Below are positions 1 to 64,000 of a stretch of DNA of 64,000 nt, piece by piece. Numbering within the stretch: position 1 is the stretch's first letter; each line of letters starts with the position of its first letter. The stretch comes from Streptomonospora alba (GTDB lineage Bacteria > Actinomycetota > Actinomycetes > Streptosporangiales > Streptosporangiaceae): contig NZ_JROO01000004.1 in assembly GCF_000826685.1 (NCBI RefSeq), positions 1 to 64,000 on the forward strand, given 5' to 3'. A model generated the notes under the pieces. The model was not told the DNA's origin. It made no database searches and was given only the letters and a program-made list of their open reading frames with translations. A program made the position numbers and the translations under genes.

Positions 1-3000
1 ACGCCGTCGTCGAGCAACCCCCGCACGAGCGCGCCTACGGCTTCGCCGGCGACCACGACGGCACGACGGCGCCGGGTCCGCGACCGGCCCCGCAGGGCGA
101 CTCGCCGTTCACCCCCGACTGCGGCGCGCCGCTGCCGTGGCCGCTGTCCGGGCGTTCGGCGCCGGCGCTGCGGGCCCAGGCCCGGCGCCTGCACGAATCC
201 TTGAGCGCCTCTTCGCGATCCGACGCAGCCGACGTCGGATTCTCGCTGGCCACCACCCGGGCCCACTTCGAGCACCGAGCCGTCGTGCTGGGCACCGACC
301 CCGCACAGCACCTGGAGGCCCTGGCCGCGCTCGCTCGCGACGAGCCCCCGACCAACACGGTGCGCGGGGTGGGCGGCGCTCCCGGCGAGACGACCCGAAC
401 GGTCTTCGTGTTCCCGGGGCAAGGCGCCCAATGGGCGGAGATGGGCCTCCGGCTCCTAGAGGACTCCCCGGTGTTCCGGGAACGCATCATGGCCTGCGAG
501 CAGGCATTGGCTCCCCACGTCGGCTTCTCGGTGAGCGGGGTCCTGCGCGGCGTGCACGGGGCGCCCCCGCTGGAGCGGGTCGACGTCCTCCAGCCGGTGC
601 TGTGGGCGGTCATGGTGGCCCTGGCCGAGCTGTGGACCGCGGCGGGGGTGCGCCCCGACGCCGTGGTCGGCCACTCCCAGGGCGAGATCGCCGCCGCCTG
701 CGTGTGCGGCGCGCTCTCGCTGGAGGACGGCGCGCGTGTGGTCACCGCGCGCAGCCGGCTGTCCATCCCGCTGATCGAAACCGGCGGCCTGCTGGCGGTT
801 CCGGTGCCGGCCGAGGAGGCCGCGGCGCGGATCCGCCCGTGGGGCGGGCGACTGAGCGTCGGCGCGCTCAACAGTCCCGAATCGGTCGTCATCTCCGGCC
901 GCCAGGCGGCCTTGGAGGAGGTGCAGGCCGAGTACGAGCAGGAGGGGGTCAACGCCCACCTCGTCGCCTCCGCCTTCGCCTCCCACTCCCCGGAGATGGA
1001 AGTCCTGCGCGGCCCCATCGCCGCGGAGCTGGAAGGACTGGCCCCGCGTTCGGGAAGCGTGCCCTTCCACTCCACCGTGCGCGGCGAGGTCGTCGACGGG
1101 GCCGAGCTGGGCGCCGACTACTGGTTCGCCAACCTGCGCCACCCCGTGCTGTTCGAACCCGCGGTCCGCGCACTCGCCGAAGCCGACCGGTGCGTGTTCG
1201 TCGAGATCAGCCCGCACCCCGTGATGGGCCCCGCGGTAGCGCGCACCGTGGAGTCGGCCGACACCCCGCCCGGCGCGGAGCAGCGGGTGGTGGCCACCCT
1301 GCGCCGCGACGAGGGCGGCCCGGAGCGCTTCACCGCCGCCGTCGCCGAGGCCTACACGCACGGCGCCGCACCCGACTGGGACGCGCTCTTCGCCCAGCGC
1401 GCCCGCGGGACGGTCCACCTGCCGACCTACGCCTTCCAACGCCGCCGATACTGGGCCGGCGCCGCGGGCGCGGCCGACCCGGCCGTCGGCGTCGGCTCCG
1501 AGGAGCACGTACTGCTGGGCGCGGCCGTCTCCCGCGCCGGCACGCGCGGTTTCCTGCTCACCGGCGAGCTGAGCCTCCACCGGATGCCGTGGCTGGCCGA
1601 CCACGCGCTGGCAGGCGAGGCCCTGCTGCCGGGAACCGCCCTGGCCGAGCTCGCGCTGCGCGGCGGCGACCACGCCGACTGCCCGCATCTGGTCGAACTG
1701 GTCATGCACACTCCGCTCCGGCTCCCGGCGACCGGCGGCCTGCACGTCCAGGTCCGCGTCGACGACCCGGTGGAGGGCGGCCGCCGCGCCGTCACCGTCC
1801 ACTCCCGGCCCCGCCCGACAGAGCCCGGCCCCTGCGTCGACGATCCGTGGACCGTGCACGCCGAGGGCCTCGTCGCGCCTGGCCCGAGAGCCCCCGGCGC
1901 CGCGTCCGCCGAGCTCGCCGGACCGTGGCCGCCGCCGGGGAGCGAAACCGTGCCCGTGGAGGACGCCTACACGGCCCTGGCGCGTCGCGGCTACGAGTAC
2001 GGGCCCGCCTTCCGCGGACTGCAGGCGGCCTGGCGCTACGGGGACCGCCTCTTCGCCGAGATCGCCCTGCCGCCCGAACGGCACGCCGAGGCGGCGGCGT
2101 GCGGAATCCATCCCGCGCTCCTCGACGCCGCCCTGCACCCGCTGCTGCTGGAAGCCGCCGCGCGGGACGGCGCGGAGCCGGCGCCGCAGCTCCCCTACAG
2201 CTGGGAGGGCGTCGCTCTGCACGCCGAAGGCGCCACCGCCCTGCGGGTATGCCTGACCCCGCGGGAGGAGGGGAGCTTCGCGGTGGAGGCCGCCGACCCC
2301 ATGGGCGCCCCCGTCCTCACGGCCGAAGCCCTCACGGCCCGCCCGGTCCCCGCCTCGGCCGCGGGCGAGCACAGTTCGCAGCCTCTGCTGCGAGTGGACT
2401 GGATCCCGGCTCCCGCCGAGGAAGCACCGGCTCCACCCTCCGGGTGGGCGGCGCTGGGGCGGCGCTCCGGCACCGGACGGCCGCGCGACGGTATCGGCCA
2501 CTACGCCGACTTCGCGGAACTGAGCGCGGCCGTGGACGCCGGCGCACCCGTCCCACCGGTCGTGCTTTATCGGAGCGCTCCCGCGACCGCGGGAGCCACC
2601 GCGCACACCGCGGTCGCCGACGTCCTCGCGCTCATCCGAGCCTGGCTTGCCGACGACCGCTTCGCCGCCGCGCGACTGGCGGTGGCGACCACCGGAGCGG
2701 TCGCGGTCGACACCGCCCCGATCGCCGGGACCGCCCTCGGCGCGGACGGGCCGGACCGCTGCGAGCCCGACCTCGCCGCATCCGCGCTGTGGGGCCTGCT
2801 GCGTTCCGCGCAGAGCGAGCACCCCGGCCGGTTCGCGCTGGTGGACCTGGAGCCGGGGACCGGTACCGAGGACGGCACCGCCGCGCGGGTGCTCGCGGCC
2901 GCCCTAGCCGCCGGCGAGGACCAGATCGCACTCCGCGGCGGCACGTACCACGTCCCGCGCTTGGCGGCCGCGGAGTCCGCCCGGGTGATCCCGCCGCCCG

Positions 3001-5966
3001 GCGGCGAACCGTGGCGGCTCGAACCCGCCGGAGACGGCAGCGTGCGGTTGCACGCGGTGCCCAACCCGGCGGCGACCCGCCCCCTGGGCGAGGACGAGGT
3101 GCGCGTCGCCGTGCGCTCGGCCGGACTGAACTTCCTCGACGTCATGCTGACGCTGGGGATCTTCCCCGCCGAGTACGAGTTCGGCACCGAGTGTGTGGGC
3201 GAGGTCGTCGAAACCGGCCGCAACGTGACCGACCTCGCGCCCGGAGACCGCGTGATGGGCATCATGCACGGCGCCTTCGGCACTGTCGGCGTCGCCGACC
3301 GCCGCACGTTGGCCGCCGTCCCCCGCCACTGGAGCGACACCCACGCCGCGGCCGCCCCCATCGCCTACCTCACCGCCTACTACGCCCTGGTCGACCTGGC
3401 CGGGGTGCGCCCGGGGGAGCGGGTGCTCATCCACGCCGCGGCCGGAGGCGTGGGCCAGGCGGCCCTGCGGCTGGCAGCCCACCTGGGCGCCGAAGTCCTC
3501 ACCACCGCCGGCCGCGGCAAGTGGCCGGTGCTGCGCGACCTCGGCGTTCCCGACGCCCGCATCGCCGACTCGCGCGCGCTCGACTACGAGACCGCCTTCG
3601 GCGGCGACGGCGGAGCCGACGTGGTGCTCAACTCGCTCACCGGCCCGCACATCGACGCGTCCCTGCGCCTTCTGGCCTCAGGCGGGCGCTTCATCGAGAT
3701 CGGCAAAGCCGAGGTCCGCGACGCGGATGCGGTCGCCGCGGACCATCCCGACATCACCTACCGGGCCTTTCAACTCGGCGAAGCCGGACCCGAGCGCATC
3801 CAGCAGATGTTCCTGGAGATCCTGCGCCTGTTCGACCAGGGTGTGCTGGGGCACCTGCCCGCGGCCGCATGGCCGATCGGCCGCGTCCACGAGGCCTTCC
3901 GGTTCCTGCAGCAGGGCCGGAACGTCGGCAAGGTCGTGCTGGAGCTGCCGAGCCGTCCCGATCCCGGCGGCACCGTGCTCATCACCGGCGGCACCGGGCG
4001 CCTGGGCGCCCTCACCGCCCGCCATCTGGTGCGAAACCACGGAGCCCGCCGCCTGCTGCTCGTCAGCAGGCGCGGCACCGACGCGCCCGGCAGCCGGGAA
4101 CTGGCCGAGGACCTGCGCGGTCTGGGAGCCGAGGTCGACATCCGCGCCTGCGATGCCGCCGACCGCGCCGCCCTGGCGGAGGTGATCGGCGACGTGCCCG
4201 CCGACCGGCCGCTCACCGCGGTCGTACACGCCGCCGGAGTCCTCGACGACGCGCCGGTCACCGACCTCACCCCCGAACGCGCCGCACCGGTGCTCGCGGC
4301 CAAGGCCGACGCCGCCTGGAACCTGCACGAACTCACCCGCGACCTGCCGCTGGCCGCGTTCGTGCTGTACTCCTCGGCGGCGGGGGTTCTGGGTGCCTTC
4401 GGCCAGGCGGCCTACGCCGCCGCCAACACCTGCCTGGACGCGCTGGCCGCCCACCGCCGAAGCCGCGGACTGCCCGCCACGTCCCTGTCGTGGGGCCTGT
4501 GGGCCGACCGCAGCGAGCTCACCGCCGGGCTGGCCGAGGCCGACCTCGCCCGGATGCGCCGCCAGGGCCTCGCCGGGGCGCTGGAGACGGATCAGGCGCT
4601 GGAGCTGTTGGACACCGCGCTGACCACGGGTGAGGCGCATCTGGTTGCCGTTCCGGTCGACGTGGCCGGGTTGCGCGAACAGGCGCACGCCACAGGCGGG
4701 GTCGCTCCCATGTTCCGCGGCATGGTCCGGTCGCCCCGGCGCGGCACCGCGGCCCCCGGCGGCGAGACCCCCGCCCCGGCCCGCGGACTACCCCGGGATT
4801 TCGCGTCCCGATCCGCGTCCGAGCGCACACGGATCCTGCTGGAGCTGGTATGCGGCCTGGCGGCGGAGGTTCTCGGCCACGCCGACGCGGCCGTCGGCGC
4901 CGAGCGCAGCTTCCTGGAGCTGGGCCTGGATTCGCTGACGGCGGTGGAACTGCGCAACCGGGTGGCCGCCGCCGTCGGCATGCCGCTGCCTGCCGGTGTG
5001 GTCTTCAACCGCTCGACGCCCCGGGCCCTGGCCGTCCATCTGCGCGGGATGCTCGAGGGCCGAACAGGGGGGGAGCCGGCGGGCGGTGCCGGTGCCGCCG
5101 ACCCCGGCGGTCCCCGCCAGGAGGAGGGGTCGGTCGGCGGGGACGACGACAGCATGGTCGCGCTGTTCCGCCGCGCCTGCTCCACCGGCCGCGTCGAGGA
5201 GGGCCTGCGCATGCTGCGCGCCGCGGCCCGGCTGCGTCCGGCGTTCGAGGCCGAACAGGACCAGGCGGCGCCGCGGCCGCTGCTGATGTCGCAAGGTGGG
5301 GCGCCGCGGTTCGTGTGCTTCCCGTCGCTGGTGATGATCTCCGGACCGCACGAGTACGCCCGCTTCGCGGCGGCCCTGCGCGGCACCCACGGGGTCCACG
5401 TGCTGCCCCACGTGGGCTTCGCCGGGGATGAGGACCTGCCCGCAACGGTCAGAGCCGCCGCCGGACTCCAGGCTTCAGCGGTGGAGGAGGTGTGCGGAGG
5501 GGACCCCTGCGTCCTGGTGGGCCGCTCCTCCGGGGGCTGGATGGCCCATGCCGTGGCCGAGGTCCTTGAGCAGCGCGGCAGCCGCCCGGCGGGACTCGTC
5601 CTGCTGGACACGCCACTGCCCAGGGACGCCGGGCTGATCCCTCTGATGGGCGGCATCCTCGAACGCGACCACGAGCTGGGCCTCACCGACGGGGCCCGCG
5701 CTACGGCGATGGGCGGCTACCTTGACCTGTTCGAGGACTGGTCGCCGCACAAGACCACCGCCCCCACGGCACTGGTGCGGCCCGACGACCCGGTCACCGA
5801 CGAGCACGGCGCCCTCGTGGGAGGAGCGCTCTGGCGCTTCGACTGGCCGCTGCCGCACGACGCTCTGGAGGTTCCCGGCGACCACCTGACCATGCTGGAG
5901 GACCACGCGGAGGCGACCGCGCACGCGGTGCGCGACTGGGTGGCGACGGCGGTGGGGCCCCACTGA
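1..5966 (+). CDS. Modular type I polyketide synthase, terminal module AT-DH-ER-KR-ACP-TE (5' partial)
   Basis: The reading frame is open from base 3, so the gene begins upstream of the window; the first residues look like the linker between ketosynthase and acyltransferase. Domains in order by approximate nucleotide: AT 400-1260 (GHSQGE nucleophile near 670), DH 1500-2370 (HxxxGxxxxP as [10 protein letters not shown], plus DAALHP), ER 3000-3950 (NADPH motif [11 protein letters not shown]), KR 3960-4720 (GGTGRLG; Ser-Tyr-Asn catalytic set; LDD motif typical of B-type), ACP 4800-5060 (GLDSL phosphopantetheine site) and TE 5300-5960 (GRSSGG nucleophile, GDHLTM histidine). The AT signatures RVDVLQP and FASH resemble methylmalonyl-CoA-type ATs more than malonyl types (HAFH). 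A C-terminal TE marks this as the chain-releasing module, which would add one fully reduced, probably methyl-branched unit. The product cannot be deduced from one module. Confidence 0.95.
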
Positions 5967-6013
5967 CCGCGGTGGGCGAGGGGGCCGGCGGCGGCGCCGC
6001 GGACACTCCGGTG

Positions 6014-6994
6014 TCAGTCCGGTTCGCGTCCCGGAGCCTGCCGGGGCTCGGCGTCGGCACCGGAGGGCGGTGCCGGCGCGGGCTCCGCCGGCCGGCGGGT
6101 GGCGCCGACGCTGGCGGTCACCACGCAGGCGACCGCAAGCCACTGCCACAGCGTCAGAAACTCGTTCAGCAGCACCAGTCCCACCAGGGCGGCCGCCGCG
6201 GGTTCCAGGCTCATCAGGATTCCGAAGACCCGCGGCGGCATCCGGCGCAGGGCCTGCAGCTCCAACGTGTAAGGCACCACCGAGGACAGCAGCCCGATCG
6301 CCAGTCCGATCAGCAGCAGCCGGGGGTCCAGCAGCGCCGAACCGCCCGCGGCCACTCCCGCCGGCGCGACCATGACCGTGCCGACGACGCTGGCCACCGC
6401 CAGCCCCGACATGCCGGAGAACCGGCGACCGGTGGCGGCGCTGAACATGATGTAGCCCGCCCAGGCCGCGGCCGCCAGCAGTGCGAACAGCACGCCCGCC
6501 AGCGTCAGCGTCCCGTCGCTGCGCCCCAGCAGCACCACGCCGGTGCCGGCCAGCGCCACCCACAGCAGGTCGGTTCTGCGGCGCGATCCGATCACCGCCA
6601 CCGACAGCGGCCCCAGGAACTCGATGGTGACCGCGATGCCCAGCGGGATGCGCGCGAAGGACTGGTAGATGGCGAAGTTCATGGTCGCCAGGCAGACGCC
6701 GAAGCCGATCGCCACCGTCCAGTCGGCGCGCGAGCGGCCGCGCAGTGCCGGACGGGCCAGCCCCAGCAGCACCACGGCCGAGGTCAGCAGGCGCAGCCAC
6801 ACGACCGCACTGGGCGGCAGCACGGCGAACAGTCGGCTGGCGACGCCCGCTCCCGCCTGCACCGAGAGGATGCCGACGAGCACGAACCAGGTCGGCGGAA
6901 CCGACTCGCCGGCCGCCCGAAGCAGACCCGCACCGCTGGGCAGTCGTCCCCAGAGAGGGCCACCGGATGAATTCGCCGCAGCATTCGTGCTCAC
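6014..6994 (-). CDS. EamA/DMT-family exporter, RhtA-like
   Basis: This 326-residue protein has about ten hydrophobic segments arranged as two EamA repeats. The stretch [15 protein letters not shown] is characteristic of the RhtA-like (threonine/homoserine exporter) branch of the drug/metabolite transporter superfamily. It should sit in the cytoplasmic membrane and export a small amino-acid-like metabolite; the substrate is not determinable from sequence. The last ~30 residues are a Pro/Ala-rich hydrophilic tail. It converges on the polyketide synthase gene (47 bp between stops) and diverges from arginine deiminase, so it is a single transcription unit. A role in polyketide export is possible from position but not specifically supported. 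Confidence 0.85.
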
Positions 6995-7143
6995 GGGCGT
7001 CCATCCTATGCCGCGCCCCGCTGCGTCCGCGGCCGAATCTTCCCGCCCGGTGCGCGGCCCACCCCCGAGGTTTCGGACGTGCGGTTGTACGGAATGCTGA
7101 CCTTCACCGCGAAATGCGCGATCCGAGGCGAGACGAGGAGCCC

Positions 7144-8364
7144 ATGGCGTTTTCGGTGACCTCTGAGGTGGGACGGCTGCGGCAGGTCATCGTCCACCGC
7201 CCCGGCCTGGAGCTGAGCCGGATCACCCCCTCCAACAACGACGCCCTGCTCTTCGACGACGTGTTGTGGGCCGAGAGGGCGCGCGAGGAGCACGACGCCT
7301 TCACCGCGCTGCTGCGCGACCGCGGTGTGGGGGTGCACCTCTTCGGCGAGCTGCTCGAAGACGTCCTGGCGCTGCCGGAGGCCCGCGCCTACGTGCTGGA
7401 CTGCGTGTGGGACGAGCGGTTCTTCGGCCCGATGGCGGTCGACGCGCTGCGCGCGGCCTTCGAGGCCATGGACCCGGCCACCCTGTGCCGGTTCCTCATC
7501 GGCGGCATCACCAAGCGCGAGCTGCTGGAGCGCATCGAGGAGCCCCGCTCGGTGTGGCTGCACACCCTCGGCCTCGACGAATTCGTCCTCACGCCGCTGC
7601 CCAACCACCTCTTCACCCGCGACACCTCCTGCTGGATCGGCGGCGGCGTGTCGATCAACGCCATGCGCAAGAAGGCGCGGCGCCGCGAGACCATCCACTA
7701 CGAGGCCGTGTACCGCTGGCACCCTCGCTTCGCCGATTCCGCCTTCGAGCTGTGGAATCCGGGCCACGCCTGGGGGCCGGCGACCATCGAGGGCGGCGAC
7801 GTCATGCCGATCGCCGACGGCTCGGTCCTGGTGGGCCTGAGCGAGCGCACCCAGCCCCAGGCCGTGGAGATGCTCGCCCACGAACTGTTCGCCCGCGGCG
7901 GCGCCCGGCGGCTGCTCGGGCTGTGGATGCCCAAGGCCCGCGCCATCATGCACCTGGACACGGTGATGACCTGCGTCGACCGCGGCGTGTTCACCAAGTA
8001 CTCAGGATTGGGCATGCTGCCCTCCTACACCATCGAGCCCGGCGACACCGACAAGGAGCTCAAGGTCACCGACAACCCGCCCGAGCGCATGCACGACGCC
8101 ATCGCCGAGGCGGCCGGGTTGGACGAGATCACCGTGCTCACCCCGACCCAGGACGTGTTCTCCTCCGAGCGCGAGCAGTGGGACGACGGCTGCAACGTCT
8201 TCGCGCTGGAGCCGGGCGTGGTGGTCGCCTACGAGCGCAACGCCGCATCCAACGACTACCTGCGCGAGCACGGCGTGGAGGTGCTGGAGATCAGCGGCAG
8301 CGAACTGGGGCGCGGCCGCGGCGGCCCCCACTGCATGACCTGCCCACTGGAGCGCGAGGACTAG
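7144..8364 (+). CDS. arcA: Arginine deiminase
   Basis: 406 residues, the usual family length. The enzyme hydrolyses L-arginine to citrulline and ammonium in the cytoplasm. The guanidino-modifying-enzyme residues are visible: FTRDTSC near the first third, EGGD, the MHLDTV histidine/aspartate pair, and the nucleophilic cysteine in GGPHCMTCP eleven residues from the C-terminus. The ATG at 7144 has an AGGAG ribosome site 5-9 bases upstream. No ornithine transcarbamylase or carbamate kinase gene is adjacent, so the rest of the arginine deiminase pathway, if present, lies elsewhere. Monocistronic, flanked by oppositely oriented genes. Confidence 0.96.
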
Positions 8365-8404
8365 TCGGCCGCCCGCCTGCCCGCCCGCCGGCCGCGGCGG
8401 CGGG

Positions 8405-8854
8405 TCAGGGAGTGGAGCGGGTCCGGTGGGCGGAGCCGGGCCGCTCGCCCGCGCCCCCGGGCGCATGCGCCGCCCTGACCGTCCGTCCCTCCTCCGGCAC
8501 CCCCGGCGCGGCGGCGTGGCCGCCCCGGGCGCCGTCGGCGCCGCGCCGCGGCGCCGACGCGACCACGGCCCCCAGTGCCAGCAGCCAGGCGAGGGCCTCC
8601 ACACCCGGCTGGATCAGGATCATCGCCAGCCCCACGACCGTTCGCCCGCCCAGCCCGGTGCCCGCCTGCAGCAGCAGCCACGCGAACGGCAGCGCCGCCG
8701 CCGCGAGCTGCACCGACAGCGCCGCCCACATCAGCCGCGCGCGCACCGGGCGGCGGCGTACCAGCAGCACGGCGCCGACCGCGAGCACCACCAGCGGCGG
8801 CCCCAGTGAGCGGATCAGCGTCACCAAGGGCACCCCGATGAACTCCACCCGCAC
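8405..8854 (-). CDS. Small hypothetical membrane protein
   Basis: 149 residues with three clear hydrophobic helices (residues about 14-32, 40-62 and 72-95) and a hydrophilic, Gly/Ala/Arg-rich tail of about 50 residues predicted to be disordered. No family is recognised. It lies 63 bp downstream of the ABC-2 permease gene on the same strand and could be the last gene of that exporter operon. The hydrophobic pattern and placement support a real gene; the tail is compatible with any GC-rich frame, so the exact end is less secure. Confidence 0.55.
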   Translation of the reverse strand: MRVEFIGVPLVTLIRSLGPPLVVLAVGAVLLVRRRPVRARLMWAALSVQLAAAALPFAWLLLQAGTGLGGRTVVGLAMILIQPGVEALAWLLALGAVVASAPRRGADGARGGHAAAPGVPEEGRTVRAAHAPGGAGERPGSAHRTRSTP

Positions 8855-8917
8855 GACCTTATCGGGCAGCAGGCCGGCCGCGAGCTGCGGCGCGGCGGGC
8901 CCGCGGGACCGGGGCGC

Positions 8918-9715
8918 TCATTCCCAGCGGAACAGCCGTGCGGCCAGCACCGCGCCGATCACCGCCCAGACCGCGAGCACCACCACGGGCCACGGCGACG
9001 GCGCCGCCCCGTCGGCGAGCACGCTGCGCAGCCCTTCGGCCAGCGCGGTGATCGGCAGGGCCTCGACCACCGGTTGCACGGCCTGGGGCAGCCGGTCGAT
9101 CGGGAACACGACCCCGCCCAGCCCCAGCAGCACCACGTAGACGAGGTTGGCCGCCGCCAGGGTCGCCTCGGCGCGCAGCGTCCCGGCCATCAGCAGCGCC
9201 AGCGCGGTGAAGCACGCGGTGGCCAGCAGAACCAGCAGCACCGCATAAGCGGCGCCGGCCGCGTCGGCCTGCGGGCGCCAGCCCAGAGCCGCGGCGGTGG
9301 CGCAGATGAGCACGGTCTGCACCAGCTGGACCGCCAGCACGGCCAGGGTTTTGGCCGCCAGCAGGCCACCGCGCGGAAGCGGCGTGGCGCCCAGCCGCTT
9401 GAGCACCCCGTAACGGCGCTCGAAGCCCGTGCCGATGGCCTGGCCGGTGAAGGCCGTGGACAGCACGGCCAGCGCCAGCACTCCCGGTGCGAGGAAGTCC
9501 ACGCGCGGTCCCGGACCCAGGTCCAGAACGGGCGTGACGCTGAACCCCGTCAGCAGCAGTAGCGGGATCACCATGGTCAGCAGCAGCTGCTCGCCGTTGC
9601 GCAGCATGATGCGCAGCTCCATGGCCGCCTGCGCGGCGATCATGCGGTGCTGCGGCGCTGCCCCGGGGGCGGGGGCGAACAGGTCGGATGGGGTGCCGGT
9701 GCGGGATCGGGTCAT
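8918..9715 (-). CDS. ABC-2 type transporter permease
   Basis: The ATG at 9715 lies two bases after the stop of the upstream ATPase gene, giving 265 residues; longer starts would run into the ATPase gene. Six hydrophobic segments follow a soluble N-terminus containing QAAMELRIMLRNGEQLLL, a usual beginning for ABC-2/DrrB-like permeases. With the ATPase encoded just upstream it would form an export ABC transporter. The pair plus the divergent sufR-sufB-sufD operon reproduces the arrangement known in Mycobacterium tuberculosis (Rv1457c-Rv1458c beside Rv1460-Rv1466), so the neighbourhood is conserved across actinobacteria although the exported substrate is unknown. Confidence 0.9.
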   Translation of the reverse strand: MTRSRTGTPSDLFAPAPGAAPQHRMIAAQAAMELRIMLRNGEQLLLTMVIPLLLLTGFSVTPVLDLGPGPRVDFLAPGVLALAVLSTAFTGQAIGTGFERRYGVLKRLGATPLPRGGLLAAKTLAVLAVQLVQTVLICATAAALGWRPQADAAGAAYAVLLVLLATACFTALALLMAGTLRAEATLAAANLVYVVLLGLGGVVFPIDRLPQAVQPVVEALPITALAEGLRSVLADGAAPSPWPVVVLAVWAVIGAVLAARLFRWE

Positions 9716-9717
9716 GG

Positions 9718-10686
9718 TTAGCGCAAGTCTCGGCCGGTGAGTTCGAGGAAGACGTCTTCGAGGCTGCGCCGCTGTACGCGCAGCCCTTCGGGGGACACGC
9801 CGTTGGCGGCGCACCAGGTGCCCACCGTGGCGACCAGTTCGGGGCCGACCCCCTCGCAGGCCTCGGCGGTGACGGCGTACTCGGTGCGCGGGGCCCTCCC
9901 GCGGCCCTCACCGGGCTCGCGTCCGCCCTCGCCGCGCCGCTCGATCCGCGCGGCGCTCGGCAGCGCCGCCCCCAGCGCGGCGGTGTCCAGGTCGGCGTCG
10001 GCGCGGAAACGCAGCTCCTGGCGGGAGTCGGTCAGCTCGCTGGGGGCGCCGGCGGCCACGGTCCGGCCGTGGTCGATGATCACCACGTGATCGGCGAGGC
10101 GTTCGGCCTCCTCCATGTAGTGGGTCGTCAGGACCACGCCGACTCCGCTGTCGCGCAGCTCGGCGATGAGGTCCCACGTGGCGTGGCGGGCCTGCGGGTC
10201 CAGTCCGGCGGTGGGCTCGTCGAGGAAGACCAGCTCGGGACGGCCGACCACGGCCGCGGCCAGCGACAGCCGCTGCTGCTGGCCGCCGGAGAGCCGGCGG
10301 AAGGGCGTCGCGGCCGCCGAGAGCAGGCCCAGCCGCTCCAACAGCACGTCGGGGGAGACGGGGTGGGCGTGGAAGGAGGCCACCAGGCGCAGCCATTCGC
10401 CGGCGCGGGCCCCGGTGGGCACGCCGCCGGACTGCAGCATCACTCCCACACGGGGTTTGAGCGCGGCGGAGTCGGCACCCGGGTCCAGGCCCAGCACGCG
10501 CACCCGGCCCGCGTCGGCGCGCCGGAACCCCTCGCACGTCTCGACGGTGCTGGTCTTGCCCGCGCCGTTGGGGCCGAGCAGCGCGGTGACCGCGCCGCGG
10601 GCCGCGGAGAACGTCAGGCCCGCCACGGCGGTGGTCGCGCCGTAGCGCTTGACCAGATCGGTGGCCTCGACCGCGGCTGTCTCCAT
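9718..10686 (-). CDS. ABC exporter ATP-binding protein
   Basis: 322 residues from the ATG at 10686. Walker A is GPNGAGKTS, the signature is LSGGQQQR, Walker B is LVFLDEP and the switch histidine lies in TTHYMEEA, so it should be a competent ATPase. A C-terminal extension of about 80 residues, as in DrrA-type exporters, includes a glycine/arginine-rich loop. It drives the permease encoded immediately downstream. The gene diverges from sufR across a 293-bp intergenic region, so its promoter may be influenced by the same regulator, but I see no second operator copy near its start. Confidence 0.93.
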   Translation of the reverse strand: METAAVEATDLVKRYGATTAVAGLTFSAARGAVTALLGPNGAGKTSTVETCEGFRRADAGRVRVLGLDPGADSAALKPRVGVMLQSGGVPTGARAGEWLRLVASFHAHPVSPDVLLERLGLLSAAATPFRRLSGGQQQRLSLAAAVVGRPELVFLDEPTAGLDPQARHATWDLIAELRDSGVGVVLTTHYMEEAERLADHVVIIDHGRTVAAGAPSELTDSRQELRFRADADLDTAALGAALPSAARIERRGEGGREPGEGRGRAPRTEYAVTAEACEGVGPELVATVGTWCAANGVSPEGLRVQRRSLEDVFLELTGRDLR

Positions 10687-10968
10687 GGGACCCGAGTCTA
10701 GGGCGGGGGCTCGGCCGACCTGCACCGGCCCGCCCGCGCGCCCGCTGCGGTCCGGACTCCCGACGCTGGGCTGGGCATATGCGGACCGCCTTCCCGCGGG
10801 AGCGCCGCGGGAATAACGGACGCGCGTTTTCGTTGCCGAATGCGGGTAGCCGGCCGCGGCCCGCACCGCCGCCCGGCGTCGGGAGGGCTCCGCAGGCCGA
10901 TCAGGCAAGCCTTCCCTGCGTGATCGACCGCATGGAGGGGCGTTTGCCTGCCGGGACTTATTTACGCC

Positions 10969-10983
10969 ACACTGATGTTGTGA
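10969..10983 (+). promoter_or_regulatory. Candidate SufR operator
   Basis: The sequence reads ACACT-GATGT-TGTGA, i.e. ACACT-N5-TGTGA. I recall this inverted repeat as the reported binding site of the mycobacterial SufR protein upstream of its own operon. It overlaps the GTG at 10980 chosen as the sufR start, so binding would block the 5' end of the suf transcript, consistent with autorepression of the whole operon under Fe-S-replete conditions. Confidence 0.6.
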
Positions 10984-11837
10984 AAAACGTGGGGAACCGA
11001 CAGCAGCCAGAGGAAGGCGCAGCCGCAGGCGCGCCTGCGGCTGCTCACGGTCCCGAGCGGGGCGCCGAGAACGGCACACGCGCACGCGTCGCGCGGCTGA
11101 TCCTCGAACACGGGCCCATCACCGCCGCGGTGCTGGGGGAGCGGCTCGGCCTCACCCCGGCGGCCATCCGCCGCCACCTTGACAACCTGATGAACGAGGG
11201 CATGGTCGAGGCCCGCGACTCCCGCAGCCACGGGCGCCGCGGCCGCGGTCGGCCGGCCCGGGTCTTCGCCATCACCGAAGCCGGGCGGGACGCTTTCGTG
11301 CACGGCTACGACGACCTCGCCGCCAGCGCACTGCGGTTCCTCTCGGAGAAGGCCGGGTCCGAGGCCGTCGCCGAGTTCGCCCGGCGCCAGGTCGCCGACC
11401 TGGAACGGCGCTACCGCCCGATGCTGGCCGCCGCCCCGCCCCAGCAGCGCATCCGGCTGCTGGCCGAGGCGCTGTCCAACGACGGCTATGCGGCCTCGGC
11501 GGGCGAGGCCCCGGCTCCGGGCGGCGGCGACCAGCTGTGCCAGCACCACTGCCCGGTGGCCCACGTCGCAACGGAGTTCCCCGAGCTGTGCGAGGCCGAG
11601 GTCGAGGTCTTCGAGCGGCTGCTGGGCACTCCGGTGCGGCGGTTGGCCACCATCGCCCACGGCGACGGCGTGTGCACCACACACGTCACCCCGCGCGACA
11701 TCACAGCGGCCGATCCCCGTCCCGCGGGGGAGCCGGTCCACTCGCGCACCGATGAGAACACGCCCGCCCGCCCCCACCGGGCGAAAGGGCGGGCAACGTC
11801 AGATGAAGGACGTCTGAGTCCAGGAGGATCCGCGTAA
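10980..11837 (+). CDS. sufR: SufR, Fe-S-sensing repressor of the suf operon
   Basis: A winged-helix DNA-binding domain ([15 protein letters not shown]) lies near residues 45-75 of this 285-residue form. The C-terminal half carries cysteines in [10 protein letters not shown] and PELCEAE, the expected Fe-S cluster ligands of SufR. The family represses suf genes when its cluster is intact. The start is uncertain: GTG codons at 10980 and 10989 and an ATG at 10932 are in frame; I chose 10980 because the SufR-type operator sits exactly there and homology-like sequence begins afterwards. The gene ends with TAATG overlapping sufB, so the two are translationally coupled. A ~45-residue hydrophilic tail follows the conserved region. 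Confidence 0.88.
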
Positions 11838-13249
11838 TGACGTCTACCGCGCACCCCGAGCTCGACGGGCTCGGCACCTACGAGTACGGCTGGGCCGACT
11901 CCGACGAAGCAGGCTCCACCGCTCGCCGCGGCCTCAGTGAAGAGGTCGTCCGCGACATCTCCGGCAAGAAGGACGAGCCGGAGTGGATGGAGAAGCTCCG
12001 CCTCAAGGCGCTGCGCCTGTTCGACAAGAAGCCGCTGCCCGAGTGGGGTGCCGATCTGTCGGGGATCGACTTCGACAAGATCAAGTACTTCGTGCGTTCG
12101 ACCGAGCAGCAGGCCGCCTCTTGGGAGGAGCTGCCCGAGGACATCAAGAACACCTACGACAAGCTCGGCATCCCCGAGGCCGAGAAGCAGCGCCTGGTCG
12201 CCGGTGTCGCCGCGCAGTACGAGTCCGAAGTCGTCTACCACCAGATCCGCGAGGACCTGGAGGCGCAGGGCGTCCTCTTCCTCGACACCGACACCGCGCT
12301 CAAGGAGCACCCGGAGCTCTTCCGGGAGTACTTCGGCACGGTCATCCCGCCCGGCGACAACAAGTTCGCCTCGCTCAACAGCGCCGTGTGGAGCGGTGGT
12401 TCGTTCATCTACGTTCCCCCGAACGTGCACGTCGAGATCCCGCTGCAGGCCTACTTCCGGATCAACACCGAGAACATGGGCCAGTTCGAGCGGACGCTGA
12501 TCATCGTCGACGAGGGCGCCTACGTCCACTACGTCGAGGGCTGCACCGCACCGATCTACAAGACCGACTCGCTGCACTCGGCGGTCGTCGAGATCGTCGT
12601 CAAGAAGAACGCCCGCTGCCGGTACACGACCATCCAGAACTGGTCGAACAACGTCTACAACCTGGTCACCAAGCGCGCCGTCGCCTACGAGGGCGCCACC
12701 ATGGAGTGGGTCGACGGCAACATCGGCTCCCAGGTGACGATGAAGTACCCGGCGATCTACCTGATGGGCGAGCACGCCAAGGGCGAGACCCTGTCGGTGG
12801 CCTTCGCCGGCCAGGGCCAGCACCAGGACGCCGGCTCCAAGATGGTGCACTGCGCGCCCAACACCTCCTCGACCATCGTCTCCAAGTCGGTGGCGCGCGG
12901 AGGCGGACGAGCCTCCTACCGCGGGCTCATCCAGGTGCAGGAGGGCGCCGACCACTCCAAGTCCACGGTCAAGTGCGACGCGCTGCTCATCGACACCGAG
13001 AGCCGTTCGGACACATACCCCTACAACGACATCCGCGAAGACGACGTGGAGATGGGCCATGAGGCCACCGTCTCCAAGGTCAGCGAGGACCAGCTCTTCT
13101 ACCTGATGAGCCGCGGTCTGGACGAGGACGAGGCCATGGCGATGATCGTCCGCGGGTTCGTCGAGCCCATCGCGCGCGAGCTCCCCATGGAGTACGCGCT
13201 GGAACTCAACCGGCTGATCGAGCTGCAGATGGAAGGAGCGGTCGGTTAA
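11837..13249 (+). CDS. sufB: Fe-S cluster assembly scaffold subunit SufB
   Basis: 470 residues, normal length for SufB. With SufC and SufD it forms the SufBC2D scaffold that assembles [Fe-S] clusters from sulfide delivered by SufS/SufU. Conserved blocks include [16 protein letters not shown], the cysteine in VEGCTAPIY and the C-terminal region [19 protein letters not shown]. No intein interrupts the gene, unlike the M. tuberculosis orthologue. Its ATG overlaps the sufR stop and its stop lies two bases before sufD. Confidence 0.97.
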
Positions 13250-13251
13250 GC

Positions 13252-14424
13252 ATGGCCAGCCCCAATCTCGGAATCCGCGAGCACTCCCACGGCGGAGAAG
13301 ACGTCCCGATCTCGCGCCTGGACGTGCACGGCTCCTTCGAGTCCGCGAGTTTCCCCGTGCCCAACGGGCGCGAGGAGGAGTGGCGCTTCACGCCGCTGCG
13401 TCGCCTGCGCGGCCTGCACCAGGGCCGCGAGATCGCCGACGGTGTCGTCACCGTCGAGGTCTCCGGCCCTGACGAGGCCGTCGTCGAGCGGGTGGGTCGC
13501 GACGACTCCCGGCTCGGTGCCTCGTTCCTGCCCAACGACCGCGTCAGCGCGCTGGCCTGGGAGAGCTTCACCGACTTCAACCCGGCCACGGTGGTGACCG
13601 TGCCCAAGGACACCGAGCTCGCCGAGACGGTGTTCGTGAAGATCACCGGCACCGAGTACGGCGACGCCTACGGCCACACCGTGGTGCGGGCCGAGCCGCA
13701 CTCGGCGGCCACCGTCGTACTGGAGTACGCCGGCTCGGCCGTCTACGCCGACAACGTCGAGTTCGTCGTCGAGGACGGCGCCTCGCTGACGGTGATCAGC
13801 CTGCAGGACTGGAACGACGACGCCGTCCAGGTCTCCCACCACTACGCCACGGTGAACCGCGACGCCCGCTTCCGCAGCTTCGTGATCACCCTCGGCGGCG
13901 ACCTGGTGCGCCTGTCGCCCAGCGTCCGCTACAAGGGCACCGGCGGCGACGCCGAGCTGCACGGCCTCTACTTCACCGGTAAGGCCCAGCACCACGAGCA
14001 CCGCTCGCTGATCGACCACAACGAGTCCAACACCCGCAGCCGCGTCGAGTACAAGGGCGCGCTCAGCGGCGAGGACGCCCACGCGGTGTGGATCGGCGAC
14101 GTCATCATCGGCGAGGGCACCACCGGTACCGACTCCTATGAGCACAACCGCAACCTGGTGCTCACCGACGGCACCCGGGTCGACTCGGTGCCCAACCTGG
14201 AGATCTTCACCGGAGAGGTCGAAGGCGCCGGCCACGCCAGCGCCAGCGGCCGCCTCGACGACATCCACCTGTTCTACCTGCAGTCGCGCGGCGTCCCCGC
14301 CGACGAGGCCCGGCGCCTGGTGATCCGCGGGTACTTCCAGGAGCTCATCGGCCGCATCGAGGTTCCGGAGCTGCGCGACCGCATCATGGACGAGGTAGAG
14401 GAGAAGCTGGCTCGCCATGAGTGA
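13252..14424 (+). CDS. sufD: Fe-S cluster assembly subunit SufD
   Basis: 390 residues, paralogous to SufB, with the right-handed parallel beta-helix core and the C-terminal signature SRGVPADEARRLVIRGYF. It pairs with SufB in the SufBC2D complex. The gene starts two bases after the sufB stop and its last codons overlap the Rieske ferredoxin gene by eight bases, so translation is coupled along the operon. Confidence 0.96.
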   Translation: MASPNLGIREHSHGGEDVPISRLDVHGSFESASFPVPNGREEEWRFTPLRRLRGLHQGREIADGVVTVEVSGPDEAVVERVGRDDSRLGASFLPNDRVSALAWESFTDFNPATVVTVPKDTELAETVFVKITGTEYGDAYGHTVVRAEPHSAATVVLEYAGSAVYADNVEFVVEDGASLTVISLQDWNDDAVQVSHHYATVNRDARFRSFVITLGGDLVRLSPSVRYKGTGGDAELHGLYFTGKAQHHEHRSLIDHNESNTRSRVEYKGALSGEDAHAVWIGDVIIGEGTTGTDSYEHNRNLVLTDGTRVDSVPNLEIFTGEVEGAGHASASGRLDDIHLFYLQSRGVPADEARRLVIRGYFQELIGRIEVPELRDRIMDEVEEKLARHE

Positions 14425-14749
14425 CGGTTACACCCGTGTGTGTTCGCTGAGCGACGTCCCCGACGAGGGCGCGCTGGGCGTGGAGGTCGGCGACACTCCG
14501 GTGGCGGTGGTGCGCAGTGAGGGCGAGATCTACGCCATCAGCGACATCTGCTCCCACGCCGAGGTGAACCTGTCCGAGGGCGAGGTCGAAGACGGGACCG
14601 TGGAGTGCTGGCTGCACGGATCCTGCTTCGACCTCGGGTCGGGCAAGCCGATCAACCCGCCGGCGACCCAACCGGTCGCCACCTACGCAGTGCAGATCGA
14701 CGGCGACGACGTCCTCGTCTCGCTGGACACCCAGAGTTCAAAAGGCTGA
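14417..14749 (+). CDS. Rieske-type [2Fe-2S] ferredoxin in the suf operon
   Basis: 110 residues containing the Rieske ligands CSH (ICSHAEVNL) and CWLHGS, about 18 residues apart, as in soluble ferredoxin components of aromatic dioxygenases. No dioxygenase subunit is nearby. Its position inside the suf operon suggests electron supply or cluster handling during Fe-S biogenesis rather than aromatic catabolism. This is inference, although similar genes occur in suf operons of Streptomyces-like bacteria as I recall. It is absent from the mycobacterial operon. Confidence 0.93.
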   Translation: MSDGYTRVCSLSDVPDEGALGVEVGDTPVAVVRSEGEIYAISDICSHAEVNLSEGEVEDGTVECWLHGSCFDLGSGKPINPPATQPVATYAVQIDGDDVLVSLDTQSSKG

Positions 14750-14756
14750 ATCGCAT

Positions 14757-16807
<2,051 letters not shown>

Positions 16808-16824
16808 GAGGGGCACAGGTCGCT

Positions 16825-17310
16825 ATGCAGCTCGACTCCATGTACCAGGAGATCATCCTGGACCACTACCGCAACCCGCACAACAAGGGTCTGCGGGAGC
16901 CGCACAACGGCGAGGCCCACCACATCAACCCCACGTGCGGCGACGAAGTCACCGTGCGCGTGCGGCTGACGCCGGCTGTCGAGGGCGGCGCCCTCGACGA
17001 CAAGGCGACGATCGCCGATGTCTCCTACGACAGCATGGGCTGCTCGATCAGCCAGGCCAGCGCCTCGGTGCTGACCGACCTGCTGATCGGCAGCACGCTG
17101 GAGGAGGGCATGCGCATGCTCGACGAGTTCACCGAGCTCATGCACTCCAAGGGGCAGGGCGAACCCGACGAGGACGTGCTGCAGGACGCGGTGGCCTTCG
17201 CGGGCGTGTCGAAATACCCTGCCCGTATCAAGTGCGCCCTGCTCGCCTGGATGGCGTGGAAGGACGCGACCGCCCAGTCCCTGGAAACGGAGAAGGAGGG
17301 CGCCTCATGA
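16825..17310 (+). CDS. sufU: Zinc-dependent sulfurtransferase SufU
   Basis: 161 residues, IscU-like fold. The three cysteines expected for zinc/sulfur handling are in NPTCGDEV, SMGCSISQ and RIKCALLAW, and the 18-21-residue insertion typical of SufU relative to IscU is present between them. It accepts sulfur from SufS and relays it to SufB. Starts 17 bases after sufS and overlaps the next gene by ATGA. Confidence 0.95.
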   Translation: MQLDSMYQEIILDHYRNPHNKGLREPHNGEAHHINPTCGDEVTVRVRLTPAVEGGALDDKATIADVSYDSMGCSISQASASVLTDLLIGSTLEEGMRMLDEFTELMHSKGQGEPDEDVLQDAVAFAGVSKYPARIKCALLAWMAWKDATAQSLETEKEGAS

Positions 17311-17660
17311 CCGAACAGGACACCGCGCCGGAGCCCGCCGCCGACGGCGGCGGCGAGGCGCTGGCCGAGGAGATCAGCGAGGCGCTGAAGGACGTCATCG
17401 ACCCCGAACTGGGAGTCAACGTCGTCGACCTCGGGCTGCTCTACGGGGTCAACGTCGACGGGAACGTCATCACCCTGGACATGACCCTCACCAGCGCCGC
17501 CTGCCCGCTGACCGACGTCATCGAGGACCAGGCGAACTCCGCGCTCGACGAGTTCGAGCGCGAGGTCAAGATCAACTGGGTCTGGATGCCGCCGTGGGGC
17601 CCGGACAAGATCACCGACGACGGCCGCGACCAGCTGCGCATGCTCGGATTCAACGTCTGA
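17307..17660 (+). CDS. sufT: SufT-like MIP18/DUF59 Fe-S maturation protein
   Basis: 117 residues with a single DUF59 (MIP18) domain, including the motifs DPELGVNVVDLGL and TSAACPLTD. Such proteins assist transfer of Fe-S clusters to client enzymes. Last gene of the suf operon, equivalent in position to M. tuberculosis Rv1466. A ~20-residue acidic, Ala/Gly-rich N-terminal extension precedes the domain. A candidate terminator follows at 17700. Confidence 0.93.
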   Translation: MTEQDTAPEPAADGGGEALAEEISEALKDVIDPELGVNVVDLGLLYGVNVDGNVITLDMTLTSAACPLTDVIEDQANSALDEFEREVKINWVWMPPWGPDKITDDGRDQLRMLGFNV

Positions 17661-17997
17661 GGACCGTGCGCCGCGGGTGCGATCCCAGGCCGTTTCCACG
17701 GGCCTCGCCGAACCGTCGGCGGGGCCCGTTCGCATGCGCCGGGTCCGTCCGCCGGCGGTCCGTCGCGTCTTCGACGTCCTGACGCCAGGCTGTGGCATCG
17801 CGGGGAGCCGGCGGACTCGTCGGCGGGATCCGCATCAGGTCGGACCCGGCCCCGGCGTTCGCTGCGCGGACAGCCCTCACCGGTCTCCAGCACGCGCTGG
17901 TCCAGGGGCCGGGACCCTTTGCGGTCCGCGCGTGCCGAGGGCCCCGATGGACCTGCGCTGCCCGGTTCGCAGGCGTAGGTCCACGCGCACCGCGGTA
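17661..17997. other. Convergent intergenic region
   Basis: 337 bases between the ends of the suf operon and a convergent gene. Apart from the hairpin at 17700-17727 I see no gene or repeat here. Confidence 0.6.
17700..17727 (+). terminator. Hairpin terminator after the suf operon
   Basis: An 11-bp stem, GGGCCTCGCCG paired with CGGCGGGGCCC (one T-G wobble), encloses a six-base loop, 40 bases after the last suf stop codon. There is no T-run, as is common for actinomycete terminators. Confidence 0.6.
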
Positions 17998-20130
17998 TCA
18001 GTGCGCCGGGATGAGGGCGGGGCGCAGTTCGTGGGCGATGTCGGTGTCGCCGCGTTCGGTCAGGAAGTCCAGCAGGGCCTGCGGCTCGGCGGCGCGTGCG
18101 TCGGAGCCGTCCTCGCTGATGCGGTGCGCGATGATCTTCAGGGCGTCCTCGGTGGAGGCCGGCGCGGTGTAGCCGATCAGGTGCAGCGCCCGGCTCGCCG
18201 GGCTGTGCCCGCTCAGATCGGCGGCGGGCAGGCGCCGTGCGTCCAGCCGGTCGCCGTTGACGGTGATGAACACGCGGTCGCCCGGCTGCGCCGACAGCCG
18301 GCGCAGCAGCGGGCGCAGCGAGTCGAAGGCCGGCTGGTCGCGCCAGACCAGCACGAGCAGGTCGGCGCCGGGCGCGGTCAGGCACAGCAGGCGGCCCGGC
18401 TGCAGGCCCAGGTGCGTCGCATAGCCCGGTGGCACGGTGACCGGCGCGCCGTTGAGGTGGTCGCCGGTGACGTCCACGCGGTGCCACCAGCGGCCGTCGG
18501 GTGCGCGGAAGCAGCGCGTCGAGTCGCCCACGCGCGGCGGCTGCGGCGAGGCCGACGAGGGCTGCTCCTCGGGCTGGTCCTGCAGCGGCGCCTCGGCGCC
18601 GGGCCGCCGCCGGATGGGCAGGCCGTTGGCGGTGGTGGTCCCCTCGGCCTCGGGGACCGGGTCGGGCGGAGCGCCGTAGGAGGCGCCGGCCGGGGCGTTC
18701 TCCACCGGGATGGAGGGGTCCACCATGACGTGGCCCTCGCGGATGGTCACTCCGGGCGTGCTCAGCAGCCACGCGCGCACGGCCTGCTGCCGGATCCCGA
18801 TCCGGCCCAGCCGGATGGCGGCGTCGGAGGTGCTGGGCGCGTCACCGAGCATCTCGCGGGTCTGCCAGCGCATCCGGTGCGGGTCGTCGGCCACCAGCCA
18901 GCCGTTGTGCAGCCGGCGGTCGGTGAAGAGGGTGATGACCACCCGCCACAGCGGTGTGCCCAGGGAGGGGACGTCTACCGGGTGGTCGGGATGGGCGGTG
19001 ATGAGGTGGTCGACGGTGGCGGCCGCACCCAGGTGCTCGGAGAGTTCGCGCAGATGCGTGGTCAGCGGTGCCCCGCCGGGCGAGCCCAGCCACTGCAGCA
19101 GCCGCTCCTCCACGGTGCGCTGCGCGTTGCGGATCTCCCGCACGTCCACGCCGATCTCGTCGGCCAGCAGCCGGATGCTGACCGGCTCGGAGGCGAAGAG
19201 CCGCTGTGCCGCGACGGTGCGCTCCGCGTCGGACCAGTTGCGCAGGAACTCCTCCAGCAGGTCCACCAAAGGGTGCCGGCCCAACTCGGGGGACTGGGCC
19301 GGCTGCTCGTCGGCCTGCTGCTTGGGCGGACCGAAGGCCGGGCGGCGCAGGGCCCCGTCAGGTCCCAGCAGCGAGCTGCGCACGGTGCTGGGGGCGCCGG
19401 CGTCGGCGGAGGCGGCGGAGGACTCCTGCTCCGGTGCGGCGCTTCCGGCGCGGGGCCCCTCTTCGCGGTTGGCGCGCAGCGCGCGCAGGGTGCGGATCGC
19501 CCGGGTGGCGGGGCTCTGGGCCGGCTGCGCCTCCTCGGGCTCGGCGGAGCCCTGGTCTCCGGGGTCCGCGCCGGTGGCGGCGCCGAGGTAGGCCATGGCG
19601 TTGTGCACATGGTCGGGTGCCGAGTGGGGCAGCCAGTTGGCCAGAGTGCGGACGGCCTCGACCATCAGCGCGGGGGAGGGGGTGGGCACGCGCGCCTGCT
19701 CGCCGCCCAAGGGCTGGACCGCGCGCAAGGTCGCGGTGCTGATGAGATCCAGCGGCCCGCAGCTTTCGGGAAGGCCCCACGAGGAGATGGCGGCGGGGGT
19801 GGCCGAGACGAGGCGCTCCCAGTTCCCGGCGGTGGCCAGCAGCGCGCCGCGGACCGGTTCGGCGATCTCGTCGAGGTCCACCTGCGCGGCGCGCAGGGAG
19901 GGCAGGAACTCACCGAGCTCCAGGTGGCTCCACTGCTCCGCGGCCAAGCGCGCCAGGGAGTGCGACAGCCAGGTGGCTCCGGCGAGGTCGAGTACGCGGG
20001 GAAGCGGCAGTGAACTCCACCAGCCCTCGACCAACCGGGCGTGCCACAGGACCGGTCCCACCATCGCGGGGTCGCTCCACCGCAGGGCGGGAACGAGGTC
20101 GGTGAGGCAGATCGGGGAGACGGCGTTCAT
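17998..20130 (-). CDS. Conserved-looking protein of unknown function with sigma-4-like helix-turn-helix
   Basis: 710 residues from the ATG at 20130. I do not recognise a named family. Residues about 1-190 are helical and Trp/Leu-rich; 190-285 are Ala/Pro/Glu-rich and probably disordered; 290-350 (NWSDAERTVAAQRLF through RTVEERLLQWL) look like a sigma-70 region 4-type helix-turn-helix; 350-470 form another ordered region; after a second disordered linker near 490-545 a C-terminal domain of about 165 residues has alternating beta/alpha character (TRCFRAPDGRWWHRVDVTGDHL). No signal peptide or membrane segment. Monocistronic. A regulatory or DNA-associated role is only a guess from the helix-turn-helix. 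Confidence 0.8.
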   Translation of the reverse strand: MNAVSPICLTDLVPALRWSDPAMVGPVLWHARLVEGWWSSLPLPRVLDLAGATWLSHSLARLAAEQWSHLELGEFLPSLRAAQVDLDEIAEPVRGALLATAGNWERLVSATPAAISSWGLPESCGPLDLISTATLRAVQPLGGEQARVPTPSPALMVEAVRTLANWLPHSAPDHVHNAMAYLGAATGADPGDQGSAEPEEAQPAQSPATRAIRTLRALRANREEGPRAGSAAPEQESSAASADAGAPSTVRSSLLGPDGALRRPAFGPPKQQADEQPAQSPELGRHPLVDLLEEFLRNWSDAERTVAAQRLFASEPVSIRLLADEIGVDVREIRNAQRTVEERLLQWLGSPGGAPLTTHLRELSEHLGAAATVDHLITAHPDHPVDVPSLGTPLWRVVITLFTDRRLHNGWLVADDPHRMRWQTREMLGDAPSTSDAAIRLGRIGIRQQAVRAWLLSTPGVTIREGHVMVDPSIPVENAPAGASYGAPPDPVPEAEGTTTANGLPIRRRPGAEAPLQDQPEEQPSSASPQPPRVGDSTRCFRAPDGRWWHRVDVTGDHLNGAPVTVPPGYATHLGLQPGRLLCLTAPGADLLVLVWRDQPAFDSLRPLLRRLSAQPGDRVFITVNGDRLDARRLPAADLSGHSPASRALHLIGYTAPASTEDALKIIAHRISEDGSDARAAEPQALLDFLTERGDTDIAHELRPALIPAH

Positions 20131-20569
20131 CTGCTTTAGACCTCGACCTCCGCGCGTTCGGCCCGCGGCGGGTGCCGCCCCGCGGGCAATGTGTTCCTGC
20201 ACCACAGTACGTCCACTCGACCGGCGCCGTGTGCCCGGTCGCCGGGCCGGCGCGCGTCGGGAGCGGTCGGTGCTCCGCGGTTGGAAACGGCGCACCCTCG
20301 GCTGATCGTACGTGCGAGCGCCGCGGTTGGATAGTGCCGGGGCAGGTCCGATGCGGGCGCCGGGTCGGGTGCAGGATCCGCGGCACCTCCCGGCCGATGC
20401 GCCGGGTCCGCGAACGTCGTTTTCGCCTCGAAAGCAGTCAAATGTGACGCGGGTTACACGGTCAGGGGTGAACCCGTCCGGGCATGCGCCGGCGGGTGCC
20501 GCCCCGTCCGTGCGGTCGGCGGCGGTGCGCCGGCTCCGGCGGCCCGCGGGCCGCCGGAGCCGGCCGGGC
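20131..20569. other. Intergenic region
   Basis: 439 bases separating two genes on the minus strand. It holds the 36-bp palindrome at 20529-20564 and presumably the promoter of the 710-aa protein near 20150-20250; no further gene is supported. Confidence 0.5.
20529..20564 (-). terminator. 36-bp perfect palindrome, likely terminator
   Basis: Bases 20529-20564 form a perfect palindrome centred between 20546 and 20547, with half-site CGGCTCCGGCGGCCCG. It begins six bases beyond the stop of the SseB-like gene on the minus strand, the usual place for an intrinsic terminator, although no T-run follows. Confidence 0.6.
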
Positions 20570-21007
20570 TCACTTGGCCAGGTTCGCGACGGTGTCCGGG
20601 TAGATCGGCACACTCGCCGGATTGCCCGGGTTCAGCGCCAGGCCCACGCCCTCGGGCATCGCCTCGGCGAGGTCGCGTGCGGGAAGCACGGTGTAGGGCA
20701 GTTCGGCGCTGCGCAGTCCGAGCTGCTCCTCGGAGGTGAAGGCCGGGATGAACGGCGATCCCTCGAGTTCGAGTGTGGGCAGCGCGACCGAGCCGTCGTC
20801 CTGAGTGCCCGAACCCTCCGGCAGCGGCACCCACACCTGCGCCTCGCGCAGCGCGGAGAGGAAGGCGCTGACGGGTTCCGGATCGGGAGATTCGGCGCCG
20901 GATTGCTCCAGCGCCCCCTGCAGCGCGTTCTCGACGTCGTTGACGGGGAAGGACGCGGCCTGCTCGCCCGATTCGCTGTTCTCCGGGGTGGCCTCGCTGT
21001 TGCTCAT
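20570..21007 (-). CDS. SseB-like protein
   Basis: 145 residues from the ATG at 21007. A Ser/Glu-rich N-terminus of about 30 residues precedes an SseB N-terminal-type domain: VSAFLSALREAQVWVPLPEG, TLELEGSPFIPAFTSEEQL and PEGVGLALNPGNPASVPI are the characteristic strands. SseB-like domains are widespread in actinobacteria, often of unknown function. Cytoplasmic. It diverges from the SGNH hydrolase gene. Confidence 0.85.
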   Translation of the reverse strand: MSNSEATPENSESGEQAASFPVNDVENALQGALEQSGAESPDPEPVSAFLSALREAQVWVPLPEGSGTQDDGSVALPTLELEGSPFIPAFTSEEQLGLRSAELPYTVLPARDLAEAMPEGVGLALNPGNPASVPIYPDTVANLAK

Positions 21008-21292
21008 GCGGATGCAACGGCTCCTTGCGTTAGTCGCGGATAGAAGTCTCCGACCGCCTCCGACCGCCGCCCGCCTGAGAAAAGCACCGAGGATAATCCG
21101 CATATCGGAGCTGGTGCAGGCGTGTCGGCGGTAGCCGGAGGTATGCTTGTCGGGCAGGCCCTACCCTAGCCTCTCCCCGTTGACACATCCTCGTCCGTGA
21201 CGTGTGAGGGGCGCATCCCGTTGTCGAGCTCCCCGCGCGTCGCCGTGGGCCATGGCGCCGGTGCCCGTGGCCGAGCTGCATGATTGGTTGAC

Positions 21293-22255
21293 GTGACTGA
21301 CCTGGAGACGAATCCCCCCGTGGGCGATCAGGCGCAGCGGCCGGCAGCGATCCGCACCTACGTGGCCATCGGTGACAGCCTCACCGAGGGCCTCGACGAT
21401 CTCGCGCCCGACGGCGAGTACCGCGGTTTCGCCGACCGCCTCGCCGAGCACCTGAGCACCTCTGTGCCCGGCTTCCGCTACGCCAACCTGGCCGTGCGCG
21501 GACGCCGCATGAAGCATATCTTCGGTGATCAGCTCGAACAGACACTGGACCACAAGCCCGACCTGGTCACCGTGCACGCCGGCGGAAACGACGTGCTGCG
21601 GCCCAACACCGACCTCGACGACCTCGCGGCACAGTTCGAGACCGGCATCCGGCGGCTGCGCGACGCCGGGATCCGCGTGGTGATCCTCTCCGGCCACGAC
21701 ACCGGGTGGATCCCCGTCCTGAAGGTCTACCGCGGCCGGATCGCGGTGTTCAGCATGCACCTGCGCGCGGTCGCAGAGCGCACGGCCAGCGACATCGTGG
21801 ACCTGTGGTCGATGGGCGCGCTCAACGACCCGCGCGCCTGGAGCGTGGACCGGCTGCACTTCAACGCCGAGGGCCACCGCATCGTCGCCGCACGGATCGC
21901 CGAGCTGCTCGACGACCCCATGGGGCCGCGCGAGATCTGGTCGCGCCCGTGGGACACCCCGCCCGAGCGGTTGCCGCGCATCCTGCGCCGCCGCGAGAAC
22001 TGGCGCTGGGCCCGCCAGCACCTGGTGCCCTGGATCAGCCGCCGCGCCATGGGCCGCTCCTCCGGCGACGGCCGCCGCCCCAAGCTCCCCGAGCCCGTGG
22101 AACTGGCCCCCGACCGCCCCGACACGCAGGAGGGTTCGGCCCCCTCGGAGGACTCCGGAGGCGACCGCACCGAGAACCGCGGCCCCGGCGCCGCCGGCGG
22201 CCGGACCACCCCGCCCGCCGGGCGCGGCCGCGAGCCCTACAGCGAACGCGGCTGA
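21293..22255 (+). CDS. SGNH/GDSL-family hydrolase
   Basis: About 320 residues. Catalytic blocks of the SGNH family are present: GDSLTEG (nucleophile Ser), the block GGND, and DRLHFN with the Asp/His pair near residue 190. Probably an intracellular esterase or lipase, since no signal peptide is visible. The C-terminal ~70 residues are a Pro/Gly/Glu-rich disordered tail. I chose the GTG at 21293; a TTG at 21284 is an in-frame alternative and no strong ribosome site decides between them. Confidence 0.88.
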   Translation: MTDLETNPPVGDQAQRPAAIRTYVAIGDSLTEGLDDLAPDGEYRGFADRLAEHLSTSVPGFRYANLAVRGRRMKHIFGDQLEQTLDHKPDLVTVHAGGNDVLRPNTDLDDLAAQFETGIRRLRDAGIRVVILSGHDTGWIPVLKVYRGRIAVFSMHLRAVAERTASDIVDLWSMGALNDPRAWSVDRLHFNAEGHRIVAARIAELLDDPMGPREIWSRPWDTPPERLPRILRRRENWRWARQHLVPWISRRAMGRSSGDGRRPKLPEPVELAPDRPDTQEGSAPSEDSGGDRTENRGPGAAGGRTTPPAGRGREPYSERG

Positions 22256-22422
22256 GGCGCGGGACCGGGGCGGACGTCGCGCGCCCGGTCGAGGGCCAAG
22301 CGCAGGCGGGACCGCAGCGAACGCCGGGCGGCGGCCTCAGGCAGCGGGGCGCCACCGCTTCGGCCGGGCGCGCATCCGCGTCGGCATGGACGCGTTGCCT
22401 GCCGGCAGCGCCGTTCCCGCTC

Positions 22423-23589
22423 TCAGGCGGTGTCTGCGGCCAGGCTCTGGATCAGATCGCCCACGTGCACGATCCCGGTGCACTGGCCGAACTCGTTGAC
22501 GGCGATGAGGTCGTCGTAGACCCGCTCGCGCTCGCTGCCCGCGGCGCGCAGGGCCGCCATCGCACGGCAGGTGCGGGGCACCGTGCGCGGGGTGTCGGCC
22601 AGGCGCTTGGCCGGGCGCTTGGCGTGCAGGGCATGGCCGTAGGGTCCGGTGACGGCGAGCAGGAACCGGGCCCTGTCGATGAGGGCCACCGGGCGGTCGC
22701 GGTGGTCGATCAGCACGACGCTGTTGAGCGCGGTGTCGGCGCTGAAGGCGTCCAGCACCTCCTCGGCCGTCGCATCGGGGCTCATGCCCACGGGCGGGCG
22801 CAGGAACTCGGTGACCGGCGGCCCCGAGTCGTGGCGCTCCTGGGCCGCCTCCAGTGGCGCCGCAGGGATGGACGCGACGCGCTCGCCGGGCAGCCACCCC
22901 TCGTCGGCGAACAGCGGGCCCTGGGCCAGCCGCACGCCCGCCTCGCGCAGCCGGCCCACCTGCGCTTCGGAGGTCACCCCGGCGGCCATGGGGAAGACGC
23001 CGTTGCCGTGCCCGATGCGCGCCAGGCCGTCGACGAGTGCGGCCATGCGCTGGTCGCCGGGAAGTCCGGCCACGATGCCCGGGTCGATGCGCAGCAGGAA
23101 CGGGTTCGTCTCCAGCAGCAGGTCCGGCGGCACCGCGGCGGTGCCCAGCGCGCAGCGGAATCCCAGGTCTCGCAACCGGGCGATCCCGCGCACCAGCGGC
23201 TCGCGCGCCACCCGCGGCAGGTCGGCCCCCAAGAGCACGGTGACGTCGCGCGGCCGCCGCCCGCAGCGGCGCAGGGTGTCCTCGAACGTTTCGAGTGCGT
23301 CGGGCGCCGCGGCGACCGCCTGAGCGGGCATGGGAAGGATGAGCGGGAGCAGGGACTCGCGGGCCGTGGCGCTGCGGACGAGCCGGGAAAGCCGCCCGGC
23401 CGCCGCCGCCGGATCGCCGGGCCACGACGCCGGCCCGTCGGCCGCGCGGATGTCGGCGTCCACGGCCAGCACCGCGCCGGAATCGAGGTCGACGACGGGG
23501 CGGTACACCGGCGCCTCGCCGGAGGAGCCGTCGACGGCGTCGTTCCGGTGGCCGGAGCCGGTTTCGCTCACCGGGGACTGGAGGGACAC
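22423..23589 (-). CDS. Degenerate EAL domain protein with CBS pair
   Basis: About 388 residues from a GTG at 23589 (start uncertain; the frame stays open to 23778). Residues 20-265 follow the EAL (c-di-GMP phosphodiesterase) fold: VYRPVVDLDSGAVLAVDADIR aligns with the EAL signature region, and VRLAQGPLF matches the AQGYLF end block. The EAL glutamate is replaced by Asp and the DDFG metal-binding dyad is missing (CALGTAAVPP), so catalysis is unlikely. The C-terminal part, VGMSPDATAEEVLDAF onward, resembles paired CBS modules (LNSVVLIDHRDRPVALIDR; YDDLIAVNEFGQCTGIV). A ligand-sensing rather than catalytic role is inferred. Confidence 0.82.
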   Translation of the reverse strand: MSLQSPVSETGSGHRNDAVDGSSGEAPVYRPVVDLDSGAVLAVDADIRAADGPASWPGDPAAAAGRLSRLVRSATARESLLPLILPMPAQAVAAAPDALETFEDTLRRCGRRPRDVTVLLGADLPRVAREPLVRGIARLRDLGFRCALGTAAVPPDLLLETNPFLLRIDPGIVAGLPGDQRMAALVDGLARIGHGNGVFPMAAGVTSEAQVGRLREAGVRLAQGPLFADEGWLPGERVASIPAAPLEAAQERHDSGPPVTEFLRPPVGMSPDATAEEVLDAFSADTALNSVVLIDHRDRPVALIDRARFLLAVTGPYGHALHAKRPAKRLADTPRTVPRTCRAMAALRAAGSERERVYDDLIAVNEFGQCTGIVHVGDLIQSLAADTA

Positions 23590-23873
23590 AGGCCGATCAT
23601 CGCGAAGCGGCGTGAGGCCTGTCAGCGGTAAGCGGGGTGAATTCAGGGGGACTTCCACCGGGGGAGGGGAAGCGTTCACACACGCCCGCCCGCGCCCGCG
23701 AACGCGCAAGGGGCGGACGGGCCCGGGCCCGTCCGCCCCGAGAACGTGATGCGCGATCCGCATCGGCGCCGGAACCACAGCGGGATGTAGCCGTGCGCGC
23801 CCAGCCGCCGCAGCCGTGCAGATCGCCTCGGCCGGCGACGCGGCGCCGCGACCGGTGCCGCCAAGCGGGCGTC

Positions 23874-25112
23874 CTAGACGCGGCGGAACGCGACGGCCAC
23901 GTTGTGGCCGCCGAACCCGAAGGACTCGTTGACCGCGGCGACGGCGTCGGCGGGCATGTCGCGCGGCTTGTCGCGGACGATGTCGACCCGCACCTCGGGG
24001 TCGAGTTCCTCGATGTTGATCGTCGGGGGGATCCGGCCCTCATACAGGGCCAGGACCGTCGCTATGGACTCCACCGCCCCGGCGCCGCCGAGCAGGTGCC
24101 CGGTCATCGACTTGGTGGAGGTGACCGCCACGCGGTCGGCGGCGGAGTCGCCCAGCGCCTTGCGGAGGGCGACGGTCTCACCGACGTCGCCGGCCGGGGT
24201 GGAGGTGGCGTGCGCGTTGACGTGGGCGATGTCGGAGGGAGCCAGACCGGAGTCCTCCAGCAGCGACAGGATGGCCTGGGACTGGCCGTTGCCGTCAGGG
24301 TCGGGCAGCACGATGTCGTGGGCGTCGTTGGAGTAGCCCGTTCCGGCGGCCACCGCGTAGACACGCGCGCCGCGCGCGGCGGCGTGCTCGGCCGACTCCA
24401 GGACCACCGTGCCCGCGCCCTCGCTCATCACGAAGCCGTCGCGCTGAGTGTCCCACGGCCGCGACGCGCCCTGCGGGTCGTCGTTGCGGGTGGAAAGCGC
24501 GCGCATCGAAGCGAAGGACGCCAGGTTGAGCGGGTGGATCGCGGCCTCGACCCCGCCGGCGATCACCACGTCGGCGCGGCCGTTGCGGATCATTTCGACG
24601 GCGTTGGCCAGAGCCTCGGCGCTGGAGGCGCACGCGCTCACCGGGGAGTGCGCGCCGGCGCGGGCCGAGTACTCCAGCGACACCGCGGCGGCGGGGCCGT
24701 TGGGCATCAGCATCGGCACCGTGAACGGCGAGACGCGCTTCCAGCCGCGCTCGCGGAAGGTGTCGTACTGCTCCAGGATCGTGAGGATGCCGCCGATGCC
24801 GCTGGAGACCACGGCGCCCAGGCGCAGTGGATCGACCTCGGGGCCGCCGGCGTCCTCCCAGGCCTCCTTCGCCGAGATGAGCGCCAGCTGCTGGGTGCGG
24901 TCCAGGCGGCGCAACCGCTGCCGGGGCAGGACCTCGGAGGGCTCCTGGGCGATCTGCCCGGCGAAGTGCACCGGAAGATCGGCGACCCAGTCCTCGTGGA
25001 TCGTGTCGATGCCGGACCGGCCTTCGAGAAGTGCGGACCAGGTGCTGGCGACGTCACCTCCCAGTGGGGTTGTGGCGCCGAGTCCCGTCACGACGACTTC
25101 GGTGGTGTTCAT
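23874..25112 (-). CDS. fabF: 3-oxoacyl-ACP synthase II
   Basis: 412 residues from the ATG at 25112. The condensing-enzyme triad is visible: cysteine in SACASSAEAL, histidines in NAHATSTPAGD and KSMTGHLLGG. It elongates acyl-ACP with malonyl-ACP in type II fatty acid synthesis. It is the last gene of fabD-fabH-acpP-fabF, the order known in Streptomyces. Because a single-subunit KAS with no chain-length factor or aromatase is encoded, this is primary metabolism and not an aromatic polyketide cluster. Confidence 0.96.
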   Translation of the reverse strand: MNTTEVVVTGLGATTPLGGDVASTWSALLEGRSGIDTIHEDWVADLPVHFAGQIAQEPSEVLPRQRLRRLDRTQQLALISAKEAWEDAGGPEVDPLRLGAVVSSGIGGILTILEQYDTFRERGWKRVSPFTVPMLMPNGPAAAVSLEYSARAGAHSPVSACASSAEALANAVEMIRNGRADVVIAGGVEAAIHPLNLASFASMRALSTRNDDPQGASRPWDTQRDGFVMSEGAGTVVLESAEHAAARGARVYAVAAGTGYSNDAHDIVLPDPDGNGQSQAILSLLEDSGLAPSDIAHVNAHATSTPAGDVGETVALRKALGDSAADRVAVTSTKSMTGHLLGGAGAVESIATVLALYEGRIPPTINIEELDPEVRVDIVRDKPRDMPADAVAAVNESFGFGGHNVAVAFRRV

Positions 25113-25247
25113 CGCTCCCAATCGCCCTTCTCGCTCGTCGGGTGGTCGATCTCCCGGCCTAGGCGGACGGGGGTGGCAGGGGACGGCGCAGGGCCGCAGG
25201 GGCCCGGCCCGCCGGCCGGCTTGCGCGGGGCCGGCGGGCGCGGCGCG

Positions 25248-25496
25248 CTACTTCTGGATGTAGTTGACGACGTCCTGGACCGTCTTGAGGTCCTTGAGCT
25301 GGTCGTCGGGGATCTCCACGCCGAACTTGTCCTGGGCGGCCACGGCGATCTCCACCATCGACAGCGAGTCGATGTCCAGATCGTCGACGAAGCTCTTCTC
25401 CAGGTCGACCTCGTTGGCGGGGACGCCGGCGATCTCGTCGACGATCTCGCGCAGGCCGGCCAGGATCGTGTCCGTGTCCGTCTCGGTGTTTGCCAT
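25248..25496 (-). CDS. acpP: Acyl carrier protein
   Basis: 82 residues, acidic, with the phosphopantetheine attachment serine in DIDSLSMVE and the usual four-helix ACP length. It carries growing acyl chains for the Fab enzymes encoded on both sides. It lies 85 bases after fabH and 135 bases before fabF on the same strand, with an AAGGAG ribosome site before the ATG. Confidence 0.97.
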   Translation of the reverse strand: MANTETDTDTILAGLREIVDEIAGVPANEVDLEKSFVDDLDIDSLSMVEIAVAAQDKFGVEIPDDQLKDLKTVQDVVNYIQK

Positions 25497-25581
25497 GTCG
25501 GGGTTCTCCTTATGATGACTGCGTGTCGGTCGAATGCTGCCGCGGCTCTCGTCCCGGGACCGGGCCGAGACCCGCGGAGGT

Positions 25582-26535
25582 CTAGGGAATCTCCAGCACC
25601 TGGGCCGAGTAGGTCAGGCCGGCGCCGAATCCCATGGTGAGCACGAGGCTCCCCGAAGGCAGCTCGCCGCGCTCGGACATGCGCGCAAGCGCAAGCGGAA
25701 CCGAGGCCGACGAGGTGTTGCCCGCGGTGACGATATCGCGGGCGACGATCGCCTGCGGCGCCCCCAGTTTGCGGGCGATCGCCTCGACGATGCGCAGGTT
25801 GGCCTGGTGGGGCACGAAGGCCGTCAACTGTCCGGCCTCCACGCCCGCGCGGCGCAGTGCCTCGGCGGCCACGCCGTTGAGCTCGGTGGTGGCCCACCGG
25901 AAGACCGACTGGCCCTCCTGGTAGAGGTACTTGTTCTCGCGCAGGTAGATCTTGTCGGCGCGGTCGCCGGAACTGCCCCACACCACGGGGCCGATGCCGG
26001 GGGTCTCCGAGGGGGTGACCACTGCCGCACCGGCGCCGTCGGCGAAGATCACGCAGGTGGACCGGTCCTCCCAGTCGAGCCAGTCCGACAGCTTCTCCGA
26101 ACCGATGACCAGAACGTTGTGCGCCGAGCCCGAGCGTACGGAATCGGCGGCCAGGCCCAGGCCGTAGCAGAACCCGGCGCATGCGGCGTTGACGTCGAAG
26201 GCGCCCGGCGCCTCGATGCCCAGGCGGTCCGCGACGCGCGCGGCGGCGTTGGGGATCTGGTCGACCAGCGTGCACGTGGCGACGATGACCAGATCGATGT
26301 CGGCAGGCGCCAACCCGCTGGCGGCCAGCGCCTTGCCGCCGGCGGCCGCGGCCATCGACACCACGGAGTCCTCCGGCCCGGCGATGCGCCGCTCTTCGAT
26401 ACCGACGCGGCTTCGGATCCATTCGTCGGTGGTGTCGACCCGCCGGGTCAGGTCCTGGTTGGTGACCACGTTGGCGGGCTGGTATTCGCCGAGCGCCGCA
26501 ACGCGGGCTCCGGCCGCCGCGGGGAGGAGGTTCAT
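25582..26535 (-). CDS. fabH: 3-oxoacyl-ACP synthase III
   Basis: 317 residues. Catalytic Cys-His-Asn: AACAGFCYG, PHQANLRIVEA and TAGNTSSASVP. FabH starts fatty acid synthesis by condensing acyl-CoA primers (branched primers in actinobacteria) with malonyl-ACP. The ATG overlaps the last base of the fabD stop codon, so the two are translationally coupled. Confidence 0.97.
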   Translation of the reverse strand: MNLLPAAAGARVAALGEYQPANVVTNQDLTRRVDTTDEWIRSRVGIEERRIAGPEDSVVSMAAAAGGKALAASGLAPADIDLVIVATCTLVDQIPNAAARVADRLGIEAPGAFDVNAACAGFCYGLGLAADSVRSGSAHNVLVIGSEKLSDWLDWEDRSTCVIFADGAGAAVVTPSETPGIGPVVWGSSGDRADKIYLRENKYLYQEGQSVFRWATTELNGVAAEALRRAGVEAGQLTAFVPHQANLRIVEAIARKLGAPQAIVARDIVTAGNTSSASVPLALARMSERGELPSGSLVLTMGFGAGLTYSAQVLEIP

Positions 26536-27494
26536 CAGGGGCGGCCTTCCTGTTGTAGGGCGGTGCTCTCAGCGTGCTCGCGCACGAGCTCGCGGGCGCG
26601 CTCGAGGTCGTCGGGGGTCTTGACCGCCAGCCGCTCGACGCCGGGCAGCCCGCGCTTGGCCAGGCCGGTGAGCGTCCCCGCCGGGGGAAGCTCGATGAGC
26701 GCGGTCGCGCCCAGCTCGGCCAGGGTCTCGGTGCAGGAGTCCCAGCGTACGGGGGTGCTGATCTGCTGGACCAGGCGCTGGAGGTACTCGCCGCCGTCGG
26801 CGACCACGGCGCCGTCGCTGTTGGACAGCAGCCGGGTGCGCGGGTCGGCGGGCTCGATCGTCTCGGCCAGGCGCGCCACGCGCTCCACCGCCGGAGCCAT
26901 GTGGCGGGTGTGGAAGGCGCCCGCCACCGACAGCGAGCGCAACCTGGCGCGCGCCGGCGGATCGGCCGCGAACGCTTCGAGCTGCTCGGTGGTCCCGGCG
27001 GCCACGATCTGGCCCGCTCCGTTGTCGTTGGCGGGAGTGAGCCCGTGGGACTCCAGGGCCGCCAGCACCTCGTCGCGGTCGCCGCCGAGTACGGCGGTCA
27101 TACCGGTGGCCGTCTGCGCCGCGGCCTCGGCCATGCCCCTGCCGCGCTCGGCCACCAGGGCCAGCGCGTCCTCGGGGCGAAGGACGCCCGCCAGTGCCGC
27201 GGCGGTCAGCTCGCCGACGCTGTGGCCGGCCACCGCGTCCATCGGCTCGGGGGCGGACTCGACATCGCCGAAGAGCGCGACGGCGGCGGCCAGCCCTGCG
27301 CTGACCAGCAGCGGCTGGGCGACCGCGGTGTCGCGGATCTCGTCGGCGTCGGCGTCGGTGCCGTAGTGACGCAGATCCAGGCCCGCGACCTGCGACCACC
27401 GCTCGAAGCGTTCGGTCATTCCGGGTAGTTCGAGCCAGGGGGCGAGGAATCCGGGGACCTGGGCGCCCTGGCCGGGAGCAACGATGACAAGCAC
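26535..27494 (-). CDS. fabD: Malonyl-CoA:ACP transacylase
   Basis: 319 residues with the nucleophile motif GHSVGE, the N-terminal VAPGQGAQ and the malonyl-specificity motif GAFHTRHM. It loads malonyl groups onto the ACP encoded downstream. First gene of the fab operon; the 222-bp upstream region is shared with the divergent FasR-like regulator, which in Streptomyces is known to activate this operon. Confidence 0.97.
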   Translation of the reverse strand: MLVIVAPGQGAQVPGFLAPWLELPGMTERFERWSQVAGLDLRHYGTDADADEIRDTAVAQPLLVSAGLAAAVALFGDVESAPEPMDAVAGHSVGELTAAALAGVLRPEDALALVAERGRGMAEAAAQTATGMTAVLGGDRDEVLAALESHGLTPANDNGAGQIVAAGTTEQLEAFAADPPARARLRSLSVAGAFHTRHMAPAVERVARLAETIEPADPRTRLLSNSDGAVVADGGEYLQRLVQQISTPVRWDSCTETLAELGATALIELPPAGTLTGLAKRGLPGVERLAVKTPDDLERARELVREHAESTALQQEGRP

Positions 27495-27575
27495 GTCACC
27501 CAGCCTGCCCTGTGGAACCCCTCCGAACGGATGCGGACTGAGACGAAATATCCGGGCCGCCGTTTGTGGTCATTC

Positions 27576-27581
27576 TACAAT
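27576..27581. promoter_or_regulatory. Possible -10 element in the fab/fasR divergent region
   Basis: TACAAT reads as a good -10 hexamer toward the regulator; the overlapping complement contains TAGAAT toward fabD. No convincing -35 is present at the right distance on either strand, which would fit activator-dependent promoters. Confidence 0.35.
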
Positions 27582-27640
27582 GGGGGCACTCAGGGACAGC
27601 CGAAAGTGCGGCACCGGTCACATTGCAGGGCCGGATCGCC

Positions 27641-27672
27641 CGCACGCAAGGGGACCGGGCCCCTTGTGTGCG
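27641..27672 (+). other. Strong hairpin in the regulator leader
   Basis: CGCACGCAAGGGG pairs with CCCCTTGTGTGCG (13 bp, one G-T wobble) around a six-base loop. It lies 44 bases before the GTG of the FasR-like gene, inside its presumed leader, so it could act as an attenuator or mRNA-stability element; alternatively it is a binding site for a dimeric regulator. Confidence 0.45.
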
Positions 27673-27716
27673 CCGCGCCGTCCGCGGCGCCCCCACGACG
27701 ATGCCAGGCTGGAAGC

Positions 27717-28946
27717 GTGAGCACGGATTCCACCGAACCGACCGACAGCGCGGGGCACCGGGCCGCGGACGACGACGCCGTCCGCGCCGCCACGGTCCAG
27801 CGGCTGGAGCGCGCCATGGGCGAGCTGGGCACCGCCGCTGTCGCGCGCATGGAGAACCGCCTGTCCTGGTTCCGGCGGATGTCGGCCGAGGACCGCTCGT
27901 GGGTGGGGCTGGTCGCCCAGTCGGGCGTGGCCGCCTTCGTCGAGTGGTTCAAGAGCCCCGAGCGCGGGCGGCCGGCCATCGCCGTCGAGGTGTTCGGCAC
28001 CGCACCGCGCGAGCTGACCCGCTCGGTCAGCCTCCAGCAGACGGTCGACATGGTCCGCGTCGTCATCGACGTGGTGGAGAGCCAGGTCGACGACCTCGCG
28101 GCGCCCGGGGGAGAGCAGCAGCTGCGCGAGGCGGTGCTGCAGTACACGCGTGAGGTCGCCTTCAGCTCCGCCAAGGTCTACGCTCGCGCGGCCGAGGCCC
28201 GCGGTGCCTGGGACGCCCGCCTGGAGGCGCTGGTGGTCGACGCGCTGCTGCACGGTGACCGCGAGGAGGGGCTGCAGACGTGGGGGTCGGCCCTGGGGTG
28301 GTCGCGCACTCCGGTGATGGCGCTGGCGGGCAGCCTGGGCGAGCAGGACTCCGAGAGCACGCTGGAGGACCTGCGCTCGGCGGCGCGCCGGGCCGGCCAC
28401 GACGTGCTGGCCGGTGTGCAGGGCGAGCGCGTCATCGCCGTCATCGGCATCAGCGAGAAGCTCAGCGGCGACGCGGCCGTGCTCACCGCCTCCGAGCCGC
28501 TGGCGGGCCTCTTCGGCCCGGGTCCGGTCGTGGTCGGGCCCGCGGTCAGCGATCTGCGGGTCGCCAACCGGTCGGTGCGCGCAGCGGTCAGCGGGCTGCG
28601 CGCCGCCGTCGCCTGGCCCGACGCGCCTCGTCCGGTGCGCGCCGAGGACCTGCTCCCCGAGCGTTCACTGGAGGGCGACACCGCCGCGCGCCGACAGTTG
28701 GTCGAGGAGGTCTACCTGCCGCTGCGCAACGCCGGCTCGCCCCTTCTGGACACGCTGTCGGTGTATCTGGAGCACGCCTCGTCGCTGGAGTCCACGGCGC
28801 GGATGCTGTTCGTCCACGCCAACACGGTGCGCTACCGGCTGAGCCGGATCGCCGAGCTGACCGGACACGCGCCGGGCGACGGGCGCGGCTCGTTCGTGCT
28901 GCGGATCGCCATCACCTTGGGCCGGCTCTCCGAGCGCCGGGAGTGA
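27717..28946 (+). CDS. fasR: FasR-like PucR/CdaR-family regulator of fatty acid synthesis
   Basis: 409 residues from the GTG at 27717. An N-terminal domain of about 170 residues and a central GGDEF-like CdaR-type region precede the PucR C-terminal helix-turn-helix (residues ~340-400: VYLEHASSLESTARMLFVHANTVRYRLSRI). In Streptomyces coelicolor the homologous protein encoded beside fabD, FasR, activates fabD-fabH-acpP-fabF. Here it is divergent from fabD, so the 222-bp intergenic region should carry its target. The assignment rests on family plus neighbourhood. Confidence 0.86.
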   Translation: MSTDSTEPTDSAGHRAADDDAVRAATVQRLERAMGELGTAAVARMENRLSWFRRMSAEDRSWVGLVAQSGVAAFVEWFKSPERGRPAIAVEVFGTAPRELTRSVSLQQTVDMVRVVIDVVESQVDDLAAPGGEQQLREAVLQYTREVAFSSAKVYARAAEARGAWDARLEALVVDALLHGDREEGLQTWGSALGWSRTPVMALAGSLGEQDSESTLEDLRSAARRAGHDVLAGVQGERVIAVIGISEKLSGDAAVLTASEPLAGLFGPGPVVVGPAVSDLRVANRSVRAAVSGLRAAVAWPDAPRPVRAEDLLPERSLEGDTAARRQLVEEVYLPLRNAGSPLLDTLSVYLEHASSLESTARMLFVHANTVRYRLSRIAELTGHAPGDGRGSFVLRIAITLGRLSERRE

Positions 28947-29437
28947 GTTCGCCGCCCGGTGCGCCGTGCAGCGGGCGAGTCGGCCGATTCCAGGGCGAGA
29001 CAGGATCGTTTCCGCCATCGGTGATTTCGTCACCCCTATTCCGGGCAGGAAACAATGAAAGCCGACAGACACGGACGCCCTCCCCCGGCCGACGCCGTCA
29101 CCGCCTTCTCTGCCACCGGTCCGACGTGAGTCCGCGGATGTCGATCCGCGGCCGTCCCCCCGCGTTGTGATCGGCGAAAAGTCCGCGCAAGCGGGGACTT
29201 TGGACGCCGAAAAGCGGATAGTATAGGCGGTGGGTGGTTGGCGACGATCCCGCTCGGGATCGAGGCGGCCTCGCCCCGATTCGGGGCGGACGCGGAGAAC
29301 CGGAACCCGCCCTTGGGACGGGTCCGGTGGACGAGGGTTTCATGGCGCGCAGCGTCGCTGTCTGGCGGCGACGGCGGGTTCACCGAGGGCCCCGCTCGCA
29401 CAGACGCCGCAGCACGAGTTTGGGGGGTGCCACAGCA
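28947..29437. other. Intergenic region with possible promoter
   Basis: 491 bases. A small hairpin GGTGA-TTTCG-TCACC (29020-29034) may end the regulator transcript. TAGTAT at 29219-29224 resembles a -10 element for the next gene. In-frame upstream start codons for that gene (29234, 29342) would add only Arg/Gly-rich sequence, so I left this stretch non-coding. Confidence 0.45.
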
Positions 29438-30313
29438 GTGATCATCGGTCGCGTCAGGAAACAGTTGGGCAGAATGTCGGCGGCACTGAGACGTCCGACA
29501 GAGTCCGGTCAGCACCTGCGCCAGGTCCTGTTCTTCATTCCGGCGCCCTTGCCCGTCCTCGGTGTCGTCGCGCTCATGGTCGGCGGGCGCCTCTCCTCAC
29601 CCGGCTGGACCATCCTGCTCGCCGGTTCCGTGGCTGTGGCCTCGCTGCTGCTGGCCCTGATGGTCCAGCCGACGCCGCTGCCCGAAGGCCTTTCGGCCGA
29701 GGCCTCGGTGCGCCGGTCCCTGCACCGGTTCCGGCAGATCTCCACCCTGCGCATCGCCTTGGCGCTGACCCCCGTCGCCGTAGGCGCCGGAGCCGCCATC
29801 GCAGGAGGCGGCCTGCTGCCCCTGCTGGTCGCGCTCTGCCTGGCCTGGCCGCAGCTGGTGCTTGCGGCGCCGACCTTCTTCACCATCACCCGCGCGCGGC
29901 GGGCGATGGAGGCCTGGGGCACCCGCGCCTACCTGTGGGCGGCGCTGGCCCAGCCCGCACCCGTGGAATGGCCCTTCGTCACGGCGCTGGCCGCCCGCTA
30001 CCGCACATGGCAGCAGGAGCGCGAGCACCGCAACGAGTCGTCGGCCTCCGGCGCGTCCAGCGCCGCGGAGGCGCCCGACCGCGGTTCCGAGGCCGAAACC
30101 GGCTACGCCCTCGACGACAGCGGCCTGCCCGACCGTGTGGCAGTGTCGAGCGAGGAGGCGCGGGCCGAGCCGAGCCGGATCATCCCCGGATTCCCCGGCG
30201 GCTCCGGCAACACCGCTACGACTCCGCGGCCCGTGCCGCGCCAGCCGCGGTCGAACCGGCGCAAGGGCCCCGCATCGCGCTCGGGCGGCAACCGCCCCAA
30301 AGCCAAGAACTGA
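29438..30313 (+). CDS. Hypothetical multi-pass membrane protein
   Basis: 291 residues from a GTG at 29438 with a G-rich ribosome site ten bases upstream. Four hydrophobic segments (about residues 27-47, 50-70, 105-125 and 126-150) are followed by a ~130-residue hydrophilic, Ser/Ala/Pro/Arg-rich tail that is probably cytoplasmic and disordered, ending in a lysine/arginine-rich stretch. No family recognised. It stands alone between the FasR-like gene and the oxoproline locus. Confidence 0.7.
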   Translation: MIIGRVRKQLGRMSAALRRPTESGQHLRQVLFFIPAPLPVLGVVALMVGGRLSSPGWTILLAGSVAVASLLLALMVQPTPLPEGLSAEASVRRSLHRFRQISTLRIALALTPVAVGAGAAIAGGGLLPLLVALCLAWPQLVLAAPTFFTITRARRAMEAWGTRAYLWAALAQPAPVEWPFVTALAARYRTWQQEREHRNESSASGASSAAEAPDRGSEAETGYALDDSGLPDRVAVSSEEARAEPSRIIPGFPGGSGNTATTPRPVPRQPRSNRRKGPASRSGGNRPKAKN

Positions 30314-30472
30314 CCTGTCGGCGCCTGTGCGCAGGCGCCGGCGGAACTCGACGCAGGCGCGCCGCGCGTCGGCGGTCCCGCTCGGCAGCGGGTCGCCGGC
30401 GCGCGGCGCTTTCGTCGGTTGCCCGGCGCCTGGACGCTCCTGCGGGCCTGCACCCCTTCGCCTGCGAAGCGC

Positions 30473-31174
30473 TCAGCCGCGCGAGTCGGCGGTGAAGGCC
30501 TGCACCAGTTGGCGCTCGGCGACGTCGAAGTACTCCTCCAGCTCCTGGGCCGCCGGTTCGAAGGCGCCGGCGGCCAGCAGGTCGTAGATCGCGCGGTTGC
30601 GGTCGAGGTAGGGGGCGTAGAAATCGCGCGGAGCCGCCATCACGTGGAAGGCCAGGCGTAGTTCGGCCAGCAGTTGGCGCATGGTCTCGTCTGCGCGCGG
30701 GCTGCCCAGCAGCCCCGCGACCGCGCGGTGGTAAGCCATGTTGGCGGTGCCGATGCCCTCCCAGTCGCCGCGGGCACGCGCGGCCTCGCCCTGTTCGACC
30801 GCCGCGCCGACGGCGCCGAGCGCCTCGGCGGACGCCCGCGCCCCCGAGCGCACCGCCGGCAGCTCCAGCGCGCGGCGCATCCTGAACAGGTCGACGACGT
30901 CCTCGGCACCGGGTTTGGCCACGAACACGCCCCGGTTGAACTCGTGGACGAGCAGCCGCTCGTGGCCCAGCAGCCGGAAGGCCTCACGCAGGGTGTTGCG
31001 CGAGACCCGGAACTTGCGCCCCAGCCGCTCCTCCGACAGCCGCGCTCCCGGCGCCATCGCGCCGTTGATTATGTGGCTGCGCAGAAGATCGGCGACCCGC
31101 TCCGCCGTGCTGGAGCGCTCCAGTTCGTCCCCGGCTTCGGGAAGGCCGTCGATCCAGTCGCCGGTGGCGGTCAC
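30473..31174 (-). CDS. GntR/FadR-family regulator of the 5-oxoproline locus
   Basis: 233 residues. The winged helix-turn-helix (residues ~20-80: LRSHIINGAMAPGARLSEERL, VSRNTLREAFRLL) is followed by an all-helical FCD ligand domain. I prefer the GTG at 31174 because AGGAGAGG lies 8-9 bases upstream; a GTG at 31198 is an alternative. The gene diverges from the transporter gene, and a perfect FadR-subfamily operator lies between them at 31332-31344, so the protein probably represses the transporter-pxpABC operon until its effector, perhaps 5-oxoproline or a related organic acid, binds. Confidence 0.9.
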   Translation of the reverse strand: MTATGDWIDGLPEAGDELERSSTAERVADLLRSHIINGAMAPGARLSEERLGRKFRVSRNTLREAFRLLGHERLLVHEFNRGVFVAKPGAEDVVDLFRMRRALELPAVRSGARASAEALGAVGAAVEQGEAARARGDWEGIGTANMAYHRAVAGLLGSPRADETMRQLLAELRLAFHVMAAPRDFYAPYLDRNRAIYDLLAAGAFEPAAQELEEYFDVAERQLVQAFTADSRG

Positions 31175-31331
31175 GCGAGTTTCCCTCTCCTTCTGCACGG
31201 GGTCCTGCCCCCATTGTCCCCGATGCGCCCGAGCTCCCGTCCTCCGCCCGATTCCGCGACCTGGTGTGAGGGCGCTTCGAGGGAGCGCGGAGTCCGCTCC
31301 GTCCCCGTAGCGGAAATCGCCGTATTGGAGT

Positions 31332-31344
31332 ATTGTTCAACAAT
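31332..31344. promoter_or_regulatory. GntR/FadR-type operator
   Basis: ATTGTTCAACAAT is a perfect 13-bp palindrome whose core TTGTTCAACAA fits the FadR-subfamily consensus TNGTNNNACNA exactly. It lies in the 237-bp divergent region between the GntR gene and the transporter gene, 68 bases before the transporter start, and stands out as AT-rich. Confidence 0.75.
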
Positions 31345-31411
31345 CCTGTGATGGGTGTCTCACCCTGTGGTGGGCGCCTCACCTCCGGCCCCCGTCCCCT
31401 GGAGGCTCCGC

Positions 31412-32659
31412 ATGAGCGAAACCCCCGAGGCCGTCCGCGCTCCGGGCCGCACCCGGCGCGTGCTGCTGAGCAGCAGCCTGCTCGGCGCCATGTTCCTGAT
31501 GGCCACCAGCGCCATCGGGCCCGGGTTCATCACCCAGACCACCGAGTTCACCGCCCAGCTGGGTGCGGCGTTCGCCTTCGCGATCCTGGTGTCGGTCCTG
31601 ATCGACATCGCCGTCCAACTGAACATCTGGCGTGTCATCGGCGTGGCCGAGACCCGCGCCCAGGACCTGGCCAACAAGGTCCTGCCGGGCGCCGGCTACC
31701 TGCTCGCCGCGCTCATCGTCTTCGGCGGCATCGTGTTCAACGTCGGCAACATCGCCGGAACCGCGCTGGGGCTGGACGCCCTGGCCGGCGTCGACATGAA
31801 GCTCGGCGGCGCGCTGTCGGCGGCCGTCGCCGTGGCGCTGTTCCTGCTGCGCGGCGCGGGTGTGGCCCTGGACCGCATCCTGGTGGTGCTGGGCGTGCTG
31901 ATGATCGGACTGACGCTCTACGTCGCCTTCGTGTCCCGGCCGCCCGTCGGCGAGGCGCTGCGCCAGGCGGTACTGCCCGGCGAACTCGGCGGCGACCTCT
32001 TCCTGGCCACCGTCACCATCATCGGCGGCACCGTCGGCGGCTACATCACCTACGCCGGGGCCCACCGCCTCGTCGACAACGGACAGGGCGGAATCCGCAA
32101 CGTCGCCGCCGTCACCCGGACCTCCGTCATCGGCATCATCGTCACCGGGATCATGCGGGTACTGCTGTTCTTGGCGGTGCTGGGCGTCGTCACCGGCGGG
32201 GCCGTGATCCTCGACTCGCCCAACGCGCCGGCCGCCGCCTTCGCCGCGGCGGCCGGCGAGACCGGCCGGCGCCTGTTCGGCCTGATCATGTGGGCCGCGG
32301 CCATCAGCTCCGTCATCGGAGCCTCCTACACCTCCGTCTCGTTCGTCTCGACGTTCTCCGCCGGGCTCACGCGCAACCGCAACTGGCTCGTGGCCGGGTT
32401 CATCGCGCTGTGCACCGTGCTGTACCTGGCGCTGGGTCAGGCCCCCGAGACCCTGCTCATCCTGGCCGGAGCCCTCAACGGGCTGATCCTCCCGGTGGGG
32501 CTGGGCATCATGCTGTGGGTGGCCGCGCGGCGCCGGCACGACCTGCTGCACGGCTACAGGTACCCGGCCTGGCTGCTGGTCATCGGCGTGCTGGCGTGGC
32601 TGGTCACGATCTACATCGCGGCCAATTCACTGGGCGGCATCGCCGAGCTGTGGGGTTAG
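31412..32659 (+). CDS. Divergent NRAMP-family transporter of an oxoprolinase operon
   Basis: 415 residues with about eleven hydrophobic helices and an NRAMP-like organisation; ATG at 31412 with GGAGG seven bases upstream. The first helix reads [16 protein letters not shown]: the DPGN metal-binding motif of true Mn/Fe NRAMPs is absent, and I find no MPHN-type motif in the sixth helix region. This matches the YcsG-like branch encoded beside oxoprolinase genes in Bacillus. A metal is therefore an unlikely substrate; uptake of 5-oxoproline or a related acid is inferred from the operon (GntR, pxpA, pxpB, pxpC). Confidence 0.85.
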
Positions 32660-32781
32660 CGCGCACCCGCTGCCCGCCGGCGCCCCCGCGGGCCGCTCCG
32701 GCGGGCAGCGGGACTGCGGCCGGGTATCAGTGCGGTAGGCGGCGGCCTGCTGTACGGCGACGGAAAGGAGCGGAAGCGGCA

Positions 32782-33549
32782 GTGTGCATCGATCTCAACG
32801 CGGACCTGGGGGAGAGCTTCGGCAACTGGCGACTCGGCGACGACACGGCGCTGCTGACCATCGTCACCAGCGCCAACGTGGCCTGCGGGTTCCACGCCGG
32901 AGACCCCACGGTGCTGCGCCGGGCCTGTGCCGGAGCCGCCGAGCAGGGCGTGGCCATCGGCGCCCAGGTGGGTTATCGCGACCTGGCCGGATTCGGCCGC
33001 CGGTTCATCGACATGGCACCGGCGGAGCTGACCAACGACGTGCTGTACCAGATCGGCGCCCTGGAGGCGATGGCGCACGCGGCGGGCGAGCGTGTGCGCT
33101 ACGTCAAGCCGCACGGCGCGCTCTACAACGCCATCGTGCGCCACGAGGAGCAGGCGGCGGCGGTCGCCGAGGCGGTGGCGCTCTACGACCCGGACCTGCC
33201 CGTACTGGGCCTGCCCGGGTCGGTGTGGCTGGATCGGGCCGAGCAGGCCGGGCTGCGCACCGTACGCGAGGCCTTCGCCGACCGCGCCTACACGCCCGAG
33301 GGGACCCTGGTTCCCCGGCGGGAGCCGGGCGCGGTGCTGCACGACGCCGAGGAGATCGCCCGGCGCTGCCTGGCCATGGTGCGGGGCGAACCCGTGGCGG
33401 CGATCGACGGCACGCCTGTGCGCATCGACGCCGAGTCGCTGTGCGTGCACGGCGACAGCCCCGGCGCCGTGGAGATCGCCCGCACGGTCGCCGAGCGCCT
33501 GCGCGGCGCCGGCGTCGACCCCGCTCCGTTCACCGCGGTCGGGCGATGA
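32782..33549 (+). CDS. pxpA: 5-oxoprolinase subunit A (LamB/YcsF family)
   Basis: 255 residues from a GTG at 32782. Family motifs: [12 protein letters not shown] at the N-terminus, [33 protein letters not shown] and [14 protein letters not shown]. PxpA with PxpB and PxpC forms the ATP-dependent enzyme that opens 5-oxo-L-proline to glutamate. It lies 122 bases after the transporter gene and is followed by pxpB and pxpC in the common order. Confidence 0.95.
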
Positions 33550-33616
33550 GACGGCACGCGAGCGGACCGGGGCGCACCGTCGCAGCGACGGCCCCCGGAC
33601 CGGAGGGAGGCGCGGC

Positions 33617-34324
33617 GTGCGTGTGCTGAGGTGCGCCGATTCCGGCGTCCTGGTGGAGGTCGCCGACCTCGGCGAGGCGCTGGCGTTGCAGGCCGCCCTG
33701 GCGGAGGACCCGCCCGAAGGCGTGAGCGACATCGTCCCCGCGGCCCGCACCGTGCTGCTGCGCATGGACTCCGGCGGCGACGTCGACGCGGTGGCCGCCG
33801 CCGTGGGGCGGCTGCGGCCGCGGCGCGGCAGACGCGCCGCAGCTGGCGAGCTGGAGGTGCCCGTCCAGTACGACGGGCGGGACCTCGCCGACATCGCCGA
33901 GCTGACCGGGCTCAGCGAGCGCGAGGTGGTCCGTGCCCACACCGGAGCCGAGTGGACTGTCGCGTTCTGCGGATTCGCGCCCGGATTCGGCTATCTGGTC
34001 TGCGACGACACCCGGCTGCACGTACCCCGCCGCAGTGAGGCGCGTGCCCGCGTGCCGGCCGGTGCGGTGGCACTGGCGGGCGAGTTCAGCGGGATCTACC
34101 CGCGCGCCTCGCCGGGCGGCTGGCAGCTGCTCGGCAGCACCGAGCTGGTGACCTGGGACCTGGAGCGCGACCCGCCCGCGCTGCTGCGCCCCGGTGTGCG
34201 GGTGCGTTTCCGAGAGGAGCCGCCCCGACCCGACCGCCGAGGCACAGCAGGAACCGGCGCCACGCGGCGCGACGCACGCCAAGCGCAGAGCGAAGGGGGC
34301 ACCCGCGCCGATGCCGGCAGTTGA
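33617..34324 (+). CDS. pxpB: 5-oxoprolinase subunit B (KipI family)
   Basis: 235 residues; GTG at 33617 with GGAGGGAGG close upstream. The KipI/allophanate hydrolase subunit 1 signature is in TVAFCGFAPGFGYLVC, followed by RVPAGAVALAGEFSGIYP and SPGGWQLLG. The last ~30 residues are a charged extension rich in Arg, Ala and Thr that overlaps the start of pxpC. Works with PxpA and PxpC in ATP-dependent 5-oxoproline hydrolysis. Confidence 0.94.
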   Translation: MRVLRCADSGVLVEVADLGEALALQAALAEDPPEGVSDIVPAARTVLLRMDSGGDVDAVAAAVGRLRPRRGRRAAAGELEVPVQYDGRDLADIAELTGLSEREVVRAHTGAEWTVAFCGFAPGFGYLVCDDTRLHVPRRSEARARVPAGAVALAGEFSGIYPRASPGGWQLLGSTELVTWDLERDPPALLRPGVRVRFREEPPRPDRRGTAGTGATRRDARQAQSEGGTRADAGS

Positions 34325-35165
34325 AGTGGTGCGCACCGGAGCGCTGACCACCGTGCAGGACAGCGGCCGCCGCGGGCACGCAGCGCTGGGCGTGGGCGGC
34401 TCCGGCGCCGCCGACGCCGCCTCTTACGACCTGGCCAACCGGTTGCTGGCCAACCCCGAGGGCGCCGCCGCGCTGGAGGTGACCATGGGCGGGCTGGTGC
34501 TGCGGGCGCGCGGCGGGGTCACGGCGGCCGTCACCGGAGCTCCCTGCCCCGTCACCGTCGACGGGCGCGGCGCGGCCCCCGACACCGTCCTGCACCTGCC
34601 CGACGGCGCCGAGCTGCGCCTCGGTGCCCCGCCCAGCGGCCTGCGCAGCTACGTCGCTGTGCGCGGCGGGCTGGAGGTGCCGCCGGTACTGGGCTCGCGC
34701 AGCACCGACACGCTGGCCGGGCTGGGGCCGCCGCGGCCCGAGCCGGGCACGGTGCTGCCGGTCGGTCCGCCGCCGGACGGGCTGCCGGCGGCCGATTGGG
34801 TGCCCTCCCGCCCGTTTCCCGCGGGAGAACTGAGCCTGCGCATCGTTCCCGGCCCGCGCGACGACTGGTTCCGCGAGGACGCCCTCGGCCTGCTGCGCTC
34901 CTCGACCTACGAGGTCACCGATCGCAGCGACCGCATCGGAGCGCGCCTATGGGGCCCGCCGCTGGTCCGGCGGGCCGGCGGCGAACTGCCCAGTGAGGGG
35001 ATGGTCCCCGGCTCGCTCCAGGTTCCGCCCGAAGGGCGGCCTGTGCTGTTCTTGGCCGACCACCCCGTGACGGGCGGGTACCCGGTGATCGCCGTTGTGG
35101 TCGCAGCCGACGTCTGCCGAGCGGCCCAGGCCCGCCCGGGTACCGGATTGACGTTTCGCCTGTGA
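34311..35165 (+). CDS. pxpC: 5-oxoprolinase subunit C (KipA family)
   Basis: 284 residues from the ATG at 34311, which lies 14 bases inside the end of pxpB. Family motifs are TTVQDSGRRGHAALGVGGSG, SYVAVRGGLEVPPVLGSRS, DRSDRIGARLWGP and SEGMVPGSLQVPP. Third subunit of the ATP-dependent 5-oxoprolinase; translation is coupled to pxpB by the overlap. Confidence 0.95.
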   Translation: MPAVEVVRTGALTTVQDSGRRGHAALGVGGSGAADAASYDLANRLLANPEGAAALEVTMGGLVLRARGGVTAAVTGAPCPVTVDGRGAAPDTVLHLPDGAELRLGAPPSGLRSYVAVRGGLEVPPVLGSRSTDTLAGLGPPRPEPGTVLPVGPPPDGLPAADWVPSRPFPAGELSLRIVPGPRDDWFREDALGLLRSSTYEVTDRSDRIGARLWGPPLVRRAGGELPSEGMVPGSLQVPPEGRPVLFLADHPVTGGYPVIAVVVAADVCRAAQARPGTGLTFRL

Positions 35166-35453
35166 GTGCCGCGGACGGAGCAGGAGTGCGGGCGGGCCGA
35201 TGCGGCCGAGTCCGGGGAGGGCGGGGGCGGGCGTCGCCGGGCGCCGGGCTCGGGACCCGCTCGGCGCGGCCGACGGGCGCGGCGGACCGCACCGGTCGGA
35301 CCGCGCCGAAGGGCAGGGCCGCCCGCGAGTCGGGTGGCGCGCCGTCCGGGCCGGAGCGCCGGGCCTCGGCGCGCCGGATCCGGCTCAGAGAGACGTCGCG
35401 CCGCGGTCGCGCCGCGCGGCCGTTCGCGAGCGAGTGAATCCGGAGGTTCCGCC

Positions 35454-36278
35454 GTGTCCGATACCGCAGCCCAGCGAGGCACCGCCCCCGCCATCCCCGA
35501 CACCCCGGCGGGGCTCGCGCCCGCACAGGCACGCGAGCTGTTCCGCTCCGGGGTGCGCGCGCCGACCGCCGGCTACAGCGCCGGCTACACCCAGGCCAAC
35601 CTGATCGCCCTTCCCCGCGATCTGGCTTTCGACTTCCTGCTGTTCGCCCAGCGCAACCCCAAGCCGTGCCCGGTACTGGAGGTCACCGAGCCCGGGGAGA
35701 CCTCGGCCCCGATATTCGCGGGCGACCTGCGTACGGACCTGCCCGCATATCGGATCTACGAGCACGGCCGACTGGTCGCCGAGGAGACCGACGCCACCGG
35801 CCACTGGCGCGCCGACCTCGTCGCGTTCCTGATCGGCTGCAGCTTCACCTTCGAAACGCCGATGCTGGAAGCCGGTATCCCCGTGCGCCACATCGAGACC
35901 GGCGGCAACGTCGCGATGTACACGACCGACCGGCAGTGCCGCCCGGCCGGCCGGCTGTCGGGTCCGCTCGTGGTATCGATGCGGCCGGTCCCGGCCGAGC
36001 GCGTGGCCGACGCGGTGCGCATTACGTCGCGCTATCCGTCCGTCCACGGAGCACCGGTGCACGTGGGCGATCCCGCGGCGCTGGGCATCGCCGATCCGGA
36101 CACCCCCGATTTCGGCGACCCGGTCGAGGTGCGCCCCGGTGAAGTGCCGGTGTTCTGGGCCTGCGGGGTCACGCCGCAGGCGGCCGTCATGGCATCGGCG
36201 CCGGAGTTCGCCATCGCCCACGCCCCCGGGCACATGGCCGTCACCGACGCCCGCGACGCCGACCACCAGGTGCCCTGA
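35454..36278 (+). CDS. DUF1445 / D-glutamate cyclase-like putative hydro-lyase
   Basis: 274 residues from a GTG at 35454 with GGAGG seven bases upstream. Sequence typical of the YcsI-like family: [57 protein letters not shown] and [13 protein letters not shown]. Members are annotated as putative hydro-lyases and are related to one domain of the mammalian D-glutamate cyclase protein. Its place after pxpABC suggests that it feeds or scavenges 5-oxoproline, or handles the D-isomer. The 288-bp gap to pxpC holds no gene. Confidence 0.85.
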
Positions 36279-36346
36279 GCCGCGTCGGGTGCCGCCGGGG
36301 CGGGTTGAGGTCGGCGCGGTCGGCCGGGCGGGCCCGACCGGCTGCC

Positions 36347-38302
36347 TCAGGGCGCCAGCGTGTAGCGCCCGAGTTCGCGCACGCTCGGCCGCGGGACCTC
36401 GTTGGGTGTCAGCCGCTGCACCGTGCGCTTGGCCAGCGGCGAGTGCGACCACACCACTTCGGCGCTGCGTCCGTCCAGCACCAGTGTCGCCAGGGCGTTG
36501 TCGTACCAGGGGCCGCCCTGCATGCGCCAGCGCAGCGGGGACCGGGGCACCCTCGCGGCGCGGGCCAGGAGGGAGCCGATCAGGCCGGTGATCCCGCGGG
36601 CGCTGAGCCAGGTCAGCCGGCGCAGGAGCGGCGGCATCCGGTTGCACGTGGGCGAGCACACCAGCTGGGCGATGCTCGCGGGCGCGCCCCTGCCGCCGTC
36701 GGCGGCGTGCGCCCGCGCGAGATAGGAGAAGTGGACGTCGCCGCCGAGGAGCAGCACGCTGGCGGGCGGCGCGCCGCGCTCACCTCCCGCGACCCGCAGC
36801 AGGGAGTCGCCCACCGAGCGGAACGAGGACTGGAACGCCGCCCAGTGCTCCAGGTCGATCGCCTGGCGGAGATTCTCGCCGGGGCCGCGCAGCGCCTGCC
36901 CCCACGCGCCGGCGCACACGGCTTCGTTCCAGGCCTCCAGGTAGTGCACGCCCGGGGGCAGCATGAAGGGCAGAGTGCTGGCCACGACGAGGTGGTCGAC
37001 CTCGCCGGTGAGCTGCTCGTCCAGCCACGCCGCCTCCTTGGGGTCGAGGATGCGGCGCCGGGCGTCGTCGTCGACGACGCGGCCGCAGCGGGTGTCGATC
37101 ATCAGAAGGCGGTTGCGGCCGATGTCGAAGCGGAAGCTCCACTTGTAGCTCTCGGCCTCCTGATGAGCGCGCCAGGCGAAGGCGTCGAGTACCTCGGCAG
37201 CGTCGCCGGCGCCGGGGGCGGCGTCGGCGTGCGGGACTGCCCCGGTCGGCGGCTGCGGCGGTGGCACCGCGGGGCTCTCGCCGGGCGGCGGGGTCACCTG
37301 GACGGCTCCGCCCCCGTCGTCGCCGGCCTCGTACTCGGCGTCCTGGGCGGCCGCCACCGGGGTTTCGGGGGCCGCCTCCGATGCGGGGGAGGGGGCGGCG
37401 GCCGCGCCGCCGCTCACCCGGGCGACCTCGGCGAAGACCGGGTCGGCCGCTCGGTGGTCGGGCGAGAGGTTGCCCAGGTGCTGGTAGATCCAGTAAGCGC
37501 CCAGGCCGGCGGTGATGCGCGGCCGCCACCACGGATTGCGGGCCATCTTTTCGCGCCAGGCGCCCGAGGTGTTCCAGTCGTCGCGGATGTCGTGGTCGTC
37601 GAACAGCATCAAGGTGGGCACCGTCGACAGCAGCCACCGGATGTCGGGATCCGACCAGGCCTGGCGGTACAGCTCGGCGTATTCGTCGAAGGAGACGACC
37701 TCGTCCGGAGGCGGATCGTGGCGTGCCGAACGGCTTGCGGCGGTCGCCCGGCGCTCCGCGAGGAACTCCCGCATGCTCGGCTGCAGCTTGTCGGCGTAGA
37801 CCTGGTCGCCGATGAGCAGCAGCAGCGACGGCTCGACCTCGTGCTCAGGGGCGCGTCCGGCCGGTGCGCCGCCGTCGCCGGGGGAGCCCTCGCTTCGCTC
37901 CCCGGCCAGCCGCAGCGCGTAGGCGCGCAGCATGTCCACGCCGTAGCGCAGGACCGCGGCGCGCGAGTGGTCGGAGGGAGTGTGGCAGGAGCCGAAGAGG
38001 ATCCGGGTGGAGGAGGACGGATCGAGGGTGCATACCAGGCTCGGCGGGTGCGGAGCGTCGGGCCGCGGCCACACGGTCTCGGCGTCCAGGCGCACCTCGT
38101 AGGGCAGGGCGGCGCCCGGGGCCAGGCCGCGCAGGTCGCACAGCGCGTAGTGGTGCCCGTGGACGGTGAACGTGCGAGAGCGCGCGGTATGCCCGCCGGC
38201 GGAGACGGTGACCTCGCACGGCGCCTCGGTCTCGACCCAGACGGTGGCGGTCGTATCCGTCACGTGCCGCAGCAGCGGACCGAGGCGCAGGCCGATGCCC
38301 AC
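36347..38302 (-). CDS. PhoD-like phosphodiesterase/phosphatase
   Basis: 651 residues from a GTG at 38302 with GGGAGG just upstream. The PhoD metallophosphatase motifs are visible: GSCHTPSD, GDQVYADKL, FDDHDIRDDWN and GGDVHFSYLARAH. A Pro/Ala-rich, acidic insertion of about 75 residues (near 36347+1050 to +1270) interrupts the middle and should loop out. There is no Tat or Sec signal, in contrast to secreted PhoD, so a cytoplasmic location is likely. Monocistronic, divergent from the YjbQ-family gene. Confidence 0.88.
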   Translation of the reverse strand: MGIGLRLGPLLRHVTDTTATVWVETEAPCEVTVSAGGHTARSRTFTVHGHHYALCDLRGLAPGAALPYEVRLDAETVWPRPDAPHPPSLVCTLDPSSSTRILFGSCHTPSDHSRAAVLRYGVDMLRAYALRLAGERSEGSPGDGGAPAGRAPEHEVEPSLLLLIGDQVYADKLQPSMREFLAERRATAASRSARHDPPPDEVVSFDEYAELYRQAWSDPDIRWLLSTVPTLMLFDDHDIRDDWNTSGAWREKMARNPWWRPRITAGLGAYWIYQHLGNLSPDHRAADPVFAEVARVSGGAAAAPSPASEAAPETPVAAAQDAEYEAGDDGGGAVQVTPPPGESPAVPPPQPPTGAVPHADAAPGAGDAAEVLDAFAWRAHQEAESYKWSFRFDIGRNRLLMIDTRCGRVVDDDARRRILDPKEAAWLDEQLTGEVDHLVVASTLPFMLPPGVHYLEAWNEAVCAGAWGQALRGPGENLRQAIDLEHWAAFQSSFRSVGDSLLRVAGGERGAPPASVLLLGGDVHFSYLARAHAADGGRGAPASIAQLVCSPTCNRMPPLLRRLTWLSARGITGLIGSLLARAARVPRSPLRWRMQGGPWYDNALATLVLDGRSAEVVWSHSPLAKRTVQRLTPNEVPRPSVRELGRYTLAP

Positions 38303-38457
38303 TCTTCCTCCCTTTCCTGTGGCGTCGTTCGCCGGTTCGAAACGAGCGCTGGCGCGCCCGACCTTCTCGAGTATGGCGGCCCCGGCCGCAGGCGGCCACC
38401 GCCGATCCGCGGCCTGTGGAGGTTGCAGCGGGCTGCGGAGTGGGTACGCGTTGCGGC

Positions 38458-38871
38458 ATGCGGACAAAACTTCTCGACCTGCGCACGGGCGGGACCGAGA
38501 GCATCACCGACATCACCGACATGTGCCGGGATTTCGTCTCCGAGGGTGGCGGCGACGGCTTGTTGAACGTGTTCGTGCCCCACGCCACGGCAGGCGTGAC
38601 GATCATGGAGTTGGGAGCTGGATCCGACGACGACCTGCTCGCGCTGTTGGGCGACCTGCTGCCGAAGGACGACCGCTGGCGGCACCGGCACGGCTCCCAG
38701 GGCCACGGGCGCGACCACGTGATACCTGCCCTCGTACCGCCCCAAGCCACGGTACCCGTGGTCGGCGGTCGCCTTGAGCTGGGAACATGGCAGTCCATCG
38801 CGCTGGTCGACACCAACGTCGACAATCCGAGCAGGCATGTCCGCCTCTCGTTCTTGACGGGCGCGGGATAG
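38458..38871 (+). CDS. YjbQ/UPF0047 family protein
   Basis: 137 residues from the ATG at 38458. The UPF0047 signature is clear: DGLLNVFVPHATAGVTIMEL, WRHRHGSQGHGRDHVIPALV and LGTWQSIALVDTNV. Members include E. coli YjbQ, reported to have weak thiamin-phosphate synthase activity; the true reaction is not settled. Single gene, divergent from the PhoD-like phosphatase. Confidence 0.9.
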   Translation: MRTKLLDLRTGGTESITDITDMCRDFVSEGGGDGLLNVFVPHATAGVTIMELGAGSDDDLLALLGDLLPKDDRWRHRHGSQGHGRDHVIPALVPPQATVPVVGGRLELGTWQSIALVDTNVDNPSRHVRLSFLTGAG

Positions 38872-39059
38872 CGACCAGGATGGGAAGTGCAGTGCAGTAC
38901 AACCTCAGGGCGCAGGCGCGTTGACGGATCAGGTCCCCAGCGTGTGAACTTAGCCCTCAACAGCGGGGTCGCCCCGGTGATACGGGACCGCGCACGGTCG
39001 ACCCGCCGGCACAGGAGCGGGACCGGCCCGAACAGCAGAACTTGTGGAGGAGGACTTTC

Positions 39060-39491
39060 GTGAGCGCGACCGCGGGCCAGGCACAAAGCGAACGTGGCCT
39101 GGCCGATCGACTCGGATTCAAACCGGGTCAGGTGGTGCAGGAATTCTTGTTCGACGATGACGTGGACGAGGAGCTGCGAGCCTCGATCGCCGAGCGCACC
39201 GGCGAGGAGTTGGTCGACGAGGATTACGACGGCGTCGTCGATTCCGCGCTGCTGTGGTGGCGGGGCGACGAGGAGGACGACCTCACCGATGTCCTCGTCG
39301 ACGTCCTCGGCGCCGTCGAGGGAGGGGGCATCATTCTCGTGCTGACCCCCAAGCCCGGCCGGGAGGGCCACGTCTCGCCGAGCGAGGTTTCCGAGGCGGC
39401 CTCCACGGCCGGACTCTCGCAGACCAGCGCCGTGAGCGCGGGCCCGAACTGGTCGGGAACGCGACTCGTCGCGCCGAAGGTGCAGCGCTGA
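39060..39491 (+). CDS. DUF3052 family protein
   Basis: 143 residues; GTG at 39060 directly after GGAGGAGG. The protein is strongly acidic and matches the actinobacterial DUF3052 family: LADRLGFKPGQVVQEFLFDDD, VVDSALLWWRGDEEDDLTD and ILVLTPKPGREGHVSPSEV. It precedes a one-cysteine peroxiredoxin, the same order as M. tuberculosis Rv2239c-ahpE, so the pairing is conserved; function is unknown. Confidence 0.9.
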   Translation: MSATAGQAQSERGLADRLGFKPGQVVQEFLFDDDVDEELRASIAERTGEELVDEDYDGVVDSALLWWRGDEEDDLTDVLVDVLGAVEGGGIILVLTPKPGREGHVSPSEVSEAASTAGLSQTSAVSAGPNWSGTRLVAPKVQR

Positions 39492-39621
39492 GCAGGTCCC
39501 GTCCCCGGCCGCGACGGCATCGGCGGAGCGGATTGCCTTAGGGTGACCCGCGAGTGTGCCGTCCGCCGGCAGCGGCGGGCGGCACACCACCCGTGCCCGC
39601 ACGCTCGCATGAGGGGACCCG

Positions 39622-40083
39622 ATGCCGATCGAACCCGGCAGGCCTGCACCGGACTTCGAGCTGTCCGATCAACACGGCCAGACCGTGCGCCTCGCCGACT
39701 TCGTCGGCCGAAGGAACGTGGTCCTGGTCTTCTACCCGCTGGCGTTCTCCGGCGTGTGCCAGGGCGAGCTGCTCGCGCTGCGCGAGGCCTCGGCCGACCT
39801 CGTCAACGACCGTGTCCAGCTTCTGACGGTCTCGGTCGACTCCATGTTCGCCCACCGCGTCTGGGCCGAGCGGGAGAGTCTGGAGTTCCCCCTGCTCTCG
39901 GACTTCTGGCCGCACGGCGGGACCGCTCAGGCCTACGGGGTATTCGACGAAACGCGGGGCGTGGCGCGGCGTGCGACCTTCGTCATCGACACCGGGGGCG
40001 TCGTCCGCTGGAGGGTCGTCAACCCGATCTCCGAATCCCGCGACGTCGACGACTACCGCAAGGCCCTCGCCGAACTGGCCTGA
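39622..40083 (+). CDS. ahpE: AhpE-like one-cysteine peroxiredoxin
   Basis: 153 residues. The peroxidatic cysteine is in PLAFSGVCQGEL, matching AhpE. Reduces peroxides and peroxynitrite using mycothiol- or mycoredoxin-type partners in actinobacteria. It follows the DUF3052 gene by 130 bases and precedes tRNA-Val; the conserved neighbourhood supports the AhpE assignment. Confidence 0.92.
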   Translation: MPIEPGRPAPDFELSDQHGQTVRLADFVGRRNVVLVFYPLAFSGVCQGELLALREASADLVNDRVQLLTVSVDSMFAHRVWAERESLEFPLLSDFWPHGGTAQAYGVFDETRGVARRATFVIDTGGVVRWRVVNPISESRDVDDYRKALAELA

Positions 40084-40162
40084 GTCTCTGCATCGCGAGC
40101 GCCCCCACCACCCCGCGAACCCGGTACGATTTCCCTGTCACCGGATCGGCACGACCACATCC

Positions 40163-40235
40163 GGGCGTGTAGCTCAGTTGGTAGAGCCCCCGCCTTACAA
40201 GCGGGTGGTCGGAGGTTCGAGTCCTCTCGCGCCCA
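40163..40235 (+). tRNA. tRNA-Val (anticodon TAC)
   Basis: 73 bases fold into a full cloverleaf: acceptor GGGCGTG/CGCGCCC (one T-G pair), D-arm GCTC...GAGC, anticodon stem CCCGC/GCGGG with loop CTTACAA (anticodon TAC at 40196-40198, reading GTA codons), and T-arm GGAGG-TTCGAGT-CCTCT. CCA is not encoded. It borders the accessory zone. Confidence 0.97.
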
Positions 40236-40253
40236 CCCTCCACAAGCATAGAG

Positions 40254-40291
40254 AACGCCCCCTGGCCTGCGTAGACAGGCCAGGGGGCGTT
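40254..40291 (+). terminator. Terminator after tRNA-Val
   Basis: AACGCCCCCTGGCCTG pairs perfectly over 16 bp with CAGGCCAGGGGGCGTT around the loop CGTAGA, 18 bases beyond the tRNA. Confidence 0.85.
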
Positions 40292-40364
40292 GTCATGCGT
40301 CGGTGGTAGTCGGTGTGCGACCGGGGGCCTCGGTGGAGGACCGCGGCCAATACACGGCCACGTT

Positions 40365-40640
40365 TCACCCGTGGCCGTGGCGCCCGTAGGCCTCCGCGAT
40401 CTGCTTCTTGGCTCGCTCCTCCTCGCCGACCAGGCACTTGACGTAGATCTTCTTCAGCACCGCGACACTGTGGCCAGCCCACCGGGCTACCAGCGTCTCC
40501 GAGACCCCGGCGTTCAGCCACATGGAGACGCATGTGTGGCGGAGCGCGTAGGGCGTCCCCGGCCATGGTGGCGAAAAGGCTGGGCGCCATCGGCGCGAGC
40601 AGCTGCAGCAGTGGGTGTCGCCTTGATCGGTCGGGCGGGT
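40365..40640 (-). pseudogene. Remnant of a tyrosine integrase (C-terminal part)
   Basis: Too short to stand as a gene, but one minus-strand frame ending at the TGA at 40365 encodes the C-terminal catalytic part of a phage/ICE-type tyrosine recombinase: PGTPYALRHTCVSMWLNAGV, then WAGHSVAVLKKIY, i.e. the RHT and GHS catalytic blocks and the tyrosine. Upstream the frame degenerates and meets a stop near 40640; the N-terminal three quarters are missing. Its position just after tRNA-Val, pointing toward it, is the arrangement left by an element that integrated into the tRNA 3' end. No duplicate of the tRNA end was noticed in the window. Confidence 0.8.
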
Positions 40641-40991
40641 AGATCAGAACGCTCTCGGGACGGGGTCCTCAGCGAGGGCCCAGCGCCGGTGTCGAAGTCG
40701 ACTCCGTCCTGCGGGTCAGCAAACCCTACGAGGAACGGCGCGCGTACGCAGCTGTTCCGATGACCGTTGGCTGTCACGCAGCCGCGCTAGTTGTTCTGTC
40801 CCGGGAGGTTGGTAACGCGGCCGGTGGATGGTTCGGGCCGGCGTCCGCCGGTTGCGGTGGGCGGATGGCCGGGCGCCTGACGGGGCGGCGAGGGCTGCGG
40901 GTGGTTCGGGCCGGTGCTGGGAGCGGTACTGGTGCCGGGCCGTGCACGCCTGATGCCGCCCCCGGGGCGCGCCGGGGGTGAACCCGCCGCG

Positions 40992-41038
40992 CTTCTTCCG
41001 CGATACGGGCTCCGGCGGGGTGATTCGCCCGGTTCGCC
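40992..41038. repeat. Intergenic repeat element, copy 1
   Basis: CTTCTTCCG, 14 bases, then the 17-mer GCGGGGTGATTCGCCCG (41015-41031) and TCGCCC. The same layout recurs at 61025-61073. The 17-mer can form a short hairpin (CGGG/CCCG). Confidence 0.55.
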
Positions 41039-41059
41039 CCGCTCTATCGCCCGCATCAG

Positions 41060-41122
41060 CGTTGATCTTGTACCTACGGGCACATGTGATCGCTCACAGT
41101 GACCGTAGGTACAAGATCAACG
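41060..41122. repeat. 20-bp perfect inverted repeat
   Basis: CGTTGATCTTGTACCTACGG (41060-41079) is repeated in exact reverse complement at 41103-41122 across a 23-base spacer, which itself contains GTGA-TCGC-TCAC. The arms are AT-richer than the surroundings. It lies between the integrase remnant and the GrpB gene in a stretch without genes. It could be a recombinase or replication site, MITE ends, or a terminator-like structure. Confidence 0.85.
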
Positions 41123-41368
41123 GGGGCAGGCGAGCACACGGACCGAGCTGGACGCGGTGGACGGTGGAGGCGGGCGTGTGCAGGTGACCGGCGATGCGGG
41201 TGGCGTCCGGCGGAGGCGGTTCGGCGTTGGCGTGGGCGGTGTGAGGCGCTGAGGCTTCCGGTCGGGTGCGGATTCCGCAGTCCTCACCGCTACCGGAGAG
41301 CCTCTTTGCGTGTGTCAGCGGGTGGCGCTGTCACTGACCTCCATGGTCAGTACAGCTAGTGTGGCCTG

Positions 41369-41932
41369 ATGAGCAACGATGCCCCTGTGTGGGCGTATGA
41401 GCGGGCGGTGGTTCGTCCATACGACCCTCGATGGGCTGTTCGGGCACGGATGGAGTGCCAGCAGCTGACTGATCTGCTTGCACCATGGCTGATCGATGGA
41501 GTTGAGCACGTAGGGTCGACGGCTGTTCCCGGGCTTGCTGCGAAGCCGATCGTGGACCTGATGGCCTCTGTGACCGACCTGGACACTGTCGTTGATCAAG
41601 CCTCGGAGCGACTTGTTTCGGATGGCTGGTGCTATGTGTCTCCGGAACTGGATCGCCGACCGTGGCGGCGTTTCTTCGTCAAGCCAGACTCGTCGGGACA
41701 GCGGCGAGAGGCGCACTTGCACCTGATCCAGGCCGGACACCAGCGGTGGACCGAGCAGCTCAGATTTCGCGACGCGCTTCGCCGCGACGGCCGCCTCGCT
41801 CAGAGATACGAGGACCTGAAACGTCGGCTGGCGGAGCAGAGCGGGCACGACCGCGAGGCCTATACGGAAGGCAAAGCGGAGTTCGTGGCGAGCGTCCTGG
41901 GCAAACACGATCATTTCGGCTCCTCTCATTGA
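41369..41932 (+). CDS. GrpB/UPF0157 nucleotidyltransferase-fold protein
   Basis: 187 residues. Family signature VEHVGSTAVPGLAAKPIVDLM and the later EAHLHLIQAGHQRW with the conserved FRDALR region. GrpB proteins have a nucleotidyltransferase fold; many accompany resistance or mobile genes but the reaction is not established. Codon use is less biased than in the flanking core genes, consistent with acquisition as part of the accessory zone. Confidence 0.9.
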   Translation: MSNDAPVWAYERAVVRPYDPRWAVRARMECQQLTDLLAPWLIDGVEHVGSTAVPGLAAKPIVDLMASVTDLDTVVDQASERLVSDGWCYVSPELDRRPWRRFFVKPDSSGQRREAHLHLIQAGHQRWTEQLRFRDALRRDGRLAQRYEDLKRRLAEQSGHDREAYTEGKAEFVASVLGKHDHFGSSH

Positions 41933-42129
41933 GGAAGGGCGCCCGTCACTTTCGGCGCGGGGCCGCTGTTCCGGTGGCAGGGCGACTGTTTCCGCGCCTG
42001 CTGTTCTTCAGCTCCCTGAGCGGTTACTACCTCTCGCCCCCGGCGATACCCGTGCCCGCACCGCCGCCTGGACGCGCTCATCATCTGCGTTTGATGGGAT
42101 TTTGATCGCGGTAGTCCAGCATCGCCGGT

Positions 42130-42729
42130 ATGGATAGGCCGGAACTCAAGAATCGCGATCCCGCGAACACCGAGCCTCTGGTAAGTGATCACCAGAGCAG
42201 GCTGCGCGGGCGGCCTGCGGACACCTCGACCCTTGTCGGACTTTTCTGCGATGCCGACGGTCAGGTGGATGCGCTGCACTGGGCCCAGTTGCTGAGCGGG
42301 GGCCGCGCTCGCGCTGAACGGACCATCCACGGCCTGTGCCTGGAACACGGGGCGGAGGAGCCACTCGCCGAGCGGGTCTCCCGTGCTGTGGTCGAGAGCC
42401 TGCTCGGTCGGGAGGTCCAGGTCTCGGGCGCTGAGGCGATCGCGGTGACGCTGGCCGACGCCGGTGTGCACAGCGTCTTCGCGTACGCGGGCACGTCCGA
42501 GTTGGCGGTCTGCGACGTGATCGCCCGCACCGCCGTGGTCCGCTTGGTCCACGGTAGTGGCGCCAAGGAGTCGGCCTTCTTCGCAGCAGGCGAATCGCGA
42601 CCTGCGGACCCAGCCCGAATCCATGCATGGGACGCAGGGCGAAGACACCAAGATCAAGTGCTTCGAGCGGCTTTTGGAAACATCGGGTCTGGCGAAGACC
42701 TGAAATCGAAGAGAAACGGGCGACGATGA
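42130..42729 (+). pseudogene. Truncated, frameshifted ThDP-dependent enzyme
   Basis: Open for 199 codons, but only the first part of a thiamine-diphosphate enzyme is recognisable: SGAEAIAVTLADAGVHSVFAYAGTSEL followed by RLVHGSGAKESAFFAAGES, the N-terminal (pyrimidine-binding) domain of acetolactate-synthase-like proteins. After about 42600 the similarity moves to another frame (the LHGARG-type block appears as MHGTQG) and then ends; the central and C-terminal domains (~400 residues) are missing. The ~95-residue N-terminal extension is of unknown origin. Probably a relic of a specialised-metabolite gene. Confidence 0.65.
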
Positions 42730-43043
42730 CTGAATTCAAAGCTCTCGGGAACTTTGAGGTGGTGAACGGCGGGCGTACCAGTACGCCGACGGCCCGAAGC
42801 CGCGTCGGATACTCGTCCTGCTGCTGTTGCACGCGAACCAGGCCGGACACACGCCGGCTCATCGACGCGCTCGATTTCGCGGGTCGGCACAGCGAGGCGC
42901 TGCAAGCGAACCAGGACGTATGTTTCATTTTGAACGACGAACTCGGCCTGGATTCCGGCCCGGAGTTGCACCGTGCGCGGCATCGATTGCTAAAAACCGA
43001 TCCGCCCCGGACGGGAGATCTGCGTGTCACCGCCGCACAATAG
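42726..43043 (+). pseudogene. Decayed SARP-family regulator
   Basis: The ATG at 42726 begins MTEFKALGNFEVVNGG, a SARP N-terminus. The expected continuation PKPRRILVLLLLHANQA is present but in the next frame, so a frameshift lies near 42795. Most of the winged-helix and BTAD regions are deleted; the end of the BTAD domain (FAGRHSEALQANQDV, NDELGLDSGPELHR) reappears in the first frame. The gene cannot give a working activator. It adjoins the ThDP-enzyme fragment and the MFS gene, suggesting a former biosynthetic cluster. Confidence 0.75.
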
Positions 43044-43131
43044 GCTGCTCCATCCATGATGGGCCTTCATCGGTTTCACAATCATGGAACCGTTTCAATG
43101 GTATTCCAAGCGGCCACTGGAGGTGGTGCGG

Positions 43132-44385
43132 ATGATCGACCAGTATCTCAAGCTTCTTCGTCGGCGCGAAATATTCTTGCCTTTCGTATTCTCGGTCGTC
43201 GCCCGGCTTCCCCTTGCGATGGCGCCGCTCGGTATGGTGGTGCTCATCGAGGACCTCCGCGGCTCCTACGCCAGCGCCGGTCTTGTGACAGCGGCCTTCG
43301 CCTGGTTCACGGCGGTCTCTCCGCCGTTGTGGGGAAGCGTGATGGACCGGATGGGGCAGCCGCGCGTCATCGGTGTCACCGCCGTCGTCTCCTCGGCCTT
43401 CCTGGCGGGAATCGCCGTTTTCGCCGGGGCCGGCGCGTCCGATCCGTTCCTCATGGTCCTGGCCGCCTGCGCGGGTTTGAGCTTCCCGCCGGTCTCGCCC
43501 GCCATCAGGGTGGCCTGGGGAACCGTTCTCCCCGACCTGTCGGAGCGCCGGACCGCTTACGCCCTGGATGCGGTGGCGGTGGAAACGATTTTCGTCAGTG
43601 GCCCTCTGCTGCTGAGTATCCTGTTCTTCGCTCCTGCTGCGGTGCCTCTTGTGGTGACGGCATGCCTGATGACACTCGGCGGTGTCGCATACAGCCGTAC
43701 CTTCGCCGCGCGTTCCTGGCGGCCCGAGAAGTCCGGCGGCGCGAACGGCAAACGCGGCCGCTCACCGCTGACCGCCCCCGGTGTTTGGCTCACCATGCTG
43801 GCGGGGCTGGGCCTTGCCGTGGGGTGGGGGCAGATGAACGTGGCGATCACGGCCACCGCCGAGCGGATTTACCACAGCGAGAGCATACTCGGGGTGTTCT
43901 TCGCGTGTGCGGCGACCGGAAGTACATTGGGCGGGCTCTGGTACGGAAGCCGCAAATGGCGCCGGCCCGAACGCCTGCACCTGCCCGTAACGCTGACCGG
44001 CTTCGCCATCGGACTTGCCACCATCATGCTCGTGTTGAACGGGGCCGCGCATGTGGCGGTGCTGTGCTCGCTTCTGGTGCTGGCGGGCGTCTGGCAATCG
44101 CCGAGCAACATCGTCCAGCAGGCGCTCGTGGACGGCCATGCTCCGCAGGACCGTCGCGGTGAGGCGCAGGGCTGGCTGTTCGCCGCCCTGACCTTCGGAC
44201 TGGCTGTCGGCATGGCGCTCGCCGGTTTCGTCGTCGACTACAGCGGGCCGCAGTTGGCGTTCGGAACAGCCGCGGCCTCGGTGGCCGTCGGGGCACTGAT
44301 CGCCGGCCTGTCCCAGCGACGGTGGAGCGCCGACCAGCGGGCGCCTTTGGACCAGACCGAGGAGCCCCCGGCTCACCTCCCATGA
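43132..44385 (+). CDS. MFS transporter
   Basis: 417 residues from the ATG at 43132 with a GGAGG ribosome site. Twelve hydrophobic segments in two halves; the loop between helices 2 and 3 reads GSVMDRMGQPRVIGV, the MFS A-like motif. Probably a drug or metabolite exporter of the cytoplasmic membrane. It appears intact although its neighbours are decayed, and its 3' end overlaps the GalU remnant on the other strand by 13 bases. Confidence 0.87.
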   Translation: MIDQYLKLLRRREIFLPFVFSVVARLPLAMAPLGMVVLIEDLRGSYASAGLVTAAFAWFTAVSPPLWGSVMDRMGQPRVIGVTAVVSSAFLAGIAVFAGAGASDPFLMVLAACAGLSFPPVSPAIRVAWGTVLPDLSERRTAYALDAVAVETIFVSGPLLLSILFFAPAAVPLVVTACLMTLGGVAYSRTFAARSWRPEKSGGANGKRGRSPLTAPGVWLTMLAGLGLAVGWGQMNVAITATAERIYHSESILGVFFACAATGSTLGGLWYGSRKWRRPERLHLPVTLTGFAIGLATIMLVLNGAAHVAVLCSLLVLAGVWQSPSNIVQQALVDGHAPQDRRGEAQGWLFAALTFGLAVGMALAGFVVDYSGPQLAFGTAAASVAVGALIAGLSQRRWSADQRAPLDQTEEPPAHLP

Positions 44386-44560
44386 TCCGCGGCCACGAAC
44401 GCGTGCAACCAGTCACGGAACTCCGGACCCAGATCCTCGTGTCCATAGGCGGCCGGACGGTCGTCCGCAGGTAGTCCAGCCGGTCGCCGGTGTCGTACCG
44501 GCGACCGGAGAAACGGACGCCGTGGACCTGACCTCCCCATGCGTCGCCGCCGGCGGCCAC
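44373..44560 (-). pseudogene. 3' fragment of a UTP-glucose-1-phosphate uridylyltransferase gene
   Basis: Read on the minus strand, VHGVRFSGRRYDTGDRLDYL is a clear GalU C-terminal motif; the following EDLGPEFRDWLHAFVA is also GalU-like but lies in another frame, so a one-base shift falls near 44460. Only about 60 codons remain and they end at the stop at 44373. This is a dead fragment, not a gene. Confidence 0.7.
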
Positions 44561-44612
44561 CGAGGATCGACGCCTCTGCGCGTGGACAGCAGCACAACGC
44601 CGGTCCACGGCG

Positions 44613-46367
44613 TCACGCCGACTGACGGAAGACCAGCCGGGTGTCGAATACGGCCTCAGTCGGGGTGTCGTCTTTTCCGTCGATCCGTGAGACGAGGATC
44701 TCCAGCATCCGCTGCCCCATGGTCTGGGTGGGTTGGTGGACCGTGGTGAGCGTCAGCTGCCCGAAAGCCAAGCCGGCGTCTTCGAAGCCGATCACCGCTA
44801 CGTCCTCAGGGACGCGCCGCCCTTGGTGCTCCAGCTCGCGCAGGGCGCCGAGGGCCATGTTGTCGGAGGCGGCGAACACCGAGTCCAGATTCGCCTGTTC
44901 GTCGAGTAGCCGCCGCATCGCGAGTACGCCGCTGGATTCGCTGAAGTCGCCGAAGCTGACCAGTTCGGGACGGCCATCGAGCGCTCGCCGGTAGCCGGCG
45001 AGACGGTCGCCCCCCACCGGCGATCGCGGCGGACCGGCGATGGTCGCGATGCGCCGGCGCCCTTGGCTGATCAAGTAGTCGGTGGCGCTGTGGCCTCCGC
45101 CTCGGTTGTCGGCGTCCACATAGCTTGTCCGTGTCTTCGGGGTGCTTGGGCGACCGCCGAAGACGACGGGCACGCCGGCACGTTCCAGCAGGGCGGGGAG
45201 CGGATCACCGGGCAGGAGTGAGAACAGCAGGACGCCGTCTACGTGTTGCTCACAGAGCCTCTCCGCCACCTCTTCGCGGGACGTGGTCGATTGCGTGACC
45301 GTCAGGGTGAGACGCGCCTGTGCCGCCTGCGTGGCAGAGCTGGCCCCGGAGAGGACCCGACCGAAGTAGGGCTGCTCGAACCGGCGCCCCGGCACCTCCG
45401 ATAGCACCAGGGCGACGGTGGGACTGTCGCCGCCTGCCGGTGTCCGGGCGGCTTTCTTCGGTACGCAACCGGGTTTTCGCCCTGATCGCCGGACGCCACC
45501 ACGGGTGTGCTCGCTCCCCCGAGTGGAACCACAGGGCACACGGGAGGCGCCGCCACGTGCCGCGCTCGCCAGAGCACCGAGGTCGTCGACGGTCGGGGAG
45601 CGATACGCAGAAGCGCCGGCCCCTCCTCCGCTCAGCACGGCCAGGTGCGTCTGCTGGAGTTCGGGTCCGGGATCGATACCGAGTTCATCGCGCAAGCCGC
45701 GGTGGATCTGCTGGTATACCCGAAGTGCCTCGTGCCGCCGCCCGGAGCGGTTCAGCGCTTCGATGAGGAGGGCGTTGGCGCCTTCATTGAGAGGGTCGGC
45801 CGCGACGAGTCCGCGTAGCTCTCCGATGACGTCGCGGTGTCGACCGAGCATGAGGTCGGCCCTGATGCTTGATTCCAGAGTATGTCTGCGCAGCTCTTCA
45901 AGCTCCGCCGCGATCGGGCGAAGGAATCGGCCGTGCGGCACACCGACCAGCGCGGGCCCCGACCACAGTGCCGACGCCTCGCGTAAGAAGCGTGCCGCGA
46001 CGCGGGGGTGCCCCGCAGCCAATGCCGATTGCCCCTCGGTCGTAAGCCGTCGGGCGGTGGTGAGGTCGAGGCTTTCAGGTGCGACCTGGAGAAGGTAACC
46101 GGAGTGTTTGCTGGACAACCGGTTCTTATCGAGGCCTTCGGTGAAAAGCAGACGCCGAAGTTGATAGGCGTATGTCCGCACGGCGCCCACGGCGGTGTCC
46201 GGCGGATCCTCCTCCCACAGCTCGTCGATCAGGTCGTGCATGTGGACGACCTCGCCGGCGTGCATGAGTAGGAACGCGAGGAGCTGGCGCAGCTTCGGTG
46301 CGGAAGGTGTGCGGTCGCTGCCGTCGCATTCCATTCGGAGTGATCCGAGGACTCGGAATCTGATCAC
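44613..46367 (-). CDS. Chimeric regulator: SARP (wHTH-BTAD) fused to a LacI-type regulator
   Basis: 584 residues without a stop. Residues 1-95 are an OmpR-type winged helix of the SARP type (VLGSLRMECDG, LLAFLLMHAGEVV, AVRTYAYQLRRLL). Residues 96-245 are a bacterial transcriptional activation domain ending RDELGIDPGPELQQTHLAVL. Residues about 257-305 resemble a LacI helix-turn-helix (SPTVDDLGALASAARGGASRV, then PGCVPKKAARTPAGG), somewhat eroded. Residues 315-584 form a complete LacI sugar-binding domain (TVALVLSE, FEQPYFGRVLSGAS, VFAASDNMALGALRELE, TTVHQPTQTMG). I know of no described family with this order. It could be a real ligand-controlled activator or a recent gene fusion. Confidence 0.85.
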   Translation of the reverse strand: MIRFRVLGSLRMECDGSDRTPSAPKLRQLLAFLLMHAGEVVHMHDLIDELWEEDPPDTAVGAVRTYAYQLRRLLFTEGLDKNRLSSKHSGYLLQVAPESLDLTTARRLTTEGQSALAAGHPRVAARFLREASALWSGPALVGVPHGRFLRPIAAELEELRRHTLESSIRADLMLGRHRDVIGELRGLVAADPLNEGANALLIEALNRSGRRHEALRVYQQIHRGLRDELGIDPGPELQQTHLAVLSGGGAGASAYRSPTVDDLGALASAARGGASRVPCGSTRGSEHTRGGVRRSGRKPGCVPKKAARTPAGGDSPTVALVLSEVPGRRFEQPYFGRVLSGASSATQAAQARLTLTVTQSTTSREEVAERLCEQHVDGVLLFSLLPGDPLPALLERAGVPVVFGGRPSTPKTRTSYVDADNRGGGHSATDYLISQGRRRIATIAGPPRSPVGGDRLAGYRRALDGRPELVSFGDFSESSGVLAMRRLLDEQANLDSVFAASDNMALGALRELEHQGRRVPEDVAVIGFEDAGLAFGQLTLTTVHQPTQTMGQRMLEILVSRIDGKDDTPTEAVFDTRLVFRQSA

Positions 46368-47639
46368 CGAAATCCCTCTACCTCGAGGACATGAAATTCA
46401 GGGCGTATCGCTTCAGCGATGAACCGGTCGTGTGGGGCGGCGAGTCGGTCTTCAGGGAGTTCGGTCGCCAAGGCCGGCTGCTGCACCTGCCTTGTGAACA
46501 GTCTGGTGGCGCGGCAGGCCGTGTCCTCGCGAGTCTCAACGTGAGAGCCGACTCTGCAGAGATTATCCTGTGTCGGCCTTTCCGAGACCAAGCATAAGTT
46601 CTCAGGAGAATTTTTCGCCGATCGACGAACACGGGACCGGGGCGGGTCAGCGCTACTGAAAGCGTAACGGCGGGTGATGATGTACGCAATGATCTTTTTG
46701 TCGAGCTTGTGGCGGTTTGATTCGGTGGTTCTGAGTGCTCGTGTCTCGTTCACGCATTATTCGAGCTAGAACGAGTGATGGAAGTACGGTCCGTAGCGGG
46801 AGGGGTGGAGGGCGAACGTGTGACCGGATGTGGTCACACGGAGGTGATTCGGGCCGTTTCGCGCCTCAGCGGATTTCTCTGGCGAGATGGCGCGGTCGGG
46901 TGCGCCTGCACAGCCGAGGCCGGTGGGTGCCGCTGCCTGCGTGCCCGCCTTCGGCGCGTCGGCGGCGGGGGCGGAGCTCATGTGAGACACCCGGTGTCGG
47001 CGGCCGCGGGGGACGGCGTTCTCGAGGCGGCTCTGCTCGGTCTTGCGGCTCGGCAGAGGTGCCGGGACTCGGCGCCGCCGTCGACCGGGACGACCGCCGT
47101 GTGCGCCTCGGCGCCGGCGCCCCGATCGGAATAGCTCCCGGGCATATCGGACGAAATCCGAGTAATTTACATGGACCGGTGAAATCACCTGTTCCACTCC
47201 GGCGGCACCCGGGAATGGTTGCCGAACATCCTGGTGGCGGGGTGCGGCGAAACTATGCCAGTTTTTCTCCTGCGGGCGTATGTTGACGTCGGCTGGTGCG
47301 CGCTCCATTCTGCTGTGAAGTCCGAAGTGGTGGCCCCGGGTGCAGACGGTCGCATTCGCGGGAATCGTCGGCCGATGGGAATGCGATCTGCGCGGACAAC
47401 GGAGTCGCGGCAGGTCCTCCCGGTAGCAGGGCCACGCCGGGCCGGTGGCGAAACGTTCGGAGAGGACCGGCCGAAGGCGCTCCTCGGAGCGAGCGACGGC
47501 AGCGAGCGAAGAGATGAGCGGCCGGCGCCTCCCGGAAATTCCGACGGACCCTGTGCGTTATTCGAAGATGGGCGCAGGACCCCGGAGGCGTTTCGTTTCG
47601 CGACCGCACGAGTATCCCCCGACTGCATGAGGAGAATCC
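46368..47639. other. 1.27-kb stretch without recognisable genes
   Basis: Several open frames of 60-180 codons occur on both strands, but none shows a known motif, consistent codon bias or a good ribosome site. The first ~400 bases are notably AT-richer than the rest of the window (46370-46770), as in acquired or decayed DNA. The promoter of the chimeric regulator and that of the secreted-protein gene should lie at its two ends. Confidence 0.5.
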
Positions 47640-48638
47640 GTGTACCTGCGAAGACTGGCGTCCGCTGTCGCTGCGACGGCGTTGGCGATCGGTGCGGTAG
47701 CGGCACTTGAGAATTCCGCCCCCGCTCCCGCCCAAGCACAACCGGCGGAAGCGGTTTCAGCTGAGGCGGGTCAGGGGTCCGCTCAGGAGGAGACCACCAC
47801 GGTCCGCTACGGGCCGTACACCATTCCGGCAGCCGGAAACGGCGACTCCGGCGGCGAGCACGGAGGGCACGGCCAAGAGAGCGGAATCGCGCTGGACGCC
47901 GAGAAGCCGTGTGAAGACTGCTTCATCACGGGGTTCGACCCGAACCTGACCTATGCCGACGGTAGCGACGCCAACGTGGACGAAGGCGCGATGATGCACC
48001 ACTTCGTGCTGTTCGACTCCAGTGAGGACGATGCCGTGTGCCGAGGGTCGCAGCGGGTCTTCTCCTCGGGCAACGAGCGCGTGGCCAGCGACTTCCCGGA
48101 CGGCTACGGGCTCGAAGTCGAGGACGGCGAGCAGTGGTACCTCAACTACGACCTGATGAACATGGACACCGAGGAGGCGAAGACGGTCTACATCGAGATC
48201 GAGTTCGCCCACGTGCCCGCCGGCACGGGGGCCGGCACCGTGCCGCTCACGCCGCTCTGGCTGGATGTCGGAGGCTGCTTCGGTAGCGAGTACGACGCCC
48301 CCGAAGGCGCCAGCGAGGAGTCCCGCTACTGGCGGTCCGACCTGTCGGGCGACCTCGTGCACATGCGCGGCCACCTCCACCATGCGGGCCACTCCCTGTG
48401 GACCGACAACATCTCCCAGCGCTCGAGGATGTGCCGGATCGAGGCCGAGGAAGGCGGAAGCCCCGAATTCGTCGACCTTGAAGGGCACGGCCAGATCTCG
48501 GATATGCCGCCGTGCAGCGGCGACCTGGGCCGGATCGAGAGAGGCGATCTGCTGCGGACCACTGCCCGGTACGAGATCGACGGGCATTCGCACGAAGGCG
48601 TTATGGGAATCATGACCGGCTGGCTGGCCGAGGACTGA
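47640..48638 (+). CDS. Secreted His-rich protein, possibly copper-binding (PHM/Nod19-like)
   Basis: 332 residues from a GTG at 47640 with GAGGAG upstream. The N-terminus is a Sec signal peptide (RRLASAVAATALAIGAVAAL, cleavage after AQA near residue 33). The mature part has paired-histidine motifs, MMHHFVLFDS and MRGHLHHAGHSL, and a late HSHEGVMGIMTGW. Their order resembles the copper ligands of peptidylglycine/dopamine monooxygenase-type folds and the SURNod19 family; this is recognition by eye. Six cysteines (e.g. CEDC, GGCFG, RMCRIE, PPCSGD) suggest extracytoplasmic disulfides. No membrane anchor. Followed after 84 bases by DoxX. Confidence 0.75.
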   Translation: MYLRRLASAVAATALAIGAVAALENSAPAPAQAQPAEAVSAEAGQGSAQEETTTVRYGPYTIPAAGNGDSGGEHGGHGQESGIALDAEKPCEDCFITGFDPNLTYADGSDANVDEGAMMHHFVLFDSSEDDAVCRGSQRVFSSGNERVASDFPDGYGLEVEDGEQWYLNYDLMNMDTEEAKTVYIEIEFAHVPAGTGAGTVPLTPLWLDVGGCFGSEYDAPEGASEESRYWRSDLSGDLVHMRGHLHHAGHSLWTDNISQRSRMCRIEAEEGGSPEFVDLEGHGQISDMPPCSGDLGRIERGDLLRTTARYEIDGHSHEGVMGIMTGWLAED

Positions 48639-48722
48639 TCCCTTCCGACGGCCGGGGCCGGGTCAGCGCGGCCCCGGCCGTTCGTACACGGATCGCGGTT
48701 CTACGAAGGACGGAGATATCGC

Positions 48723-49172
48723 ATGAAACCGGATCGACTGCGCGAACCGGTCCTCGCGCTGTTCCGCATGGTGACCGGACTGCTGTTTCTGTTCCACGGC
48801 GCGGCCTCGCTGTTCGGAGTCCTCGGCGGAAACCGCGGCACCGGGATCGCGGTGGAGTTCGCGACCTGGCCGAGCTGGTGGGCGGCGCTGATCCAACTGG
48901 TGTGCGGCACGCTTGTGCTCGCCGGCCTGTTCACCCGCTCGAACGCGGTGCTGGCCTCCGGATCGATGGCCTACGCCTATTTCGTCGTCCACCAGCCCCA
49001 AGCGCTCCTTCCCCTGACGAACGGAGGTGAGCTCGCGGCGATCTACTGCTGGGCGTTCCTGCTCATCGCCGTGCAGGGCCCGGGCGACTGGGCACTGGAT
49101 TCGGCCGTGCGCCGCCTGCGCTCCACGGACGCGCCCGAACCCGCCCCCGCCGGTTCGCCGGGTTCGCCCTGA
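48723..49172 (+). CDS. DoxX-family membrane protein
   Basis: 149 residues with four hydrophobic helices. DoxX features: ALFRMVTGLLFLFHGAASLFG, a central VCGTLVLAGLFTRSNAVLASG and VVHQPQALLPLTNGGELAA. Family members are linked to redox stress or quinone-associated functions, but the reaction is unknown. It probably shares a transcript with the secreted His-rich protein gene upstream. Confidence 0.9.
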   Translation: MKPDRLREPVLALFRMVTGLLFLFHGAASLFGVLGGNRGTGIAVEFATWPSWWAALIQLVCGTLVLAGLFTRSNAVLASGSMAYAYFVVHQPQALLPLTNGGELAAIYCWAFLLIAVQGPGDWALDSAVRRLRSTDAPEPAPAGSPGSP

Positions 49173-49517
49173 CCGCCCGGCGCGCCGGGAGCTGGGACCG
49201 GGGCGAGCGGCCGCCCCGGTTCCGACAGTGCCGAGTCCGACCGGCCGAGCGAAGGTCCCCGGCCATGGCGCGGCTCGGGTCGGCTTCCTCCGGTACCGGC
49301 GTAGCGGTGGCGCGAGCCCGGCGGCGACACCGGCTTGGAGTCGGCGGGGGTGCCGGAGCAGGGCTGCGCCCGTCTCAGAGGGCCGGTACGCGGGCGCGGT
49401 CCTCGCAGCGTGCGGCCTCCCGAGCGGCGCCGAAGCCGGTAGGGCCCTCGCCCGAGTACCGTGCGTCGCCTTCACGCCCTGAGCCGCCCTCGTCTGTGTC
49501 CGCCCGAGGAGGGCGGC
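49173..49517. other. Convergent intergenic region
   Basis: 345 bases between DoxX and a convergent gene. Apart from the terminator-like hairpin at its right end nothing is recognised. Confidence 0.5.
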
Positions 49518-49519
49518 TC
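49481..49519 (-). terminator. Terminator-like hairpin between convergent genes
   Basis: GAGCCGCCCTC (49481-49491) pairs with GAGGGCGGCTC (49509-49519), an 11-bp stem with a 17-base loop, touching the stop codon of the minus-strand gene. Confidence 0.55.
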
Positions 49520-50294
49520 ATCCGAAGTTGATACGCACCTGGTCGCGCCACTGCTCCAACAGCTCCGGCAGACCGTCGACCGCCACCTCGTCACCCCGGT
49601 TCCACAGCGCGATGTAGAGCTGTACGGCTGTGCCGCCGAAAGCCGCGTCGGGTGCCTGCGGGTCCGCCGCTGCACCGACCTCCGTGACCACGGGCTCCTG
49701 GCTGATGCGCAGCGACCACGCGTGCTCGGTGTCCTCGGCACGGACCAGCAGCGTGCGGGACTCGGATGTCCGGAGCTCGCACTTCCTGCGCGGAACGAAC
49801 CCGCGCAGCAGCTCGTCGATCCCGTCGGCCGCGAGCGCGCGAGGGATCGACGCGTCGGAGGCCAACGGCCGTCGGCCCAGCGCGGCCGAGAGCGCGTCGA
49901 GGCTGTGGACCGTGGTCTCGTGCGCCTGGCGGCGTGCCCAGAACAGCCGCGGCCGCGGTGCGTCCTTCAAGAACACCGGCGCCTCGACGTCGTCCGGCGC
50001 GGCGCGGAGGGCGCCGATCAGGTCGTCGACACCGGCGGAGAGCCAGGCGAACGGATCCGGTGCCGCCAGGCCTTCGGCGTAAGAACGCTCGGTGTCGTGG
50101 CCGGACTCCCCGCGGAGGGTGGAGGCCGCCCACCGGTGCACCATTCCCTGGTGCGCCACGAGGTCGGCCACGGTCCACTCCGGGCAGGTCGGTACGCGGG
50201 CCCCGAGCCCTGCCCGTTCGGCGGCGTCGCGCAGCGCGGCCCCGCTCGCGGCGATGGCCGTCGTGTAGTCGTCCAGTGCGAGATGCGGAGGCAT
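49518..50294 (-). CDS. Maleylpyruvate isomerase-family, mycothiol-dependent-type enzyme
   Basis: 258 residues from the ATG at 50294. The DinB/MDMPI N-terminal signature is present: VPTCPEWTVADLVAHQGMVH with metal-binding histidines and a later QAHETTVHSLDAL. The C-terminal part fits the MDMPI C domain (VAVDGLPELLEQW). Family members use mycothiol; substrate unknown. Monocistronic. Confidence 0.88.
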   Translation of the reverse strand: MPPHLALDDYTTAIAASGAALRDAAERAGLGARVPTCPEWTVADLVAHQGMVHRWAASTLRGESGHDTERSYAEGLAAPDPFAWLSAGVDDLIGALRAAPDDVEAPVFLKDAPRPRLFWARRQAHETTVHSLDALSAALGRRPLASDASIPRALAADGIDELLRGFVPRRKCELRTSESRTLLVRAEDTEHAWSLRISQEPVVTEVGAAADPQAPDAAFGGTAVQLYIALWNRGDEVAVDGLPELLEQWRDQVRINFG

Positions 50295-50472
50295 GCCGCA
50301 ATCGTAGTTCCGCCCGCCCGGAGCGGCCTCCGGAGCATGCGCCGGGCGGGCGGCCGGTTCCGGCCTCGTCCGCCCTGCCTCGCCGTCGCCCTGCCGGGAA
50401 GCGGCGCGGACACCGACCGGAGAGTGCTGCTCCCGGCGCGTAGAGCGGTCGCCGTCGCGGGCCTCGGCCGCG

Positions 50473-51114
50473 CTAGGACGCCGGCGACCGCCGCAGCAGA
50501 TCCTGCACCTCGGCGTCCTCGACCTGCGGGAACCGCTTGTACCACAGGCTCACCGCCTGGAACTGCGGCGGGCTGAGCACGCACACCACCCGATCGCAGA
50601 CGTCCTCCAGAGCCTGAGCGGCATCGGGGGAGCAGACGGGCACGGCCAGCGTCAGCGAGGCCGCCCCCAGCTCACCGAGCGCGGACAGCGCCGCGCGGGC
50701 GCTCATCCCCGTAGCCAGCCCGTCGTCGACGACCACGACGTCGCGCCCGGCGACCTGCGGCGCAGGGCGGTCGCCCCGGTAGGCCTCGACCCGGCGCTTG
50801 GCCTCGGCGCGCTCCTCCTCGGCACTGCGCTCCAGCTCGTCCCGGTCGGCGCGGACCATACGGGGCAGGCGATCGTTCATGATGGGGGCGCCCTCGGCCG
50901 TCACGGCGCCGACCGCCGTCTCCGGGAACTCGGAAAGGGCGATCTTACGCACGACGGTCACGTCGAGCCGAGCCCCCAGCCGCTCGGCGACCACCAAGCC
51001 CACCGGGACGCCGCCGCGGGGCAGCGCCAGGACCACAGGATCACCCAGCCCCAGTTCGCGGACCCGCTCGGCCAGCTGCTCACCGGCGTCGTCGCGGTCG
51101 CGGAAGACCTGCAC
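50473..51114 (-). CDS. Phosphoribosyltransferase-family protein
   Basis: About 213 residues. The PRPP-binding motif is DVVVVDDGLATGMSARAAL and the N-terminal loop is VVLALPRGGVPVG. These stand-alone proteins are common in actinobacteria and have no assigned nucleobase. I prefer the GTG at 51114, preceded by GGGAGGTG at good spacing; a GTG at 51123 is in frame but lies inside that ribosome site. Confidence 0.88.
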   Translation of the reverse strand: MQVFRDRDDAGEQLAERVRELGLGDPVVLALPRGGVPVGLVVAERLGARLDVTVVRKIALSEFPETAVGAVTAEGAPIMNDRLPRMVRADRDELERSAEEERAEAKRRVEAYRGDRPAPQVAGRDVVVVDDGLATGMSARAALSALGELGAASLTLAVPVCSPDAAQALEDVCDRVVCVLSPPQFQAVSLWYKRFPQVEDAEVQDLLRRSPAS

Positions 51115-51123
51115 GCCCCTCAC

Positions 51124-51480
51124 CTCCCGAATGCCGTCGCGGGCCGTCGTCGCCCGGCTACCCCCGCTCCCGCCGGGGAAAACCGCCCCGGCCCGCAGCG
51201 CCTGCGCGGGCGCGCTCGAGTCCCTGCCGCGCTCGCCTTCGGTGTCCGCGCAGCGCAGCGGTTACGCCTCGCTCCTACCGGGTACGCGACCCACGACGGT
51301 GGAACGCCTCGACGGAGGTCGCGGGCCCGCCGTCGCGCCGTCCCGCGGGCCGCGGTCCAGGCGGCGCCGCCCCACCATCCGGACCAGCCTCCGGCTCCCG
51401 GCGCAGCAGCCATCGAGGACGGGAACCGTCCTGCGCACATCCGCCGGCAGTCGGGGCACACGTGGAGAGGGCGGTGGTTT
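51124..51480. other. Divergent intergenic region
   Basis: 357 bases between divergent genes; presumably holds two promoters, but I see no clear element. Confidence 0.4.
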
Positions 51481-52677
51481 ATGGCCATCACCCAGTCCGA
51501 TCGGCGCGAGCGTACGGACGTGCCGACGATGGGCGTCGAAGAGGAGTTCTTCCTGGTCGACGAGGCGGGAACGCTTGCACCGCGCAGCGTGGAGGTCCTC
51601 GACGGTGCGGCCGCGGGGCCCGGGGAGCTGCTCGGGGAGTTCACCCGCAGCCAGGTCGAGTCCGCCGGCCCCGTGTGCACCTCTGTGGAAGAGGCGCTGA
51701 GCGGGCTGTGGGCATCGCGCCTGCGGCTCGCCGAGGCCGCCGCCCAGCAGGGTGTGCGCGTGGTTGCGGGAGCGGTTCCGATCATGGCCGAGAGCGGGCC
51801 GCAGCGGCTCAACCCGGGGTCGCGCTACCACCGCATCGCCGAGCGCTTCGGCGAAGTGGCCTCCGCGGCCGGTACCAACTGCGGCTGCCACGTGCACGTC
51901 GCGGTGCCCGACCGCGACAGCGGCGTGGCCGCCAGCAATCACCTGCGCCCGTGGCTGCCGGTGCTGCTGGCGCTGAGCGCCAACTCGCCGGTCTGCTCGG
52001 CCTCCGACACCGGTTACGCAAGCTGGCGCCAGCCGCGCTGGTCGCGCTGGCCCACGGCGGGGCCGCCCCCGCCGCTGGAGTCGGCCGAGCACTACGAGTC
52101 CTGTGTCGCGGAACTGCTGGAGTCGGGCGCCGCTCTGGACCGCCGAATGCTCTACTGGGACGTCCGGCTGTCCGACCGCCACCCGACCGTCGAGATCCGG
52201 GTCTGCGACGTCCCGGCGACTCCCGAGGAATCGGTTCTGGTGGCCGTGCTCGTGCGTGCGCTGGTCAGCGCCGCCTTGGACGACGAGGCCGCGGGCCGGG
52301 CCCCCGTCCGCCGCGACCCCGCGGTGCTGCGCGGCGACCTGTGGCGCGCCGCCCGCGACGGTCTGGAGGGCAGCTGCCCCGATCCGCTGAGTGGCGGGCG
52401 GCTGCGCCACGTGCACACCGTACTGGAGGAGGCGGTCGAGTACCTCCGCACGTACCTGGAGCGCGCGGGCGACCTCGGCTACGTGCTGGCGGTGCTGGGC
52501 ACCCTGCGCACGAACGGCGGGGGAGCCGCGCGCCAGCGGGCCGCCTACACCCGCCGCTCCCGGGCCGCCGACGTCGTCGACTACCTGGCCGAGGCCACGG
52601 TGCAGGGCCTGGAGGCATCGATCACACCCCGGGTCGTGGTCCCGCCACCGGCGCATGCCCGCCCCTTCGGCGGGTAG
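51481..52677 (+). CDS. Carboxylate-amine ligase, YbdK family (glutamate-cysteine ligase type 2)
   Basis: 398 residues from an ATG that follows GGAGAGGGCGG. Family motifs: TMGVEEEFFLVDEAG, GTNCGCHVHVAVPD, YASWRQPRWSRWPTAGPP and PTVEIRVCDVPATPEES. YbdK homologues show weak glutamate-cysteine ligase activity; the natural reaction in actinobacteria, which mostly make mycothiol, is uncertain. Followed 52 bases later by transketolase, possibly one transcript. Confidence 0.92.
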   Translation: MAITQSDRRERTDVPTMGVEEEFFLVDEAGTLAPRSVEVLDGAAAGPGELLGEFTRSQVESAGPVCTSVEEALSGLWASRLRLAEAAAQQGVRVVAGAVPIMAESGPQRLNPGSRYHRIAERFGEVASAAGTNCGCHVHVAVPDRDSGVAASNHLRPWLPVLLALSANSPVCSASDTGYASWRQPRWSRWPTAGPPPPLESAEHYESCVAELLESGAALDRRMLYWDVRLSDRHPTVEIRVCDVPATPEESVLVAVLVRALVSAALDDEAAGRAPVRRDPAVLRGDLWRAARDGLEGSCPDPLSGGRLRHVHTVLEEAVEYLRTYLERAGDLGYVLAVLGTLRTNGGGAARQRAAYTRRSRAADVVDYLAEATVQGLEASITPRVVVPPPAHARPFGG

Positions 52678-52729
52678 CGGACCCGGGCTGCCGTCCGCGG
52701 CGCGATGCCACATGAGGAGGAAGAACACG

Positions 52730-54598
52730 ATGACCGACCGGCAACCGCTCAAGGAACTGGGGCAGCAGCTGCGCGTCGACGCGGTCCGCGCCGCCGACGC
52801 TGCGGGTTCGGGGCACCCGACCTCGTCGATGTCGGCTGCGGACCTGATGGCGGTGCTCGCCTCGGAGCACCTGCAGTACGACTTCGACAGCCCCGAGCAT
52901 TCGGGCAACGACCACCTGATCTTCTCCAAGGGGCACGCCTCTCTGCTGCTGTACTCCCTCTACAAGGCCTGCGGCGTGGTCTCCGACGACGAGCTGCTGC
53001 GCTATCGCCGGCTGGGCAGCCCGCTGGAGGGCCACCCCACCCCGAGACTGCCCTGGGTCGACGTCGCCACCGGATCCCTGGGCCAGGGATTGCCGATCGG
53101 CGCAGGCGTGGCCCTGGCGGGCGCCGAGCTGGACCGGCTGCCCTACCGGGTCTGGGTGCTGTGCGGCGACAGCGAGCTGGCCGAGGGCTCGGTGTGGGAG
53201 GCCATGGAGTACGCCGGGCAGGCCGGCCTGGCCAACCTGACGGCGATCCTGGACATCAACCGGCTCGGCCAGCGCGGCCCCACCCGCCACGGCTGGGACC
53301 TGGACGCCTACCGCCGGCGGGTGGAGGCGTTCGGCTGGCACACCGTCGAGATCGACGGCCACGACGTCGACGAGATCGACTCGGCCTACCGCCAGGCACG
53401 GGAGGAGACCGACCGCCCCACCGCGATCATCGCCCGCACCGTCAAGGGCGCGGGCGTCAGCGCGGTCGCCGACCAGGAGGGCGCCCACGGCAAGCCGCTG
53501 AGCGACGCCGAGCAGGCCATCGCCGAGCTGGGCGGCCGGCGCGACCTGCGCATCGAGGTGTCCCGGCCGGAGAGCGGGGGCGTGCGTCAGCGCGAGCGTC
53601 CAGGCGGCCGGCAGGTGGAGCTGCCGACGTTCGCCGTGGGCGAGGAAGTCGCCACCCGCGACGCGTTCGGCCAGGCCGTCTCGGCGATCGGGGGCGCCCG
53701 CCCCGACACGGTCGTGCTGGACGGCGAGGTCGCCGACTCCACGCGCGCCAAATTCTTCGCCGAGCAGCACCCGGACCGGTTCTTCGAGTTCTACATCGCC
53801 GAACAGCAGATGGTCGCCGCCGCGGTGGGGCTGCAGGTGCGCGGGTGGACACCGTACGCGGCCACGTTCGCGGCCTTCCTGGCGCGCGCCTACGACTTCA
53901 TCCGGATGGCTGCGGTCAGCCGCGCCGACATCAACCTCGTAGGCTCCCACGCCGGCGTGTCGATCGGCGAGGACGGCCCCTCCCAGATGGGCTTGGAGGA
54001 CATCGCCGCACTGCGCGCCGTGCACAACAGCGTGGTGCTGCACCCCAGCGACGCCAACTCCGCGGCCCGCCTCACCGCCGGGATGGCCGAGCACGACGGG
54101 GTGAGCTACCTGCGCACGCTGCGCGGCAAGACGCCGGTGCTCTACGGCCCCGAGGAGGGCTTCGAGATCGGCGGCAGCAAGGTGCTGCGCTCCTCCTCCA
54201 ACGACCGCGTGACGGTGGTGGGCGCCGGTGTGACGGTGCACGAGGCCCTGGCCGCCGCCGATGCGCTGGCCGGTGAGGGGATCGGCGTGCGGGTCGTCGA
54301 CGCCTACTCGATCAAGCCGGTGGACGCCCCGACGCTGCGCGCCGCGGCCGCGGAGACCGGCCACGTCATCACGGTCGAGGACCACTGGCCCGAGGGCGGG
54401 CTGGGTGACGCGGTGCTGGACGCGTTCGCCGACACCCGCTCCACGCCGCGCACGATGAAGCTCGCGGCGACCGGGATGCCGGCCTCGGCCACACCGCAGG
54501 AGCAACTCCGCGAAGCCGGGATCGACGCGGGGGCCATCGAGGCGGCCGTGCGGGGCATCCTGCGCCAGGAACGCGAGCCCGCCGCCGCGGGCAGCTGA
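52730..54598 (+). CDS. tkt: Transketolase (short form)
   Basis: 622 residues from the ATG at 52730 with AGGAGGAAG upstream. ThDP-binding features are CGDSELAEGSVWEAMEYA and DINRLGQRGPT, with the GSGHPTSSMSAAD opening and the second-domain FYIAEQQMVAAAVG. The length and the TATGSLGQGL-like block put it with the short, animal-type transketolases rather than the ~660-residue bacterial main form. Transfers two-carbon units in the pentose phosphate pathway, ThDP- and Mg-dependent. A T-tailed terminator follows. Confidence 0.93.
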   Translation: MTDRQPLKELGQQLRVDAVRAADAAGSGHPTSSMSAADLMAVLASEHLQYDFDSPEHSGNDHLIFSKGHASLLLYSLYKACGVVSDDELLRYRRLGSPLEGHPTPRLPWVDVATGSLGQGLPIGAGVALAGAELDRLPYRVWVLCGDSELAEGSVWEAMEYAGQAGLANLTAILDINRLGQRGPTRHGWDLDAYRRRVEAFGWHTVEIDGHDVDEIDSAYRQAREETDRPTAIIARTVKGAGVSAVADQEGAHGKPLSDAEQAIAELGGRRDLRIEVSRPESGGVRQRERPGGRQVELPTFAVGEEVATRDAFGQAVSAIGGARPDTVVLDGEVADSTRAKFFAEQHPDRFFEFYIAEQQMVAAAVGLQVRGWTPYAATFAAFLARAYDFIRMAAVSRADINLVGSHAGVSIGEDGPSQMGLEDIAALRAVHNSVVLHPSDANSAARLTAGMAEHDGVSYLRTLRGKTPVLYGPEEGFEIGGSKVLRSSSNDRVTVVGAGVTVHEALAAADALAGEGIGVRVVDAYSIKPVDAPTLRAAAAETGHVITVEDHWPEGGLGDAVLDAFADTRSTPRTMKLAATGMPASATPQEQLREAGIDAGAIEAAVRGILRQEREPAAAGS

Positions 54599-54699
54599 TC
54601 CGCGGCCGAGCGCCCCGGCCGGCGCCGCACTCGTCCTGCACAGGGCGGTGCCCGCCGACCGGGGGCGCCGTGCGGCACCAGACTCTCTAACGCGCCGGT

Positions 54700-54737
54700 A
54701 TGAGCAGTTCGGGTTATCCGAGCTGCTCATCTTTTTT
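54700..54737 (+). terminator. Intrinsic terminator with T-run after transketolase
   Basis: ATGAGCAGTTCGG pairs with CCGAGCTGCTCAT (13 bp, one wobble) around GTTAT and is followed by CTTTTTT. A classical T-tailed terminator, rare in such GC-rich genomes. Confidence 0.9.
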
Positions 54738-55358
54738 GACCGGTTCGATCCTGTTATTTTATGACAACGCGGGATCGGCTCTTTCTTTTGCAGTCATGCC
54801 GACTCGGTGGTTTTCGAATGTCCGAATGGCGACGGTGTGTGGCCGCTGGTGCCGAACGCACCGGCGATTTCCATGGCGAGAATCGCGTCGTCCATAACGT
54901 GGGTCAGTGCGATTCCGCGCAGGCCGGAGGATTGGCGTGTGAATCGCCTCCGCCGTTGCGACCGGACCGAATCCGGGAACTATGGACATGCGATGGGCGT
55001 CGGCGATGAAAGTCGGCACTCGGGGCGCATGCGCGCAGGAGGGTCGGGTACGGCGGGTGTCGGCCAGGCGTGAGAACGGCTCGCCACCGCCCCCCGACCC
55101 CCGATGAATCCGATTCGACGGAAACGGCGTGCGGAGTGGACCCCCGACCCGCATTCGCCCTACGACCACCGAAACCGACCAGCCCCGCGGCAGTGAACCG
55201 AATTCACCCGCCCCGGCGCACGATCCGCGGTCGCCGAACCCCCTCGCGGTACCGGCGAATCGGGGTCGACGCCCGTGCGGATTACGCGGGAACGCGCATA
55301 CCGGTCGAAAACGTCCGGTACGGCATCGACGCTCAGCAAAGGATTGGGTGGAAACACC
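54738..55358. other. Upstream region of the encapsulin operon
   Basis: About 620 bases with no supported gene. The first 60 bases are AT-rich, with TTGACC at 54736-54741 and TATTTTATGA at 54755-54764, but the spacing is not canonical. The remainder is GC-rich. The operon promoter must lie here; I cannot place it securely. Confidence 0.4.
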
Positions 55359-56759
55359 ATGACCGAGTCCAGCGTGGAGAACGAGCAGCAGCGGCTGAGC
55401 CTGGGAACCGAGGCCGCGAGAAAACTGGCGACGACGACCAAGACGCCTCCGCAGATGCAGGGGATCACCTCCCGCTGGCTGCTGCGCCTACTCCCCTGGA
55501 TCGAGGCGACAGGCGGCTCCTACCGGGTGAACCGGCGACTGACCTACACCGTCGGCGACGGCCGGGTCAGCTTCGTCACCACCGGAGCCGACGTCCGGGT
55601 GATCCCGCGTGAACTCTGCGAACTGTCGCTGCTGCGCGACTTCGGCGACGAGGCGGCGCTCGGGGCACTGGCCGAGCGCTTCACCCAAGAGGAGTACGCG
55701 CCCGGCGACGTCATCGTCGAACGCGGCGACGCGGCCGACCGGGTCTGCCTCATCGCCCACGGAAAAGTGAACCGACTGGGCACCGGCGAGTACGGCAACC
55801 AGACCGTCCTGGGAACCATGATCGACGGCGACCACTTCGGCTCGGCCGCGCTGATCGAGGACGACGGCGCCTGGGACGCCACCGCCAAGGCGGTGACCCC
55901 CTGCACCGTGCTCTCCCTGCGCCGATCGGAGTTCCAGGAGGTCGCCGATCGCTCCGAGGCGCTGCGAGCACACCTGGACCGGGTGAGCGCCCGCGAGACC
56001 CCCGAGGCCGACCCCAGCGGCGAGGCGTCGATCGCGGTGGCCTCGGGCCATGCCGGGGAGCCGGATCTGCCGGGGACGTTCGTGGATTACGAGGCGGCGC
56101 CGCGCGAGTACGAGCTGAGTGTGGCGCAGACGGTGCTGCGGGTGCATACGCGGGTGGCGGATCTGTACAACCAGCCGATGAATCAGCTGGAGGAGCAGAT
56201 CCGGTTGACGGTGGAGGCGCTGCGGGAGCGCCAGGAGGACGAGTTGGTCAACAACCGTGATTTCGGGTTGTTGCACAACGCCGATCTGCGCCAGCGCATC
56301 CCCACGCGCAGCGGCCCGCCCACCCCCGACGACCTCGACGAGCTGCTGGGCACCGTGTGGAAGAACCCCTCCTTCCTGCTCGCCCACCCCCGCGCCATCG
56401 CCGCCTTCGGCCGCGAGTGCAGCCGCCGCGGCGTATATCCCGACAGCGTCGACGTCGAGGGCCACCGGGTGCCCGCCTGGCGGGGCGTGCCCATCTTCCC
56501 CTGCAACAAGATCCCGGTCACCGCCACCCGCAGCACCTCGATCATGGCCATGCGCACCGGTCAGGAGAAGCAGGGCGTCATCGGCCTGCACCAGACCGGC
56601 CTGCCCGACGAGTACCAGCCGGGGCTGTCGGTGCGGTTCATGGGCATCAACGACAAGGCCCTCATGTCGTACCTGGTCAGCACCTACTACTCCGCCGCGG
56701 TGCTGGTCCCCGACGCCCTCGGGATTCTGGAGAACGCCGAGATCGGACGCGAGGACTGA
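55359..56759 (+). CDS. Family 2B encapsulin shell protein 1 (HK97 fold with inserted CNB-like domain)
   Basis: 466 residues from the ATG at 55359. Residues 1-88 (N-arm, with [16 protein letters not shown] and YRVNRRL) and 228-466 ([74 protein letters not shown]) match Family 2 encapsulins, virus-capsid-derived proteins that self-assemble into protein compartments. Residues ~90-205 are a cyclic-nucleotide-binding-like insert ([32 protein letters not shown]) that defines subfamily 2B. The phosphate-binding cassette lacks the usual arginine, so nucleotide binding is doubtful. There is no DNA-binding domain, so it is not a CRP-type regulator. First of two shell genes. Confidence 0.93.
56040..56341 (+). 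repeat. Near-identical tract shared by the two shell genes, copy 1
   Basis: 302 bases identical to 57707-58008 except one base (56287 T versus 57954 C), including 247 bases without any difference. Flanking parts of the two genes differ freely at third positions. Codons in the tract end in G or T far more often (TTG, CGT, GAT, AAT, AGT, GCG) than in the flanks. Confidence 0.95.
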
Positions 56760-56959
56760 GTCCCCTCCGCCTGCGCAGACCGCCCGTGCGGTTCCCCCCC
56801 GTAGCCCCCGATACCGGCCGTACGGGCGCCGGCCGGGCCCGTCAGCGCGTCCCTGCCCCGGCGCGCTGCGCGGGCCCCGGCCGCCCCGCCGCGGCCCGGC
56901 CCGAACGCCGACCGGCCGCCCGGTTCCTCCGCCCGACACCCGGCGCGGCCCGCCCCGAC

Positions 56960-56990
56960 CGCCGAAAACCCCGATTCAGCGGGGACGGCG
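56960..56990 (+). promoter_or_regulatory. Hairpin ahead of the second shell gene
   Basis: CGCCG...CGGCG encloses CCCCG-ATTCAG-CGGGG, a two-part stem ending 32 bases before the second shell gene's ATG and just upstream of its AGGTGG ribosome site. It could be a processing or stability element, or a terminator for part of the shell-1 transcripts. Confidence 0.4.
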
Positions 56991-57022
56991 CCCCACACGA
57001 ACCGAGTTAGGTGGTGCATCCG

Positions 57023-58417
57023 ATGACGGACTCACGCGTCGAGAACGCCCGGCCCGAGAAGCTGAGCCTTGGGACCGAGGCGGCGCGCAACCTCGCGACC
57101 ACGACCAAGACGCCTCCGCAGATGCAGGGGATCACCTCCCGCTGGCTGCTGCGCGTGCTGCCCTGGGTGCAGACCGACGGCGGCACTTACCGGGTGAACC
57201 GCCGGCTGACCTGCACCGTCGGCGACGGCCGGGTCAGCTTCCTCTCCACCGGGCCCCGGATCCGCGTCGTGCCGCCCGAGCTGGCCGAGCTGCGGCCGCT
57301 GCGGGGGTTCGGCGACACGGCCGCGCTGGAGGCGCTCGCCGATCGCTTCGAGCAGCGTGAGTACGAGCCGGGCGACGTAATCGCGGCCGCAGGCGCACCC
57401 CTCGACCACGTCTACCTCATGGCCCACGGCAAGGCCGGTGTGCACCGCGTCGGCGAGTACGGCGACGACGTCGTCGTGGGGATGCTGGTCGACGGCGACC
57501 ACTTCGGCGACGCCGCGCTGGACGACGCCTCCGCCACCTGGAGCGACACCGTCAAGGCCAGGACCCGCTGCACCGTGCTCGCCCTGCGCCGCGCGGACTT
57601 CCAGGAGTTCGCCGAGCGCTCCCCGGAGCTGCGCGCCCACCTGGAGGGGACCCGCAACCGCAGCCCACGCCGCGCCAACAAGTACGGCGAAGCCGACATC
57701 GCCGTCGCCTCGGGCCATGCCGGGGAGCCGGATCTGCCGGGGACGTTCGTGGATTACGAGGCGGCGCCGCGCGAGTACGAGCTGAGTGTGGCGCAGACGG
57801 TGCTGCGGGTGCATACGCGGGTGGCGGATCTGTACAACCAGCCGATGAATCAGCTGGAGGAGCAGATCCGGTTGACGGTGGAGGCGCTGCGGGAGCGCCA
57901 GGAGGACGAGTTGGTCAACAACCGTGATTTCGGGTTGTTGCACAACGCCGATCCGCGCCAGCGCATCCCCACGCGCAGCGGCCCGCCCACCCCCGACGAC
58001 CTCGACGAACTCATCTCCCGCCGCCGCAAGACACGGGTCCTGCTGGCACACCCCCGCGCCATCGCCGCCTTCGGCCGCGAGTGCAGCCGCCGCGGCGTCT
58101 ACCCCGACAGCCTCGACCACCAGGGCCACGCCGTCACCGGTTGGCGCGGCATACCGATGCTGCCCTGCGACAAGATCCCGGTCAGCGCCGCCGGCAGCAG
58201 CTCCATCCTCGCGATGCGCACCGGCGAAGACGACCAGGGCGTCGTCGGCCTGCACCACATCGGCCTGCCCGACGAATACCAGCCGGGGCTGTCGGTGCGG
58301 TTCATGGGCGTCAGCGAGAAGGCGATCACCTCCTACCTGGTCAGCACCTACTACTCCGCTGCGGTGCTGGTCCCCGACGCCCTCGGCGTCCTGGAGAACG
58401 TCGAGATCGGACGCTGA
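57023..58417 (+). CDS. Family 2B encapsulin shell protein 2
   Basis: 464 residues from the ATG at 57023, with AGGTGG eight bases upstream; an in-frame GTG at 57011 overlaps that site. Same architecture as shell 1: N-arm with the identical [19 protein letters not shown]-like insert at ~88-203 ([31 protein letters not shown]) and the shell core. Residues ~229-329 are almost identical to shell 1. The insert is the most divergent part, and the loop after the identical tract differs (ISRRRKTRV versus [10 protein letters not shown]). Two-gene Family 2B shells are known to co-assemble; the identical core fits this. Thirty-four bases separate it from the prenyl synthase gene. Confidence 0.93.
57707..58008 (+). 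repeat. Near-identical tract shared by the two shell genes, copy 2
   Basis: Partner of 56040-56341; see that entry. Identity begins and ends abruptly within the coding sequence, as expected for a gene-conversion tract. Confidence 0.95.
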
Positions 58418-58451
58418 GGCATCCAAGCCACGCACAGGAGGGATCCGGCTC

Positions 58452-59492
58452 ATGGTGGCAATCGAGGAAACCGGGCACGGCCGTCCGACAGCCGAGGTGC
58501 TCGCCGACGTACGCGACGTCGTCGACCCCGCGCTGCGCGCGGCAGTGGCGACCCTTCCCCTCGCCCCGCGGGCGATCGCCGACTACCACTTCGGCTGGCG
58601 CGACGAGCACGGAAACCCGGTGGCCGGTGCGAGCGGCAAACTGTTCCGCCCCGCGCTGGCCCTGCTCGCCGCACGGGCCGCCGGCGGTGCCGCCCACGAC
58701 GCGGTCCCGGCGGCCGTCGCGGTCGAACTGGTGCACAACTTCTCGCTCCTGCACGACGACGTCATGGACGGCGACACCACCCGCCGGCACCGCGCCACCG
58801 CATGGAGCGTGTTCGGTGCGGGCGGCGCCATCCTCGCCGGCGACGCCCTGCTGTCCCTGTCCTTCGACACCCTGGCCGCCAGCGGCCATGCCGCATCCGG
58901 CGACGCGGCACGCCGGCTCCACACCGCGGTGCAGCGGCTCATCGACGGTCAGAGCGCCGACATGGAGTTCGAGCGCCGCACCGACGTCGACACCGCCGAA
59001 TGCCGCGCCATGGCCGAGGCCAAGACCGGCGCCCTGCTCGGTGGCGCCTGCGCGCTCGGGGCCGTTTTCGGCGGAGCCGGGCCGCGGCAGGTCGAGGACA
59101 TGCGGCGGTTCGGCGAACTGCTCGGGCTCGCCTTCCAGCTCGCCGACGATCTGCTGGGAATCTGGGGCGATCCCGCGGTGACAGGCAAACCCGTCCACTC
59201 GGACCTGCGCAACCGGAAGAAGTCGCTGCCGGTCGTGGCTGCGCTGTCTGCCGACACCGCCGAGTCGGGCGAGCTGGTGGCGCTGCTCGCCCGGGACCGG
59301 CCGCTGGAGGGAGCCGAGCTGATCCGCGCCGCCGAGCTGGTGGAGCTGGCGGGCGGGCGCTCCTGGGGCGAGCAGGAGACCGCCGCGCTGCTGCAACGGG
59401 CGCTGGAGCATCTGCGCTGCGCATCCTGCGCGGCGGTACCGGCGGCCGAACTGGCGGCGCTGGCCCGCCTTGCCACCCGACGCGACCACTGA
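58452..59492 (+). CDS. Polyprenyl diphosphate synthase, probable encapsulin cargo
   Basis: 346 residues from the ATG at 58452. Trans-prenyltransferase motifs: first Asp-rich DDVMD (residues 102-106, in [14 protein letters not shown]), second DDLLGIWGD (232-240), and [15 protein letters not shown]. It joins IPP units to an allylic diphosphate. A phenylalanine five residues before the first motif fits short products (C10-C20) by the usual rule, with low certainty. It has only a ~25-residue N-terminal lead and no long disordered tail. Polyprenyl transferases are one of the recognised cargo classes of Family 2 encapsulins, and the gene lies 34 bases after shell 2 and 29 before ispH. Confidence 0.92.
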
Positions 59493-59521
59493 CCCACGGC
59501 CCAGCCGAGGAGGCACAGCAC

Positions 59522-60856
59522 ATGTCCCAGACCGCAGCACCGACCACCGGGGCCGGCGACACGGGCCCGTCACCGGGTTCCGTGGTGATCGCCGAACACC
59601 TCGTCCCCTGGTACGGCTCCGAGATACCCTGCCCGGCGGCCGACCTCGTCGCCGGCGAACTCCGCCGCCGCGGCGCGCGCCAGGTGCGCGGATCCCTGCT
59701 CGTCACCGGGGATGCGGCAGGGCGCACCGCCCAGGCGGGTACCCCAAGCGGACCGGCGCACTCGGACGGGGGAACCGGCGCGCTGTCCGCCACCGGGCAC
59801 ACCGCAGTGGTCCCCGGTTCGGACCCGCCGACCGGCCTGGGCGCCGGGGCGGAGGACCCCGCGGACCCCGCCGCCGAGCGGGCCGCCCGTGAAGCCGTCG
59901 ACGCCTGCCTGGCCGTAGCCGGAACGGCGCGCACCGTCCTGCTCGCCTCGCCCCGGTCCTTCTGCGCCGGAGTCGAACGCGCCGTCGAGGTCGTCGAGCA
60001 GGCCTTGGAGCAGCGGGGAAGTCCGATCTACGTGCGCAAGCAGATCGTGCACAACACCCATGTCGTCGCCGACCTCGAAGCGCGCGGCGCCGTCTTCGTC
60101 GACGAGTTGGAGGCGGTGCCCGAGGGCGCCACCGTGGTCTTCTCCGCGCACGGCGTGTCCCCGCAGGTGCACCGGCAGGCGGACGAGCGCGGGCTGCGCG
60201 TCATCGACGCCACCTGTCCGCTGGTCACCAAGGTGCACACCGAGGCGCGGCGGTTCGCCGCCCGCGGCGACACCGTCGTGCTCATCGGCCACGACGGTCA
60301 TGAGGAAGTCGAGGGGACCCTCGGCGAGGCGCCCGAGAGGACGGTCCTGATCTCGACGCCCGAGGAGGCCGCCGCCCTGGAGGTCGAGAATCCCGAGCGG
60401 GTCTCCTACCTCACCCAGACCACCCTGGCCGTCGACGAGACCGCCGAGGTCGTCGACGCGCTGCGCGCGCGCTTTCCAGCGCTGCGCGGCCCCGCGTCCG
60501 ACGACATCTGCTATGCCACCACCAACCGCCAGGACGCGCTCAGCGCGATCGCCGAAGAGGCCGACCTGGTGCTGGTGGTGGGTTCGGACAACTCCTCCAA
60601 CTCCCAGCGGCTGGTCGAGCTCGCCGTTCGCCGCGGCACCGCCGCCCACCTCATCGACGACACCCGCGACCTCCGCCCGGAGTGGCTGGCCGGAGTACGG
60701 ACGATCGGCCTGACCGCCGGCGCATCGGCGCCTCCGGGCCTCGTCGAAGCCGTGATCAGGGTTCTGGGGGGTCTCGGCCCGGTCACCGTCCACGAACACG
60801 AGATCACCCGCGAGACCGTCCACTTCTCCCTGCCGCCGGCGGTGCGGACGTCGTAA
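59522..60856 (+). CDS. ispH: IspH (HMBPP reductase) with a long N-terminal extension
   Basis: 444 residues; the usual length is ~310-330. The core begins near residue 137 and keeps all expected residues: Fe-S cysteines in [19 protein letters not shown] and CYATTNRQ; histidines in VHNTHVV, SAHGVSP and [16 protein letters not shown]; and [11 protein letters not shown]. It reduces HMBPP to IPP and DMAPP, the last MEP-pathway step. Residues 1-62 contain a short ordered-looking segment ([17 protein letters not shown], then [18 protein letters not shown]); 63-118 are Gly/Ala/Pro/Thr-rich and likely disordered, like cargo-loading regions of Family 2 encapsulins. Last gene of the operon. Whether this is the cell's only IspH cannot be told here. 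Confidence 0.95.
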
Positions 60857-61024
60857 CGGGCCGGTAGGGCGGCGGAAGGGGGCGGGGCGCGGTCGACGGG
60901 CGTGTTGGCGCCGGGCCGGGTGTCCGGCAGGGCGGCGAAGGTGCGGATGGGGGTGGGCGTCGGTAGGTGCTCTCGGCGTCAGGTGAGGCGCGCGACGATG
61001 CGTCCTGGGTACGAACGCATCGCT

Positions 61025-61073
61025 CTTCTTCCGTACTGCGGAAGTTCAGCGGGGTGATTCGCCCGAATCGCCC
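61025..61073. repeat. Intergenic repeat element, copy 2
   Basis: CTTCTTCCG, 15 bases, GCGGGGTGATTCGCCCG (61049-61065), then TCGCCC, the same layout as 40992-41038. Sequence outside the element is unrelated. Confidence 0.55.
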
Positions 61074-61568
61074 GGCGTGTGCGGTGGCGCACCTGCCCGC
61101 TGCGCGACGACACTCGCAGAATGCCGCGTTTTCGGCCCTGGGGGTGTGACCCGGCGCGGTATCGCGGTCGCTGAAATCAGTCGGATCCTCGCTGACCCGC
61201 GAAACCGGATCAGACGGGTGAACCGCTCCGCTGGACGAGCGCCTGTGCCGCCCGAAGCGGCATTCCGCGTGTGCGGGCGCACGCACGCCGCCCCAGCGGC
61301 CGCCACAGTCCGGATCGGCCGATTCGTCCCCGCGTCGCCGACCGACGCCGCCCTGGCTGTCCGCCACCGTCGACGCCTCCTCGGGGGCCTTGCCGTTCGC
61401 CCACCGCAACCGGTGGAGGCGGCCCGAGTCATCCGGTGCCTGCGCTGCCGTCCTCGGGCGGCCGCCCCCGCGCCGGCGGCAACCGGCCGACGCCGACCCC
61501 GGGCCGTCCGGGGCCTCGCTGCCACCCCGGGGCTCCGCGCTCCTCCTCCTCGAATGCGCGATTCAGTC

Positions 61569-61591
61569 ATGCATCACTCTATGAGTTGCAT
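61569..61591. promoter_or_regulatory. Candidate DeoR-family operator
   Basis: ATGCATCACTC-TAT-GAGTTGCAT is an imperfect palindrome (half-sites ATGCA and ACTC on each side) in an AT-rich patch 45 bases before the regulator start, a likely autoregulatory site. Confidence 0.4.
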
Positions 61592-61635
61592 TACATGCGT
61601 ACTTAGGTCATTGTTGAGCTGTTCATCTGCGCGAA

Positions 61636-62442
61636 ATGAGCAGACAGGGGTGCGGAGTGCGTCATCAGGAGCTGCTGGACGCCGTCGTCGACGGCATCCA
61701 GCGGGTCGAGGACCTGGCACGGGTGCTGGGGATCAGCCCCTCGACGGTGCGGCGCGGGCTGGCCGACCTGGAGCAGGCCGGCAAGATCGTGCGCACGCAC
61801 GGCGGCGCGGTCCCCGCGCCCGCCGGCGGGGAACTCTCCTGGACGCAGAAGAGCCAGCGCAACGCATCCGCCAAGCGGCGGATCGCGGCCTATGCGGCCG
61901 ATCTCGTCGAGGACGACCACGTGGTGCTGCTCGACGCGGGCAGTACCACGACCTTCATCGCCGAGCGGCTGGCCGCGCGGTACGGACCCACGGTCGCCAC
62001 CAACGGGCTGGGACCGATGACCGCACTGCACGACGCCGAGGGCGTAGAGCTGATCATGATCGGCGGCCGGGTCCGGCGGCGGCGTGGATCCATCGTCGGC
62101 GACTACGCCCGCGGCGTCCTGGACCGGCTCACCGCCGACATCGCTTTCATCGGCGCCGACGGCGTGGTCGCCGGGCGCGGCGTGAACTGCCCCAGCCCCG
62201 AACTGGCGGCGATCAAGGAGTTGCAGATGCGCAGCGCCCGCGAGGTCGTCGTGGTCGCCGACTCCAGCAAGCTCCACGCGGACGAGCACCACTACTGGGC
62301 GGTCCTGCCCGGTCCCCACGTGCTCGTCACCGACGACGGCATCGGCGACGAGGACGCCCGCGTGTTCGACACGGACCCCTCTTGCCGGCTTCGCGTCGTC
62401 CCGACCGCAGGCGCCCCCATCACGCCTGCGGCAACCGATTGA
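61636..62442 (+). CDS. DeoR-family transcriptional regulator
   Basis: 268 residues. The DeoR helix-turn-helix is LARVLGISPSTVRRGLADLE followed by GKIVRTHGGAV, the family's hallmark. The sugar-phosphate-sensing domain contains DAGSTTTFIAERLA, TNGLGPMTAL and IGADGV. It is followed by the permease and kinase genes and probably represses them until a phosphorylated acid-sugar intermediate accumulates. Confidence 0.93.
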   Translation: MSRQGCGVRHQELLDAVVDGIQRVEDLARVLGISPSTVRRGLADLEQAGKIVRTHGGAVPAPAGGELSWTQKSQRNASAKRRIAAYAADLVEDDHVVLLDAGSTTTFIAERLAARYGPTVATNGLGPMTALHDAEGVELIMIGGRVRRRRGSIVGDYARGVLDRLTADIAFIGADGVVAGRGVNCPSPELAAIKELQMRSAREVVVVADSSKLHADEHHYWAVLPGPHVLVTDDGIGDEDARVFDTDPSCRLRVVPTAGAPITPAATD

Positions 62443-62461
62443 CCCCACGAAAGGGGCGGAA

Positions 62462-63895
62462 ATGGATGTGCAGCTGCTCGCGGCGCTGGTCCTCGGCGTC
62501 GCCGCTGTCGTCGCGATCATCGTGTGGTCGCGTCTGGACGCGTTCGTCGGTCTGCTGGTCGGCGCGCTGGTCACCGGGGTAGTCGCCGGTGTCCCCGTCA
62601 CCGACCTGATCGGCCACATCACCTCCGGTTTCGGCGACACCCTCGCCGGGATCGGCATCGTCATCGCGCTCGGCGTCATGATCGGAAAGGTCCTGGAGGA
62701 GAGTGGCGGCGCCGATGCGCTGGCCCGGATGTTCGTCCGCGCCTTCGGCAAGGGGCGCGAGGACGTCGCGATGACCGCCACGGGCTCGGTCGTCTCCGTC
62801 CCGGTCTTCTGCGACTCCGGGTTCGTCATCCTCCATCCCCTCGCCCGCTCCCTGGCCCGCCGTTACGGCAAGCCGCTGGTGGGCGTCTCCATCGCACTCG
62901 CCGGCGGCCTGGCCGTCACCCACCACCTGGTCCCGCCCACGCCCGGCCCGCTCGCCGCCGTGGGCCTGCTGGGCGCCGACCTGGGCACCGTCATCCTCGC
63001 CGGGCTGATCATGGCCGTCCTCCTGGTGCCGGTCGTGATCGCCTACGCCCGCATCATGGGCCCGCGCCTGGAGCCCCACCTGGACCCGGACCTGCTCCCG
63101 GAGTTCGCCGCGGCCGGGGGATCGGGCGGATCCGGAGCATCGGCACCGGCCTCGGGCGGATCCGCCGGCGGCGCCGCCCACGGCGGAAAGGAGGGGTCCG
63201 GCGCCTCAGCGGCCGCGGAAGGCACCGACAAGCCGCGGGTCAACCCGGCCCTGGCGGCGCTGCCGCTGCTCCTGCCGCTGCTGCTGATCGTCGGCAACAC
63301 CGTCACCGGAGCCGCCGCCGAGGGCACCCGCCTCGCCGAGGTGTTCTCCTTCATCGGCGAGCCCGCCATCGCACTGCTGATCGGCCTGGTCATCGCCGTC
63401 TACCTGCTTCCGCGCCTGAACACCGGCCGCAAGACCGTCGTCGGCTGGCTCACCTCCGCGGCCGCCTCCGCCGGCATGATCGTCTTCATCACGGGCGCGG
63501 GCGGCGCCTTCGGCGAGGTGCTGCGCCAGTCCGGTGTGGGCGACGCCCTGGCCGAGGAGGTCTCGACCTGGGCGGTGCCGCTGTTCCTGATGCCCTTCCT
63601 CATCGCCACGTTCGTGCGTATCGCGCAGGGATCGGGCACCGTCGCCATCATCACCGCGGCCACGCTCAGCGCGCCGCTGGTGCAGTCGGGCGGGGTGGAC
63701 CCCACCCTCGCCGTGCTCGCGGCCTGCGCCGGCTCCTTCGTGTTCTCCTACGTCAGCGACTCCTTCTTCTGGGTCGTCACCCGCTTCACCGGCCTCTCCG
63801 GCGGCGCGGCGATGAAGATGTGGACCGGTGCCACCACCACCCTGTGGCTGGCCAGTATCCCGCTGCTGGGCATCGCCGCCCTCATCCTGGGATAG
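62462..63895 (+). CDS. GntP-family (gluconate-type) permease
   Basis: 477 residues with about twelve hydrophobic helices. GntP features: GFGDTLAGIGIVIALGVMIG, VPVFCDSGFVIL, THHLVPPTPGPLAA and RIAQGSGTVAIITA. A Gly/Ser/Ala-rich hydrophilic loop of about 55 residues sits between helices near the middle. Takes up gluconate-like or four-carbon acid sugars; the neighbouring DUF1537 kinase points to tetronates. Confidence 0.92.
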   Translation: MDVQLLAALVLGVAAVVAIIVWSRLDAFVGLLVGALVTGVVAGVPVTDLIGHITSGFGDTLAGIGIVIALGVMIGKVLEESGGADALARMFVRAFGKGREDVAMTATGSVVSVPVFCDSGFVILHPLARSLARRYGKPLVGVSIALAGGLAVTHHLVPPTPGPLAAVGLLGADLGTVILAGLIMAVLLVPVVIAYARIMGPRLEPHLDPDLLPEFAAAGGSGGSGASAPASGGSAGGAAHGGKEGSGASAAAEGTDKPRVNPALAALPLLLPLLLIVGNTVTGAAAEGTRLAEVFSFIGEPAIALLIGLVIAVYLLPRLNTGRKTVVGWLTSAAASAGMIVFITGAGGAFGEVLRQSGVGDALAEEVSTWAVPLFLMPFLIATFVRIAQGSGTVAIITAATLSAPLVQSGGVDPTLAVLAACAGSFVFSYVSDSFFWVVTRFTGLSGGAAMKMWTGATTTLWLASIPLLGIAALILG

Positions 63896-63906
63896 GAGTA
63901 ACCACC

Positions 63907-64000
63907 GTGGCCCAGATCCTCGTCGTCGCCGACGACCTCACCGGTGCCAACGCGACCGGCGCCCGGTTCGCGCGCGCCGGTCTGCGGGTGGCGACGGTCA
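63907..64000 (+). CDS. Four-carbon acid sugar kinase family (DUF1537), 5' part
   Basis: GTG at 63907 after GGAGTAACC; the window ends after 31 codons. The N-terminus, ILVVADDLTGANATGARFAR, is the signature of the OtnK/LtnK/DtnK family, which phosphorylates D-threonate, D-erythronate or related acid sugars. It lies 11 bases after the permease gene. Confidence 0.85.
   Translation, partial: MAQILVVADDLTGANATGARFARAGLRVATV

Follow-up and report, generated by a model that had tools for sequence, protein, structure and literature searches.

What does an encapsulin enclose when its two shell genes are followed, in the same operon, by a polyprenyl diphosphate synthase (PT) and IspH (HMBPP reductase)? 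Such an operon lies in the window, by which we mean the whole 64,000-nucleotide stretch of Streptomonospora alba DNA analyzed here, and a first-pass annotation had proposed that the two enzymes are the contents of the compartment and form a channel within it. Re-reading the genes bore out that annotation's coordinates and gaps, the intergenic distances being 263, 34 and 29 nt for Enc1/Enc2, Enc2/PT and PT/IspH, respectively. The operon comprises:

Enc1, 55359..56759, + strand, 466 aa: Family 2B encapsulin shell protein with an inserted cyclic-nucleotide-binding-like (CNB) domain
Gene-conversion tract, Enc1 half, 56040..56285, + strand: codons 228-309 (coordinates computed from codon numbers)
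Enc2, 57023..58417, + strand, 464 aa: second Family 2B shell protein
PT, 58452..59492, + strand, 346 aa: polyprenyl diphosphate synthase of Family 2 encapsulin cargo type
IspH, whole gene, 59522..60856, + strand, 444 aa
IspH N-terminal extension, 59522..59935, + strand: truncated, folded remnant of HpnG (hopanoid-associated phosphorylase)
IspH catalytic part, 59936..60856, + strand: the HMBPP reductase core after the extension, with the conserved cluster cysteines

The shell and enzyme genes

Both shell proteins passed the NCBIfam Family 2B equivalog NF041163 (785.8 bits for Enc1 and 769.2 bits for Enc2; cut-off 400) and matched the SrpI-like HK97 shell domain PF19307 (460 and 460.9 bits), with PF00027 ahead of it at residues 111-198 and 112-199, respectively. 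The profile search thus upheld their first-pass identification as two CNB-inserted Family 2B shells, and they form the only such locus above the cut-off in their own genome. Their best PDB matches were 9bje_A for Enc1 (E 4e-208) and 9bix_A for Enc2 (E 2e-198), and across Enc1 codons 228-309 the DNA is identical to that of Enc2. At the first diagnostic motif Enc1 reads TVWK (aa 332) and Enc2 RRRK (aa 333), identical to Enc1 and Enc2 of the two-component Family 2B system of Streptomyces lydicus, which likewise has tandem CNB-inserted shells and for which mixed shell assembly was shown (consulted part of PMC12407261). At the second motif, at position 364, Enc1 reads VDVEGH and Enc2 LDHQGH, and only Enc1 is near the published form. 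By analogy with S. lydicus, a single shell that mixes Enc1 and Enc2 is the most likely assembly. However, the S. lydicus operon is of the xylulose-kinase type, whereas PT and IspH follow the shells here; the operon types named in the same part of PMC12407261 are TC, PT, TC/PT, XK, CD and 'Other', with IspH not among them. A scan of the operon returned no promoter-like site, and terminator-like sites numbered 2, with 2.0 expected.

The PT, of the class f2_encap_cargo4, scored 464.7 against a cut-off of 450 with NF041169 ('family 2 encapsulin cargo polyprenyl transferase'), and IspH passed NF002189 (449.7 against 444) and TIGR00216 (318.8 against 187.85), in agreement with the first-pass reading of a PT of a known cargo class sharing an operon with IspH. 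In IspH, C148, C232 and C330 were invariant in 25 of 25 aligned sequences, and we take them to be the cluster ligands from their correspondence with E. coli IspH.

Family 2B operons acquired IspH more than once

The shell-PT-IspH neighbourhood proved recurrent: a survey of 65 shell-flanked PTs from one family found a same-strand IspH directly downstream of 24, far above chance. Beyond these there was one decayed IspH copy, and since 40 of the 65 had no IspH, the gene is an optional member of such operons. The order PT then IspH was also found in named Pseudonocardiaceae and Glycomycetaceae. Among 32 other PT genomes, chosen by PT and not by shells and 30 of them from one genus, probably Streptomyces, IspH directly followed PT in none. 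DXS lay directly after IspH in five of the 24 family operons, two of which also carried IspG, as expected of a supply module. The operons at L160, L161 and L164 are those of G107, G124 and G064.

A second type of shell operon (type II) also combines Family 2B shells, a PT and an IspH, but carries an unrelated IspH'. Its order is PT'-IspH'-Enc-TC-Enc at L271, L272, L279, L280 and L082 and PT'-IspH'-Enc-Enc-TC at L277, while L275 has one shell within the stretch. IspH' thus lies upstream of shells, whereas the window IspH lies downstream; it is 56-58% identical to the window IspH, groups with housekeeping IspHs and lacks the extension, starting at the core in L271 and L279. PT' is 32-36% identical to the window PT. 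Because type II operons bear this unrelated IspH', IspH was recruited at least twice (AU p 0.00022 for an independent second recruitment).

PT and IspH resemble genes of hopanoid clusters

Actinobacterial hopanoid clusters have the order HpnC-HpnD-HpnE-PT-SHC-[HpnG-IspH]-HpnH; unlike the window operon they contain squalene/hopene enzymes and no shell. Their PT is ~50-55% identical to the window PT, with closely similar surroundings of the first Asp-rich motif, and from this kinship the window PT is probably a farnesyl diphosphate synthase. In the IspH tree, a branch with 100/100 support separated the window IspH and the HpnG-IspH hopanoid fusions from housekeeping IspHs; the tree omits two long branches (L165_767 and L098_13894) and L097, dropped by the core filter, and includes housekeeping rows only where the gene caller found them.

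The HpnG part of the hopanoid fusions is homologous to the extension of about 135-138 residues that precedes the core of the window IspH. hhalign aligned extension and HpnG with a probability of 97.7 (E 1.8e-12) over 49 columns; the hopanoid HpnG domain is longer and has an invariant D-M-E region that falls outside these columns. Since only 49 columns align and the D-M-E region is not among them, the extension is a remnant rather than an HpnG. Its profile gave nothing significant against PDB, Pfam and NCBIfam. An early reading of the extension as a copy of IspH domain 1 was dropped. A hopanoid cluster is the probable source of PT and IspH, acquired together, with IspH still bearing what would be the folded remnant of its former fusion partner HpnG.

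The extension is probably not a cargo tag

The extension is conserved, folded in the predicted model and kept in 24 of 24 family genomes with shell-PT-IspH (the window and 23 fetched). These features, together with a stretch at residues 102-108, PPTGLGA, that is similar to the cargo motif of cyclases, would fit an encapsulation or shell-docking domain holding IspH on or in the shell. However, the PTGLG lies at a predicted beta-strand (104-110), and comparable sequences occur in small HpnG-remnant proteins (AGLGAAA in one from Crossiella and GVAIGA in one from the window's own genome), so that the resemblance to GPTGLGT is most likely coincidence. Furthermore, the extension also occurs without an adjoining shell gene, at L140, L165 and L081, and is missing at five other shell-PT-IspH loci, while shell-linked IspHs without it fall inside the same tree group of 37 as the window IspH. 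A role in docking or encapsulation is therefore very unlikely. We rejected the extension as a disordered cargo tag on the grounds of its predicted fold, its homology to HpnG and this distribution; moreover, the known cargo motif was absent as a disordered tag from every IspH read, in both operon types.

A terpene cyclase encoded elsewhere in the genome carries the cargo motif

PTs of this kind are listed as putative Family 2 cargo by NCBIfam, and both PTs and TCs in PMC8346489, the consulted part of which describes GPTGLGT and GPTGLGTSAAR motifs in TCs and a search for cargo within 20 ORFs of the shell. In line with the first-pass annotation, the window lacks a terpene cyclase gene: at E <= 0.001, PF19086 matched just one protein in the whole genome, a geosmin-synthase-like cyclase of 751 aa on another contig, C61, in which it recognized two domains. 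The C61 cyclase carries the exact motif GPTGLGTSA[GA]R twice, at positions 343, between the domains, and 727, at the C-terminus. It scored 1118.4 against NF041168, below the cut-off of 1200, although this was still its best-scoring family.

Every one of the 26 genomes examined for such a two-domain cyclase (those 24 with shell-PT-IspH, plus G030 and G004) had one, and in 23 it lay outside the operon. The presence in all 26 is partly expected, as geosmin-synthase-like cyclases are common in actinobacteria. The strict motif was found in 21 and looser forms in five, and the NF041168 cut-off of 1200 bits was reached by the cyclases of none of the 26. In a set of 150 genomes, the cyclase motif pattern occurred in 37, every one of which belongs to the 108 that have a shell match (E <= 1e-60), and in none of the 42 without one (Fisher p 9.9e-7, a value that overstates independence because the genomes are related). 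Seven cyclases at shell-less loci belonged to another subfamily and carried the motif in no case (L084_07, L161_04 and L161_05 of that survey are either partial or duplicate the L084 record). Cyclases within operons had degraded motifs in genus g9 and, in one at L087, no motif. An encapsulated 2-MIB synthase is reportedly the subject of a 2024 paper in Nat Commun.

Which enzymes does the shell contain?

The first-pass proposal places both IspH and PT in the lumen, with HMBPP entering, prenyl diphosphate leaving, IPP/DMAPP retained and the cluster shielded from oxygen. It draws on operon order and tight spacing, on the listing of the PT's family as cargo, by which the PT may sit inside the shell, and on the repeated recruitment of IspH. 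However, the IspH extension is a folded HpnG remnant with the scattered distribution described above, type II operons lack it altogether, and the published cargo motif is carried instead by the trans-encoded cyclase. IspH also requires flavodoxin or ferredoxin as electron donor (consulted part of PMC8837944); none of the four genes encodes such a protein reductant, and one would not be expected to pass into a closed shell. DXS and IspG join the operon in some relatives, as in a supply module. We therefore regard a luminal IspH/PT channel as unlikely.

The PT might instead be the sole cargo, the shell yielding a linear prenyl diphosphate for downstream use, with IspH serving supply only and the C61 cyclase unrelated. 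Its class and the lack of a cyclase in the operon speak for this. Cargo PTs are, however, described with a disordered N-terminal domain of 50-100 residues (consulted part of PMC8346489), and no long disordered region is evident here: the Pfam match of the PT begins at residue 58 but that to NF041169 at residue 14, leaving scant room for a separate N-terminal tag, and the published motif was absent as a tag from the PT sequence. Since, in addition, the cyclase motif pattern was confined to genomes with a shell match, the PT as sole cargo seems doubtful. A dispersed terpenoid organelle, with a distant cargo cyclase and with the HMBPP-to-FPP supply pair PT and IspH attached to the shell surface through an HpnG-derived docking domain, taking in HMBPP and releasing a volatile sesquiterpenoid, we consider quite unlikely.

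We favor, with moderate confidence, an operon that provides a shell and the precursor supply for the trans-encoded C61 cyclase. That cyclase would be the most likely cargo, its loading suggested by the motif GPTGLGTSA[GA]R, and PT and IspH would form a co-expressed supply arm. IspH would convert HMBPP to IPP/DMAPP, acting outside the lumen or on the outer surface within reach of ferredoxin or flavodoxin; PT would then condense these products, and the prenyl diphosphate would pass into the shell for cyclization.

Implications for Family 2B encapsulins

Two-shell PT operons are already known, and the consulted part of PMC8346489 calls 'terpenoid precursor biosynthesis' genes frequent in Family 2B PT operons; its main text contains no occurrence of IspH, hydroxy-3-methylbut, deoxy-D-xylulose, hopanoid or squalene, and in the part consulted we found no mention of trans-encoded cyclases. 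New here are the IspH after a shell-flanked PT, the second operon type, the HpnG remnant and the trans-encoded cyclase with the motif; in the part of the literature searched, no title or abstract reported IspH in Family 2B operons or trans-encoded cyclases. The HpnG remnant points to the source of the supply genes, and the fact that IspH was taken up twice suggests IPP/DMAPP supply as a bottleneck for these compartments. If the C61 cyclase is the cargo, some 'PT-only' Family 2B operons would have been assigned by neighbourhood alone while the enzyme they really enclose is encoded at another site in the genome, where a whole-genome motif search would find it. The shells would then be tied to geosmin-type volatiles, a link for which a simple loading test is available.

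The four-gene operon and its recurrence

The first-pass annotation had described two encapsulin shell genes with an inserted cyclic-nucleotide-binding domain, followed at 34 and 29 nt by a polyprenyl diphosphate synthase (PT) and IspH, and gene coordinates and domain matches confirm this arrangement:

55359-56759, + strand, Enc1, shell gene
57023-58417, + strand, Enc2, shell gene
58452-59492, + strand, PT, polyprenyl diphosphate synthase
59522-60856, + strand, IspH, HMBPP reductase

All four genes are co-directional, with gaps of 263, 34 and 29 nt. In profile searches both shells passed the NCBIfam Family 2B equivalog, as anticipated, and both contain a cyclic-nucleotide-binding-like domain; PT passed the NCBIfam model 'family 2 encapsulin cargo polyprenyl transferase' and IspH its NCBIfam equivalog. 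The best solved-structure matches of Enc1 and Enc2, nearly full length, are named Crp/Fnr family transcriptional regulator or nucleotide-binding protein. At diagnostic motif 1 of two-component shell systems, as defined in the available part of PMC12407261, Enc1 reads TVWK and Enc2 RRRK. A tract of 82 codons in Enc1 (56040-56285) is DNA-identical to the matching part of Enc2, compared with 61-90% identity in 30-codon stretches outside it (94% at the tract end), a sign of recent gene conversion. Of the 14 other shell pairs compared, 7 also have an identical run, 79-203 codons long, and at loci L075 and L089 the run stops 4-5 codons short of diagnostic motif 1.

Two shells with PT are not new: PMC8346489 counts PT among the putative cargo classes of Family 2B and describes operons with two shells as well as PT operons that include genes for precursor biosynthesis, and PMC8049743 gives polyprenyl diphosphate synthase as the most frequent neighbour of Family 2b shells. 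'IspH' does not occur in the main text of PMC8346489, and a literature search found no relevant report pairing encapsulin with IspH.

We searched the PT model in 150 genomes of the same family, and IspH and shell in the 69 with a PT match over cut-off. A shell gene or fragment adjoined PT in 65 of the 69; an intact IspH lay directly downstream on the same strand in 24 of these, 40 had no IspH downstream and one (G030) a decayed remnant. The shell-PT-IspH neighbourhood is recurrent, these 24 operons being spread over 12 genera. In G030, a same-genus relative, the decayed IspH (L075, about 7434-7644) follows intact shells and PT, so that IspH can be dispensed with. A PT-IspH pair without an adjoining shell was present in G004. 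In the class, another 33 genomes have a PT over cut-off (30 from one genus, f18/g85, probably Streptomyces; shells searched in G167 only). Of these, 32 had no IspH behind PT; the 33rd, G167, has PT-IspH without an adjoining shell, and its single shell gene lies on another contig and has no nucleotide-binding part. Among the matches listed, the shell-PT-IspH order also occurs in Prauserella flavalba, Saccharopolyspora spinosa, Kibdelosporangium banguiense, Lentzea waywayandensis, Stackebrandtia albiflava, here with a single shell, and Pseudonocardia lacus, where the shell is a fragment.

At least two recruitments of IspH to Family 2B operons

In an IspH core tree of 76 rows, a single group (95/96) unites the window-type IspH with its kin; of its 37 members, 31 come from shell operons and 6 do not. 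A 100/100 branch places this group and 12 hopanoid fusions on one side and housekeeping IspHs, including the genome's own copy on contig C1, on the other. A second operon type, in which a PT and an IspH precede the shells, contributes seven IspHs. These cluster together (100/99) on the housekeeping side, and a constraint joining both shell-operon types was rejected (AU p 0.00022). Thus, IspH was recruited into Family 2B operons at least twice.

In all 24 family operon IspHs the IspH match is preceded by an extension of 98-157 residues (134 for the window IspH), with one cysteine invariant over 25 aligned rows. A profile of this extension had no significant match in PDB, Pfam or NCBIfam; it matched hopanoid-cluster IspHs fused to the hopanoid-associated phosphorylase HpnG, whose HpnG part passes PF01048 and falls below the TIGR03468 cut-off. 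Profile comparison with 13 HpnG domains showed the extension to be homologous to HpnG (probability 97.7, E 1.8e-12, 49 columns), with the invariant D-M-E of HpnG outside the aligned columns. AlphaFold2 predicts a folded extension, with mean pLDDT per block of 94-97 (residues 21-60) and 87-97 (91-140) and values below 50 at residues 1-12 and 65-86. A role as cargo tag is disfavoured: the extension is absent from IspH at five shell-PT-IspH loci and, at locus level, present at L140, L165 and L081 without an adjoining shell gene.

Small HpnG-remnant-like proteins with a truncated IspH tail and no iron-sulfur domains were seen at L157:10364-10987, L165:11158-11781 and, in the own genome, L151 about 9810-10121 (C2:173810-174121); Crossiella has one between IspH and DXS. 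Diverged IspH-like paralogues at L165:767-2059 and L098:13768-15153 (37-42% identical to the core of the window IspH) also have an HpnG-remnant-like N-terminus.

A trans-encoded cyclase carries a cargo motif

A single Family 2B shell locus is present in the genome, as is a single two-domain, geosmin-synthase-like terpene cyclase (contig C61, 32573-34828), which carries GPTGLGTSAGR (position 343) and GPTGLGTSAAR (position 727); the available part of PMC8346489 describes the motif at these sites for such cyclases of Family 2 operons. In 26 genomes (the 24 above, G030 and G004), the cyclase model matched in all, in none over its cut-off; the strict motif was present in 21 and a looser form in five (G008, G060, G121, G124, G143). 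The motif-bearing cyclase lay inside a shell operon in three (G004, G088, G113) and outside in 23, on another contig or 35 kb or more away (in G128, G147, G102 and G023, on one contig at a distance of megabases).

When the motif was searched as a DNA pattern, 37 of the 150 genomes had a hit. Every one of the 37 belongs to the 108 genomes that have a shell match (E <= 1e-60), whereas the 42 genomes lacking such a match had no hit (Fisher p 9.9e-7); a reversed control pattern occurred in three of 150. Some true copies escape the pattern (in G107, G113 and G088) and the genomes are related to one another, so that this association is support rather than proof. The motif fell within a protein aligning to the C61 cyclase at 29 of 38 loci and within other proteins at eight; of the eight, L249 and L274 encode terpene synthases by Pfam, L250, L262, L263 and L270 resemble these, and L265 and L266 belong to no known family. 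The last locus, L267, has no called gene but a frame resembling the smaller cyclases. A 444-447 aa protein (L265:3492-4826, L266:2266-3609) has an exact GPTGLGTSAAR near its C-terminus, lies on a different contig from the shell genes and matched no family (L265, Pfam and NCBIfam); it is possibly a new kind of trans-encoded cargo. At L077, L078, L092 and L096 a cyclase between Enc1 and Enc2 has a degraded motif (GPRGLGTSAAR, GPRGPGTAAAR), and these genomes encode another elsewhere with an intact or nearly intact one.

IspH and PT as a probable supply arm

The first-pass annotation had also suggested that IspH and PT might work as a channel or sink enclosed in the shell. The gene arrangement behind this proposal stands, and such a channel is possible but not favoured. 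IspH takes electrons from flavodoxin or ferredoxin (PMC8837944). Neither is encoded among the four operon genes, and their crossing of the shell would not be expected.

Several family operons have a two-domain terpene cyclase between the shells or behind IspH. DXS lies immediately behind IspH in 5 of 24 (L071, L072, L074, L077, L084), followed by IspG in two (L077, L084); no DXS follows IspH in the window. The genome also encodes a third IspH, in a separate trio with DXS and IspG on contig C57 (L103:14760-18736); this copy has neither the extension nor an adjoining shell. Given that DXS and IspG sometimes join them, the best reading of IspH and PT is that they form a co-expressed supply arm. 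Shell assembly, cargo loading, the product and the location of PT and IspH are predicted, and the motif-bearing cyclase is the best-supported candidate cargo.
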